Shown in pieces: positions 1 through 55,068 of a DNA stretch of 55,068 bases. This DNA comes from Bacteroidales bacterium. GTDB lineage: Bacteria; Bacteroidota; Bacteroidia; Bacteroidales; UBA932. The DNA lies in contig JAEELG010000081.1 of the NCBI GenBank assembly GCA_016288775.1, positions 1 through 55,068 of the forward strand. Reading direction: 5' to 3'. The position numbers and the translations under genes are program-made. A model generated the notes under the pieces. It did no database searches and had not been told where the DNA came from. It saw only the letters and a program-made list of their open reading frames with translations. Numbering within the stretch: position 1 is the first letter of the stretch; each line of letters opens with the position of its first letter.

Positions 1-125
1 TCACGCACGTCGGGGAGGGCTCTGGACACGATGACGGACATCGAATAGTCGATGTACGCCGTCCGCATTTCGTGGTCTATTTCGACCGGCTCTATATAGC
101 CGTGAACGATTTCTTCACTATCCAT
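1..125 (-). CDS. gyrA: DNA gyrase subunit A, N-terminal fragment (gene continues off the left edge)
   Basis: Minus strand from ATG at 125 reads [41 protein letters not shown], matching the conserved GyrA N-terminus ([18 protein letters not shown]). Not in the ORF track because it is truncated. Confidence 0.93.
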
Positions 126-192
126 AAAAATCCAATGGTTATAAACATACAAAGATACTAAAAATATTCGGAAAATTTACCATCTTTGCACT

Positions 193-756
193 ATGGATTT
201 CCGTTTTTCCGACGACTTCTTGAAAGTGCTTGAATTCAGCCGCGACGAGGCAGTCCGCACCGGTTGGCGGAACATCTGTCCCGACCATATAATGCTAGGC
301 ATCCTGCGTCATGCCGACAATGACGCATGTCACTCCCTGGAGGCCCTGGGAGCGGATTTTTCATTATTTAAGAGCTGTATTGACGAATCCGTTTTCTGTC
401 CCGTGCAGGTGCCCTGGGAGGAGAGGGAGAGCGTGCACTTCTGCGACTCCGCCGTTTCCATGCTGGAACACGCTTCGATCGAAGCCGCCCGCTGCAAGGA
501 AGACGTCATAACGCCGCTGCATTATCTTCTCGCCTGCTGCCGCATTTCCGGGAGCTACAGCCATGACTGGCTGGCCGACAACGGGGTGCAGCTGCGGCCC
601 CTTGTCGAGGCCGCCGGCATAGAGTGGGCTCAGTACGGGCTGGGCACGCCCGCCCCCTCCAAGGAAGCCGCCGCCCCGGACCCTCGACTCCTGGCCGCCG
701 CCATCGAGCAGCGCCTCCGTGAAGGGTATACTACCGACAATCCGCTTATTAGCTGA
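193..756 (+). CDS. Clp N-terminal (ClpA/C R-domain) repeat protein without AAA+ modules
   Basis: 187 aa; two Clp-N-like repeats (FLKVLEFSRDEAVRTGWRNICPDHIMLGILRH... / AVSMLEHASIEAARCKEDVITPLHYLLACC). No Walker motifs. Confidence 0.75.
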   Translation: MDFRFSDDFLKVLEFSRDEAVRTGWRNICPDHIMLGILRHADNDACHSLEALGADFSLFKSCIDESVFCPVQVPWEERESVHFCDSAVSMLEHASIEAARCKEDVITPLHYLLACCRISGSYSHDWLADNGVQLRPLVEAAGIEWAQYGLGTPAPSKEAAAPDPRLLAAAIEQRLREGYTTDNPLIS

Positions 757-765
757 TTCTCAATA

Positions 766-1650
766 CTAAAGAGTAGACATGCGGTCGACCGCAATTTCCA
801 CCAGTTTCCGGATGGCCGGCTTGTAGTCGGGGTTGGAGCTCTGGAGGTAGCGGTTGGCTATGATGCAGCAGACCGTGGAGGCATTGTGCCCAAGATGGGC
901 GGCCAGACCGGCCAGAGGAGAGCTCTCCATCTCGAAGTTGGTGATGCGGTAGTCCTGGCCGTCGGTGGAGAAGCGGAAGCTCTCGATATCCTCGAGCATG
1001 TTGGGCATTGCCAGAGGCACGCGGACAACGCGGCCCTGGGGGCCGTAAAAGCCACCGGCAGAGATGGTTACGCCTTTGATGGTAACGTCCTTCATGAGGT
1101 CGACGATCTTGGGTGAGGCCTTTACGAAGTAAGGCGAAGGCAGGACGTCCAGCCAGTTCATGTGTTTCTTGAAGGCCTCTTCCACCTCGGGGATGGTAAC
1201 CTTCTCGCGGTTGGCATACCAGTTCAAGACGCCGTCGAAACCTACGCTGATGTGTGCCAGCACGTAGCTGCCGAGAGGGATGTCGGCGTGCAGTGCTCCA
1301 GAGGTGCCGATACGGAGGATGTTGAGCGCCTTGTGGACGGGTTTTACCTCGCGGGTCTTGAAGTCCACGTTGGCGAGGGCGTCAAGCTCCGTCATCACGA
1401 TGTCGATGTTGTCCGGGCCGATGCCGTGGGAGATGGCGGTGATACGCTTGCCGTTGCGCTTGCCGGTAATGGATACGAATTCGCGGGATTCGTGACGGAA
1501 TTCGATGTCGGTCAGGTACTCTCCGATCATGTCCACACGGGACGGATCGCCTACCATGATGACATTGTCGGCCAGCTCTTCCGGTTTCAGGTGAATGTGG
1601 AATACGGAGCCGTCGCCGTTGATGATGAGTTCTGATTCAGGAATGCGCAT
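766..1650 (-). CDS. nucleoside phosphorylase (uridine phosphorylase-like)
   Basis: 294 aa; VIMVGDPSRVDMI, ISHGIGPDNIDIVMTEL, LRIGTSGALHADIPLGSYV, FEMESSPLAGLAAHLGH are PNP/UDP-family motifs. Confidence 0.88.
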   Translation of the reverse strand: MRIPESELIINGDGSVFHIHLKPEELADNVIMVGDPSRVDMIGEYLTDIEFRHESREFVSITGKRNGKRITAISHGIGPDNIDIVMTELDALANVDFKTREVKPVHKALNILRIGTSGALHADIPLGSYVLAHISVGFDGVLNWYANREKVTIPEVEEAFKKHMNWLDVLPSPYFVKASPKIVDLMKDVTIKGVTISAGGFYGPQGRVVRVPLAMPNMLEDIESFRFSTDGQDYRITNFEMESSPLAGLAAHLGHNASTVCCIIANRYLQSSNPDYKPAIRKLVEIAVDRMSTL

Positions 1651-1661
1651 AATATTGTGGT

Positions 1662-2066
1662 TTAATGATTCTTGCGTTTGCTGGAGCGGAGCCGGCTGGC
1701 GCTCCGGACCATGAGTTCGTCGGCCCAGATGCCGCGCGCCGCCATTATGTCGAGGATTACCGCCACAAGGGGGAATACGGCGGGCACATGGAAGACGGGA
1801 TCGTTGCCGGTGACTATGAAATCAACCACCAGCCATGCCTGGAGGGCCAGCGTAAGCAACGCCGCCAGCACTGTGGTGCGGACCTGGAACACCCTGATTT
1901 TATAGGTTGTCAGGGCCAGCAGGTCAAGCAGCGTTATGAGGATAAGCAGCACCAGATAGGGCCAGTAAGACACGAAGGAAACATCTCCCGCCTTGTCGCA
2001 AAAGAACATGGCCACAATCAGCGCCGTGGCAATTGCCAGATAAAGGGTTTGTACTCTCTGCCACAT
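1662..2066 (-). CDS. DUF4293-family membrane protein
   Basis: Internal ATG at 2066 (MWQRVQTLYLAIATALIVAMFF...) preferred over the 2183 start because upstream codons overlap the LytTR gene; four predicted TM segments. Confidence 0.7.
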   Translation of the reverse strand: MWQRVQTLYLAIATALIVAMFFCDKAGDVSFVSYWPYLVLLILITLLDLLALTTYKIRVFQVRTTVLAALLTLALQAWLVVDFIVTGNDPVFHVPAVFPLVAVILDIMAARGIWADELMVRSASRLRSSKRKNH

Positions 2067-2067
2067 A

Positions 2068-2958
2068 TCAGTTTCTGGAGTTGAAACGGGCAAGCACCGC
2101 CTGCTCGTAGGTCTTGGACACAGGGATGCGCGGCGTGGCGTCGCTTTCGAGCTCGACCGTATAGGAGTCGCGTTCCGACGCAAGCACCCTCACCTTGCGG
2201 ATGTTGATAATGTATTTGCGGTGACAGCGCACCAGTTCGCTGTCGGAGAAACTCTCCTCCACCGTCTTCAGGCGGCAGCGGAGCATGTATTTCTTCATCT
2301 CTCCGGTACTGTCGGTGTACCACACCTGGATATAGTTGTCGTCGGACTCGATGAAGTAAAGGTTGTCGGGGTTGATGGAGAATTTAAGCGCGCCGCTGTT
2401 GTCGAAGAGGGTGATGCGCCGCTCTTCGCCGGGGCTCAGGGGCACGTCGCTCACCACGTTGCCGTAGTTCATCAGGCGTATGGTGTTGTCCTTCTCCTCA
2501 AGCATGAAATACTGGGCGGCGACAAGATAGGGCACGCCCAGCGAGATCAGCACGTATACGATGGCGCTCAGGAGCAGGCGCCAGAAGTCCATGTCGGACA
2601 GGTTGATAATGCCGAATTTGTCGCCCTCCAACGTGAAAAACGAATAAAGCAGGGCCACCAGCAGCATCTCAAGCAGGTTCCACACTATGTAATGGCCAAC
2701 GGTAAAGTTATCCGCGCCCTGCATGAGATGCATCCCTATCTTGCTGAAAACCACCACGGCGATGGCAATCAGATAGAACACCACGGTGAATACGAAGACC
2801 TCTCCCCGCCCCAACTCGAACCAGGCGTTGTGGGAGAATGGAATGCTCACCAGCAGGAACAGCAGCGAGAAGAAGGCCGCGAACACCACGGTCATCACAA
2901 GCTGGTGCTTTCCGAGCAGGAAGCGGGGCAACTGGTCCCCTGGCGAGTACTTGGGCAT
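2068..2958 (-). CDS. LytTR DNA-binding domain regulator with N-terminal transmembrane region
   Basis: C-terminal LYFIESDDNYIQVWYTD...LVRCHRKYIINIRKV is a LytTR domain; hydrophobic N-terminal helices. Start at 2958 preferred over 3018, which would overlap fabF. Confidence 0.85.
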   Translation of the reverse strand: MPKYSPGDQLPRFLLGKHQLVMTVVFAAFFSLLFLLVSIPFSHNAWFELGRGEVFVFTVVFYLIAIAVVVFSKIGMHLMQGADNFTVGHYIVWNLLEMLLVALLYSFFTLEGDKFGIINLSDMDFWRLLLSAIVYVLISLGVPYLVAAQYFMLEEKDNTIRLMNYGNVVSDVPLSPGEERRITLFDNSGALKFSINPDNLYFIESDDNYIQVWYTDSTGEMKKYMLRCRLKTVEESFSDSELVRCHRKYIINIRKVRVLASERDSYTVELESDATPRIPVSKTYEQAVLARFNSRN

Positions 2959-2964
2959 ATCTCT

Positions 2965-2993
2965 GCAAATATATGAAAAATTTGTATATTTGC
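2965..2993. promoter_or_regulatory. divergent promoter region with two facing -7 elements forming an inverted repeat
   Basis: gcaaatata-tgaaaaatttg-tatatttgc: TATATTTG (TAnnTTTG) on both strands between the LytTR gene and fabF. Confidence 0.5.
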
Positions 2994-3012
2994 GGACCGA
3001 AAAATTGCCCTT

Positions 3013-4266
3013 ATGCACAAAAGAGTAGTAGTAACCGGACTGGGCGTCATATCCTGCGTAGGCAACGACGTACAGACCTTTTGGAGCAGCCTCAGGAACG
3101 GGGTCTGCGGCATTTCATTCATAGAAGAATTTGCAGAACTCGGCCTTCCCGCAAAGGTGGCCGGCAAGATACGTGATTTCAATCCCGAAGACTACGGAAT
3201 GGACAAGGCGTTCGTGCGCAAACAGGATCCCTTCACTGTCTTCGCGATGGCTTCGGCATACCAGGCCATGAAGGACTCCGGGCTCGTATCCGGCGAGAAT
3301 ATCGAGCCTTCCAGGCTGTCAACCTACGTCAGCTCCGGCATCGGCGGTTTCCAGACCATCCAGAGGGAGGTCTCCAAGATGGCGGAAGACCCTACCGGCC
3401 AATGGATTTCACCCCTTTTCGTGCCCACGATGATTGCCGACATGGCAGCCGGCCAGATAGCCATCAAATACGGAGCCCAGGGTTCCTGCATCGGAATCGT
3501 CACGGCTTGCGCCACCTCCACCCATTCGATCGGTGAGGCATACCGCAACATCCTTCACGGATACTCCGACGCCGTCATTGCCGGCGGCACCGACCATTGC
3601 GCGATAGCAATCGGCGCAGCGGCCTTCGGAAACGCCCGCACCCTTACCCGCTCCGAGGACCCCGGACACGCCAGCCTTCCTTTCAATGCCGACAGGGGCG
3701 GCTTCGTGATGGCGGACGGCTCCGCAGTACTCATCCTGGAAGAATACGAGCACGCAAAGGCGCGCGGAGCGCATATCTACGCTGAAGTGGTCGGATACGG
3801 CAGCACTTGCGACGCATACCACGCCACGGCCCCCAGGCCCGACGGCAGCACCCAGGCGCGCTGCATCAAGGAGGCTCTCTCCGAGGCCGGATACGACCCT
3901 GCAAAAGACTGCGTCTACATCAACGCGCACGGAACCGGCACGCCTCTGAACGACGTTGCCGAGACGACCGCCTACAAGCTGGCTTTCGGTGAGGATGCAT
4001 ACAAGATCCACATCAGCAGCACCAAGTCGATGCACGGGCACATGTTCGGAGCGACCGGCGCCGCAGAAGCAGTGGCCACGGTGATGGCACTCAACGACGG
4101 CGTCGTGCCGCCCACCATCAACCTCGACAACCCCGACCCCGAGTGCGACCTGGACTACACGCCCAACGTCGCCGTCGAGGCGCCCCTCACGCTCGGACTT
4201 TCCGATTCTTTCGGATTCGGAGGCCACAACGCCTGCATCGCGTTCCGCAAATGCGGAACGCGATAG
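3013..4266 (+). CDS. fabF: beta-ketoacyl-ACP synthase II
   Basis: 417 aa; TACATSTHSIGEAYRNI (Cys), INAHGTGTPLNDVAET (His), STKSMHGHMFGATGAAEA (Lys/His). Confidence 0.92.
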   Translation: MHKRVVVTGLGVISCVGNDVQTFWSSLRNGVCGISFIEEFAELGLPAKVAGKIRDFNPEDYGMDKAFVRKQDPFTVFAMASAYQAMKDSGLVSGENIEPSRLSTYVSSGIGGFQTIQREVSKMAEDPTGQWISPLFVPTMIADMAAGQIAIKYGAQGSCIGIVTACATSTHSIGEAYRNILHGYSDAVIAGGTDHCAIAIGAAAFGNARTLTRSEDPGHASLPFNADRGGFVMADGSAVLILEEYEHAKARGAHIYAEVVGYGSTCDAYHATAPRPDGSTQARCIKEALSEAGYDPAKDCVYINAHGTGTPLNDVAETTAYKLAFGEDAYKIHISSTKSMHGHMFGATGAAEAVATVMALNDGVVPPTINLDNPDPECDLDYTPNVAVEAPLTLGLSDSFGFGGHNACIAFRKCGTR

Positions 4267-4379
4267 GTCACGTTACCCCCTGGCGGCTCTCGCCGCCTTC
4301 CCCTCGGGGGAGCCGCAGGCGCCAAATGCGAAACGCGATAGGAAGTGCGAAACGCAATAGGAAGCGCGGAACACGTTAG
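4249..4379 (+). repeat. degenerate repeats copying the fabF 3' end (three tandem 18-19 bp units plus the parental copy)
   Basis: aaatgcggaacgcgatag (fabF end, 4249-4266); aaatgcgaaacgcgatagg (4324-4342); aagtgcgaaacgcaatagg (4343-4361); aagcgcggaacacgttag (4362-4379). Each ends in TAG. Confidence 0.8.
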
Positions 4380-4396
4380 TCACACGTTGCCATAAT

Positions 4397-4426
4397 AGTA
4401 AAGCCCGCCGAAAAGCGGGCTTTACT
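4397..4426. terminator. bidirectional intrinsic terminator-like hairpin between convergent fabF and prfA
   Basis: agtaaagcccgc-cgaaaa-gcgggctttact: 12-bp perfect stem. Confidence 0.85.
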
Positions 4427-4427
4427 G

Positions 4428-5513
4428 TTATTCGCCGGCCTCTTTCAGACGCTCGGCGTTTTCGGCAATCTGAAGCTGGTCGATGCATTCCTGGATGTCT
4501 CCGTCCATGAAGACGGGGAGGTTATACATGCTCCAGTTGATGCGGTGGTCGGTGACGCGGCCCTGGGGATAATTGTAAGTGCGAATCTTGGCGCTGCGGT
4601 CGCCGGTGGAAACCATGGTTTTGCGCTTGGCGGCGATGCCGTCGAGATACTTCTGATGCTCCAGGTTGTACAGACGAGTACGGAGCTCCTCGAAAGCACG
4701 GTCCTTGTTCTTGAGCTGCGAGCGCTCCTCCTGGCACTGGACCACCAGGCCCGAAGGGATATGGGTAAGACGGACGGCCGAATACGTGGTATTCACACCC
4801 TGGCCGCCGGGGCCGGACGAGCAGAACAGGTCCAGACGGATGTCGTCCCAGCTGAGGTCGACGTCGAACTCCCCTGCCTCGGGGAAAACCGCCACTGAAG
4901 CGGCGGAAGTCTGGATACGGCCCTGGGTCTCGGTCTGAGGCACACGCTGGACGCGGTGCACGCCGGACTCATACTTCATCACTCCGTAAACGCCTTCGCC
5001 GCTGAGCTTGAAGACTATCTGCTTGTAGCCGCCGGACGTGCCGGGAGCCTGGTCGGTGACCTCAAGCCTCCAGCCGCGGGACTCTGCAAAATGCTGATAC
5101 ATACGGAACAGGTCGCCGGCAAAGATGGCCGCTTCGTCGCCTCCGGTACCGCCGCGGATTTCCACGATGGCGTTCTTGGAATCGTCGGGATCGGCAGGGA
5201 TCAGCATCAGCTTGATATTCTGCTCCATCTCGGGGACCTTGGGTTCCAGCTCGGCAATCTCCTCGCGGGCCATCTCGCGCAGCTCGTCGTCCTTCTCGTT
5301 CAGAAGGATGTCCTTCGCCGACTGCAGGTTGTCCAGTACCTTCTCATACTCGTGCCCTGCCTTGATAATGGGCTCGAGCTCCTTGTAATCCTTGTTGAGC
5401 TGGACGTATTTCTTCATGTCGGACATCACGGAAGGGTCCGACAGCTGATCCTGTATAGACTGGAATTTTCCCTCGAGGGAAAGAACTTTCTCAAGAAGCG
5501 TATTCTCTGCCAT
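4428..5513 (-). CDS. prfA: peptide chain release factor 1
   Basis: 361 aa; [37 protein letters not shown] (GGQ); [18 protein letters not shown] (P-x-T type). Confidence 0.95.
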
Positions 5514-5516
5514 AAA

Positions 5517-6644
5517 TCATTCTCCTATTTTCTTGATGTAGCAACGGCGCCTCATGTACGGGTCGTGCTCGTAGCTGTTCCAGATATTCACCGCACTGTT
5601 GGATTCGATCTGGGGATTGGAAATCGCCCAGCGGTTGCCTATCTTCGCGGCCTTGTCGGCCATCTCCTTGTAATACACCGCAGACACGCCCTTGTTCTGC
5701 CACTCGGGCACGGCGCCGTTGATCATGAGGTCCGTGACCGTGTAATCCTTGAGCGCCTTGCGCAGATACCACCAGCCGAAGGGGAAAAGGCTTCCCTTCG
5801 CCTTCTGGAGGGCCTCGGAAATGCTCGGGAAGGATATGCCGAACGCCACTATCTCGTCATGCTCGTCGAACAGCACGCAGCTTGCCTTGTCGGAAATGAA
5901 GCGGGCCGAGCTGGCGGCCTCTTCCTCGATTTCGGCATCGGTGAACGGAATGAAATTATACACCGTCTCCGAGAAGCTGTCGCTGTACACGCGGAAAAAT
6001 TTCTTCACCAGCTCCCTGTCTTTCCGGAGTTCGTCCAGGCTGCCGAAATGCAGGTTGTAACGCTCCTCGACCAGCTTCGCAACGCGGCGGGCCTTGTCGG
6101 GAACACCATGGTTGGCAACTATCTTGTACTGCACCCAGTCGCATTCCTTCTCGAATCCGAGGGCGGTCATGAGGTCGTTGTAGTACGGATAATTGTAAAG
6201 GCAGTTGAAGGGAGGAATGTTCTCGTAACCCTCGACCAGCATGCCCTGCTTGCCTAAAGTATTGTAGGACAGAGGACCATGAATCTCGGTCATACCCTCC
6301 TGACGGGCCCAGTCCTCGGCGGCGCCTATCAGAAGGCGGGCCACCTCGACGTCGTTGATGCAGTCGAACCAGCCGAAACGTATACGTTTGGTGCCGTAGC
6401 GCTCGTTGTACCGGGGATTGATTATCGCACAGATGCGTCCCACGACCTTCAGGCCGTCGTACGCAAGCCACATGCGCCGCTTGCAATATTCGAGCGAGGC
6501 CGACCTGGTAAGGGTCCGCACCTGGTCCGAATGCAGCGCCGGAACATACTGCTTGCAGCCCTTGTAGAGTCTGTCGGGAAAGAGGACGAAACTCCACAAT
6601 TCTGCGCTGGTCTTGACTTCCAATACTTTATACATAGCTTGCAA
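5517..6644 (-). CDS. GNAT-like N-acetyltransferase family protein (function unknown)
   Basis: 375 aa; WLAYDGLKVVGRICAIINPRYNERYGTKRIRFGWFDCINDVEVARLLIGAAEDWARQEGMTEIHGPL resembles a GNAT-like family common in Bacteroidetes. Confidence 0.6.
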   Translation of the reverse strand: MQAMYKVLEVKTSAELWSFVLFPDRLYKGCKQYVPALHSDQVRTLTRSASLEYCKRRMWLAYDGLKVVGRICAIINPRYNERYGTKRIRFGWFDCINDVEVARLLIGAAEDWARQEGMTEIHGPLSYNTLGKQGMLVEGYENIPPFNCLYNYPYYNDLMTALGFEKECDWVQYKIVANHGVPDKARRVAKLVEERYNLHFGSLDELRKDRELVKKFFRVYSDSFSETVYNFIPFTDAEIEEEAASSARFISDKASCVLFDEHDEIVAFGISFPSISEALQKAKGSLFPFGWWYLRKALKDYTVTDLMINGAVPEWQNKGVSAVYYKEMADKAAKIGNRWAISNPQIESNSAVNIWNSYEHDPYMRRRCYIKKIGE

Positions 6645-6658
6645 AGGTACGAAAATAA

Positions 6659-7375
6659 TTACATATCAACAATATGTCTGACCGTAGCCTGCGCGCACAC
6701 GCAACCGAATACGGCAGGCAGCCACGAGACCGTTCCCGTCTGGGATTTCTTGTTCCTGCTTTCCTCCAGCACCACCGAACCACGGTCCGGCTTCTCAGTC
6801 GAAAACACCGCCAGGAAGCCCTCCGTAATCCCAAGCTTATGCAGACGCTTGCGAAGCATGTGAGCCAGCGGGCACTGGAACGAGCGCGAAATGTCATCTA
6901 CGCGCACCTTGGTTGCATCGAGCTTGGAACCGCTACCCATCGAACTAACCAGGAACACGCCATGCGAGAGGCAGTACTGGATCAGCGCAATCTTGGGGCT
7001 CAGCGTATCGATGGCGTCGACCAGCGCATCCAGGGCCAGCGGCCCGAGCAGCGACGGGATGCTCTCTTCATTCACATACTCCCCCACGCACGCCACGTCC
7101 AGCGACGGATTGATGTCCAGCAGACGCTCCCGCATCACCTCGCACTTGCTGCGTCCGACAGTCGAATGCAGCGCCGGAAGCTGGCGGTTGATATTACTGA
7201 CGGAAACCGTATCCACGTCCACAAGCACGATGTGACCGACGCCTGCGCGGACAAGCATCTCGGCCGCCATGGCGCCCACGCCGCCGAGGCCTACGACCGC
7301 AATGCGGGCGTTAGCCAGGCGTCCGAGGGCATCGGCGCCAAGAAGCAACCCAGTCCGTTCCTGCCAGGCTTCCAT
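6659..7375 (-). CDS. tcdA: tRNA threonylcarbamoyladenosine dehydratase / ThiF-type E1-like protein
   Basis: From ATG 7375: RIAVVGLGGVGAMAAEMLVRAGVGHIVLVDVDTVSVSNINRQLPALHSTVG. The longer ORF start (7585) reads through the downstream part of the S9 peptidase gene. Confidence 0.85.
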   Translation of the reverse strand: MEAWQERTGLLLGADALGRLANARIAVVGLGGVGAMAAEMLVRAGVGHIVLVDVDTVSVSNINRQLPALHSTVGRSKCEVMRERLLDINPSLDVACVGEYVNEESIPSLLGPLALDALVDAIDTLSPKIALIQYCLSHGVFLVSSMGSGSKLDATKVRVDDISRSFQCPLAHMLRKRLHKLGITEGFLAVFSTEKPDRGSVVLEESRNKKSQTGTVSWLPAVFGCVCAQATVRHIVDM

Positions 7376-9564
7376 CAATGCATCCAGCGGTCGAGCCAGT
7401 CGAAGAAGGTGCGATGCCAGAAGAGTGCGTTCTGAGGCTGGAGTATCCAGTGATTCTCCTCCGGGAACACCACCAGTTTGCTGGGCACGCCCATCATCTG
7501 GGCGGCGTTGAACGCGGCCATGCCCTGCTCGTAAGGGATGCGGTAATCCATCATTCCGTGGATGCAGAGAATGGGGGTGCGCCATTTGGTCACCATCGAC
7601 GACGGGTCGTTGGCATAGTGCCTGAGAGCCTTGGGCGTTGCCGAATAAGGCGCGCCGGCCTGCTGCATGCCGCCGAAGGTAATACCGTCGCCGGCAGAGC
7701 CGATGCCCTTGGAACCGTCGTAGGCGTACTCCTTAAGGCCGCCGTTGTCCCAGTTGGCGAACCACATCTCCTCGGTGGTGAACCAGAGCTGCTTCTCGTC
7801 GAAGATGCCGGCATGCGCGATGAAACAGTCGTACAGACCGTCGTGCAGGCCTTCAAGCATATAAGCGGAATAACCGCCGTAAGAGGCGCCCACGCACGCC
7901 AGCTTGCCCACGTAGGGCTTGCTCTTGATATAGCGTCCGGCGCTCAGGTAGTCCTGCATGTTCAGGCCGCAGTAATCGCCGCTGATCTGCTCCTTCCACT
8001 CCTGCCCGAAGGCGGTGGTGCCGCGGCGGTTGGGCATTATTACGATATAGCCCTGCTGCGCCATCAGGCGATAGCACCAGCGATAGCTCCAGTCCTGGGA
8101 ATTCGAACCCTGGGGGCCTCCAAGCACGATTTCGATGGCCGGCCATTCCCTGCCCTCGTCGAACTCGGGGGGATACATGACCCAGCACTGCATCTGCTTG
8201 CCGTCCACCGTGGGCACGTAAACGCTCTCGGTGAACACGTCGTCCAGTCTGCTGAAAATGGGCTCATTGACGAAACTCAGTCCGCCGTATGAAGGCTTTG
8301 CCGGGAATACCTCAGCCATCTCCAGGGGCTGGTGGAGTGAATAGTAAGTCGTGAGCAGGCGCTGCGAATCCCCTTCCCCGTCGATAGCGAACGGCGTGAA
8401 GAAATCGCATGCCCAGTCAGCGGGAGTGAGGCGGGTGAGCTCGTCGTTGGGAGTCACCTTGAAGATTGCCTGCACACCGTCGATCAGCGCATTGAAATAC
8501 AGTTCGTTGCCGAACCATGCAGGGCCGGAGGCGTCTCGGTCGAGGCCGGCCGCCAGCTGCCTGGGAGCGCCGAACTGAATGCCGTCGGCGCCGCTGAATA
8601 CGTCGCATATCAGGATGCGCTGGGCATCGGCCTCATAGCCGTCGCGGGCCATGGAAATCCATGCCAGCCACTCGCCTCCCGGGCTCCAGACAGGGTCGGT
8701 GTCGTAGCCTCCGTCGGTCTTCACGGGAAGAGTCTCACCAGTCTGGGTATCATATACATAGATGCCCGTATTGGTGCTGAAAGCGTACTGCTTGCCGGTA
8801 AGTTTGCGGCAGGAGTAGGCAATATAGCGTCCGTCGGGGCTCCAGTCCAGCTGCTCCGCGCCGCCGAAAGGCTCGGTGGGCAGTTCGAACGGCTCTTCGC
8901 CAAGGATGTCAACTGAATTCTCAGGGGTAATAATGCCGCCGTCCAGACGGGCCACGTAGCTGCGCGGCACCTCGGTCACCCAATGGTCCCAGTGACGGTA
9001 CATCAGGTCCTCGGTGGCGTACGCCTGTGCCTTGTCAAGCGCAGGGTCGGAATCCGCCGGCTGCTGCAGCCTGGTATTCTTGATTGTCGACAGATAGATT
9101 ACCGACTGCTGGTCGGGAGAGAGCTTGAACTCGGAAATTCCTGCCGTCACGTCGCTCAGCTGCACTTTTTTACCCAACTTGGCACCAGCCAGCGGAGCCT
9201 TCCAAATCTGTCCGCCCTGCAGGAAGAAGATGCTTTTGCCGTCGGCGCTCCAGCGGGCGTTGCTCACGCTCTTGGCAAACCGGGTGAGCTGGCGGTGGTT
9301 GGTTCCGTCGGCGTCGCAAATCCACAGATTGCGGCAACTGCGGTTGGCCGCAATGTCGTTCCACGACACTCCGTACAGGATACGGCTGCCGTCGGGACTG
9401 ATCTGGGGATCTCCCATGCGCCCGAGGGCAAGCAATACTTCCGGAGTCATCACTCCGTTTTCAATAGCGATGTCGGAGGGGCCGATATAGCCGCTGCCCT
9501 CATCCGTACTTTTACAACTCATCACTGCGAGTATGGCACAAAGGCCGATGATATATTTTTTCAT
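7375..9564 (-). CDS. S9-family prolyl oligopeptidase, lipoprotein
   Basis: From ATG 9564: MKKYIIGLCAILAVMSCKS lipobox; WD/PD40-like propeller; GASYGGYSAYM nucleophile; HGMMDYRIPYEQG and FPEENHWI for Asp/His. Confidence 0.88.
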   Translation of the reverse strand: MKKYIIGLCAILAVMSCKSTDEGSGYIGPSDIAIENGVMTPEVLLALGRMGDPQISPDGSRILYGVSWNDIAANRSCRNLWICDADGTNHRQLTRFAKSVSNARWSADGKSIFFLQGGQIWKAPLAGAKLGKKVQLSDVTAGISEFKLSPDQQSVIYLSTIKNTRLQQPADSDPALDKAQAYATEDLMYRHWDHWVTEVPRSYVARLDGGIITPENSVDILGEEPFELPTEPFGGAEQLDWSPDGRYIAYSCRKLTGKQYAFSTNTGIYVYDTQTGETLPVKTDGGYDTDPVWSPGGEWLAWISMARDGYEADAQRILICDVFSGADGIQFGAPRQLAAGLDRDASGPAWFGNELYFNALIDGVQAIFKVTPNDELTRLTPADWACDFFTPFAIDGEGDSQRLLTTYYSLHQPLEMAEVFPAKPSYGGLSFVNEPIFSRLDDVFTESVYVPTVDGKQMQCWVMYPPEFDEGREWPAIEIVLGGPQGSNSQDWSYRWCYRLMAQQGYIVIMPNRRGTTAFGQEWKEQISGDYCGLNMQDYLSAGRYIKSKPYVGKLACVGASYGGYSAYMLEGLHDGLYDCFIAHAGIFDEKQLWFTTEEMWFANWDNGGLKEYAYDGSKGIGSAGDGITFGGMQQAGAPYSATPKALRHYANDPSSMVTKWRTPILCIHGMMDYRIPYEQGMAAFNAAQMMGVPSKLVVFPEENHWILQPQNALFWHRTFFDWLDRWMH

Positions 9565-9574
9565 AATCAAATAA

Positions 9575-11302
9575 TTATCTGCTTCCGCCGCCGAATCCGC
9601 CACCGCTGAATCCGCCGCCTCCGCCGAAGGAGGAGCCTCCGCCGAATCCGCCGCTGGACCCGGAGCCAAAGGATCCGGAACTGACGGCATTGTAGCTGGA
9701 GTAAGCTCTGCGCATCGAAGATCCGAACATGTCGCTGTACAGCACCAGATCGGAGTAATAAGCGGGAGACATGCGCATCTCTCCCAACTGGATATCGGGA
9801 GCCAGGCGTTTCATGTCAGAGGCCACCTGGTCTGCAATGCCGAACAGCGCCGCCACTATCAGGTACTGGCCCCAGAGCCCGACCTCGGGAACGGCCCTTT
9901 CGTTGATTATCGTGAAATCGCGAAGGAACTGCCGGAATCCCAGGGCCTGCATGGCCTTGGCCTGTCCGTCGGGGTTAAGCTTGAGGTTGGAAAAATAATG
10001 AGCGGAGAACCTTGACTGTCTCAGGAGATCGTCCCTCTCGAAAGCGCGGGTAACGGCCTGGCGCATCTCCGTAACCCAGGAGTTGACCTTGCTGCCGTGA
10101 CCCCTCGACCATCTGGAGAATTCCTTCTCCTGCAGGATACCGTCTTTTCCGGACGCCTCCTTGAGCAGGTCGTAAAGGCTGCTCTCGCAAGGCAGCATCC
10201 AGTCCTTGTCCGCTCCCTCGCTGAAGTGGAATTCCTTGTCACCGCCGGAATCCAGCTTGAGTTCCAGCACGCCGTGTTCCACCATGCGGAGCATCATCGC
10301 AGGCACGATCGTAAACTTCCCGTCATCGCCGCCCTTGACATGCGAAGCGATGTAATACGTCTCAAGTATGTTGCCGCCGAAAGGAATGTCGCGGCTCCAG
10401 TCGGGCTTCTTGGGAAGACGCTTGCGGCCGAAAATCTGCTTGCGCCGCTGGGGATCGTTCTTGACGCCTAATGCGCCGAAAAGGATACGCTTGATGGGAC
10501 GGAAGAGCGCGAACCACATGACGAGAATGGTCGCCAGAGTGGCGATGAGATTCTCCCCTGCCGTCAACTCATCCTCGTCGTCATCGAAGTGGGAGCCTTC
10601 CCTCGCCTGGTCCAGCACGGCCTGGAAATCCCTGTCCTGCACGCTCCCGGAGTGGAAAATGCCCTTGTCGAAGCGTACCAGCAGTATGAGCGAACTGTCG
10701 TACACGAAAGACTCTCCGGACTCGGCATACACCCCGCCGTCGGACGACCATCCGGTACGACCGTGATAGCCGAAGCCCCAGATGTTGCTGTTCTCCTGAC
10801 TGAGGGCCACCGGTGCATGAAGATCAAGACGCACGTGAGAAGGCGGGGACGAAAGCCCGGGCGAGACGAACTGCAGGTGAAGCATGTCGGAGTCGTTCAG
10901 GGTCTTTATGGCATTGGTCATATCGTAGCTGACGGTAAAGACATGAGGTCCGTAAGATCCTACACCCCAGCATATTTCATATCCGCTGCCGGTCCGGTGG
11001 AGGCCGCATTTGAATGCCTTCTGGCTTATGCTGCGGTCCACATCCCAGCTGCCCTCGTTCTTGAAGGACACCCCGTTCTCGTCCCTGACGGCAAGGTTGC
11101 GGATGCTGATATCACCCAGATGCTCGCGCACCAGATACCACTCCGTGCCCTTCGCCACAACCACGTCCCACACTTCCTCGATATGGGCAGTGCCGACGGT
11201 GTCGAGCGAGACGGTTATCCTGACTTCTTTGACTGCAGGCTCGTATGCAAACGCAGAAATGGCGGACAAAGCCGCCACCAGTGCAAGTAAAAGACGTTTC
11301 AT
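9575..11302 (-). CDS. DUF2207-type membrane protein with Gly/Ser/Phe-rich tail
   Basis: 575 aa; signal peptide, DUF2207-like N-domain (ITVSLDTVGTAHIEEVWDV), TM segments, C-terminal GGFGGGSSFGGGGGFSGGGFGGGSR. Confidence 0.75.
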   Translation of the reverse strand: MKRLLLALVAALSAISAFAYEPAVKEVRITVSLDTVGTAHIEEVWDVVVAKGTEWYLVREHLGDISIRNLAVRDENGVSFKNEGSWDVDRSISQKAFKCGLHRTGSGYEICWGVGSYGPHVFTVSYDMTNAIKTLNDSDMLHLQFVSPGLSSPPSHVRLDLHAPVALSQENSNIWGFGYHGRTGWSSDGGVYAESGESFVYDSSLILLVRFDKGIFHSGSVQDRDFQAVLDQAREGSHFDDDEDELTAGENLIATLATILVMWFALFRPIKRILFGALGVKNDPQRRKQIFGRKRLPKKPDWSRDIPFGGNILETYYIASHVKGGDDGKFTIVPAMMLRMVEHGVLELKLDSGGDKEFHFSEGADKDWMLPCESSLYDLLKEASGKDGILQEKEFSRWSRGHGSKVNSWVTEMRQAVTRAFERDDLLRQSRFSAHYFSNLKLNPDGQAKAMQALGFRQFLRDFTIINERAVPEVGLWGQYLIVAALFGIADQVASDMKRLAPDIQLGEMRMSPAYYSDLVLYSDMFGSSMRRAYSSYNAVSSGSFGSGSSGGFGGGSSFGGGGGFSGGGFGGGSR

Positions 11303-11316
11303 CGAAAAGTCTTCCG

Positions 11317-11865
11317 TCAGATCTTGAGCGAAGGCATGTCTTTCTTTGCAGCGTCTTCCTTGAGGTACTGTTTCTCGGTGAAGTGGAACAATGCCGCAAC
11401 GATGCTGTCGGGAATCTGACGGGTCATGCGGTTGTAGCGGGTAACGGAGTCGTTGTAGGTCATACGGCTCATACGCACCTGGTTCTCGTATGTGTTCACC
11501 GAATCCATGGTCTTGACGTACATGCTGTCGGCCTTGAGGTCGGGATACTGCTCCACAACGATGTTCAGGCGGCTCTTCACGGAATTGAGGAGGTCTTCCT
11601 GGGCCTGTGCTTCCTCGGCGGTGCTGTTTGAGTCGATTCCGGCACGGGATGCGATGACGTCCTTCAGGGTCTTGTACTCATGCTCGTTGTAAGAACGGAT
11701 AAGTTCCACAAGCCCGGTAAGGGCGTCCCAGCGGCTGGACTGCTGAACGCCGATCTGGCTCATTGCATTCTTGGTCAATTCCTCTGCGTTCACGAGCTTG
11801 CGCTGAGTCGAGAACACCCACAAGACAAGCAGTACGACGACTGCAATAACGATGATAGTGATCAT
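11317..11865 (-). CDS. lemA: LemA family protein
   Basis: 182 aa; N-terminal TM helix followed by RKLVNAEELTKNAMSQIGVQQSSRWDALTGLVELIRSYNEHE and YNRMTRQIPDSIVAALFHF. Confidence 0.85.
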   Translation of the reverse strand: MITIIVIAVVVLLVLWVFSTQRKLVNAEELTKNAMSQIGVQQSSRWDALTGLVELIRSYNEHEYKTLKDVIASRAGIDSNSTAEEAQAQEDLLNSVKSRLNIVVEQYPDLKADSMYVKTMDSVNTYENQVRMSRMTYNDSVTRYNRMTRQIPDSIVAALFHFTEKQYLKEDAAKKDMPSLKI

Positions 11866-11897
11866 AAGAATATAATTTTTTGCAATATAATAATTTT

Positions 11898-13997
11898 TCA
11901 GGATATGTTGCTATAGTCTTTGAAGTCGTATTTGCCCTTTCTGAGCTCCCGTGCCAGAAGCAGGTTTCCGGGAGCCTCGAGAGTGGGGTCGGAATCGAGC
12001 ACGCGCTGCGCGCAGGCACGCGCTTCCTCGAGCAAGGAGCCGTCGCGGGCCAGCGAGGCAATGTGAAGGTCTATGGGCATTCCGCTCTGCTGGGTGCCCT
12101 CCAGGTCGCCGGGACCGCGCATCTTCAGGTCCTTCTCGGCAATCTCGAAGCCGTCCTCGGTGGCGCACATCAGTTCAAGGCGCTCCTGGGCGTCCTTCCC
12201 GGTCTTGGGATCCTGCACAAGGATGCAGTAGGACTTCTCGGCGCCGCGCCCCACCCTTCCGCGCAGCTGGTGCAGCTGGCTGAGGCCGAAGCGCTGGGCG
12301 CTCCGGATCACCATCACGCTGGCGTTGGGCACATCCACGCCTACCTCTATGACGGTGGTAGAAACGAGTATCTGGGCGCGTCCCTCGACGAAAGCCTTCA
12401 TGTTGAAGGACTTCTGCTCGTTGCTCTGCTGCCCGTGGACGATCGCAACCTTGTAGCCCTCCTCGAGCGGGAAAGCCTTAACGATATCCTCGTAGCCCTG
12501 CTCCACGTTGCTTATGTCCTCCATCTTGTCGTTGATGAAGATCATGGGATACACCACGAACACCTGCCTGCCTTTTTTGATCTCGTCGCGCATGAAGCGG
12601 TACATGGCCGGAAGGCGGTTCTGCCCTATCAGCATGGTCTGCACCGGTTTGCGTCCCGGAGGCATCTCATCTATCACGGAAACGTCGAGGTCGCCGTAGA
12701 ACGTCATAGCCAAAGTGCGCGGTATAGGCGTGGCGGTCATTACGAGAATATGCGGAGGAATGCCGTTCGGTCCTTTGGCCCAGAGGCGGGAGCGCTGGCC
12801 AACGCCGAAGCGGTGCTGCTCGTCGATCACGGCAAGGCCGAGCGCCTTGTACTGCACCGGGTCCTCGATAAGCGCATGCGTGCCGACCACAATCCCGATG
12901 CTGCCGTCGGCAAGGCCTTCAAGTATGGGGCGCCGCTCCTTCTGGGTGGTGCTGCCGGTGAGCAGCGCACACTGCACCCCGGTGGGTTCAAGATATTTGC
13001 TGATATTGGCAAAGTGCTGGCGGGCAAGCACTTCGGTGGGAGCCATGATGCACGCCTGGTAGCCGTTGCCCACAGCTATCAGGCAGCTGAGCACCGCCAC
13101 CATCGTCTTGCCGGAGCCTACGTCGCCCTGCAGCAGGCGGTTCATCTGCCGCCCGCCGGAGAGGTCGGCACGGATCTCTTTTATCACACGCTGCTGCGCC
13201 CCGGTAAGCCGGTACGGAAGGGCGTTGTAGCAGCTGTGGAAGGGCGCACCCACCGCAGGCATCACCAGCCCCGTGTCGGCGCGGCTGCGCACATATTTCT
13301 GCTTGAGCAGCGACAGCTGGAGGTAGAACAGTTCCTCGAACTTCAGCCGGCGGGAAGCCATCTCCAGTGCCCGCATGTCGGCGGGAAAATGGATATTCTG
13401 CATCGCCACTCGGAGCGGACAGAGACCATATGCGTCGAGGATGTATTTGGGAAGCGTTTCCTGTACTTCCGGAAGGCAAAGGGCCAGCGCCGCCCGCTGC
13501 AGCTTGCACATCAGCTTGCCGGTAATGCCGCCCGCCTTGAGTTTCTCGGTGGCGGGATATACCCCGGTGAGGGTGCCGCGGGCATTAGGGTCCTGCTGCG
13601 GAGCGTCCACCTCCGGATGCACCATGTTGATGCGGCCGTTGTACTCCTGCGGCTTGCCGAAGAAGAGGAAGGTCGCGCCCGGCACCAGGCGGTCGAAGTT
13701 CCACTTGACGCCCTTGAAGAAGACCATCTCCATGCGGGCGGTGCCGTCGTCCACAATAACGCTCAGGTGTTTGATATTCACAAGGTTGCGGGAAACCACA
13801 GTGCCTTGAACCTGAACGTACGCAAGGTCCGGGGTGGCCGAAACGATAGGCGTTATGGTGCTGCGGTCGATGTAGCGGAATGGGTAGAAATGGATGAGGT
13901 CGTCGAGCGTATGCAGGTCCAGCTCCCTCTTGATGAGAGCCGCACGCTTGGGACCTACGCCGGGCAGGAACTGTATGTCGCTGGTCAATTCGCCCAT
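11898..13997 (-). CDS. recG: ATP-dependent DNA helicase RecG
   Basis: 699 aa; LLQGDVGSGKTMVA, VIDEQHRFGV, VMTATPIPRTLAMTFYGDLDVS, QLHQLRGRVGRGAEKSYC. Confidence 0.96.
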   Translation of the reverse strand: MGELTSDIQFLPGVGPKRAALIKRELDLHTLDDLIHFYPFRYIDRSTITPIVSATPDLAYVQVQGTVVSRNLVNIKHLSVIVDDGTARMEMVFFKGVKWNFDRLVPGATFLFFGKPQEYNGRINMVHPEVDAPQQDPNARGTLTGVYPATEKLKAGGITGKLMCKLQRAALALCLPEVQETLPKYILDAYGLCPLRVAMQNIHFPADMRALEMASRRLKFEELFYLQLSLLKQKYVRSRADTGLVMPAVGAPFHSCYNALPYRLTGAQQRVIKEIRADLSGGRQMNRLLQGDVGSGKTMVAVLSCLIAVGNGYQACIMAPTEVLARQHFANISKYLEPTGVQCALLTGSTTQKERRPILEGLADGSIGIVVGTHALIEDPVQYKALGLAVIDEQHRFGVGQRSRLWAKGPNGIPPHILVMTATPIPRTLAMTFYGDLDVSVIDEMPPGRKPVQTMLIGQNRLPAMYRFMRDEIKKGRQVFVVYPMIFINDKMEDISNVEQGYEDIVKAFPLEEGYKVAIVHGQQSNEQKSFNMKAFVEGRAQILVSTTVIEVGVDVPNASVMVIRSAQRFGLSQLHQLRGRVGRGAEKSYCILVQDPKTGKDAQERLELMCATEDGFEIAEKDLKMRGPGDLEGTQQSGMPIDLHIASLARDGSLLEEARACAQRVLDSDPTLEAPGNLLLARELRKGKYDFKDYSNIS

Positions 13998-14028
13998 ACT
14001 ACAAATGTAGGGAAAAAAGGCGAGAGGA

Positions 14029-14081
14029 GCAAATAAGGATTGGGGGTGGTGGCTCCGCCACCACCCCCAATCCTTATTTGC
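14029..14081. repeat. 53-nt near-perfect palindrome (25-bp arms, 3-nt loop)
   Basis: gcaaataaggattgggggtggtggc-tcc-gccaccacccccaatccttatttgc, between tRNA-Ser and recG. Confidence 0.95.
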
Positions 14082-14087
14082 ATTGCG

Positions 14088-14175
14088 CGGAAAGACAGGG
14101 ATTCGAACCCTGGAGCCGCTTTAGGCGGCCACACGCTTTCCAGACGTGCCTCTTCAGCCACTCGAGCATCTTTCC
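14088..14175 (-). tRNA. tRNA-Ser (anticodon GGA)
   Basis: Minus strand GGAAAGATGCTCGAGTGGCTGAAGAGGCACGTCTGGAAAGCGTGTGGCCGCCTAAAGCGGCTCCAGGGTTCGAATCCCTGTCTTTCCG: 7-bp acceptor stem, CTGGAAA anticodon loop, long variable arm, GGTTCGAATCC T-arm; no encoded CCA. Confidence 0.95.
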
Positions 14176-14249
14176 AATTCGTGGGCAAAGGTAATAACTT
14201 TTTTGGGATTTCTGCAAATTGACGTGAAAAACTTTTAATTTTGTAAAGT

Positions 14250-15509
14250 ATGAGGACGATCAAGGACACCCTTACACTCGAAGATGCGCAGCGCCTGTCC
14301 GGGCCGCTGTCGTTCAACCTGATGCTCAAGCCCGCAGGATCGCTTTGCAACCTCGACTGCGCCTACTGCTATTATCTCGACAAATCGGAGATTTACGGCG
14401 GCCGCGAGCCGCACATGACCGTGGAGGAGCTGGAGCGCTACGTGCGCTGCTATATCGAAACCTGCGAGACCCACGACGTCAGCTTCAACTGGCACGGGGG
14501 CGAGCCGCTGGTTCTCGGGCTCGACTTCTACCGCAAGGCGGTGGAGTTCCAGAAGCGCTACGCCGGCGAGAAAACCATACACAACACGCTGCAGACCAAC
14601 GGCACCCTTGTCACCGACGAATGGGCGCGCTTCTTCGCGGAGAACCGCTTCCTGCTCGGAGTGTCCATGGACGGCCCGCCCGAGGTCCACGACCGCTACA
14701 GGCGCAACAAAGGCGGCGCCCCCAGCTCCTCCAAAGTAATCGCCGGCCTGCGCAGGCTCTACGACGCTGGCGCGGAATACAACATCATGGCCACCATAAA
14801 CAGTGCCTCCGAAGGCCGGGGCCTGGAGGTCTACCAGTTCCTCAAAGGGCTGGGCAGCAATTACATACAGTTCTCCCCCGTCGTAGAGCATGTGGTCTGG
14901 CCGGAGCGCGGCGGCAAGCCCGACAGGCATGCACGTCCGCACATAGTGGACCCGTCAGTCGAAGGCGCTTCGCTCGCCCAATGGTCGGTCAGCCCGGTCG
15001 GCTTCGGACGCTTCATCTGCGACATTTTCGACTACTGGGTCAAGCACGACGTGGGCAGGTACTTCGTGAACTTCTTCGACTGCACGCTGGCCAACTGGTG
15101 CGGCGTTATGCCGGGCACCTGCAGCTTCGCCGAAACCTGCGGCGGCAACGCGGTGGTGGAGCACAACGGCGACGTATATGCCTGCGACCATTTCGTGTAT
15201 CCGCAATACCTCCTCGGCAACATCTACAAGGATTCCCTCACGGCAATGATGACCTCCCCTCAGATGACGGCATTCGGCATCGACAAGCGCAATGCCCTGC
15301 CCCGCAAGTGCCTGCGCTGCGATGTGTGGCCCCTCTGTCACGGAGGCTGCCCCAAGCACCGTTTCAACAAAACGGACTCGGGGCAGACCGGTCTCAACGC
15401 CCTCTGCGAGGGCTATCAGATGTTCTTCAGGCACAGCGCCCCAGCCATGCAGAAGATGAAAAAGCTTCTGGAGGAGGGCAAGGCGCCGGCTCTGGTAATG
15501 ATGATGTAA
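14250..15509 (+). CDS. radical SAM/SPASM protein, anaerobic sulfatase-maturase-like
   Basis: 419 aa; CNLDCAYCYYLDK (CxxxCxxC); C-terminal SPASM-type cysteines (CGGNAVVEHNGDVYACDHFVYP, CLRCDVWPLCHGGCPKHR). Confidence 0.88.
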   Translation: MRTIKDTLTLEDAQRLSGPLSFNLMLKPAGSLCNLDCAYCYYLDKSEIYGGREPHMTVEELERYVRCYIETCETHDVSFNWHGGEPLVLGLDFYRKAVEFQKRYAGEKTIHNTLQTNGTLVTDEWARFFAENRFLLGVSMDGPPEVHDRYRRNKGGAPSSSKVIAGLRRLYDAGAEYNIMATINSASEGRGLEVYQFLKGLGSNYIQFSPVVEHVVWPERGGKPDRHARPHIVDPSVEGASLAQWSVSPVGFGRFICDIFDYWVKHDVGRYFVNFFDCTLANWCGVMPGTCSFAETCGGNAVVEHNGDVYACDHFVYPQYLLGNIYKDSLTAMMTSPQMTAFGIDKRNALPRKCLRCDVWPLCHGGCPKHRFNKTDSGQTGLNALCEGYQMFFRHSAPAMQKMKKLLEEGKAPALVMMM

Positions 15510-16850
15510 CTACCTCTTGTTCATGGCAATACGTGCCTGGAGCTCCCAGGTGCGTATGCGATCTTTGTACAGGTTGTTGCGGTTGGTGGCCTCAACGTCG
15601 AGTGCGGCGTCGGAGTTGCCTCCCCAGCGGCGGCAGTTATACATCACGTCGTAGATGCGTCCAATTCGGTATTCACGGCTCACGCGGAGGGCGACTGCAT
15701 AATCCTCGCCGTACTTGGTGGTCGGGAAGTTGAGCTCGCGCAGAAGCGGGGTCCAGAATCCGCGGGGAGCGCCGAGTCCGTTGATGCGGAGGGCGTTGTT
15801 CCTGCCGTTGTCGGGGGTCCACTCGCGATGGTCGATGACTCCCGGAGGGAGCTCCCTCATCTCGAAATCGGTGATCCTGTAGGTGCCCACAACCATGGCG
15901 CAGCCCTGCTCGCGGAAGGCGTCCACGAACTTCTGAACGGTATTCTCATCGGAATAGACGTCGTCGGAATCGAGCTGCAGGGCAAAGCGGCCGCACTTGG
16001 GATGATGCAGGGCGGCATTCCAGTTTCCGCCGATGGCGTGGTAGGTCTTGTCCTGGGCGATGTAGATCAGCTTGGGGTCGCCGACGAACGATTTGATCAC
16101 GTCCACGGTGCCGTCGTCGCTGTTGTCGTCCACCACTATCACGTTGTAGGGGAAATCGGTCTTCTGCGAGAGTGCGGAACGGATCGCATCGCCAACGGTG
16201 CGCACGCGGTTTTTGCAGGGAATCACAACGGAGGCCTCCACGGGGAACTCGCCCTCATGGATATTTACCTCCTTGAATTCCGGCTTCAGATAGCCGCCGA
16301 TACGCTTGAGGTATGCGGTGCAGACCTTCTCCATCTCTACCTGCACGGCCCTGTTGCGGGGATCCACGTAGTCGAAGAGCTTCTCGCCGGAGGCGCGGGT
16401 ATCGGTCTCGATCTCGTAATAGAGCAGTTCGTTGGCATGCACCAGCGGGCCCATCTCGGACACCCTCAGGCGCAGGTCGTACATCGCCGCGAACTCATAT
16501 TCCTCGTCCATCGCAGCCACCGCCTTCTTGAGCAGGTCGGTGCGGTAGACCTGGACACCGCCGAAGTCGAAGTCGTCGCGCAGCGAACCCTCCTGGTAAT
16601 CGATCACCGGAGCGGGCTTGTCGCCGTTGAAATGGTCGGCGTAAATCATGGCTGCACCGCTGTCGGCGGCAATCTGGAGCAGACGCTCCTGTCCGAAGTG
16701 AACCCAGTCGAGGCGGGTTTCACGGGTGTAGAGCAGGGTGTACTCGGAATCGGCTTCCGCAGCAATCTCCCTGAGCTTTCTGGTAGATGTCCTCATGGGG
16801 ACATCGAAACGTTTGATCTTCATTTTATCTTGATTGAATTGTATAATCAT
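15510..16850 (-). CDS. glycosyltransferase family 2 protein with degenerate N-terminal GT-A-like half
   Basis: 446 aa; C-terminal ASVVIPCKNRVRTVGDAIRSALSQKTDFPYNVIVVDDNSDDGT and LQLDSDD. ATGA overlap with cstA; alternative start at 16823. Confidence 0.8.
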   Translation of the reverse strand: MIIQFNQDKMKIKRFDVPMRTSTRKLREIAAEADSEYTLLYTRETRLDWVHFGQERLLQIAADSGAAMIYADHFNGDKPAPVIDYQEGSLRDDFDFGGVQVYRTDLLKKAVAAMDEEYEFAAMYDLRLRVSEMGPLVHANELLYYEIETDTRASGEKLFDYVDPRNRAVQVEMEKVCTAYLKRIGGYLKPEFKEVNIHEGEFPVEASVVIPCKNRVRTVGDAIRSALSQKTDFPYNVIVVDDNSDDGTVDVIKSFVGDPKLIYIAQDKTYHAIGGNWNAALHHPKCGRFALQLDSDDVYSDENTVQKFVDAFREQGCAMVVGTYRITDFEMRELPPGVIDHREWTPDNGRNNALRINGLGAPRGFWTPLLRELNFPTTKYGEDYAVALRVSREYRIGRIYDVMYNCRRWGGNSDAALDVEATNRNNLYKDRIRTWELQARIAMNKR

Positions 16851-18310
16851 TTACGGCAGAGGCGCTTCTGCTTTGCCACCCAGATGCTGAGCAGCAACGC
16901 TCCGAGCACGGCCCAGCCGGCGCCGAACCATACCGTCAGCGATGCGGGCAGGCCAAGGCAGGTCTTGTCGATGCAGAAGAAGGTAAGGCACACGGAGAAC
17001 ATGAACACCCCGGGAATGGCGGAAATCAGGAACGCCCAGCCGGCGGGATTGCGGCGCACCAGGTACACAGTAATCGTCAGGAAGAAGAACACCGACAGCG
17101 TCTGGTTGGACAGTCCGAAGTAGCGCCAGATGGTGTTGAAACCGTCTGCATGCTGGATGTTGAACCAAAGCAGCAGACCCACGGCGGCAAAGATAGGCAG
17201 GCTGATGAGCAGGCGGTTGACTATCTTGTCCTGACGCACGTGGAGGAACTCGGCGATGTTGAGACGGGCGCCGCGCAGAGCGGTGTCACCCGAGGTGATA
17301 GGAGCCGCGACCACGCCCAGGACGGCGAGCACGCTGCCCACCACACCGAGCCAGTTCTTGCAGATGGCGGTGACCACCTGAGGCGCCGAAGCGCTCTGCA
17401 GGCCGCATTCCTGCATGCCGCCGTCGAAGAAGAAATAAGAGCTCACCGCAGCCCAAACCAGCGCCACGATACCCTCGGTAATCATGGATCCGTAGAATAT
17501 CGGGCGCCCCATCTTCTCGTTCTTGAGGCACCTCGCCATCATAGGGCTCTGGGTGGCGTGGAAGCCGCTCACGGCCCCGCAGGCCACGGTAATGAACAGA
17601 CACGGGAATATGCTCTGCCCGCTGACGCCCACCGACGGAGCCCTGTTCTGCAGGCCCTGCCAGAACTCAGGCAGCGAAGGCCACTTGACGAAGAGGCATA
17701 TCATCATCGACACCGCCATGAACAGCAGTGCGAATGCGAACAGAGGATAGATGCGGCCGATGAGCTTGTCGATAGGAAGCAAAGTGGCGATGATATAGTA
17801 TCCCAGCACCACGAGAGCCCAGATAAGCACCCACTTGGCGGTGCCGTCGCCGGCCATGTCGCCCAGGATGAGGGCGGGGCTGTATACGAACACGGCGCCC
17901 ACCATGAGAAGCAGAAGAGTGGTGAACACCACGATCACGCCGCGGAGGCCCTTGATCTGGCTGCCGATGATTTCGGGATAAGTGGCGCCGTTCTGGCGCA
18001 TCGACAGCATGCCGGAGAAATAGTCGTGGACCGCACCTGCGAAGATGGATCCCAGAACGATCCACAGATAGCATGAAGGGCCGAACTTGGCGCCCATGAT
18101 GGCTCCGAAGATGGGGCCGGTGCCCGCAATGTTCAGGAACTGGATCATATATACCTTCCACGAAGGCATGGGGACGAAGTCCACGTCGTCGCGCATCCCC
18201 ACGGCAGGGGTTACCCTTGCCGGATCGGGGCCGAACACCTTCTCCACCACCTTTCCGTAGACAAAGTAGCCGAGAATCAGGGCTAAGATGCTGATAATGA
18301 ATGAGAACAT
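16847..18310 (-). CDS. cstA: carbon starvation protein CstA family (peptide/pyruvate transporter)
   Basis: 487 aa; GPIFGAIMGAKFGPSCYLWIVLGSIFAGAVHDYFSGMLSMRQNG and HATQSPMMARC are CstA motifs. Confidence 0.9.
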   Translation of the reverse strand: MFSFIISILALILGYFVYGKVVEKVFGPDPARVTPAVGMRDDVDFVPMPSWKVYMIQFLNIAGTGPIFGAIMGAKFGPSCYLWIVLGSIFAGAVHDYFSGMLSMRQNGATYPEIIGSQIKGLRGVIVVFTTLLLLMVGAVFVYSPALILGDMAGDGTAKWVLIWALVVLGYYIIATLLPIDKLIGRIYPLFAFALLFMAVSMMICLFVKWPSLPEFWQGLQNRAPSVGVSGQSIFPCLFITVACGAVSGFHATQSPMMARCLKNEKMGRPIFYGSMITEGIVALVWAAVSSYFFFDGGMQECGLQSASAPQVVTAICKNWLGVVGSVLAVLGVVAAPITSGDTALRGARLNIAEFLHVRQDKIVNRLLISLPIFAAVGLLLWFNIQHADGFNTIWRYFGLSNQTLSVFFFLTITVYLVRRNPAGWAFLISAIPGVFMFSVCLTFFCIDKTCLGLPASLTVWFGAGWAVLGALLLSIWVAKQKRLCRK

Positions 18311-18316
18311 ATGCTA

Positions 18317-19363
18317 TTACTTTTCTACTCCGAATGCAAAGACTATAGCCTCGCGGAACACTTTACCGGGCCTGAGCACCACTGGCGGATACTCGGGCTT
18401 ATTGGGGCTGTCGGGATAGTGCTGGCACTCGATGGCCACTCCGTAATAATCGTGATAGACCTTGCCGCGCTTGCCCTTGGGGCAGCCCTCCAGCCAGTTG
18501 CCGGTATAGACCTGCACTCCGGGCTGTGTGGTATAGACCTTCAGCACGCGTCCGCTGCGGGCGGCCTTCAGCTCCGCCGCCTCCTGCAGCTGGCCGGGCA
18601 TGTAGCCGTCGATCAGCCAGCAGGCGTCGTAGCCCTTGCCGATCTTCAGCGCCGGGAAGTCCTTGCGTATGTCGCGTCCCAGGCGCTTGGGATTGAGGAA
18701 ATCCATGGGCGTACCCGCCACCGGCTCCGACTCCCCGAGAGGAATGAGCGTAGCGTCGGTGGGCAGATACTCGGAGGCGTTGAGCCTGAGCCTGTGATTC
18801 AGCACCGAGCCCTTGCAGTCCAGATTCCAATAGGCGTGATTGGTGAGGTTCACCACCGTGGCGGCGTCGGACTTGGCAGTGAAGGTCAGGCGCAGCACGT
18901 TGTCGTCGTCCCACTCGTAATGGGCGACCACCACCATTCTGCCGGGATAGCCCATCTCGCCGTCGGCGGCCACGTACTTGAATTCCACGGCGCCGCGCTT
19001 CTTGCGGGACTCCCACACCTTGTTCTGGAAGCCCTCGGGGCCTCCGTGAAGATGGTTGGGGCCGTTGTTTACCGGCAGCTCGTAAGCCTTGCCGTCAAGG
19101 GTGAAGCGGCCGCGCGCGATGCGGTTGGCGTAGCGCCCGGGACACTTGCCGAAGCAGGGGCCGTCGTACATGTAATTCTCGGCCTTGCCGTAGCCCAGCA
19201 CCACGTCGCCGAGCCTGCCGTCCTTGTCGGGAACGTTCACGGCCACAATAGCGGCGCCAATGTTGGACAGCACCACCGACGCCCCGGAGGCGTTGGTAAT
19301 GGTGTAACGGTAGATAGCCCTGCCGTCCTGGGTCCTTGACCAAAGTTTTCGGGAAACTGACAT
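18317..19363 (-). CDS. galM: aldose 1-epimerase
   Basis: 348 aa; GRYANRIARGRF, NGPNHLHGGPEGF, NLTNHAYWNL, LEGCPKGKRGKVYHDYYGVAIECQHYPDSPN. Confidence 0.92.
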   Translation of the reverse strand: MSVSRKLWSRTQDGRAIYRYTITNASGASVVLSNIGAAIVAVNVPDKDGRLGDVVLGYGKAENYMYDGPCFGKCPGRYANRIARGRFTLDGKAYELPVNNGPNHLHGGPEGFQNKVWESRKKRGAVEFKYVAADGEMGYPGRMVVVAHYEWDDDNVLRLTFTAKSDAATVVNLTNHAYWNLDCKGSVLNHRLRLNASEYLPTDATLIPLGESEPVAGTPMDFLNPKRLGRDIRKDFPALKIGKGYDACWLIDGYMPGQLQEAAELKAARSGRVLKVYTTQPGVQVYTGNWLEGCPKGKRGKVYHDYYGVAIECQHYPDSPNKPEYPPVVLRPGKVFREAIVFAFGVEK

Positions 19364-19382
19364 ATTCTTGGTAATTAGCGTG

Positions 19383-20786
19383 TTATACGAATGCGCCCAT
19401 GTCCCTTAAACGGGCCCTGAGGGCGGAATAATCTATATCCTGCACCGCCTTGCCCTGCTTCAGACTCATGGCGGCTGCGACTCCGGCGGCCTGCCCAAGG
19501 CCCATGCAGCTGGCCTGCACGCGAAGCGAAGCCAGCGCCTGGCGGTCGGCGGAAATGCAGCGGCCGGCGACTATCAGGTTGGGGTAACCGGGTGCGACCA
19601 GCGCCCTGTAAGGCACGTACGCAGCCTGCTTCAGCTTGACCAGAGTCTGCCCCGTTCCGGTGGCGGAATGCATGTCTATCTGGTGAGCTCCGCGGGAGAT
19701 GCTGTCTTCGTACTGAACGCCGGAGAGGTACTCCCCGGCCGTGACGGTATGCACGCCCACGATGCGGCGCGACTCACGAATACCCGGCTGCGGCGCCGTG
19801 GAGGACACATAACTGTCCCGGAACTCCTCGAAGTTCTCGCGCAGCAGGCGTGCGAACTTGAAGATATCCTCGCGCATGCCGAGCCCGGCTGCGGTAAAGC
19901 TGTCGTTGTTTGTGGCGTCTGCGGCAGCGCGGGTGATGTTCACCGCCACGCTCCCCCTGTGCATCACGCTGTTAAACCAGGGGCCGCCGAAATCGGGGAT
20001 ATCGGCCCCGGCCTCCTTCAGCTCCAGCAGTTTCTTGCGCACCGGGGCGCATTGGCTCGAGCCTTTCTTGCCGCTGTGGTACATGTAGCGCTGCATTAGG
20101 GCGCTGTCGGTATCGACTCCGGAGAGCACGAAGCAGTACGACAGCGGTTGCAGTTCCCCGCTCTCCTGCATGGGCACGCCGGCAAGCCAGGCAAGGTCGC
20201 CGTCGCCGGTGGCGTCGATGAAACGCTCAGCCTCCAGCACCTGGAGCCCTGTCTTGTTCTGAATGACAATGCTGCAAATGCTGCCGCCTTCGGTCTCGCA
20301 CCCTATGAGAGAAGAATTCATGAACAGACGTACTCCGGCCTCAAGCACCATTCTCTGGGTGCAGAGCTTATAGAGCTCTATGTCGAAGTCGACATTGCCC
20401 TTCGGCCACTGCACGCATGCTCCGCCGAGGGCCTCGAGACGTTGGATAAACTCCCACGGGATGCCCCCGATAACCCTTTCGCCATCGAATGCGAATTCGC
20501 TGATGGGAGCGACGTACCCGGTCGTAGCCATGCCGCCAAGGAAGGCATATCGCTCGACCAGGGCGACTTTCGCGCCCTCGCGCGCCGCGGCCACCGCTGC
20601 TACGAAGCCCGCAGGTCCGCCTCCGCAGATTATGACGTCGAACTTCCCAGCCTTGACCAGACGGCCGTCGAGAGCCTTGCCGGGCACTTCGGTGCGGGCG
20701 GCAAGGGCGGTTTCCGAACCAAGCGCCAGAGCGGTCAGTCCGGCAACGCCGCCTTTCAAGAACAGTCTCCTTGAAATCTTATCCAT
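19383..20786 (-). CDS. FAD-dependent oxidoreductase with Tat-like signal
   Basis: 467 aa; MDKISRRLFLKGGVAGLTALAL (RRxFLK), FDVIICGGGPAGFVAAVAAAREGAKVALVERYAFLGGMAT, ATGDGDLAWLAG. Confidence 0.87.
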   Translation of the reverse strand: MDKISRRLFLKGGVAGLTALALGSETALAARTEVPGKALDGRLVKAGKFDVIICGGGPAGFVAAVAAAREGAKVALVERYAFLGGMATTGYVAPISEFAFDGERVIGGIPWEFIQRLEALGGACVQWPKGNVDFDIELYKLCTQRMVLEAGVRLFMNSSLIGCETEGGSICSIVIQNKTGLQVLEAERFIDATGDGDLAWLAGVPMQESGELQPLSYCFVLSGVDTDSALMQRYMYHSGKKGSSQCAPVRKKLLELKEAGADIPDFGGPWFNSVMHRGSVAVNITRAAADATNNDSFTAAGLGMREDIFKFARLLRENFEEFRDSYVSSTAPQPGIRESRRIVGVHTVTAGEYLSGVQYEDSISRGAHQIDMHSATGTGQTLVKLKQAAYVPYRALVAPGYPNLIVAGRCISADRQALASLRVQASCMGLGQAAGVAAAMSLKQGKAVQDIDYSALRARLRDMGAFV

Positions 20787-20846
20787 AAACGCACAAATTT
20801 ACTAAATAATTACCTCATATAAAAATGAAAAAACTTGCAAAGAAAG

Positions 20847-20877
20847 TTTGGATGATTGCATTTTTTCGCTACATTTG
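20847..20877 (+). promoter_or_regulatory. Bacteroidetes-type promoter for the trp leader/trpB2 unit
   Basis: TTTG (20847-20850) - 19 nt - TACATTTG (20870-20877), matching TTTG-N19-TAnnTTTG. Confidence 0.75.
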
Positions 20878-20884
20878 CAGAAGT

Positions 20885-20959
20885 ATGCAACAGAGCGGTA
20901 ACAAATTCTGGTGGCGTCTGAACGATATTTCCGGTCAGGCCCTCCGCTTGTATGCATAA
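20885..20959 (+). CDS. trp leader peptide MQQSGNKFWWRLNDISGQALRLYA
   Basis: 24-codon ORF with tandem TGG TGG at 20909-20914, just after a promoter and before an attenuator hairpin and trpB2. Too short for the ORF track. Confidence 0.82.
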   Translation: MQQSGNKFWWRLNDISGQALRLYA

Positions 20960-20983
20960 AAACATGTAAACATAGAATCAAGC

Positions 20984-21020
20984 AAGAGGCTGTCCGGAAC
21001 CGGGCAGTCTCTTTATTTTG
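20984..21020 (+). terminator. transcription attenuator hairpin plus U-tract of the trp leader
   Basis: aagaggctgtccgg-aa-ccgggcagtctctt (14 bp, two G-U wobbles) followed by tattttg. Confidence 0.82.
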
Positions 21021-21047
21021 AATATCAACTAATTAAATATCAACAAT

Positions 21048-22412
21048 ATGAAACAGAAAAAATTCATCCTTCCGGACTCCGAGATTCCGACCCATTACTT
21101 CAACATCCAGGCAATCATGCCCAACAAGCCGATGCCGTTCCTGCATCCTGCGACCAAGCAGCCGCTGAAGCCCGAAGACCTGTACCCCATCTTCTGCAAG
21201 GCATGCGCCGACCAGGAGCTGAACCAGACCGACGAATGGATTCCCATCCCGGAGGAAGTGCGCCAGCAATACGCCGCCTACCGATGCACCCCCCTCGTGC
21301 GCGCCTATGAGCTCGAAGCGGCCCTGGGCACGCCCGCGCACATATATTTCAAGAACGAGAGCGTGAGCCCCGCCGGCTCCCACAAGCTGAACTCCGCCAT
21401 CGCCCAGGCCTACTACGCCAAGGAGCAGGGCATCACAAACCTCACCACTGAGACCGGCGCCGGCCAGTGGGGAGGCGCGCTCAGCTACGCCACCAAGAAG
21501 TTCGGCATCGAGTGTGCCGTGTACATGGTCAAGGTGAGCTATGAGCAGAAGCCCTTCCGCCGCAGCATCATGCAGGCCTTCGGCGCCGCCGTGACCCCTT
21601 CGCCTTCGATGTCCACCCGCGCCGGCAAGGACATCCTCACAATCAATCCCAACGACCGCGGCTCGCTCGGATGCGCCATCTCGGAGGCCATCGAACTGGC
21701 TGTCAGCACGCCGAACTGCAAATACGCGCTCGGATCGGTACTCAACCACGTGTGCCTGCATCAGACCGTCATCGGCCTCGAGGCCGAGAAGCAGATGGCG
21801 CTCGCCGGCGAGTACCCCGACATCGTGATCGCCTGCTTCGGCGGCGGCTCCAACTTCTGCGGAATTTCGCTCCCGTTCATGCGCCACAACATCCAGGACG
21901 GCAAGAAGACGCGCTTCATCGCCGCCGAGCCCTGTTCCTGCCCCAAGCTCACGAAGGGCAAGTTCGAGTACGACTTCGGCGACGAGGCGGGCATGACTCC
22001 CCTTCTGCCCATGTACACCCTCGGGCACACTTTCAAGCCCGCATCCATCCATGCAGGCGGCCTGCGCTACCATGGCGCCGGAGTCATCCTGTCACAGCTG
22101 ATGAAAGACGGTTACATGGAGGCGGTGGATATCGAGCAGCTGGATTCGTTCCGCGCCGGCGTACTCTTCGCCCGCACCGAGGGAATCATTCCCGCACCCG
22201 AGTCCTGCCACGCCATCGCGGCCACCATCAACGAGGCCCTCAAATGCAAGGAGACCGGCGAGGCAAAGACCATTCTCTTCAACCTCTCCGGCCACGGTTT
22301 CGTGGACATGAGTGCCTACGACAGCTATTTCTCCGGCGAGATGCAGAACTACCACCTGAGCGACGAAGAACTCCAGAAGTTCATCGCCAGCGCCGATAAA
22401 TTGAATATCTAG
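21048..22412 (+). CDS. trpB: TrpB2-type tryptophan synthase beta-like PLP enzyme
   Basis: 454 aa; RCTPLVRAYELEAALGTPAHIYFKNESVSPAGSHKLNSAIAQ, TETGAGQWGGALSYA, GGGSNFCGI. The long N-terminal extension fits the TrpB2-like family. Confidence 0.9.
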   Translation: MKQKKFILPDSEIPTHYFNIQAIMPNKPMPFLHPATKQPLKPEDLYPIFCKACADQELNQTDEWIPIPEEVRQQYAAYRCTPLVRAYELEAALGTPAHIYFKNESVSPAGSHKLNSAIAQAYYAKEQGITNLTTETGAGQWGGALSYATKKFGIECAVYMVKVSYEQKPFRRSIMQAFGAAVTPSPSMSTRAGKDILTINPNDRGSLGCAISEAIELAVSTPNCKYALGSVLNHVCLHQTVIGLEAEKQMALAGEYPDIVIACFGGGSNFCGISLPFMRHNIQDGKKTRFIAAEPCSCPKLTKGKFEYDFGDEAGMTPLLPMYTLGHTFKPASIHAGGLRYHGAGVILSQLMKDGYMEAVDIEQLDSFRAGVLFARTEGIIPAPESCHAIAATINEALKCKETGEAKTILFNLSGHGFVDMSAYDSYFSGEMQNYHLSDEELQKFIASADKLNI

Positions 22413-23449
22413 CGCAGTTCAGCCAACTCAAGGACAAGGCGCTCGGTCTTGTCCCAACCGAGGCAGGGGTCTGTGATGGAGCAGCCGTAGATGTGCTCGC
22501 CGGCTTTCTGGGAGCCATCTTCGATGTACGACTCTATCATCAGGCCCTTGACCAGTTTTGCAACGTCGGAGCTGTTGCGGGCGCTGTGAAGCACCTCCCT
22601 GGCTATTCGGCCCTGCTCCAGATACTTCTTGTCGGAGTTGGCGTGGTTGCAGTCGACGATAACCGCAGGATTGGCATACGTGCCGGCAGCGTACAGCTCC
22701 ACAAGCCTCATCAGGTCTTCGTAACGGTAGTTGGGATGACTGAGGCCGCGGCTGTCCACATAGCCGCGCAGGATAGCGTGTGCGTATGGATTTCCGGTGG
22801 TGGACACGTCCCAGTTGCGGTAGATGAAGGAATGCCCGTGCTGGGCAGCGTAGATCGAATTCATCATCACGGTCAGGTCGCCGCCGGTGGGATTCTTCAT
22901 GCCCGCGGGGATGCCCAGGCCGCTGGCCACCAGCCTGTGCTGCTGGTTCTCCACGCTCCTCGCCCCCACCGCCACATACGACAGCAGGTCCGACAGGAAC
23001 AGATGGTTTTCGGGATACAGCATCTCGTCGGCGCAGGAGAACCCCGTCTGCTCAAGCGCCTTCAGATGCATCTTCCGGGTCAGCTCCAGGCCCTTGAGGA
23101 GGTCAGGGCCGGCGATGGGGTCGGGCTGATGCAGCATGCCCTTGTAGCCGGCGCCGGTGGTGCGGGGCTTGTTTGCATAAATGCGCGGCACAATCACTAT
23201 CTTGTCGGCAACCTTGTCCTGCAGCGGACGCAGGCGCGACACGTAATCAAGCACGGCGTCCTCGCGGTCCGCGGAACAGGGACCGATTATCAGCAGCAGC
23301 TTGTCGGAGCTGCCGTCGAGTACGGCACGTATCTCTTTGTCGTTCCGCTCCTTGCGCGCAATGGCTTCGGGCGAAGCCTTGTACATCCGCTTGAGTTCGT
23401 CCGGGCTCAGCAGCTCGCGGTTGAATTGCATATTCATAGCTTCCGTCAT
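22409..23449 (-). CDS. aroG: class I 3-deoxy-7-phosphoheptulonate (DAHP) synthase
   Basis: 346 aa; LLIIGPCSADREDAVLDYVSRL, IVPRIYANKPRTTGAGYKGMLHQPDP, GARSVENQQHR, VDCNHANSDKKYLEQ. Confidence 0.93.
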   Translation of the reverse strand: MTEAMNMQFNRELLSPDELKRMYKASPEAIARKERNDKEIRAVLDGSSDKLLLIIGPCSADREDAVLDYVSRLRPLQDKVADKIVIVPRIYANKPRTTGAGYKGMLHQPDPIAGPDLLKGLELTRKMHLKALEQTGFSCADEMLYPENHLFLSDLLSYVAVGARSVENQQHRLVASGLGIPAGMKNPTGGDLTVMMNSIYAAQHGHSFIYRNWDVSTTGNPYAHAILRGYVDSRGLSHPNYRYEDLMRLVELYAAGTYANPAVIVDCNHANSDKKYLEQGRIAREVLHSARNSSDVAKLVKGLMIESYIEDGSQKAGEHIYGCSITDPCLGWDKTERLVLELAELR

Positions 23450-24681
23450 TATTCGTAACGCATCAGTTCTTCTATAGTCCGTTCAGGAGTGCCGTCGTTG
23501 TTTACGGTAACGTCCGCGGCACGCAGATACAGCGGGCAGCGCTTCTCCCAGAGGGCCTTCAGGTCTTCTTCAGTGGAAGACAGCGGCCTGCCGGGAGTGG
23601 GCATAAGCAGCCCAGGATCGCGGTCCAGCAGGCACAGGAGGCCGTTGTGGCGCAGGAGGCGAAGGTTCTCTTCGCTCAGCACAGCCCCGCCTCCGGTGGC
23701 TATCACCAGCCCCTGCTCCGCCGCTACCGATTCGATGGCGGCGGTCTCGCGCATGCGAAAGCCCTCCTCCCCTTCGCGGGCGAAGATTTCCGGAATCTCC
23801 ATTCCCGCCTGAGAGGCGATGACTTCGTCGATATCAACGAAGCGCCGGCCGCAGCGGGATGCAAGCCCGTGCCCTATGGTGCTCTTGCCGCTCGAAGGCA
23901 TGCCCAGCAGCACCAGGTTGCGTTTCCGGCGCAGCAGGCTGTCGTAGAGCCGCAAGCACATATCGTCGCCGAAGGTCTCGCCGGTGAAGAATTCGCGGGC
24001 CTTGACCGCCTGCGCCACGAGCATCATCAGACCGCCTTCGGCAGGCACGCCGAGGTTGCGGGCATCAAGCACCAGGCGCGTGCTGAGCGGGTTGTACACG
24101 CAGTCCAGCACCCCGCGCAGGTTCCTGAAGGCACCCAGGTCCGTCGGACAGCCCTGCCAGTCGGGGAACATCCCCACAGGGGTGGCGTTCACGACAATCT
24201 CGGCGTCGCTGTAAGTATCCACGTCGGCAAGCGGCAGGAAGCCTTCGCCGCCGGGTTTGCGAACGGCATAGCGTATACGCCCAACACCCATAGTCTTGGC
24301 CGCAGCGACCACCGCGCAGGCAGCTCCGCCAGCTCCGAGCACCACCAGACGCGCTCCCTTAAAGTCCACCCCGGCATGCTTTGCCAGGGCGATAAATCCA
24401 TAATAATCAGTATTATAGCCTATAAGTTTCCCACCCTTGTTCACTATGGTGTTCACGGCGCCGGTAAACCGAGCAGAATCGTCGAGCTCGTCGAGCCTGT
24501 GCTGCACCATACGCTTGTACGGGATGGTCACATTCACGCCCTTGAACTCCCTGGCCTTCAGGAAAGCGGGCAGTTCCTCCAGCGCAAGCTCCCGCAGCTC
24601 GTAGGGATCCTGCGAGAGCTGCGAGTGGATTTCGCGCGAGAAACTGTGCCCGAGACGGGCTCCTATGAGGCCGTATTCCAT
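23449..24681 (-). CDS. fused shikimate 5-dehydrogenase - shikimate kinase
   Basis: 410 aa; N-terminus AroE (YGLIGARLGHSFSREIH, GVNVTIPYKRMV, GAVNTIV, GYNTDYYGF, VLGAGGAACAV); C-terminus AroK (LVLLGMPSSGKSTIGHGLASRCGRRFVDIDEVI, ATGGGAVLSEEN). Confidence 0.9.
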   Translation of the reverse strand: MEYGLIGARLGHSFSREIHSQLSQDPYELRELALEELPAFLKAREFKGVNVTIPYKRMVQHRLDELDDSARFTGAVNTIVNKGGKLIGYNTDYYGFIALAKHAGVDFKGARLVVLGAGGAACAVVAAAKTMGVGRIRYAVRKPGGEGFLPLADVDTYSDAEIVVNATPVGMFPDWQGCPTDLGAFRNLRGVLDCVYNPLSTRLVLDARNLGVPAEGGLMMLVAQAVKAREFFTGETFGDDMCLRLYDSLLRRKRNLVLLGMPSSGKSTIGHGLASRCGRRFVDIDEVIASQAGMEIPEIFAREGEEGFRMRETAAIESVAAEQGLVIATGGGAVLSEENLRLLRHNGLLCLLDRDPGLLMPTPGRPLSSTEEDLKALWEKRCPLYLRAADVTVNNDGTPERTIEELMRYE

Positions 24682-25782
24682 CTACTTCAGATAATCTGTT
24701 CCGTATCTCAGCGCCAGCTGGTCGCAAAGCACAAGGGCCACCATGCTGCTCACCACGACGCATACGCGGCGCACTATCGCCGGATCGTGGCGCCCCGTTA
24801 TTTCCAGAGTTGCGGGATCCCCGGTGCGCAGGTCAACGGTCTGCTGGGGGCGGGATATCGACGGCGTGGGCTTGACCACCGCATCGAACACCAGCGGCAT
24901 ACCGTTGGAGAGGCCGCCGTTGATGCCCCCGGAGTGATTGGTCAGCGTAACCACCACTCTGTCGCGGACGCCGAATGCATCGTTGGCCTCCGAACCCCGC
25001 ATCTTCGCCAGTGCGAATCCGCTGCCAAACTCGATTCCCTTGATGCCTCCGATGGAGAGCACTGCGTTTGCAATCACGCCGTCCAGCGAATCGAACCACG
25101 GCTCGCCGACGCCAGCCGGCAGGCCGCAGACCGCAGTCTGGACTATGCCACCCACCGAATCGCCGTCCGCCTTCGCTTCCAGAATACGGGCCTCCATAGC
25201 CTCCTTCACGTCACCTAGAACAGGGAATTCCATCACCGATATGCGTTCCACCTCCGCTGCCAGCGCTTCAGAATCCGAGGCGTTGAAAGGCAAGTCACGC
25301 ACGCCGGCGCACTCGAGGATATGGGTGCCCACGGTAATCCCTTTGGCCTTCAGGGCGCTAAGGGCGATTGCTCCGGCCGCAACTATGCCTGCGGTCACAC
25401 GGCCGCTGAAATGCCCGCCGCCCCGCCAGTCCTCGAAGCCGTCATATCTGACGTGTGCCGCATAATCCGCGTGCGAAGGGCGCGGGAGGCCGCGAAGCCG
25501 CTCATAGTCAGCGCTCTGCACGTTTTCGTTGGGAATGAGGATGGACACAGGCGCACCGGTGGTGCGACCTTCGAACACGCCGCTGACGATGTTGAAGCAG
25601 TCGCTTTCGCGGCGGGCGGTGTCGGCCAGGCCCTGCGGACGGCGCAGACCAAGCTGCCGGGCGATGAACCCTTCATCCACAGGAATGCCCGGGGCGAGGC
25701 CGTCCAGTATAGCGCAAATCATCTCCCCATGCGATTCGCCGGCAAGGGTAAGGATTACGCTGGTGCCGAGGCTGTTTTTCAT
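24682..25782 (-). CDS. aroC: chorismate synthase
   Basis: 366 aa; GESHGEMICAILDGLAPGIPVD, SGVFEGRTTGAPVSILIPNEN, PRPSHADYAAHVRY.GFEDWRGGGHFSGRVTAGIVAAGA. Confidence 0.95.
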   Translation of the reverse strand: MKNSLGTSVILTLAGESHGEMICAILDGLAPGIPVDEGFIARQLGLRRPQGLADTARRESDCFNIVSGVFEGRTTGAPVSILIPNENVQSADYERLRGLPRPSHADYAAHVRYDGFEDWRGGGHFSGRVTAGIVAAGAIALSALKAKGITVGTHILECAGVRDLPFNASDSEALAAEVERISVMEFPVLGDVKEAMEARILEAKADGDSVGGIVQTAVCGLPAGVGEPWFDSLDGVIANAVLSIGGIKGIEFGSGFALAKMRGSEANDAFGVRDRVVVTLTNHSGGINGGLSNGMPLVFDAVVKPTPSISRPQQTVDLRTGDPATLEITGRHDPAIVRRVCVVVSSMVALVLCDQLALRYGTDYLK

Positions 25783-27026
25783 ATCTTTCGTTTTTCAATT
25801 ATTCTCCGAAGTGCCGCATCATCTACCTCCTCGAACCTGTAACTCCCTATCTCACTAACCCTTACAATCCTTGTCACATCTCCCCTCCTCTTCTTGTCAC
25901 TCACCACAAACTTCATCAACTCCTCCACCGTAAACGGATCCTCCGTCGGCAGATTATACTTTTTCAACAGTTTCTCAATCCTCTCTTTTGCGGAGCCTTC
26001 CGCCATATATAGCATACCTATGCTAACCGCCTCTCCATGATAGAATTCTCCCGATGCCGCTTCAATTGCATGACCGATGGTGTGGCCGAAGTTGAGAACG
26101 GCGCGGAGGTCGTGGTCGTGGGGGTCGGAGGCGACGACGGAGAGTTTGATGCGGAGGGCGGCGGAAACTATGTCCGGAAGAAGCGGGCGGAGGTCATCAG
26201 CAGTTTCGAGGGTGGAGAAGAGTGCGGCGTCGCTGGTGGCGGCCATTTTGATGACTTCTGCAAGGCCCTCGGAAAACAGACGCGGACTCAGCGTCGATAG
26301 GGCGTCGGTATCGACCAGCACTCCGCGAGGCTGATGGAATGCGCCGACGCTGTTCTTGACGCCGCCGAAGTTCACCGCGGTCTTGCCGCCGACCGACGAA
26401 TCCACCTGCGAGAGCAACGTGGTGGGCACATTGTAACAGACTATGCCACGCAAATACACGGCCGCGGCAAATCCCGCCATGTCGCACACAACGCCGCCAC
26501 CTACGGCCACAACGGCATCGGATCGGGTGAAACCACGCTTCAGAAGCTCGGCAAGTATGAGTTCCACGTTGCCGGGATTCTTGGCCGCCTCGCCCTGGGG
26601 CAGCACCAGCAGGGCGCCGTCCAGGCACTGGTCGAGCACGGCGCGTGGATACGCCTCCGGAACGCCTTCGTCGGTGACTACCAGCACCTTGCGGTGCAGG
26701 TCAAACACCCCGGAAGCCTCGGCCAGCACGCCGCTGCCAATCCTGACGTTGCCGGGAAAACCGCCGTTCCGCTGTTGGTAAGCCCTGGAGATGCTGATCA
26801 TCTCCTTCTGCAGCCGCACGAAGCAATCGCGCCTGGCGGGGTCCTTAATGGCCGCAGCGCCGTTGGCGATCACCTGGTCTTCGCGGGCAGCGTCAATAAC
26901 GGGTAAGCCGTTGACCTTCTTGTACTCGAGGATACGGTCAACGGCCTGCATTCGCCGCTCGAACAGAGCGGCAATCTCCCTGTCGACTGAAGCGATTTCC
27001 AGCCGGGCTTCTTCCAACTCGTTCAA
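25779..27026 (-). CDS. fused chorismate mutase (AroQ-type) - 3-dehydroquinate synthase (AroB)
   Basis: 415 aa; N-term ~85 aa LEEARLEIASVDREIAALFERRMQAVDRILEYKKVNGLPVIDAARED...LQKEMISISRAYQQR is AroQ-like; remainder VAVGGGVVCDMAGFAAAVYLRGI..NVPTTLLSQVDSSVGGKTAVNFGGVKNSVG..HGEAVSIGM is AroB. Confidence 0.9.
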   Translation of the reverse strand: MNELEEARLEIASVDREIAALFERRMQAVDRILEYKKVNGLPVIDAAREDQVIANGAAAIKDPARRDCFVRLQKEMISISRAYQQRNGGFPGNVRIGSGVLAEASGVFDLHRKVLVVTDEGVPEAYPRAVLDQCLDGALLVLPQGEAAKNPGNVELILAELLKRGFTRSDAVVAVGGGVVCDMAGFAAAVYLRGIVCYNVPTTLLSQVDSSVGGKTAVNFGGVKNSVGAFHQPRGVLVDTDALSTLSPRLFSEGLAEVIKMAATSDAALFSTLETADDLRPLLPDIVSAALRIKLSVVASDPHDHDLRAVLNFGHTIGHAIEAASGEFYHGEAVSIGMLYMAEGSAKERIEKLLKKYNLPTEDPFTVEELMKFVVSDKKRRGDVTRIVRVSEIGSYRFEEVDDAALRRIIEKRKI

Positions 27027-27046
27027 GATGAACTGAAGCGAAGAGC

Positions 27047-27181
27047 TTACTGCTCAGGTTCGAACATGTCCTTGCCGACTCCGCAGAGGGGGCATACCCA
27101 GTCTTCGGGAAGTTGCTCGAAAGGAACTCCTTCGGCGGCATCGTCGTAAACGTAGCCGCATGCGTTGCAAATGTACTTCAT
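27047..27181 (-). CDS. rubredoxin
   Basis: Minus-strand [44 protein letters not shown]: two CxxC(G) knuckles. Below the ORF-track length cutoff. Confidence 0.95.
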
Positions 27182-27203
27182 ACTCCTTTTGTTTGTAGAT
27201 ATG

Positions 27204-27234
27204 CAAATATAATCAATCTAAGCTACAATTCAAA
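27204..27234 (-). promoter_or_regulatory. Bacteroidetes-type promoter upstream of rubredoxin
   Basis: On minus strand TTTG (plus CAAA 27231-27234) - 19 nt - TATATTTG (plus CAAATATA 27204-27211). Confidence 0.7.
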
Positions 27235-28024
27235 AGGAGAACTTGTAGCCGACGGACAGTATCGTGTTCAGGTTGCGGTCCCAGGTGAAGGATTTCAGGT
27301 AGGTGCCGGCCTTGTTCACGTCGAGGTTCTTGTCGCGGCAGTAATCCACCATGACACAGAAATCGAGGGCGTGGTTCTTTGTAATCTCCCACTCGGCACC
27401 CAGGGCGCCGCGGTAGCGGTTGAAATAGGTGGAGTTATAGCCGGTAAACTGATAGTCGGCGTAAGCCTTGCTGGTGGTGCTCCAGGTGGCGGTGAACGAA
27501 GGATCGTTGAAGATGGTACGCACCTCGGCGAAGATGTACGGTTCCACGCGCCCCAGGCCTTTGTACTGCACTTTCGCACGCGACTTGAGCATAATCGGAT
27601 CAGCTACTTCCTGATAGGAATTCAGCGATTCAGTCTTATGCATGAAGCGGACCTGTTCCTTCAGGGAAAGGCGCCAGGGGCCGGTTTTCCACGAGAAAGT
27701 CAGGTCGCCGTTGAAGCGGTGGCGCGGAGTCCATGCCCCGGAATTGCGGTGATGGTAGATGAACTCGTATCCCACTCCGGCTTTCAGCCACGGGGCGATC
27801 TTGTAGCTCAGGCCTATCGAAGCCTGATGCCGGTCGAGGGCGGTGAGGGCATTGTCGGTACGCAACTCGTACCCGGCCTCCAGATGCAGGCCCTTGGCCA
27901 GCTTCCAGTCCAGCTCGACCGAGGTGCGGGTGCGGAAGTCCGTCACAAGGTCATTCTCCGTACCCTGCGCCGCCGCATTCAGGAATGCGCCCAATGCCGC
28001 AATCAGCAAAATAAAGCGTTTCAT
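27230..28024 (-). CDS. DUF2490-like outer-membrane beta-barrel protein
   Basis: From ATG 28024: MKRFILLIAALGAFLNAAAQ signal; FRTRTSVELDWKLAKGLHLEAGYELRTDN..., C-terminal ILSVGYKFSF. Confidence 0.72.
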   Translation of the reverse strand: MKRFILLIAALGAFLNAAAQGTENDLVTDFRTRTSVELDWKLAKGLHLEAGYELRTDNALTALDRHQASIGLSYKIAPWLKAGVGYEFIYHHRNSGAWTPRHRFNGDLTFSWKTGPWRLSLKEQVRFMHKTESLNSYQEVADPIMLKSRAKVQYKGLGRVEPYIFAEVRTIFNDPSFTATWSTTSKAYADYQFTGYNSTYFNRYRGALGAEWEITKNHALDFCVMVDYCRDKNLDVNKAGTYLKSFTWDRNLNTILSVGYKFSF

Positions 28025-28026
28025 GG

Positions 28027-28791
28027 CTATTCCACGTAGTTCTTCGCCTTGGTCAGCTCCCCTATCGTGGCACTCTCGCCGGGCCCCAGGCTGTAGTAAA
28101 TCTTGATGAACGCCGCATCGCGCAGGAAGTCCACGTGACCGATTTCCAGATTGTCGACCTTCACGCCAACACGCTTCTCGAGGTCGGCAACCAGCTCGGC
28201 GCGCTTCTCGGGAACGATCAGGTCGATGCGGTCGTAAAGAATCAGGCGCGTGGCGTGCTGCTTCAGGGCGCTGGCGCTCTCGAGGATTGCCACCAGGCCA
28301 AGCACCAGCACATTGGACACGCAAAGCACGCCCAGGGAACCAACTGCAAGTTCATAATGCGGTGAGTCGGAAAGCGCCCCCACAACCTTGTACAGCGGCG
28401 CAAGCCCGTTCACTGCGGCCACGGCGATGATGATAAACAGATAGGTCATCTCTCGGATGGGAACCGTTTCCGTACGGTACCGTATCACTCCGAAGATGGC
28501 AAAGAGGCCCAGCGTAAGGCCCACGCCCACCTCGGCGTTACCCATCATATAGAGCAGCAGAAGCATGGCCGACGAGAACACCATGAAGGTGAAATAATAG
28601 TCGCGCCTGCGGCTTTTGCGGTAATAGAAGAACTGCACCAGCAGCCAGCAAACCAGCAGGTTAAGGAAGAACCTTATGCCCAGCTCTGTCAGGCTCTGGG
28701 AGGTGCTCATCACGGCGTCGGTGATGCTCTGCACGTCGATGACGTTTTCGTCGGCGAGATTGAATTCGCCCAGTTCGTCGGGTCCTATCAT
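28027..28791 (-). CDS. DUF4956-family membrane protein
   Basis: 254 aa; several TM helices then FGVIRYRTETVPIREMTYLFIIIAVAAVNGLA. Confidence 0.8.
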   Translation of the reverse strand: MIGPDELGEFNLADENVIDVQSITDAVMSTSQSLTELGIRFFLNLLVCWLLVQFFYYRKSRRRDYYFTFMVFSSAMLLLLYMMGNAEVGVGLTLGLFAIFGVIRYRTETVPIREMTYLFIIIAVAAVNGLAPLYKVVGALSDSPHYELAVGSLGVLCVSNVLVLGLVAILESASALKQHATRLILYDRIDLIVPEKRAELVADLEKRVGVKVDNLEIGHVDFLRDAAFIKIYYSLGPGESATIGELTKAKNYVE

Positions 28792-29546
28792 ATCAGTTTG
28801 TTATTTATTTGTTTCTCTATTCTGCGAATCTTGGTCTTGAAGCGGTTATGCTTTGCCGCCGGATCGGTAAGGGTAATGCCTATGCAGTACTTGCTCACCT
28901 TGATGGGCTTCACACGCCACTTGAGAAGGATATTCTTCATCTCGCTTGGCGCCCTCCCGTCCTGCTTGAGTTCGATAATCACTCCGTTACGAAGCCCGGA
29001 TTCCAGACCGGTGCGGCAATTGTTGAAGCCCACGCAGGTATCTATGGTAAGCCTCTCCGTCTTGGCCTCGTTCACCAGGGTAATGCGGCGGAAAATCGTC
29101 TCCAGCGACGGCTGCAGGTCTGCGGCATCGTATCCTGAGCGGGCCTTGAGGAATGAACAGGCCTCCGTGTCGGACGCAAACCCTTTGAACTCCGCAGGAG
29201 AAACTGGAATGCGCTTCTTCTTCGTGCGGCCGTGATTATTCTTGCGCTTTACCTCCAGAAAAGTGAGTCCCGAGCCCACATAAACCCTGGTCCGCACCTT
29301 CTGCCTCACCAGGCGTCGGTTGTGATGGTCGAGGAACATCTGCAGGCCGGGAGTATCGAAATACAGGGTATCGTACGAAGCAACCATGGAACCGTCGGTC
29401 ACAAGCGCCCTATAGCCGGCGTTACGGGCATCGAGCAGCAGCCCCGCGAGCGCCTTCTCGTCGGTCAGAAACTTGGTGTCGATGCGGTTCATCAATTTGA
29501 TTCCGTCCATCTCCTCAAGAGTTATGGGAGCAAAACCCTCAAGCAT
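28788..29546 (-). CDS. VTC-domain (polyphosphate polymerase-like) protein
   Basis: 252 aa; LMNRIDTKFLTDEKAL, SYDTLYFDTPGLQMFLDHHNRRLVRQKVRTRVYVGSGLTFLEVKRKNNHGRTKKKRI. Confidence 0.85.
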   Translation of the reverse strand: MLEGFAPITLEEMDGIKLMNRIDTKFLTDEKALAGLLLDARNAGYRALVTDGSMVASYDTLYFDTPGLQMFLDHHNRRLVRQKVRTRVYVGSGLTFLEVKRKNNHGRTKKKRIPVSPAEFKGFASDTEACSFLKARSGYDAADLQPSLETIFRRITLVNEAKTERLTIDTCVGFNNCRTGLESGLRNGVIIELKQDGRAPSEMKNILLKWRVKPIKVSKYCIGITLTDPAAKHNRFKTKIRRIEKQINNKLI

Positions 29547-29946
29547 CTTCCGTCAGGTATTCGAACACTTTGATGGTCTTCAGCTTGCCCTTGGCGTCGT
29601 AGGTGTACTGCGTCTTCTTGCGTCCGAACTCGTTGTATTCGAACTTCTTCACGCTCACCAGCTTGTTGCGCTCGTCGTAGAGCAGTTCGCGCGACACCTT
29701 GCCGTCGACGCCGTATTCGTAGCGCTTGCGCCACTTCTGCCCCTTCTGCCCGTATTCTATCTCCTCCACCTTCTTGCCGTCGGGGTTGTAGGTGGTCTGG
29801 TGGTCCAGGATGCGCGCCTTGGAAGCGGCGTCGGTGTTCCACTCCTTGATCACCAGGTTCTTCTTGTTTATCTTCTTGGCTTCCTGCGCATTGAGCGCGG
29901 GGATGACCAGCAGCAACGCGACTGCGGCCAGGATCAGACGTTTCAT
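29539..29946 (-). CDS. small secreted protein with MORN/YD-like repeats
   Basis: From ATG 29946: MKRLILAAVALLLVIPALNAQ signal, then repeated Y-x-x-D/N-G-K units (TTYNPDGKKVEE, YEYGVDGKVSREL, YTYDAKGKLKTI). Confidence 0.6.
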   Translation of the reverse strand: MKRLILAAVALLLVIPALNAQEAKKINKKNLVIKEWNTDAASKARILDHQTTYNPDGKKVEEIEYGQKGQKWRKRYEYGVDGKVSRELLYDERNKLVSVKKFEYNEFGRKKTQYTYDAKGKLKTIKVFEYLTEDA

Positions 29947-29947
29947 A

Positions 29948-31717
29948 CTACCAGCGCCCGCCTCCTCCGGAATAAGTAGAGAGATTAACCTTGCTGCCGC
30001 CGCTAGCGGTGCCTGACGACCAGCCGTTGCCGCCCCAGATCGCACTGCCGTCGCTGATGGTCACGCCGGACTTCATGCTCGCGCTCTTGCCGTCCACGTA
30101 CACCACCATGGTGCCGCTCGACGACGGGGTCTTGAATGCGAACACCGCGTTGCCGGACTCGTCGCACACCACGTGCGTGGCGCCCTTGCTCCAGGATGAG
30201 CTGCTGTAGGTGGTTCCGGTGATGCTGGAGCCGCTCTCGATGCCGCCTATCGCCACCAGCGTGCCGCTCTGTAGGTAGAGCTTCCTGCCGCCTTCGGTAT
30301 TGGCGTCCACCGCCACTTCCGGGGTGCCCTTGGTGCACACGGCGTAAACCTTTGCGCCCTTGATATAGAGGTTGCCGTTGGCGTCGATTCCGTCGTTGCC
30401 AGTGGACCAGCCGCATACGAATCCGCCGGAGAGGGTCATGTCGCCTGCGGAGTTGATGGCGTCATCGGAGGGAGAGTAGGCGTAGAGCACGCCTCCGGTC
30501 ATCTCCAGCTTTCCCTTGGACTCGATGGCCTCGTGCGATGCGGCACTCACTTCGATGCTGCCGCCGCTGATGAAGATGTCGCCGTCGAACTTGACGCCCT
30601 TGGCGGACTTGAGATTGCTGCTGTCGCCTCCTCCGGGCTGACCGCCCCCACCGCCTCCGGGACCGCCGCCGCCGGGACCTCTTGTGCCCGAGTCGCTGAG
30701 GTTGGATCCAGTCACCTTCACGGACACGGTGCCGCCCTTGAAATAAGCGGCCTGGTCGCCCGTGATGCCTTTTCCGCCCTGGCCGGAGCTGGTTATGTCG
30801 AGCACGCCGCCCGTCATCACGAAAGTGGAGTCGGCCTTGATGCCTGCGGATCCGGTGTATTCGGTGGTCGTGACGCCGTTGGTGGTCACCTGTTCGCTGA
30901 CCGTGCCGCCGCTCACCTTTATGCTGATGCTGCCGCCGTTGATGTTCACGGCCGCGTCGGAGCTCAATCCCTTCTTGCCGGCGGCGCTGGCTGTGGCGCT
31001 GATGGTGCCGTCGTCAACGGTGATGCCGTCCTTGCCGCGGAGCGCATGGCCTGCGGTGGACGATACGCTAACTGTCTGGGGACCCAGGAAGCGGAGGTAG
31101 TCGTCGGAGGTGATGCCGCCCTTGCCTGTGGCTGTTACGGTCAGCGAGCCGTTGCCGCTGAACACCAGCTGGCCCTCGCTGAAGAAGGCCGCCTTGCAGT
31201 CCTCGTCGGCCGCCTGGTCGGTGTAGTCGCCACTCGCGTTCACGCTGCCGTCGGCGAGCTTGTTGCTGCCCTCCAGCACCACGAAAGTGCGCTTGTGGCT
31301 CTGGTTGCTGATGGCGGCGCCGCTCTTGTTGGTAAGGTCGAGCCCCTTGAGCACCAGCGCCTGCTTACGCTTGCCGTAGATCTTCAGGTAGCCGTTGGAA
31401 GAGCTGCCGGAGAGTTCGAAGCGTACGATTTCGTCGTACGAACGGTTGTCGACGGTTACGCCCGCTCCGTTCACGGCCACTACGCCGTGCTCGTCGCCGG
31501 TCACGCTGGCAGAGCTGCCGTTCCACACGATTCCGATGGTGCGGCCGAAGGTCACGCCGGCAATCAGGTCGCCGTCGCCCTCGGCCTCGTCGGGGTCGGT
31601 GGAGTCGTCGTTATCGATAATAGTTGTATCCACAGGGTCTTCGGTGATTGCAATGACGTCCTCCTGACATGCACAGCATGCCAGTGCGAAAGCGATAAGG
31701 ATAAGTACACGTTTCAT
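29948..31717 (-). CDS. carbohydrate-binding-domain (Cthe_2159 / DUF4353-like) beta-helix lipoprotein
   Basis: From ATG 31717: MKRVLILIAFALACCAC lipobox; repeated GGxxxVxATGKGGITSDD, DDAINSAGDMTLSGGFVCGWSTGNDGIDANGNLYIKG. Confidence 0.8.
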   Translation of the reverse strand: MKRVLILIAFALACCACQEDVIAITEDPVDTTIIDNDDSTDPDEAEGDGDLIAGVTFGRTIGIVWNGSSASVTGDEHGVVAVNGAGVTVDNRSYDEIVRFELSGSSSNGYLKIYGKRKQALVLKGLDLTNKSGAAISNQSHKRTFVVLEGSNKLADGSVNASGDYTDQAADEDCKAAFFSEGQLVFSGNGSLTVTATGKGGITSDDYLRFLGPQTVSVSSTAGHALRGKDGITVDDGTISATASAAGKKGLSSDAAVNINGGSISIKVSGGTVSEQVTTNGVTTTEYTGSAGIKADSTFVMTGGVLDITSSGQGGKGITGDQAAYFKGGTVSVKVTGSNLSDSGTRGPGGGGPGGGGGGQPGGGDSSNLKSAKGVKFDGDIFISGGSIEVSAASHEAIESKGKLEMTGGVLYAYSPSDDAINSAGDMTLSGGFVCGWSTGNDGIDANGNLYIKGAKVYAVCTKGTPEVAVDANTEGGRKLYLQSGTLVAIGGIESGSSITGTTYSSSSWSKGATHVVCDESGNAVFAFKTPSSSGTMVVYVDGKSASMKSGVTISDGSAIWGGNGWSSGTASGGSKVNLSTYSGGGGRW

Positions 31718-31794
31718 TGCTTTAAGGTTTCTTCGCAAAATACCAAATTCCGGGCCAAAAACAAAATCCGCGATTATTTTTTTATTTTTGTAGT

Positions 31795-33684
31795 ATGAAG
31801 AAGATTATCCTTTGCGCGGCGATGTTTCTTGCCGCATCTGTGGCAACCGGCGCACAGTCCGACACCGTCCGTTTTGCTTTTTTGACCGACACTCACCTGT
31901 CAGTTGGCTCCAGGTCCTGCAATGACCTGCGACGCTGCATTGCGGATATCAATTCCCTGCCGGGGCTGGACTTCGCCGTGTTCGGAGGCGACATCACCGA
32001 CTTCGGAGCCGACGAGGAAATATGCATGGCCAAGGCCATGATAGATTCGCTCGATATCCCTTATTACGTGGTGGCGGGCAACCACGACGCAAAATGGTCG
32101 GAGAGCGGCTGCAACACCTTCAAGAACGTGTTCGGTTACGAGCATTTCGAGTTCCGGAAGGGCGGCTGGAGGTTCCTGGGCTGCAACTGCGGGCCCGACA
32201 TGCGCATGGCCCCGGCCCTGCTCCCCAAAGACAGCATGGACTGGCTGGAGGGGCTGGAGGCCGACAAAAAGAGCATCTTCTTCAATCACTATCCGCAGGA
32301 CACCTCGGTGCTCAATTATTTTGAGGTCACGCGCGCGCTCAAGCGTGCGGGAGTGCAGTTCGAAATAGGAGGCCACTGGCACCAGAACCGGGCCATGAAC
32401 TACGACGGACTGCCCGCAGTGCTGTGCCGCTCCACCATGACCGACCGGATCAGGCCGGCGGGATATACGCTCTTTACACTGACGGGCAGCTCCATTATTG
32501 CGTGCGAGCGCAGGCTGCCGGCAGATGGTGCCGCAGAGACCGTACAATGGTATGAACGCGAGCTGGCTCCGGTGTGTGACACGGTTAGTTACGACGCTTG
32601 CGGAATCGCATCGTCTTACCCCTGGCTGCGGTACGACGTCAACGAACAGTACCCCCAGGTGCAGGAGGTGTGGAAAAAGAGAGATAACGCCAACATAGTG
32701 GCAGGGTTTGCGCGCAAAGGCGGCCGGGCATGGTATGCAACGGCATCCGGCACGGTGCGGTGCATACGCATCCGGAACGGCAAGGTGCTGTGGAGCAGGG
32801 AGTTCCCGGGAAAAATCTTCTCCACCCCTGCGGTGAGCGGCAACCGGCTGGTGTTCGGTTGCACCGACGGCTGCATCTACGGCCTGAGCGCCCTTACGGG
32901 CAGAGAGATATGGAGCGTGCGGGCAGATAAATCCGTACTGGCGTCGCCTGTGATACGTGACGGCGTGGCTTATATCGGGGCGTCGGACGGAAAGTTCCGG
33001 GCCATTAAATTGCGCACTGGCGCGCCTGTGTGGACCTTCGACGGAGTTCAAGGCTTCGTGGAGTGCCGGGCGTATTTAGACGATGAGCAGGTGGTATTCG
33101 GCAGCTGGGCTGGAAAGCTTTGGTCGCTGGACACCCGCACCGGAGAGCTTCAGTGGACCTGGAACTGCGGCAAGAGTTCGCGCATGTACTCCCCCGCCGC
33201 CACCTGGCCCGTGAAGGCCGCCGGACGCATCTTCATCGCCAATCCCGACAGAAAGGTATATGTGCTTGACGCAGCCACCGGAGAGCAGCTGTTCAGCGTC
33301 GACGGCGGGCGCGAAGCCATAGGCCTGAGCGCCGACGGCAGCACCGTGCTGGCCAAGACCATGTTCAACACCTCGTATGCTTTCAAGGCGGATGTGCCGG
33401 TTCCTGAAGGCGGCTCGCTGCTGGATTCGGCGCTGCTCTGGCGCGTGCCCAACGGCATGCATTACGAGATTGGCCCTACTCCATTGGTCGAACTGGACGG
33501 CAGCGTGCTCACACCGTCGGACAAGGGGAACCTGCATGCGTTCTCGCTTGAGGACGGCTCGCTGCAGTGGTGCCACAAATTCTCGCTGGCGCTCATCAAT
33601 CCCGTGGAAGCATGGAAAAAAGGCCGAAGCAAGTACATACTCGCCTCGGCCATGGACGGCACAATCGTGCTGTTGAAGTATTAG
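31795..33684 (+). CDS. metallophosphoesterase fused to PQQ-type beta-propeller
   Basis: 629 aa; DTHLS, GGDITDFG, GNHDAKW, GGHWHQNR; then WSREFPGKIFSTPAVSGNRLVFGCTDGCIYGLSALTGREIWSV-type repeats. Confidence 0.85.
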   Translation: MKKIILCAAMFLAASVATGAQSDTVRFAFLTDTHLSVGSRSCNDLRRCIADINSLPGLDFAVFGGDITDFGADEEICMAKAMIDSLDIPYYVVAGNHDAKWSESGCNTFKNVFGYEHFEFRKGGWRFLGCNCGPDMRMAPALLPKDSMDWLEGLEADKKSIFFNHYPQDTSVLNYFEVTRALKRAGVQFEIGGHWHQNRAMNYDGLPAVLCRSTMTDRIRPAGYTLFTLTGSSIIACERRLPADGAAETVQWYERELAPVCDTVSYDACGIASSYPWLRYDVNEQYPQVQEVWKKRDNANIVAGFARKGGRAWYATASGTVRCIRIRNGKVLWSREFPGKIFSTPAVSGNRLVFGCTDGCIYGLSALTGREIWSVRADKSVLASPVIRDGVAYIGASDGKFRAIKLRTGAPVWTFDGVQGFVECRAYLDDEQVVFGSWAGKLWSLDTRTGELQWTWNCGKSSRMYSPAATWPVKAAGRIFIANPDRKVYVLDAATGEQLFSVDGGREAIGLSADGSTVLAKTMFNTSYAFKADVPVPEGGSLLDSALLWRVPNGMHYEIGPTPLVELDGSVLTPSDKGNLHAFSLEDGSLQWCHKFSLALINPVEAWKKGRSKYILASAMDGTIVLLKY

Positions 33685-34793
33685 GATTCCTTTTCGGGCT
33701 CCTTGAATTCCTTCCTGGCTTTCTTTACCAGATCCTCGCCAAAGGCCACCCAGAGGCATGACAGGATTCCGCCAAGGAAGAAGAAGATTATGCACACCTT
33801 GGCCCTGCTGTTCGACGGCATCAGAGGCACCGAAGCGGGTTGAACCACGGCATATACAGGCTTCACTTCCTGGATCTTCGCCTTTGCAAGCTCACGCTGC
33901 TGGGCCATCTGGGAGTAAATCTGGTTGGCCAGGTTGGCCTCGTCCTGCAAACGCTGACGGGCACTGCTAACCGACTGGAGGATAACGCTACGGTCGTAGT
34001 CTACGCGGGCCGCATAGGCCGACTGGGCCTTAACCAGCTTGCGGTACGCCTCGTCGGCAAGCTCCACGTAATACTCGTAGTCGGCGGTTGCCTTCTTGGT
34101 ACGGTACTCGGTCACGAAGTCCTGGAGGCGCTGGCACACGGTATCGGCCACCTGCTTCACAATCATGGGGTCGTCCATCACAACATTGATGGTGGTGACG
34201 CCGGTCTTGTTGTTAACGGTCGTATTGATGGCAGAACGCAAAGCCTTGATTGCCAGGCCCTGACGGGGAGTGAGGTCTTCAGGATCTATCACGCTGTCGT
34301 CGTACAGATACTTGGCATCGGCCTTTTCGCGCTTTGCGGCCTTCCTGGGGCTGAGCGGCTTATCGCGCTCCAGCAAATGCAGGAAAACCGTAGTGGTGTC
34401 GGGCTTCACGCCCTGGACTTCCAGTTTGCGGGGCACGAAAGGAGTCACGGGCACCTCGAGCAGCGAGCACAGGAAAGGCGTGCTGGAGCTGATTTCCGGG
34501 AACAAAGTGATATTGAGTGCGTCCGGAGTGCTGTTCAGCGTCATGTTGCCAACACCGAGCATGCTGGCAAGGGTTCCCAATGAACCACTGGAGCGATTCT
34601 GGAGCTCAGGTGCAAGCGTCATGGTCACGGTATACGTGCGCTTCATCAAAAGCGCATAGGTCACGCCAAGCACACAGAAGATGAATGTCACCAAAAAGAT
34701 GAACTTCCAGCGCTTGACCAACTTTCGGAGAATCTCCATCCAGTCGATGGACATCTCGTCGTCCTGGACCTGTTGAATCTTGTTCTCTTCCAT
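33681..34793 (-). CDS. Wzz-like chain-length determinant protein
   Basis: 370 aa; TM near N- and C-termini, long coiled-coil middle, C-terminal VYAVVQPASVPLMPSNSRAKVCIIFFFLGGILSCLWVAFGEDLVKK. Confidence 0.82.
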   Translation of the reverse strand: MEENKIQQVQDDEMSIDWMEILRKLVKRWKFIFLVTFIFCVLGVTYALLMKRTYTVTMTLAPELQNRSSGSLGTLASMLGVGNMTLNSTPDALNITLFPEISSSTPFLCSLLEVPVTPFVPRKLEVQGVKPDTTTVFLHLLERDKPLSPRKAAKREKADAKYLYDDSVIDPEDLTPRQGLAIKALRSAINTTVNNKTGVTTINVVMDDPMIVKQVADTVCQRLQDFVTEYRTKKATADYEYYVELADEAYRKLVKAQSAYAARVDYDRSVILQSVSSARQRLQDEANLANQIYSQMAQQRELAKAKIQEVKPVYAVVQPASVPLMPSNSRAKVCIIFFFLGGILSCLWVAFGEDLVKKARKEFKEPEKES

Positions 34794-34799
34794 ATTACA

Positions 34800-37211
34800 T
34801 TATTTATACCTGTCCAATGCAACAAATAGATATGCAGCAGACATAGCCACAGTGCCAAGAGCCGTAACAGCCTGAGTACTACGTTCAAAAGCCTTGTCGG
34901 TTATGCCCTCCGGTTTCTGACGCTGCGGTACCACAATCTCGTCGCCGGGGAGCACCTGGGTACCCAGTCCCATCTTTTCGGAAGTTCCGTTCATGTGCAC
35001 CACATAAGACTTGCCCTTCTGGGCGCGGGCGGCAAATCCACCGCAATCATTAACATAGCTTCTTACGCTCTTGCCGCTTTCGTAGCTGATTACCGACGGC
35101 ATCATCACACAACCCATCACTCGCACGGTGTTGCGAACCATAGGGATGTCGAGCACGTCACCCTCCATCAGTTCGATATCGTACTGGGAGCCGGGATTGG
35201 TAAGGGCCTTGTCGAGCTGAATTGCAACCTGATAATTGGATGCAACCTGGTTGCGGTAAACATCTGCGGTATCAAGCTGCGAGCGCGAATCGTCGTTACG
35301 ATACTGAAGTATTTCCAGCAACTGCCTGCGCTCGTCTTCTCCCATGTTGCGGAACAGACGGGCACCCTTGAGATATGCGTACTTGGTAACTCCGCCAGCC
35401 TTGTTCACAAGGTCGCTGAGGCGCTCGTTGCGGGTTGTGAGGGTAAAGCTGCCGGCAAAGTTGGCCTCGCCGGTAACGGTCACATGTGTCTGCACGTTAT
35501 AGGAAGGGCTGTAATGAACAATCACTTCGTCGTAAGGCTGCAGATAGAACTTCTCGCCTTCGCTGCCTTCGAAGTTGCCATCGACACTCATGCTTATGAG
35601 CTCGCCAACCTCGTCCATACGGAGCAGGCCGTTGGCATCGCGCTTGCGGCGGGATACGTCCACACGTGCAAGCGAAGCGCCTTCCTTAAGGCCGCCGGCC
35701 ATGATGATAAGGTCCTCAACCGTTGTGTTCTCGGCAAAGGGGAAAGTACTCGGGTTCACCACCAGTCCTGAAATCGTCATGGTGCCACGCTCCTGAATGT
35801 CGGCCTTGCTGGTGATAAACAGCTCATCGTTCTTCTGCAGATCGATGTCGGGATCGAGTCCGTCCAGAACCCTACCCAAGTTCAGGGAAATAACTTCCCT
35901 GGTCTTGTCTTCATGCTGACGGTGCAGAACGGCACGGGTTGTAAAGGCGTCGGGCAGCAGGCCGCCGGCCTTTGCCACCAGGTCGCGTACGGTATTTACC
36001 TTGCCGCCAAGCTCATACATGCCGGGCTGATAAACGGCACCGGTAATGTTGATACGGTTCTCGTAGAACGAATTGAGCTTGCCAACGGTTACCTGATCGC
36101 CGTCCTTCATCTCGAATTTGCCAAAATCTGCCACCTCTATGGTACGGATCTCATAATTCTTGCCGCTCTGGCGCATAACGGTAATGTTGTCGGTAAAGGC
36201 ACCCGCAGCAAACCCGCCTGCATACTTGATGAGGTCGGCAAGGGTTTCGCCGTCCTTCATCTCAAAGCTCATGGGGCGCTTCACCTGGCCGCCTATCCTC
36301 ACGAGGCAAGTGTAAGGCTTGACCATAATCACGTCGCCCTCCTCAAGGCGCATGTCGCTTTCACGCGTACCGTTCAGCAGGAAGTCGTACACGTCCACGG
36401 TGCCCACAACCTTGCCGCCACGGTTGACGGTGATATTGCGTAGGGACCCCGGTTCCACCACGCCTCCTGCCAGATAAAGGGCATGGAATACGGTGGAGAA
36501 TGCCGACAGCACATAGGTTCCGGCATTGCTCACGTCACCAAGGATATTCACCTGGATGGTCCTGATCTGGCCGAGGCTGAGGCGGATGTCTGTACGGCCG
36601 GAACTGCGGTTAAGACCACCGTAAATGCCCGACAGCTTGCGCTTGAGGTAAGTATTGGCCTCGTCGATTGTCATTCCGTTCAGATACACGGGTCCGAGTA
36701 TATCCACGCTGATACTGCCTTCGGGCGAAATCTTGTCCCTCAGGGTAACCTGGTTGGCTCCGAAGATATCGATAATCACCTCGTCGCCGGGGCCCAGCTT
36801 GTAATTCTTAGGCGTTGCCAGATTCTCGCTCGGAGCAAAGTTCAGCGCCTTGTTGCGGAACACGTCGCGTCCGAACACATTGTCGCCGGTAGTCTCGGCA
36901 AACGACTCGGGAGCCATCTCCACTTCAGCTGAAACGCTGTGGGTGCGGTCCTCCGCCACTGCAGTGGACTTGGCCTGGGCCACGCCGGTCTGCTGGCTCT
37001 CGTACAGGGCTTTCACCCTCTCGGCCTGGGCACGGTCGACGCCGCGGGCGGCGAGTTCGGCAATCATGGAATCCTGCGATTTGCCCTGGGCGAGTCCGTT
37101 CTTCACATACTCCAGCACCTGGACATCGGTCATCGAGCTCTGCGCCACGGCACAAATGCCGCACAACGCAAAGGCTCCAATCAAAATCATCCTTTTGAAT
37201 ATCATATTCAT
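34800..37211 (-). CDS. SLBB-domain polysaccharide export protein (Wza-like)
   Basis: 803 aa from ATG 37211 (MNMIFKRMILIGAFALCGICAVAQ signal); YKLGPGDEVIIDIFGANQVTLRDKISPEGSISVDILGPVYLNGMT; multiple SLBB repeats. Confidence 0.9.
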   Translation of the reverse strand: MNMIFKRMILIGAFALCGICAVAQSSMTDVQVLEYVKNGLAQGKSQDSMIAELAARGVDRAQAERVKALYESQQTGVAQAKSTAVAEDRTHSVSAEVEMAPESFAETTGDNVFGRDVFRNKALNFAPSENLATPKNYKLGPGDEVIIDIFGANQVTLRDKISPEGSISVDILGPVYLNGMTIDEANTYLKRKLSGIYGGLNRSSGRTDIRLSLGQIRTIQVNILGDVSNAGTYVLSAFSTVFHALYLAGGVVEPGSLRNITVNRGGKVVGTVDVYDFLLNGTRESDMRLEEGDVIMVKPYTCLVRIGGQVKRPMSFEMKDGETLADLIKYAGGFAAGAFTDNITVMRQSGKNYEIRTIEVADFGKFEMKDGDQVTVGKLNSFYENRINITGAVYQPGMYELGGKVNTVRDLVAKAGGLLPDAFTTRAVLHRQHEDKTREVISLNLGRVLDGLDPDIDLQKNDELFITSKADIQERGTMTISGLVVNPSTFPFAENTTVEDLIIMAGGLKEGASLARVDVSRRKRDANGLLRMDEVGELISMSVDGNFEGSEGEKFYLQPYDEVIVHYSPSYNVQTHVTVTGEANFAGSFTLTTRNERLSDLVNKAGGVTKYAYLKGARLFRNMGEDERRQLLEILQYRNDDSRSQLDTADVYRNQVASNYQVAIQLDKALTNPGSQYDIELMEGDVLDIPMVRNTVRVMGCVMMPSVISYESGKSVRSYVNDCGGFAARAQKGKSYVVHMNGTSEKMGLGTQVLPGDEIVVPQRQKPEGITDKAFERSTQAVTALGTVAMSAAYLFVALDRYK

Positions 37212-37249
37212 AATGGTTTTAGTCCACAAATATAACAATATTTGTCGGA

Positions 37250-38566
37250 TTATCCTTCGTATTCCTTCATGGCCTTCACAACCCTGGGCGAAAGACGCAA
37301 TATCGCATACATCGTAGGCACCGTCATAAGGGCGAAGGCAAGGTCCATCACGCTCACCGCCACGTCGAGGGTAATCACGCTGGCAATCAGCAACATAAAC
37401 AGGTAAAAGATGTCGTATCCGCGGGCCGCTTTCGCACCAAAAAGGTACTCCGCGCAAGTGCGTCCGTAATACGAGTACGAGAACATGGTAGAGAAGGCAA
37501 AAACAATCACCATCACCATGAGCAGATACTGGCCCACATAAGGGATGAGCACATCGAATGAGCCCAGAGCAACGGAAAGGCCCTTCACCCCTTCCACATG
37601 ATAGCAGTCGGCAACCAGGATGGGGATGGCGGTAAGCGTACACACCAGCCCGGAATCTATTGCCGGCCCGAGCATGGCCACATATCCCTCACGCACCGGC
37701 TCCGCATTACGTGATGCTCCGTGCATCATCATTCCGGTACCCACGCCGGCCTCGTTCACCAGCATTGCCCGGCGAGCGCCGGTGACCGCCACTCCGGCCA
37801 GGCCGCCCAGGCCTGCCTTAAGGCTGAACGCGCCCTCGAATATGCTTGCAAACACTCCGGGAATCTTGTCCAGGTTGGTAACGATAACTATCAAAACCAG
37901 CGCAAAATACACCGCAACCATGGCAGGCACAAGCTTCGACGACACCTTGGAGATACGCTGCAGGCCACCCAGCACCACCAGCGACACTATTGCAGTAATA
38001 ACCGCACCTATCCCCAGCCGCAGCCACACTGTTGGCTCCACCTGCGGCATGAAAACAGTCGTCACCGCCTCAACAAGCTGGTTCGACTGCATCATACACA
38101 GGCAGCCCACCAGGCCCACCGATGCAAACATCATCGCCAGCGGCTTGAATTTGGGGCCGAACGCTTCGGTTATCACGTACATCGGCCCGCCCTTAACCTG
38201 TCCGTCGCGAGTCCGGCCTTTGAACATAATCGCAAGCGTGCCCTCGAAAAACTTGGTGGCCATACCGAACAGGGCGCTCACCCACATCCAGAATATGGCT
38301 CCGGGGCCGCCCACCACAATCGCTATGGCCACGCCGGCAATGTTCCCCAGCCCCACAGTGGCGCTGATGGCACTCATCAGGGCCTGGAATGAACTGATCT
38401 CCCCCGCCCCGGTCTTCCTCGTTTTGAGCGAGCGCACGGCAGTACCCAGTTTGCGGATCGGCACCGCCCTAGAGTATATGAACAGGAAAAGCCCGCCGCC
38501 CACCAGCCAGATGAACAGCGGATACCCGCATACGAAGTCTGAAATCTTTATTATCAAGTCGTGCAT
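37250..38566 (-). CDS. sodium:alanine symporter (AGCS) family protein
   Basis: From ATG 38566; SSFQALMSAISATVGLGNIAGVAIAIVVGGPGAIFWMWVSALFGMATKFFEGTLA. Confidence 0.9.
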   Translation of the reverse strand: MHDLIIKISDFVCGYPLFIWLVGGGLFLFIYSRAVPIRKLGTAVRSLKTRKTGAGEISSFQALMSAISATVGLGNIAGVAIAIVVGGPGAIFWMWVSALFGMATKFFEGTLAIMFKGRTRDGQVKGGPMYVITEAFGPKFKPLAMMFASVGLVGCLCMMQSNQLVEAVTTVFMPQVEPTVWLRLGIGAVITAIVSLVVLGGLQRISKVSSKLVPAMVAVYFALVLIVIVTNLDKIPGVFASIFEGAFSLKAGLGGLAGVAVTGARRAMLVNEAGVGTGMMMHGASRNAEPVREGYVAMLGPAIDSGLVCTLTAIPILVADCYHVEGVKGLSVALGSFDVLIPYVGQYLLMVMVIVFAFSTMFSYSYYGRTCAEYLFGAKAARGYDIFYLFMLLIASVITLDVAVSVMDLAFALMTVPTMYAILRLSPRVVKAMKEYEG

Positions 38567-38573
38567 CTCAATG

Positions 38574-39458
38574 TCATTTAGTGGGCTCCATGTGCACAAT
38601 TATGTGCGAATCCTTGCCAAAGCGGTCGCGGAAACGGCGTTCCACGTCGGTGGCTATCTCGTGCGCCTCATCCAGGGTCATCTGCCCGTCCAGGCGGATG
38701 TGGACCTCGGCGGCAATGCGGTTGCCTATCCTGCGGGTGCGCAGGTTGTGCGGGTCGGAAACGCCCTCGACGTTGCTGATCAGCGACAGCATGTCTTTCT
38801 CCGTCTCCGAGGGCAGGGAGCTGTCCGTCAGCTCGCCGAAACTGGGCCCTAGCAGGTCCCAGGCCACCTTCACCAGCATCGCGCCCACCACTATCGACGC
38901 CAGCGGATCCAGCACCGTCCAGCGGTTGCCAAGTATGATGGCCCCTCCGATACCTATGGCCGCGCCAATGGAACTCAGCGCATCGGACCGGTGATGCCAT
39001 GCATTCGCCTCGAGCGCCGGCGAACAGAGCATCCGCCCCTTATAGCGAGTGTACTGGTAAAGCACTTCCTTCACAAGAATTGATATCAGCGCTACCCAAA
39101 GGGCCACCTTTCCGGGCGACGGGATATCCTCACCCTGCAGCCACCGGGCCAGCTTGAAAGCACCCGATACAACGATCCCGACTGCCGCGGCTCCCAGTGC
39201 CAGGCCGATGAACAGCGTAGCAAGGGTTTCATACTTGCCGTGCCCGTAGTCGTGATCCTCATCCTGCGGCCGTGCCGAAACCCGCACGAACACCAGCACC
39301 ACAATATCGGTCACGAAATCCGACAGCGAATGCACCGCATCCGATATCATCGCCGCCGAATGCCCCATCACTCCCGCCACAGCCTTCAACCCCACCAGCA
39401 GCACATTCACAACACTCCCCTGCAGCGTCACCCGCGATATTTCGTCTTCTCGTAGCAT
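38574..39458 (-). CDS. cation diffusion facilitator (CDF) transporter
   Basis: 294 aa; SAAMISDAVHSLSDFVTDIVVL, DEDHDYGHGKYETLATL, AWHHRSDALSSIGAAIGI; C-terminal cytoplasmic domain. Confidence 0.92.
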   Translation of the reverse strand: MLREDEISRVTLQGSVVNVLLVGLKAVAGVMGHSAAMISDAVHSLSDFVTDIVVLVFVRVSARPQDEDHDYGHGKYETLATLFIGLALGAAAVGIVVSGAFKLARWLQGEDIPSPGKVALWVALISILVKEVLYQYTRYKGRMLCSPALEANAWHHRSDALSSIGAAIGIGGAIILGNRWTVLDPLASIVVGAMLVKVAWDLLGPSFGELTDSSLPSETEKDMLSLISNVEGVSDPHNLRTRRIGNRIAAEVHIRLDGQMTLDEAHEIATDVERRFRDRFGKDSHIIVHMEPTK

Positions 39459-39581
39459 AAATCTTTTCCACGAAGTTAACCATTACTCTCAATATAACAA
39501 AACATTTTTCGAGAGTCTGCAGCAACTGGTCTTTTTCGTATAAACAAACAACCTGAGCGGGAAAAGTAGTATCTTTGATGC

Positions 39582-40154
39582 GTGAACACCGAACGACATC
39601 CCTTCCAGCCCTTCCTGCCGGAGAACGCGCGTATTCTGTTTCTGGGGAGTTTCCCGCCCCAGCCGCATCGCTGGTGCATGCCGTTTTACTATCCGAATTG
39701 GATCAATGATTTCTGGCGGATCATGGGGCTGATTCATTTTTGCGACAAGGAGCACTTTTGTGTGCCGGGGGAAAAGAGATTTGATGAGGCGGCGATTAGG
39801 GAGTTCTGCACTCGGGAGGGCCTTGCCTTCTACGACACGGCCTGCGAAGTTAGACGATTGAAGGACAATGCCTCCGACGCGTTTCTGGAAGTGGTGACAC
39901 CCACGGACATCCTTGCGCTGCTGACACAGATTCCGTCCTGCCACGTCCTCGTCACCACCGGCGAAAAAGCCAGCACCATCGTCTCCCAGACCTTCGGCTG
40001 CCCCGTCCCGCCGGTGGGAGGACACGTTGTCATTTCGACCAAGGCCGAAGACCGCGTGGTGAAATCTCTCACCTTCTACCGCATGCCCTCCACCTCCCGC
40101 GCCTATCCCCTGCCGCTGGAGAAAAAGGCCGAGGCCTATCGTCAATTATTCTGA
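39582..40154 (+). CDS. uracil-DNA glycosylase superfamily protein (GTG start)
   Basis: 190 aa; RILFLGSFPPQPHRWCMPFYYPNWINDFWRIMG, HVLVTTGEKAS, SLTFYRMPSTSRAYPLPLEKK; TATCTTTG at 39570-39577. Confidence 0.75.
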   Translation: MNTERHPFQPFLPENARILFLGSFPPQPHRWCMPFYYPNWINDFWRIMGLIHFCDKEHFCVPGEKRFDEAAIREFCTREGLAFYDTACEVRRLKDNASDAFLEVVTPTDILALLTQIPSCHVLVTTGEKASTIVSQTFGCPVPPVGGHVVISTKAEDRVVKSLTFYRMPSTSRAYPLPLEKKAEAYRQLF

Positions 40155-40159
40155 TGCGG

Positions 40160-40194
40160 GCACAAAAAAGGCCGATGCCTTAGCATCGACCCTC
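40160..40194 (-). terminator. intrinsic terminator for the minus-strand ATPase unit; copy 1 of a 34-nt repeat
   Basis: Minus strand AGGGTCGATGCTAAGGCATCGGCC-TTTTTT. Plus: gcacaaaaaaggccgatgccttagcatcgaccct. Confidence 0.8.
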
Positions 40195-40404
40195 TTCCAG
40201 TATCAGCCGTAACTGGTATTATTTACCCATATCACCTTCATCCCCGTCATCAAAATATCAAGGATTTATTAGATAAACAATAATTATCAGGGAAATATTA
40301 GATATTACCATATCTCATTCTGGAACGATTCCCGAGTTTGTCTACGGAATTTGAACGTAATGACACGCCCAGCCCAACATAGCATCCCTCTACAGTCACA
40401 TCTG

Positions 40405-42135
40405 TCAAAACGGAGAGCCTTCTACAATGGACTGCACAACTGTTTTGATTTCATCAGGGACCTCCTCGGGCTCAAAAAAAGGAACAATACTTAGGGCATT
40501 GAATCCCACTCCGTACTCTGTTTGCGACCAGGCAGACAAATGTTTTAGATAATCCTTTCCGGGGACCACACCCATCGGATTAACCCATCGTTTTTCCAAT
40601 ATCTTCTCTGCTTTTTGTTTAACCGTTTTAAACGCAAGCGCATTATCCTCTTCTAGAAGACTGGTGGCAATATTATCAAGGACAGTCTCCTTCTCTTGAT
40701 TTGCCAATTCTGTCATCTTATCTTTGACAATTTCTAATGACACCTTCCCTTTTCGTTTTTTCGCTGATATAAAACGAGTTATAGCCTCAGGGGACAACAC
40801 ATAGTTCTCTATCTCCTTCCTTCGCCAGATATGGAGATTAATATGCTTATCGATAGCCTCTTGTCTTCTTGACTCTAGAATCTCTTCTGAATGGTAATCT
40901 GAATCAAATATACAGTAGCAAATTACATGTATTTGATTTGAGTTAAAAAGGCCGGCAACGGCCACTGCTCTTTGCCAACCGCCCCATCCTTCTACAAATG
41001 ATTTAGGAAACGAACTGATAGCATTAAGCCCTTTGGGATAGAGGACCGCCTGAAATTGAGATAAAATTAGACGATCCGTATCACGCCCCTCCCAAATCAT
41101 AAATCGGTGGGAAATAAATAATCTGGAGAGATCAATATTGAAGATACTGCCCATCTCCTCAACCTGCTTTTGAAGAAGAGAATGGCTTCCTACTGATTTG
41201 ACAACTCTCCTTTTGTTATTTACAGGAATAATATTTTCTGGCAAGACCTCCTCCATTATTTCAATAGAGTGTGTAGCGACAATCAATTGTGAGAACATAT
41301 GTGAGACAAGCCTGATTAAGCGACGTTGAAGGTCAGCGTGCATATATACATCAGGCTCATCCAGAATGACAACAGAATCTTCTGTGCACTGTGAAAGAAA
41401 CCACATACATTGGACCCACATTTGTAAGCCATGTCCCATCCAACCTATTTCTGCAGTAAAGTCATGATTCCTAACCAGGAACTGCAATAACTGCCCCTCA
41501 TCACTGAATGTTGTTTCCACCGGGTTAACCTGAAGACCTTCCCAAGTTGACTCCACAAGTTCCTTAAAATGTGGATATTTATCTTCACAATAGTACAATT
41601 GATTCCGGAAATTTCTTGAGGTCAACCGCGTATTTCTATTCTGAACCACCGTTGACCGACTTATCACTTTCTCATTCTCCATCAAGGCCGATATATGAGG
41701 CAAGACCTCCACCGGCGGAAATGCCAATTGTCTAGTCTCCCTAACGCTTCTAACAGGAACGCCATCCTTCCCTACCAGAAGAGCAAATATTGATAGTCTC
41801 TCCCCAACATATGCTCGAATTGAGCACCCATTTGAGAAAAAGGCCTCTATAACTGCCGGAGGGTTTCCGTACATATTAAAGATTCCTTTATCTGATATAT
41901 TTTGATTCTCCATGCTAGGAGAAACTCCGTTGTCTGACTCATTGGTAACCCACTCCGGCGGCCTAATAAAAGAGAGATTCCGATACTTACGAACAACAGT
42001 TGAAATTATTTTCAATGCCTCTATAAGTGTAGATTTACCTGCATTATTACGACCGACAAGAATAGAGACATCTTGAAACACTACCGTTGTATTCTCAAAA
42101 CAGCGGAAATTCTTTACCGTTAGTTTCTTTATCAT
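40405..42135 (-). CDS. OLD-like ABC-ATPase with C-terminal TOPRIM-like region
   Basis: 576 aa; GRNNAGKSTLIEAL (Walker A), VVILDEPDVYMHADLQRRLI (Walker B), LIVATHSIEIM; then FMIWEGRDTDRLIL (Glu) and CIFDSDYHSEE (DxD). Confidence 0.78.
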   Translation of the reverse strand: MIKKLTVKNFRCFENTTVVFQDVSILVGRNNAGKSTLIEALKIISTVVRKYRNLSFIRPPEWVTNESDNGVSPSMENQNISDKGIFNMYGNPPAVIEAFFSNGCSIRAYVGERLSIFALLVGKDGVPVRSVRETRQLAFPPVEVLPHISALMENEKVISRSTVVQNRNTRLTSRNFRNQLYYCEDKYPHFKELVESTWEGLQVNPVETTFSDEGQLLQFLVRNHDFTAEIGWMGHGLQMWVQCMWFLSQCTEDSVVILDEPDVYMHADLQRRLIRLVSHMFSQLIVATHSIEIMEEVLPENIIPVNNKRRVVKSVGSHSLLQKQVEEMGSIFNIDLSRLFISHRFMIWEGRDTDRLILSQFQAVLYPKGLNAISSFPKSFVEGWGGWQRAVAVAGLFNSNQIHVICYCIFDSDYHSEEILESRRQEAIDKHINLHIWRRKEIENYVLSPEAITRFISAKKRKGKVSLEIVKDKMTELANQEKETVLDNIATSLLEEDNALAFKTVKQKAEKILEKRWVNPMGVVPGKDYLKHLSAWSQTEYGVGFNALSIVPFFEPEEVPDEIKTVVQSIVEGSPF

Positions 42136-42153
42136 TTATTTCCTCCTGAACAT

Positions 42154-42942
42154 TTATATCGCATCCTTATCAAATATATTGATTTTGAAATATTCAAACA
42201 AAAACAGCGGGAATCCATTCAACACAGCAATCTTCTCCCCGTCACACAGATACTTCCCGCATTGCCCTTCAAATATCCGCAGTTGAGCAACTGTCTCTTT
42301 ATCCTCCGGCACGGTGTCCCGCCCGGTGCATATATAACACGCCTTTGACGTATGCTGATGCACTAGCATAATCCAGTTGTCTTTAACCCTAAGATACTCT
42401 TGTTTTCCGAGCCTATGTCGGCCGCCATCCGGCAACTCTATAAAATCCAGACTCCCGTAATAACTAAACTCCCGAGCAATATCCTTAAAGGACCGAGCCA
42501 TGCAGTCGCATCGCGAAACAGTATACTCCACAAAATGCTCATCAGGAAGCTCCTTCGTATAGCAGAGAGACTCCACCATCGGATAGCTAACATACAACTT
42601 CCCATTATCAGTCTCATCGTCAAACATCTCCAGCATTTCCCGTAGCCGCTGGTTCATTTCCTCCAGCGTCAGATTCTCGTTTTGGAAGTCGAAATCGAAG
42701 AACAAATAGATTTCAGAGAAGTCCGATGAGCGGGCATTATCAGGCAGGCCATTGGCCTTGTTCTCCCTTAACACGGAGACGATGTCGCCATCGCCATCGA
42801 ACTCCTGCAACTGCCGATACAGTTCATATATGTTGTTCCCGAAGGAGCAGACAATCCTTTCCCCCTGGCCGAAGAACAGGCGCTCCAGCGTCCTGAAAAC
42901 CCTCGGTTCCCTCTCTGCCCCTTCAAAAACAAACAATATCAT
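42154..42942 (-). CDS. TOPRIM-like (RloB/AbiLii-like) protein, partner of the overlapping ATPase
   Basis: 262 aa; LFVFEGAEREPRVFRTLERLFF (Glu), EIYLFFDFDFQNENL (DxD), YPMVESL. 4-nt overlap with upstream gene. Confidence 0.65.
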   Translation of the reverse strand: MILFVFEGAEREPRVFRTLERLFFGQGERIVCSFGNNIYELYRQLQEFDGDGDIVSVLRENKANGLPDNARSSDFSEIYLFFDFDFQNENLTLEEMNQRLREMLEMFDDETDNGKLYVSYPMVESLCYTKELPDEHFVEYTVSRCDCMARSFKDIAREFSYYGSLDFIELPDGGRHRLGKQEYLRVKDNWIMLVHQHTSKACYICTGRDTVPEDKETVAQLRIFEGQCGKYLCDGEKIAVLNGFPLFLFEYFKINIFDKDAI

Positions 42943-44039
42943 ACCTTGAACGCGTTACCTCTGAACATCTTCTCGATATTGTGGCCAAAGCGGAGTTCCT
43001 TCTCCGTGCAGTCCACCAACGGCTTAATCTTGTTCTCGTTGAGAATAAAGTTGCAGTCCGGCCTCAGCAGGTCGTTCGTCATCAGGTAGGTGTTGTGAGA
43101 AGATGTGAAAACCTGGCAATCCTTCTTGAACAGGATCTTGCAAACCTCAAACGCCAGTTTGAAGTGGTAGAAAGCATCAAACTCATCGATGAAAACGAAG
43201 GTCGCCTGACCCATCCACTGCATCCAGAAATACAATAGTTCCAAAGACCTAGTACCAGTGGAAATGATATCCTTGAATTGAATTCGTTTTTTGTCTATTA
43301 GACAGAACAAGACCTTTTCGCCTGTTCGCGGGGGAGCAAACTCAAAACTCTGGTCACTAATATTCACAAGGAAACGGCGAAAATCATCTATCAACTTGTT
43401 TTTGATAATATACTCCTCAAAATCGTATATACCTGTTGCCAGTCCAATAAACTCACGCACATCCAGATTCCTGAACCATAGCATCCCATTCACGAACTGC
43501 TGCATCTTAATCAGATAATGATCCTTTGCCAACGGTATGGACATTAGGAGGAAGTTCACGATGGGGATATTATTGGCATTGTCTGCCAGGTTATGCTGGA
43601 TGGTTTTATCAATGGGGAAAGCCACCGTGTCAATGCTAAACTTCCCATCAGCACGTTTGAACACTGGTTTCCCATCAACCACCATTGCCTCTGCGGTCAT
43701 GATACCGTGATAGTCCTTGGAATAAGTATACTCCACAGTCTGCCCATCAAAACGGAACACATATTCAAACTCCACCTTCAGGTTAGGATCTCCTGCATAG
43801 GTAAAGTTGGCATAGTAATCCGCCTTCTTCCATTTCTGGGAAAGATGATTGACGATATCGAATATCGCGAGACTGAAATTGGTCTTTCCGGAGCCATTGG
43901 GACCATAAACGATACCATTCTTGATGATATCATCCTTAATGGCATACAGATTAAAGTTAAAGTTGCTGTGCCTTGTGAGGTCCAGCTCAATCTTTTCCTT
44001 AAATCCCCGGAAATTTTTTACGGAAAACTTAGCAAGCAT
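42939..44039 (-). CDS. AAA (ABC-type, AAA_15/21-like) ATPase, first gene of the ATPase-TOPRIM pair
   Basis: 366 aa; FSVKNFRGFKEKIEL, GIVYGPNGSGKTNFSLAI, FVFIDEFDAFYHFKLAF, QVFTSSHNTYL. Confidence 0.8.
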   Translation of the reverse strand: MLAKFSVKNFRGFKEKIELDLTRHSNFNFNLYAIKDDIIKNGIVYGPNGSGKTNFSLAIFDIVNHLSQKWKKADYYANFTYAGDPNLKVEFEYVFRFDGQTVEYTYSKDYHGIMTAEAMVVDGKPVFKRADGKFSIDTVAFPIDKTIQHNLADNANNIPIVNFLLMSIPLAKDHYLIKMQQFVNGMLWFRNLDVREFIGLATGIYDFEEYIIKNKLIDDFRRFLVNISDQSFEFAPPRTGEKVLFCLIDKKRIQFKDIISTGTRSLELLYFWMQWMGQATFVFIDEFDAFYHFKLAFEVCKILFKKDCQVFTSSHNTYLMTNDLLRPDCNFILNENKIKPLVDCTEKELRFGHNIEKMFRGNAFKV

Positions 44040-44062
44040 AGCTCATTTCTTTTATTTCTCTC

Positions 44063-44114
44063 GCAAATATAGTAACTTTTTTTGAGAATCCGTAATTTTT
44101 TTACGGATATTTGC
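44063..44114. promoter_or_regulatory. nested inverted repeat / promoter region upstream of the ATPase-TOPRIM pair
   Basis: Outer arms gcaaatat (44063-44070) / atatttgc (44107-44114); inner atccgtaa (44088-44095) / ttacggat (44101-44108). Minus-strand TATATTTG -7 at 44064-44071. Confidence 0.5.
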
Positions 44115-44120
44115 AATTGC

Positions 44121-44154
44121 GCACAAAAAAGGCCGATGCCAAAGCATCAGCCCT
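44121..44154 (-). terminator. intrinsic terminator for the 44.2-46.4 kb minus-strand unit; copy 2 of the 34-nt repeat
   Basis: Plus: gcacaaaaaaggccgatgccaaagcatcagccct; minus strand hairpin followed by TTTTTT. 30/34 identical to 40160-40193. Confidence 0.8.
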
Positions 44155-44182
44155 ATATAACATGTTTACATCACCGCTTCTT

Positions 44183-44518
44183 TTAAGAGTTCATATATCC
44201 GGCCTTTCTTCCACTGAGTGGAACGGTGTTGCCGCTGAATGGCAGCGAGGCGCCAGAGGAGACGACGGGTATTGATGACTTGCAGGTTGTGGTAATAGTG
44301 GAGCCTAGGTAGACGACATCTTTGGAGCGAATCTGCGACAGGCGGTCATCAAAGGCGCCGGGCGTTCCAAAATAGTCTGGGTAAATATCGTCATATGCGG
44401 CCTTGTGGAATGAATCCAGGACCGTGTATGTGTCCACCCGGCCATTCCAGGTACCACCGATGACTTCAGCGTCCGGGGAGACTTTGGAGAGTTTGTCGAT
44501 TAGGTCACGGGATTTCAT
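44183..44518 (-). CDS. hypothetical protein
   Basis: 111-aa ORF (MKSRDLIDKLSKVSPDAEVIGGTWNGRVDTYTVLDSF...); no confident family. Confidence 0.55.
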   Translation of the reverse strand: MKSRDLIDKLSKVSPDAEVIGGTWNGRVDTYTVLDSFHKAAYDDIYPDYFGTPGAFDDRLSQIRSKDVVYLGSTITTTCKSSIPVVSSGASLPFSGNTVPLSGRKAGYMNS

Positions 44519-44587
44519 GGTAGATCGTTTAATAAATTTGCGATTATCGCATTATTATGAAATGCTTTCGTTAGGCAAATGTTTCAT

Positions 44588-44800
44588 CTAACCCACATAG
44601 ACCTCCACAATTTCAAAGAATGTCCCACACTCACGTCTTTTCATAAACTCTATCGCTTCATCCTTACTTTCAAAATAGTGGATTTCATGGGGCATAGATG
44701 CTCTATAAGAGAACTGAAGGCCATATTCCGTTTTTTGCAGATAGGCTGGCATATCATGACCGTTCACACACACCTTTCTTATTGCATACTTTATTTCCAT
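44588..44800 (-). CDS. small hypothetical protein
   Basis: 70-aa ORF (MEIKYAIRKVCVNGHDMPAYLQKTEYG...), 5 nt downstream of the MBL gene on the same strand. Confidence 0.5.
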   Translation of the reverse strand: MEIKYAIRKVCVNGHDMPAYLQKTEYGLQFSYRASMPHEIHYFESKDEAIEFMKRRECGTFFEIVEVYVG

Positions 44801-44805
44801 AACAC

Positions 44806-45708
44806 TTAAAACTTATCAATTATCTTTGCTATGTCCTTTTCTACCATCACAGTTCCGTCATCATCAATAAAAATATGGCCTTGTGATGTCTTCCTTTGAC
44901 AAACGATACCATCTTCAGAACTCATATTATTGTCCCCTTCGCAATAGTCAGTTGAGCTATATCTGCTATCCACATTTCGATTGTCGTCATCATTTGCTTT
45001 TTCGGAAACGATATTAAGCTTTTTAGTCTTGCCGTTTCTCATAGCATCAAAAAGTGCCGTACTAAATGAAGAACGGAGACCATGATGAGGGCACACTAGG
45101 AAGTCAACGCCCTGTCCAATTTTCTTTTTGATTTCATTGTTATACTCAAGTAGTTTCTTCATTCCCTCCTTTTGAATATCTGCCGCAAAGAATATCCTAT
45201 AACCAGAGTGAATATACAGAACAATTCCTATATTATTAGTATAGCTTTCGTCTTTAAGTGTTTCATCATTCTCCACCCATCCAGGGTAAATAAACCCAAT
45301 TGTCATCCGTGATGGATCGCATGACCTCAATGGAAGACATCTACCTTTATATGCCTCTTTTACGTTCTTTACTTCTTCACTCGTTGGATCGTCGACAAGG
45401 CTCCAATTAACGTTTTTATATTTCTCCTCCCCTTCCGACAGATCGTTTGGCGTGGTATACAGCGTGTAATGAAACCTTTCATTCATGGCATTCAGATCAG
45501 TAATATGGTCCCTGTGAGGATGCGAGAGGAACAATTGATCTATAGTATAATAATCCTTTTTTCCTTCTCGCCTTTCAAATAATGGAATTAGAAAATCATT
45601 CACTGGTGAGAAATCATTACTCTTTCCAAGATCAAAAACAATTCTTTTGTTTCCTAACTCAATATAGGCACTCAACGCTGGCCCAACATTAAATACGACT
45701 ACTTTCAT
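44806..45708 (-). CDS. metallo-beta-lactamase-fold hydrolase (ComEC/Rec2 C-domain-like)
   Basis: 300 aa; LFLSHPHRDHITDLNAM (HxHxDH), FFAADIQKEGMKKLLEY, LVCPHHGLRSSF. Confidence 0.8.
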   Translation of the reverse strand: MKVVVFNVGPALSAYIELGNKRIVFDLGKSNDFSPVNDFLIPLFERREGKKDYYTIDQLFLSHPHRDHITDLNAMNERFHYTLYTTPNDLSEGEEKYKNVNWSLVDDPTSEEVKNVKEAYKGRCLPLRSCDPSRMTIGFIYPGWVENDETLKDESYTNNIGIVLYIHSGYRIFFAADIQKEGMKKLLEYNNEIKKKIGQGVDFLVCPHHGLRSSFSTALFDAMRNGKTKKLNIVSEKANDDDNRNVDSRYSSTDYCEGDNNMSSEDGIVCQRKTSQGHIFIDDDGTVMVEKDIAKIIDKF

Positions 45709-45717
45709 ATGCTTTTA

Positions 45718-46428
45718 TTATTTGTTTTTATATGTACCTGTAAACGTTGCAAATAAATACTTGGCATAACTCCATCCTCTGGTTTCAAGCAACAGATAAC
45801 AACCAACCATCAACAACAACTGAATCAATAATGCTATCACTATAGCCCACCATGACAACCAATCACAAAAGATATTCGTGATACCCAGGCTCATTATGAG
45901 GATAATACTCCATACCCCAGCACCAAGATAGTTGCGGCAAAAACCAAACTCTATGTTATACTGTTTCAATAACTCGTCACCACGACAGTTTTGCCTGATT
46001 TGGGATACCACATCGGCTATCTTCTGCTTAGCCTTTTCCGGATCCATCTGTTCCTCCTTTTGAGTTGGCAACTTGATGCCAAATGTGTCTTTTACCTTTG
46101 CAGCAATCTCCTTGTGGTACTCTGGCGACATTGCCGCATTCTCCCACATAAGCATCTTGGTTGTTGGCATTTCAGTTTCGTCTTTCCTGAATAGCGGATA
46201 TTGAAACAACCACTTTGACGTTTCTCTAAATAGTTCACTTGCAAGATAACCTACAGACAGACTCACCAAACTAGTTCCTCCTATCATCCACGTTATCCAC
46301 TTTACATTACCCGCCACCGCTTGATACGTAGAAAGCCACTCACCAATACACATGGCAAGCAATATGCACATTGGGAGCACTCCCAAAATTGCGGGATAGA
46401 CCCTTGCGACTCTTATGTATTTATTCAT
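45718..46428 (-). CDS. predicted membrane protein paired with the MBL-fold gene
   Basis: From MNKYIRVARVYPAILG at 46428; two N-terminal and two C-terminal hydrophobic segments; 9-nt gap to the MBL gene. Confidence 0.65.
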   Translation of the reverse strand: MNKYIRVARVYPAILGVLPMCILLAMCIGEWLSTYQAVAGNVKWITWMIGGTSLVSLSVGYLASELFRETSKWLFQYPLFRKDETEMPTTKMLMWENAAMSPEYHKEIAAKVKDTFGIKLPTQKEEQMDPEKAKQKIADVVSQIRQNCRGDELLKQYNIEFGFCRNYLGAGVWSIILIMSLGITNIFCDWLSWWAIVIALLIQLLLMVGCYLLLETRGWSYAKYLFATFTGTYKNK

Positions 46429-46513
46429 CATTAAAAACACTATTAAATTGTGACTATTATCTCTCTGTTACACGTCCGAGATAACCATGATTCCCCAGTT
46501 CTTTTCTAAAGAG

Positions 46514-46554
46514 ATCAGGCTGGTTTGACGTTTCACCATTTCAACCAGCCTGAT
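46514..46554. repeat. 12-bp perfect inverted repeat
   Basis: atcaggctggtt (46514-46525) ... aaccagcctgat (46543-46554). Confidence 0.85.
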
Positions 46555-46613
46555 TAGGTTTCTACATCCAAGAAATACTTCTTAGGTAATAACACAACAA
46601 CTAACCAAGTTCT

Positions 46614-46745
46614 TTAGTCGCCTTTCTTGTGGATATGCGGTTTCAACGAAGGAGTGTTACCAGGCGTTTCCTTATTGTCACGGCGACGTTTGTCAGGCTT
46701 CCCTGTTGACTTGGCGATAGGCTTTGGACCAGGTTTAATTCCCAT
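46614..46745 (-). CDS. small Lys/Pro/Gly-rich ORF (43 aa)
   Basis: MGIKPGPKPIAKSTGKPDKRRRDNKETPGNTPSLKPHIHKKGD on the minus strand; below ORF-track cutoff. Confidence 0.45.
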   Translation of the reverse strand: MGIKPGPKPIAKSTGKPDKRRRDNKETPGNTPSLKPHIHKKGD

Positions 46746-47078
46746 AGTTGTCAAAGATTATCAGTGGAACAATTCTGGTTTCTGGAGCCAGCCAGGCAAA
46801 CCCTCGCTTTTTAACAGGAGATTTGCGTCCCGCTTTTGCCGCAAATGTATAACCTATTTTTCATTTTTACAAGTTCTTGCGCGTTTTGCACATAGAAAGT
46901 TATCAACAACGAAATTAACAATATCGTATTTACATTTATATGTAATATCCAAAAATAGATATTAGCACAGCGCCGGCCATGCCTATCCCCGGATTTTACA
47001 TATTTGCGTAAATTCCTGAAATAAATTTGGAGAATTCGGAGAAAAACCCGACCTTTGATGTCCCAATAATATGGCTTT

Positions 47079-48434
47079 ATGATACAAGAATTCCGCGTGT
47101 CCAATTTCTTATCCTTTAGGGATGAGACCGTACTGAGTTTCGAACCTGTGGGTGACGGTCGCCGGGGTAAGGCCCCCAAAAAAGGGAAGGACCATCTTGT
47201 ATGCAAAGTCAACGACAAGATAGAACTCTTGCGGCTGGCTGTTTTCTATGGTGCCAATGCTTCGGGGAAAACCAATATCCTTAAGGCCATCAATTTCCTG
47301 GTCTTGTTCTGCAAAAAACGCGAGGCGAAAGCTAATGCTCCTACCGGCGTAACCCCCTTTATGCTAAACAGCATAACACGTAATCAGCCATCCAAGTTTA
47401 ATATCCGTTTTTTTGTTGACGGCGTGCGGTATTGGTACAGCCTGGAAATAGATCCAAGACAAGTCATCTCGGAAGCACTTTACGTGTATAAGAATAATAG
47501 TCCGCAGCCTACTTCGGTGTTTAAAAGGGCTCAGAACTCTATTGAATTCAACGCCTCCGAGAACACGATTTCAGCCACTGCTAAAGAACTGTTGCAACTC
47601 CACTGTCTCTCTAATCTTCCTTTCTTTGCATCTAAGGCCAGAGTCAATATCCAGTTGAATTACGTTGACCCTGTGATGAAATTTTTCGAGGATTCTTTCA
47701 TGGATAGTGAAATTGAGAATGATATTCTCTTTACTGCCGCAGAACAATTTGTATCAACCACTCCGGATGTAAAGGATCATATCCTTGCTTTCTTAAAGGA
47801 GGCGGATTTCAATATTTCTGGCATTACATCCCAGAAAGAAGAGGTGTTGATACCAGAAGGGCTACGTAATGCTATCCTCTCCGATTCCTCTACCCCTGCT
47901 CCAGTAAAGGAGCAATTAAAGGAAAAGGCTTCTTTCAATAGAATAAAGACTATGTTCACTCACAAGGTGAACAACAATGGCATCATTGAGGAATACGAGT
48001 TCTCCAGTCAGGAGCAATCGTTGGGCACCCGCCGTATCTTTGGTCTCGAAAGTTACCTTTATTTCATGGAGGAGACAGATAATGTGGCTATCCTGGATGA
48101 GATTGATTCTTCATTACATCCGGACCTGGTGGATTTCGTGCTCAGCAAGTTCGCCAGATACCGTAACAGTGAATCACAGTTAATAATAACAACGCACTAT
48201 ACCGGATTGCTTGACAATTCGGATTTACGTGATGATTGTTTTTGGATTACGGAGAAAGACAAGACGGGAGCTTCCTCCATTCGATCTGTTGGAAAGATCA
48301 AAGATGCTAGATTAGCATCAAAAGAAAAGGGATACCGCCGTGGGAAATTGGGCGGCACCCCTGATATCAAAAAAGAAACTGAAGGGATCTTTGACTTCGT
48401 TGAAGGAAAGGAGCTTTCGTTGTTTGACGTTTAG
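47079..48434 (+). CDS. RloA-like AAA ATPase (no adjacent rloB)
   Basis: 451 aa; FRVSNFLSFRDETVLSFEP, VFYGANASGKTNILKAINFL, VAILDEIDSSLHPDLVDFVL, LIITTHYTGLLD. Confidence 0.8.
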   Translation: MIQEFRVSNFLSFRDETVLSFEPVGDGRRGKAPKKGKDHLVCKVNDKIELLRLAVFYGANASGKTNILKAINFLVLFCKKREAKANAPTGVTPFMLNSITRNQPSKFNIRFFVDGVRYWYSLEIDPRQVISEALYVYKNNSPQPTSVFKRAQNSIEFNASENTISATAKELLQLHCLSNLPFFASKARVNIQLNYVDPVMKFFEDSFMDSEIENDILFTAAEQFVSTTPDVKDHILAFLKEADFNISGITSQKEEVLIPEGLRNAILSDSSTPAPVKEQLKEKASFNRIKTMFTHKVNNNGIIEEYEFSSQEQSLGTRRIFGLESYLYFMEETDNVAILDEIDSSLHPDLVDFVLSKFARYRNSESQLIITTHYTGLLDNSDLRDDCFWITEKDKTGASSIRSVGKIKDARLASKEKGYRRGKLGGTPDIKKETEGIFDFVEGKELSLFDV

Positions 48435-48583
48435 GTTTTCCCCGCTCCGGCACAGCGTCGCTGTCGCGCCGCAGAGCCTTCCGCTCCCCCCGCAGAGAGG
48501 CCGCACGCCAGGGCGTGCGCCCACTCTGCCTAAGCCACCGCACTCATTTCATTTTTTTGCAATTCTCGCATTTTTATTAAATG

Positions 48584-48814
48584 TCAGACATACTGGTTCA
48601 CCCTCCTATTCTCCTCAATCTTCCCAAGCAGCACCTTAAACTTCTCCACTCTCTCCCCCTTCATCTCCCCCTTATTCATCAGCTTCCTATTATGCTTAAT
48701 CCAATTAAGAATATCGTGCTCTTCTAAACGATGACGCGACGGATTTCTATGGTTCAACTCCATGAACTCCATCGCTTCCTCGTACTGCTTCATCCACCGT
48801 TCATCTTGGGTCAT
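48584..48814 (-). CDS. helicase-associated (HA)-domain stand-alone protein
   Basis: From ATG 48814: MTQDERWMKQYEEAMEFMELNHRNPSRHRLEEHDILNWIKHNRKLMNKGEMKGERVEKFKVLLGKI fits the HA repeat. Confidence 0.7.
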   Translation of the reverse strand: MTQDERWMKQYEEAMEFMELNHRNPSRHRLEEHDILNWIKHNRKLMNKGEMKGERVEKFKVLLGKIEENRRVNQYV

Positions 48815-48850
48815 TATCGTAAATAATATCAAATGATTAAAGAGCATAAA

Positions 48851-49597
48851 CTAAGATACAATCAGATGAGTAATCACTCCTGAAATGATCCCTAATACAA
48901 TTGTACCTAATACTGTTATTAGAATTAGATTTCTAACCTTACCTAGCCTGTTTAAGTATTTCACTTGCTCTCCTATTGCAAAACCTCCTTCTGGATATAA
49001 TTTCCCGACGACCCATCTTACTATAAACACTGACACTACGGCACAAATAGCAGAAATTCCATTAAGGAACAACATATTATATGTCTTATCTGCAAGTTGA
49101 GTTTTATCTGTCAGAGTAAAATAGGAAAATGCTGCTATTGCATACAATAAAATCCAAATAACAATATAAACAGGCGTTTTATGAATCCACCATAAAGGTT
49201 CTTGGGCATTCTTAACAAACTCATCAATCCTTTGGCTATAGAACACTATATCCTTCTCCTCCATATTGTTTAGGGTTAGGATACATGATTTATCAAATTT
49301 AGACAAATCGAATAAAGAGACAGAGAAGTCTTTATAGAACGAACGCTCTCGATGTTCTTTATTCCCGGAAATAACAATTTTGATAATACGCCTAGATTCA
49401 GGGTTGCTATAAGATAGGACCTCTTCTTTGTCACTCAAACTGTAGTTGGCACCATCCAATGTATATATTTTATATTCAACATCTACAAAACTGTCCTCTA
49501 TGAAAGAGGCGATATAATTAAAATGCTCCTCGTTGATAATCAATGAACGATCATAAGATTTTGTTAATTCTCCAATCATAATTCTAGTATTTATCAT
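48851..49597 (-). CDS. predicted membrane protein with cytoplasmic N-domain
   Basis: From MINTRIMIGELTKSY at 49597; RIIKIVISGNKEHRERSFYKDF; four hydrophobic segments at the C-terminus. Confidence 0.6.
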   Translation of the reverse strand: MINTRIMIGELTKSYDRSLIINEEHFNYIASFIEDSFVDVEYKIYTLDGANYSLSDKEEVLSYSNPESRRIIKIVISGNKEHRERSFYKDFSVSLFDLSKFDKSCILTLNNMEEKDIVFYSQRIDEFVKNAQEPLWWIHKTPVYIVIWILLYAIAAFSYFTLTDKTQLADKTYNMLFLNGISAICAVVSVFIVRWVVGKLYPEGGFAIGEQVKYLNRLGKVRNLILITVLGTIVLGIISGVITHLIVS

Positions 49598-50885
49598 GCA
49601 CAAACAACCCTGATATCCGCGCCAGCAACACCTCTGCCTCAACCTCAGTCTCTTTCGCCTTCACCCTCATATTGGTATAGGCAATATACACGAGGAAGGC
49701 CTTGAGAATAGCCATATCAAAACTCTCTGAAATCAAATACTCGCCATTTTGAATAAGCATGTACCCAGAAACAGCCAGAAGTACGAAGTACAGCAAATAC
49801 AAGATAAAAACCATATTACTGGGATGTGCCAGATAAAAGGCCAGTTGCTCCCTGTGCGATTCATAATCATGATTCCCCCAGTTCTTCAATGGAGAATGCC
49901 TGATAATCCATTTTGTCACAGGATAAACGGAACTAAGCACTGAGCCAACGACTATCACAATAAAAGCGATGGTCTCAGGTTTAAAAGCAAGCCATCCTAT
50001 TTTTGCTAGACCTGTCAGGATAATAGCCGGCACCCCAAAGGCAAATAAAACAATAAACAAGTAGGTCCCAGCTATCGTTATAAAAGGATGAGCCAAAGCC
50101 ACCAGCAGATAAACGAAAGCAATCGGCAACGACACTGTGTTCTTACATGCCCTCGTAACCCTTCCTGGCAACAGCCTGGCAATCCATCCCACCATCTCGT
50201 AAACAACGATATACCCTGCAATTACCAGCAATAGCCACCACCCCAATCTCATAATCAGCCATAATACACCGCAGAATGCGCCCCCGCCAACGAGAATGAT
50301 AGCAAAGATGTACACCCAAAGCTTGGCTTTAACTGGTAATTCTAACTTCTCCATGAATCTATGCCATCGCCTTGGATGAATTGTTCGTATATGCTCTTGA
50401 TTCCCGGAAACGACATGGGTTATATTGCATTCATAGTACCCTTCCGTCTTTTTATTAGGTTTATGATACTCTATAGGATACTCCCATACTTCGCCGTTCT
50501 TTAGCAAAACTAGAAAACACCTGCCTGTGATGATGGCATACGTCCCTTTAGTATCATAATGCACAAAACTCTTCACCACTTCAGTACCAGCAGCCATTGC
50601 CTCCGCCGCCACCATATCATCCATCAGTTTATGAACAGTCTTCTCTATGACCGCTTCATTCGCCTTTAAAGGAATTGTTGTCCACCACAAGAAGAGAAAG
50701 AAGAACAGAATGACGTTCGGAGCAAGCGAGTAATAGCTCCCATGAATGAAGTACTCCACCCCAGTGCCAACAGCGAGCAATATGGCCGCCAGAACTATTA
50801 TCCATGGCTTTTCAAACACCTGCCGTTCTGCAAAACGGAAGCATTTATTGCCGTTACTTGTCTGCCAACGTTCGTCCTGGGTCAT
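49584..50885 (-). CDS. predicted polytopic membrane protein
   Basis: 433 aa; many hydrophobic segments; ECNITHVVSGNQEHIRTIHPRRWHRF; overlaps the next gene by 14 nt. Confidence 0.65.
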   Translation of the reverse strand: MTQDERWQTSNGNKCFRFAERQVFEKPWIIVLAAILLAVGTGVEYFIHGSYYSLAPNVILFFFLFLWWTTIPLKANEAVIEKTVHKLMDDMVAAEAMAAGTEVVKSFVHYDTKGTYAIITGRCFLVLLKNGEVWEYPIEYHKPNKKTEGYYECNITHVVSGNQEHIRTIHPRRWHRFMEKLELPVKAKLWVYIFAIILVGGGAFCGVLWLIMRLGWWLLLVIAGYIVVYEMVGWIARLLPGRVTRACKNTVSLPIAFVYLLVALAHPFITIAGTYLFIVLFAFGVPAIILTGLAKIGWLAFKPETIAFIVIVVGSVLSSVYPVTKWIIRHSPLKNWGNHDYESHREQLAFYLAHPSNMVFILYLLYFVLLAVSGYMLIQNGEYLISESFDMAILKAFLVYIAYTNMRVKAKETEVEAEVLLARISGLFVHDKY

Positions 50886-50919
50886 TTCAAAGAATCATTA
50901 AGCATCAATCCCCGCTTCC

Positions 50920-52155
50920 TTATTCCGTTTGCTGCAATTCGCGTAGTTCTTCTTGTTTCTCTTTCAACTGCTTTTTAAGTGCAGCGTTTACTGCCGTTAG
51001 TACCTCCTTTTCAGCCTCATGCACCAATCGAGAGACCTCCCCTACGGACTCCGAGACTACTTTTACCTTGTCATGGCATTGCTGATTGGTATCAAACACA
51101 TATTGAATCTCACTAATATCCTTAAACGAGGAGGACACTTTCACAATTTCATTCATTCTCTCCAACAGCGCCCTTGAAAGCATCAGGGTTGTCTGCTGGT
51201 GGTTTAATATATCATCTATCCGTCCCTGGTACTCTTGCAGTTTAGTCAATTCACGATTACCTGTAAGGACATAATTCTTAATCTCACCAAGCTCTTTTTC
51301 TTCTTCAACACACTTCTTGGTTTGCTTTTCAACTGACTGTAGCTCTTTGTGGCAGGCATCTAAAACGCCATATCCCATTCTGTTCTTTGAAATCTCGTGG
51401 AAAGTATCTTCCTTGGTCGCTCCAGCGTACAAATACTTATCAATGATTTCATCAAATCTCCTTACAACCTTATTCCCGAAATTAAGTTTGAACAAAACAT
51501 ATAATAGAATCAAGATAGCTGCTACACAAGCAGCAAACTCGAAATCCGGTGATAGGATTTGACTCCCTGCCAATTTAAACGACTGTGTCCCAATGATGCT
51601 ATAGACACCGCCCATAATTGATTCAAAAGCCACATTCACCCAAACCCAAGGCAAAATCATCTCACTAAAGAAAGATGGCACCACCTTTTCTTTTTGGCAT
51701 AGGGCCAGAATGAGGACTATCGTGTATGCAATTATTACAGTAACCCATAGCCAGAAAACGAGGTTGCACCCATTTAATATGGCTATCATTATTGTGGACG
51801 TTATCGCACAAATATAGACAAAGACTATCTTCACTATGGGCATCACCTCCTTCATCATTCTCACCTTTGAGAAATCCACGGCTCGTTGCCGCTTAAAGAG
51901 GTTTACCCAAGAATGGTAGGTCAAGAAGAACGCAATGATAAATCCTGTGTTGTACAAGACCTTCACCACCTCTAACGAAGGGCTCTTACTCAACACAGCA
52001 TACCCTGTACATATGGCTGTAATAATTGCACCAGCTAATGCCCAATTGTTCCACCCGTGGAATTCGCTGAGACTATTCTCTCTATCCCTCTCAGAATACA
52101 GGAATGACAGGAACTCCGTATCTGACATATTTGTGATATGCTGTGTATCCTTCAT
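50920..52155 (-). CDS. predicted membrane protein with C-terminal coiled coil
   Basis: 411 aa; six or more N-terminal hydrophobic segments then ~170-aa helical region ending EAEKEVLTAVNAALKKQLKEKQEELRELQQTE. Confidence 0.65.
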   Translation of the reverse strand: MKDTQHITNMSDTEFLSFLYSERDRENSLSEFHGWNNWALAGAIITAICTGYAVLSKSPSLEVVKVLYNTGFIIAFFLTYHSWVNLFKRQRAVDFSKVRMMKEVMPIVKIVFVYICAITSTIMIAILNGCNLVFWLWVTVIIAYTIVLILALCQKEKVVPSFFSEMILPWVWVNVAFESIMGGVYSIIGTQSFKLAGSQILSPDFEFAACVAAILILLYVLFKLNFGNKVVRRFDEIIDKYLYAGATKEDTFHEISKNRMGYGVLDACHKELQSVEKQTKKCVEEEKELGEIKNYVLTGNRELTKLQEYQGRIDDILNHQQTTLMLSRALLERMNEIVKVSSSFKDISEIQYVFDTNQQCHDKVKVVSESVGEVSRLVHEAEKEVLTAVNAALKKQLKEKQEELRELQQTE

Positions 52156-52186
52156 TTCTCTTAATTAATCCAAACCTCATCCTGCC

Positions 52187-53221
52187 TCATTCCCCCTCCT
52201 CCGCTTCAATCTCCTTGGCTATCATCTTATATCTTCCCCTTATCTCTTCTCTCTGATAGAACTCCAACAAATCCATCTTGCTCAAATACCCATCCTCCAG
52301 ATACTTTGCCAGATACTTCTGGTCAAACTCTATCGAGAGCAGGCTCTTCTCTATGTTCTTCAGTATCTGCTGGTTATTCTTGATATTCATCTTCACCAGC
52401 GTCCCAATGCTCTGCACATCACGGATATCTTTCAGTAGCCGCTGGATGAGCATATTCACAAACTCCACTTCCACATTCTTCCCGTCCTTCCGCAATGCCA
52501 ACCCTCGGGCAAGGTTATACGCTACTGCCAGATTCTGGTAATCAGATGCTTCATAGTCGATAATACAGATAAAACCAATACCATCCACATACGACACACC
52601 ATCTACGGCACGCTGAATAGAAGCGTCCGCCAGCGTCTTGTCAAACACAATGATGCTCGCATTGGTATCCCTGTTCACAGTCGCTTCCAGCAACTGGCTC
52701 CATGCCGTGTCATACTTGTTCGATGCGATATCCGGCGAATCCACATCGCCCATCTTGATGCTCTTGTCAAACTTGCACTCAATGGCCACTTTCCGTCCGC
52801 TGCTCTCACCGCCGACGTATGCCATAATGTCGCCCGTCTTGTTATTCTTTAACAATCCTTTCGACGTTCCTGTCAGCGACACCACATCTCCCAGATGATT
52901 CCGCTCGATATACTCCTCCAGGAAATCAAGAATATCATTCTCAGCCGCCACACCCTTGATAGCCGTTTTATGGAACACCTCCTGCTTCATGTCAAACAGC
53001 AGTTTCAGGTTCTCCAACTGCACTCCCAGGTCATCTGTGGTCTTCGACAAGAAAGCTGAGAACCTGTCTTCCATCGTAGCCAGCACGCCTATCCGGATTG
53101 CGCGAAGCAGAGCCGCCTCGCGTTCTGTCTCCGGCAAGGAGTCAAAATATCTGTAAACTAGCTCGTCCGAGATTTCAAAACTATCAACCTGAACGCGCTG
53201 TAACTTATGGTCTATTCGCAT
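52187..53221 (-). CDS. putative PD-(D/E)XK-type nuclease associated with HerA
   Basis: 344 aa; AENDILDFLEEYIE...TGDIMAYVGGESSGRKVAIECKFDKS (E...D...ExK arrangement). Confidence 0.65.
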   Translation of the reverse strand: MRIDHKLQRVQVDSFEISDELVYRYFDSLPETEREAALLRAIRIGVLATMEDRFSAFLSKTTDDLGVQLENLKLLFDMKQEVFHKTAIKGVAAENDILDFLEEYIERNHLGDVVSLTGTSKGLLKNNKTGDIMAYVGGESSGRKVAIECKFDKSIKMGDVDSPDIASNKYDTAWSQLLEATVNRDTNASIIVFDKTLADASIQRAVDGVSYVDGIGFICIIDYEASDYQNLAVAYNLARGLALRKDGKNVEVEFVNMLIQRLLKDIRDVQSIGTLVKMNIKNNQQILKNIEKSLLSIEFDQKYLAKYLEDGYLSKMDLLEFYQREEIRGRYKMIAKEIEAEEGE

Positions 53222-53224
53222 ACT

Positions 53225-53437
53225 CTATACCTGGGAATAGCGATAGCCGCCTTTCTTTATATATGCATCAAGATACCTTCCGTGAGAATCTGCTGACATC
53301 AGCCCGTCATACAAACTTTGGGGCACATCATAATACTGATATACTGCACCCGTTTTAAACTCCACTTCCAATGTCATGCTGGAAGGGTCGTAACCGATTG
53401 ATAAAATGTGTGATGATGATACAAATTGTCTTTCCAT
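53225..53437 (-). CDS. KTSC-domain protein
   Basis: 70 aa; SSHILSIGYDPSSMTLEVEFKTGAVYQYYDVPQSLYDGLMSADSHGRYLDAYIK. Confidence 0.82.
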   Translation of the reverse strand: MERQFVSSSHILSIGYDPSSMTLEVEFKTGAVYQYYDVPQSLYDGLMSADSHGRYLDAYIKKGGYRYSQV

Positions 53438-53449
53438 AACCTTTGTCTT

Positions 53450-55068
53450 TTATAAATTGATTTGTTGTAATCGCCATGCTCTGACAATGTCCGGGTAGTC
53501 TTTTTCTTCTATGTTCAAGACATTATTCCATCCGCCCTTGTCATCCTTATCCGAGGATACTTCAGGATCATTGCTGTCTGGTCTTCTTGCCTTGTCAGGG
53601 AATGTAATATTTGCTCGCATGGGCATTCTTACTGCTTCTCCTACAATAATAGACTCTCCTGTTTTCAATATCGGGAGCATATTAATCAGATTCGATAAAT
53701 TATCCGAGACCGTATTCGCAATTATTCCTCTGTCATTTGAATTGGTAAGTCTTAATGCTATCGTTGTACCACATTGTGACAAAATTGTTGTGTCTATTTC
53801 CGATGGGCGCTGACTCACAATCATTGCGCTGATTCCATACTTCCTACCCTCTTTCACTATCCGTCTCACAATACTTGACGCACGGCTATTATTTCCACTC
53901 CCCAAATAATTATGGGCTTCCTCCATAATAATGAGTAACGGACGATTTCTTCCTCCCTGAGACAGGTTACGTCCCCAGAACAATGAGTCATACATCACAC
54001 GAAGTAGAATGCCAATAATATCATGCAGAATACTTCCTGGTACACCCGACACGTCAAAAACGGAAAGAGGCTTCTCGCCCATCCATAATTTCAGTAGGGC
54101 ATGAATGTCGTTGTCTATCTTTCCATCCTTGTCTGGTACATATCCTTCTGGCTTATATGCAAAATCAAATCTTGAGTCCGTCAACTTGGCTTGTAGTGAT
54201 ATCAATTGCCGCTTCACCGACATTGGGGTTGCAGAAAGATAGACCCTGCTCTGCTGTTGCTCCTGATATCTTGGTAAAACAAAAGGTTCTATGCTGCCCG
54301 TACATTTCGAGCCATCTGCGTCTTGAGCAAAAGCCTCCGTTGTTTTTGTCTCATCAAAATCTTCATAGATGGCACAGAACTTTTGACCTGTTCCAGTACA
54401 AATATGAGTAGAAAACATAAGCCGATACAAATGAAGGAACAATCGTTTCAGACTGAATGGTATTGGTGTATCCACAGTAATTGCATCCTTGCTCAGATAT
54501 GAGAACAGACCAGGATTCTTCTCAACTGTTAGTTTTTTCAGAGCCAACACCATTTCAGACAGCGGGAATCGGTCATTGTCAGAAACATCGCCAAATGCAA
54601 AACTCACAAATTCATCAAAACTCATTGCCCAATAGGGAACTACAAGTTTATGCTCAGTGGCATCCTCAGGGGTTATCCTGAATATATTTGCCCTGTCCTT
54701 AAACGTCTTGCCATATTCGCCATGTATATCCATCAGAATAATACGGGAAGATGGAAATTTTTGTTGGTCTATCAGCGTATTCACCAATCCGGCAACTGTT
54801 GTAGATTTGCCGGTGCCCGTAGAGCCAACTATAGAGCAATGCCTGCTTACCAACTTATTCACATCCACCAGCGCAGGTATATTCTCTGCTCCTGAGATGG
54901 TTCCTACAGAGACGAATTCTGAACCTTGCTGTCTTCCATATATGTTAACCAAATCCTCTTCCGTCACAATATGAACTTCCTGCACAATCGTCGGGTACCG
55001 CGATATCACAGGTACAAAAGGTTGCCCCAATGCTCTCGCACCTGCCGACGGAACAGTCACCCACCGGA
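53450..55068 (-). CDS. HerA-like ATPase (DUF87), 5' end off the window
   Basis: HCSIVGSTGTGKSTTVAGLVNTLI (Walker A), ILMDIHGEYG, LLIIMEEAHNYLG (Walker B), SAMIVSQRPSEIDTTILSQCGTTIALRLTN. The GTG at 55060 is not clearly the true start; the frame is open to the edge. Confidence 0.88.
   Translation of the reverse strand, partial: RWVTVPSAGARALGQPFVPVISRYPTIVQEVHIVTEEDLVNIYGRQQGSEFVSVGTISGAENIPALVDVNKLVSRHCSIVGSTGTGKSTTVAGLVNTLIDQQKFPSSRIILMDIHGEYGKTFKDRANIFRITPEDATEHKLVVPYWAMSFDEFVSFAFGDVSDNDRFPLSEMVLALKKLTVEKNPGLFSYLSKDAITVDTPIPFSLKRLFLHLYRLMFSTHICTGTGQKFCAIYEDFDETKTTEAFAQDADGSKCTGSIEPFVLPRYQEQQQSRVYLSATPMSVKRQLISLQAKLTDSRFDFAYKPEGYVPDKDGKIDNDIHALLKLWMGEKPLSVFDVSGVPGSILHDIIGILLRVMYDSLFWGRNLSQGGRNRPLLIIMEEAHNYLGSGNNSRASSIVRRIVKEGRKYGISAMIVSQRPSEIDTTILSQCGTTIALRLTNSNDRGIIANTVSDNLSNLINMLPILKTGESIIVGEAVRMPMRANITFPDKARRPDSNDPEVSSDKDDKGGWNNVLNIEEKDYPDIVRAWRLQQINL

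Follow-up and report, generated by a model that had tools for sequence, protein, structure and literature searches.

The region from 48.4 to 55.1 kb of the window (the whole stretch of 55,068 nucleotides that was analysed) probably holds the 3' end of a SIR2-HerA-KTSC-PD-(D/E)XK anti-phage cassette and, after it, two or three cassettes of unrelated kind (MemA; MemB-MemC), with copies of a small HA gene between them and a further HA copy plus a structured element, R1, closing the array. The unit itself is probably a variant of SIR2-HerA with four genes: a known NADase system to which two accessory genes, KTSC and a nuclease, have been added.

The contig is part of a 2.3-Mb Bacteroidota assembly with a completeness of 83.6%. 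A preliminary description had placed seven minus-strand genes between 48584 and 55068, and all seven open reading frames were found there, with spacers of 3 to about 36 nt.

The first gene (53450..55066, minus strand) encodes the 538-aa C-terminal part of a HerA-like ATPase, with its 5' end open at the contig end. Its best PADLOC match is PDLC04105, an antiphage HerA (E-value 1.4e-134, with the profile entered at position 105), and it matches chain 8wiv_A of a solved SIR2-HerA structure at 1e-145. The Walker A (GSTGTGKS) and Walker B (LLIIMEE) motifs are intact in the window. The core thus matches a known antiphage system, SIR2-HerA; this agrees with the defence role proposed in the preliminary description, but not with its suggestion that the system is undescribed.

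The relatives of this HerA are 621-622 aa long (L007, L008, L010), so about 85 aa are missing here from the N-terminus. The start of the relatives about 85 residues farther upstream means that the operon runs on beyond the contig. A SIR2 gene presumably lies upstream of the window HerA, beyond the contig end. SIR2 is found directly upstream of HerA in 6/6 relatives that have HerA and a complete upstream side, including loci whose nucleases are 86-96% identical to the one in the window. The SIR2 protein of L010 matches SIR2_2 at 6.4e-19 and the solved chain 8w9l_A at 7e-91; in the analysis of the relatives the PADLOC SIR2 profile is matched at 1.7e-128, and the PDB entries 8wld, 8woc, 8wod and 8wof each match both the SIR2 and the HerA sequences. 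The catalytic N and H motifs of SIR2 (FTTNYD, KLHGS) are intact in the relatives, where an NADase role is predicted from sequence. The remainder of the assembly yielded no SIR2 gene; given a completeness of 83.6% and a contig that breaks off within HerA, this is neutral to weakly negative evidence.

The second gene (53225..53437, minus strand) encodes the 70-aa KTSC protein, which matches PF13619 with 85.7 bits against a gathering score of 25 (E-value 1.7e-24), in line with the earlier assignment. The third (52187..53221, minus strand) encodes a 344-aa protein with long C-terminal helices, earlier called an ExK-type nuclease. Its residues E94, D131, E148-x-K150 and Q176 are invariant across 9 homologues, and judged from the sequence they are the classic PD-(D/E)XK set. 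Here the assignment holds for the motif, while the Pfam match comes from a homologue: the window protein has none of its own, and the 49% identical protein of L042 passes PDDEXK_15 (PF24608) with 30.7 bits, the cut-off being 27. The L042 match spans residues 91-206, which is exactly the part with the catalytic residues.

An AlphaFold model of the nuclease from seven sequences reaches a pLDDT of 59, which is weak to moderate, and has a plausible alpha/beta core, and with six close sequences the pLDDT is 34 and the model is not usable. A fold search with the pLDDT-59 model gave no significant match: restriction endonucleases make up most of the highest-ranking PDB entries, at E > 0.1, and a viral protein with an Mrr domain is among the matches at 4e-3.

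The nuclease proved to be the best tracer for related loci. It is encoded by one Paracoccus plasmid (48.5% identity), by five Bacteroidales MAG loci, by one further Bacteroidota genome (L042) and by a contig from a viral catalogue (L046); in phages it was not found. Three further matches (G228, G199, G852) were rejected as fragments or false. The complete order SIR2-HerA-KTSC-nuclease is present in six other loci (L006, L007, L008, L010, L042, L046). Three of these are Bacteroidales MAGs; the others are the Paracoccus plasmid, the contig from the viral catalogue and the further Bacteroidota genome. The order thus spans Bacteroidota and Alphaproteobacteria. One locus (L009) is cut at a contig edge. 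Another (L011) has the nuclease homologue alone, without HerA, and counts against the cassette reading.

KTSC lies directly 3' of HerA in 14 related loci, and SIR2-HerA-KTSC occurs without the nuclease on eight proteobacterial plasmids. In the loci read, therefore, KTSC is the constant third gene of this HerA clade, whereas the nuclease is optional and stands fourth.

The strongest rival to the four-gene unit is a HerA-KTSC-nuclease system without a sirtuin, in which the nuclease replaces SIR2 as the effector. Variants with HerA, KTSC and an endoDNase have been described (PMC9503650), and neither the window nor the assembly shows a SIR2 gene. However, all six of the HerA relatives with a complete upstream side carry SIR2 at that place, and we regard this rival as unlikely.

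The remaining four genes are a different matter. Three of them encode membrane proteins, as the preliminary description had noted: MemA (50920..52155, minus strand, 411 aa) has four TM-like segments followed by a coiled coil, MemB (49584..50885, minus strand, 433 aa) about eight, and MemC (48851..49579, minus strand, about 242 aa) three. The start of MemC was inferred from its homologue in L029, and a TTG farther upstream was not taken. The last gene (48584..48814, minus strand; start inferred from relatives) encodes a stand-alone protein of 76 aa that resembles a helicase-associated (HA) domain. The small gene is present as first reported, but its match to PF03457 is 26.7 bits (E-value 6.9e-6), just under the gathering score of 28.4. 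The protein shares 63% identity with a Segatella protein annotated as HA, and given this identity and the score below gathering we call it HA-like.

MemA, MemB and MemC are absent from all 14 of the other HerA-KTSC loci that were read, so that the recurrence with HerA on which a joint system would depend is not seen. In L007, where the nuclease is 96% identical, a 258-aa gene and a PIN gene stand where the window has MemA-C; farther along, the same locus keeps a metallo-beta-lactamase (92%) and its membrane partner (77%) from the window island (44806-46440). Homologues of the three proteins are rare and lie apart from each other among 295 genomes of the order, and all of them are in defence islands. 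A MemC homologue (39%) belongs to a type I R-M island, where it follows an AbiH-like gene. In the same genome, MemA homology (23-26%) is seen at a contig edge, beside another type I R-M locus, and a type III R-M island holds a homologue of the C-terminal half of MemB (30%). No MemA or MemB was found in plasmids and viral contigs. Weak MemA matches in L022-L024 (L032, L033) were rejected as effects of composition. The three genes look like independent defence-island genes that do not travel with HerA.

Further, the block contains traces of more than one HA gene. The opening codons of HA (M.QDE.W) are found at three places in the window, each within the block and on its strand (52190, 50885 and 48814), against 0 matches in 100 shuffles. 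The copy at 52190 (52161..52190, minus strand; MRQDEVWIN, then a stop) overlaps the end of the nuclease gene, that at 50885 (50865..50885, minus strand; MTQDERW) is fused to the start of MemB, and that at 48814 begins the intact gene. The tight packing thus hides three HA starts, and these suggest boundaries between units and not a single operon. The block is most simply read as an array of the form [SIR2]-HerA-KTSC-Nuc / HA remnant / MemA / HA remnant / MemB-MemC / HA-R1.

A single seven-gene system, with the membrane proteins and HA as effectors of the HerA core, was the candidate put forward in the preliminary description. The common strand, the short spacers and the confirmed TM segments speak for it, and HerA, KTSC and the nuclease do form one recurrent unit. 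The unit of seven, however, does not hold: the membrane genes are missing at the other HerA-KTSC loci, their homologues stand singly in R-M islands, and HA starts mark junctions inside the block. We consider it improbable. Slightly less probable still is that the three membrane proteins are effectors working together with the HerA core in this lineage only; tight packing and the defence-island setting of all their homologues would fit, but there is no second example and junction remnants lie between the units.

Outside the window, too, intact or degenerate HA genes adjoin defence genes in other Bacteroidales. HA follows the nuclease in L007 and L008 and Hachiman in L045/L054 (HamA and HamB at 1e-128 or better); it precedes QatABCD in L052 (QatA, QatC and QatD matched) and a 723-aa gene in L044. 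HA is thus a separate, widely scattered gene, a "punctuation mark" between cassettes. That it is a high-copy repeat in this genome was rejected, as there is one full copy. A literature search found no papers on HA domains with Bacteroidales defence or on Bacteroidales cassettes.

R1 is an element of about 105 nt (48441..48544, minus strand) with a stem, P1, and three hairpins. It lies 3' of HA, or of cargo that follows HA. In the window a convergent AAA gene (AbiLi-like) lies beyond HA/R1, with its stop 6 nt from the R1 end. The R1 model was built from three copies, and further ones were then found in L007, L044, L052, L053 and L054. Over the eight copies, two-sided changes are seen at 20/34 pairs, and 90% of the cells pair, compared to 32-50% in slid controls; these counts lean towards structure because the model itself guided the alignment. 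In an independent MAFFT alignment of the seed, 11 two-sided pairs are present already in three sequences. Each of the eight copies begins at -5 to +39 nt relative to the stop of a gene on its own strand, where random same-strand placement gives 4%.

R1 had no match in Rfam at the gathering score (window, L007, L045), and E-value mode gave chance matches only; the exact pattern was not found in viral contigs. The D1 element (40160/44121) is not related to R1 and is a terminator-like repeat. R1 is rare (3/130 and 3/178 genomes). Within the family sample, R1 and HA occur in the same three genomes, and both further genomes of the order with R1 carry HA within about 8 kb. The linked HA/R1 pair, with an R1 that is strongly covarying and undescribed, is the most novel observation.

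Tentatively, HA/R1 could mark cassette boundaries in Bacteroidales as part of an undescribed system for gathering defence modules. Cargo would integrate beside HA, ahead of R1, and an HA start would be left over from every event, so that HA/R1 would work like an integron-type capture device or another site-specific insertion unit. R1 resembles an integron attC in being structured, about 100 nt long and placed directly behind the stop of variable genes, with a conserved fold and variable sequence; it differs in that no integrase is seen and in its conserved core sequence and fold. HA/R1 may also be a hitch-hiking mark of homologous exchange, or an RNA regulator. If it is a capture device, it would provide a handle for locating defence modules in Bacteroidales.

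How the SIR2-HerA-KTSC-nuclease unit would act can be proposed from its homologues. In V. cholerae, Nezha (SIR2-HerA) protects by NAD+ depletion, for which the NADase residues and herA are required, and in homologues SIR2 hydrolyses NAD+ and forms a 12:6 SIR2:HerA complex (PMC11559045). KTSC has been predicted to be a DNA-binding protein or adaptor (PMC9503650). Based on the biochemistry of the homologues, the intact SIR2 motifs of the relatives and the intact Walker motifs of HerA, we infer a dual-effector machine. HerA would form a hexamer that translocates DNA and acts as the scaffold for SIR2 oligomers; upon infection SIR2 would hydrolyse NAD+, and the phage would be stopped along with the cell. 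KTSC, as a predicted DNA-binding adaptor, and the nuclease would join the HerA ring, and the ring would feed DNA to the nuclease, adding DNA cutting to NAD+ depletion. These roles of KTSC and the nuclease in the complex are putative; in the literature searched, the KTSC and nuclease of this unit are found in no experimental paper. As every locus read from this HerA clade has KTSC in third place, two-gene constructs of the clade may be incomplete.

Among known systems, the closest is Nezha / SIR2-HerA, a well-studied defence of V. cholerae and E. coli (PMC11559045): in the relatives a SIR2_2-type NADase gene lies directly upstream of HerA, and the homology to the solved chains is near full-length. 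The difference is that the window cassette adds KTSC and a PD-(D/E)XK nuclease, and KTSC is not mentioned in the SIR2-HerA papers searched. HerA-DUF4297 likewise has a HerA ring and an effector in a defence operon, but there is no DUF4297 here, and the effector adjacent to HerA in the relatives is SIR2.

Archaeal HerA-NurA shares the outline of HerA plus a nuclease, which is what would suggest a DNA-end processing (repair) unit instead of defence; this is very improbable, as PADLOC and NCBIfam put the window HerA with antiphage, SIR2-associated models, its score to the repair-clade model NF040819 (128.7 bits) is far below the curated cut-off of 970, and the spread is patchy (a full-length nuclease in 1/297 genomes of the phylum besides the window), with plasmid carriage and an island context. 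NurA also belongs to another nuclease family.

Finally, the HerA-KTSC-endoDNase operons mentioned in one sentence in 2022, as an unpublished observation, have HerA, KTSC and a DNase in one operon as here (PMC9503650). There the DNase and KTSC are said to occur 'in lieu of' the sirtuin, and the mutual exclusivity of the two was argued to be a sign that the sirtuin ADP-ribosylates DNA (PMC9503650). In contrast, SIR2 and the PD-(D/E)XK nuclease coexist in 6/6 complete loci, which contradicts the stated mutual exclusivity for this clade.

Between window 52187-55066 and L007:7912-11035, a Bacteroidales locus with the SIR2-HerA-KTSC-nuclease cassette, the nuclease is 96% identical while HerA and KTSC are each 66% identical, and this difference in sequence identity suggests that recombination has taken place within the cassette. 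A homologue of the nuclease (48%) is found at another locus (L011:9965-11026), with no HerA, KTSC or SIR2 nearby. On eight proteobacterial plasmids (L012-L019) KTSC is the constant third gene, following SIR2-HerA in each; the SIR2-HerA papers searched make no mention of it.

Bacteroidales defence cassettes (SIR2-HerA, Hachiman and QatABCD) are punctuated by copies of HA, a small helicase-associated-domain-like gene, and by truncated HA starts; both kinds of copy also lie close to polysaccharide loci. In the window these lie at 52161-52190, 50865-50885 and 48584-48814; others are in L007, L008, L044, L045, L052, L053 and L055. Linked to HA is R1, a structured, covarying element of about 105 nt located directly 3' of same-strand stop codons, often those of defence genes. 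It matched no Rfam family. R1 is present at window 48441-48544 (minus strand), L044:12051-12154, L052:9432-9536 and L053:9207-9302, and twice each in L007 (11584-11689 and 907-1013) and the Hachiman locus L054 (3283-3386 and 12185-12306).

Alongside the SIR2-HerA cassette in two genomes (window 44806-46440; L007:14959-16662) is a conserved pair (92% and 77%) of a metallo-beta-lactamase-fold protein and a small membrane protein, which resembles the PADLOC candidate PDC-M48B. PDC-M12, a candidate system in PADLOC, is strongly matched at window 42154-44039 (2.6e-126 for A and 1.1e-69 for B).
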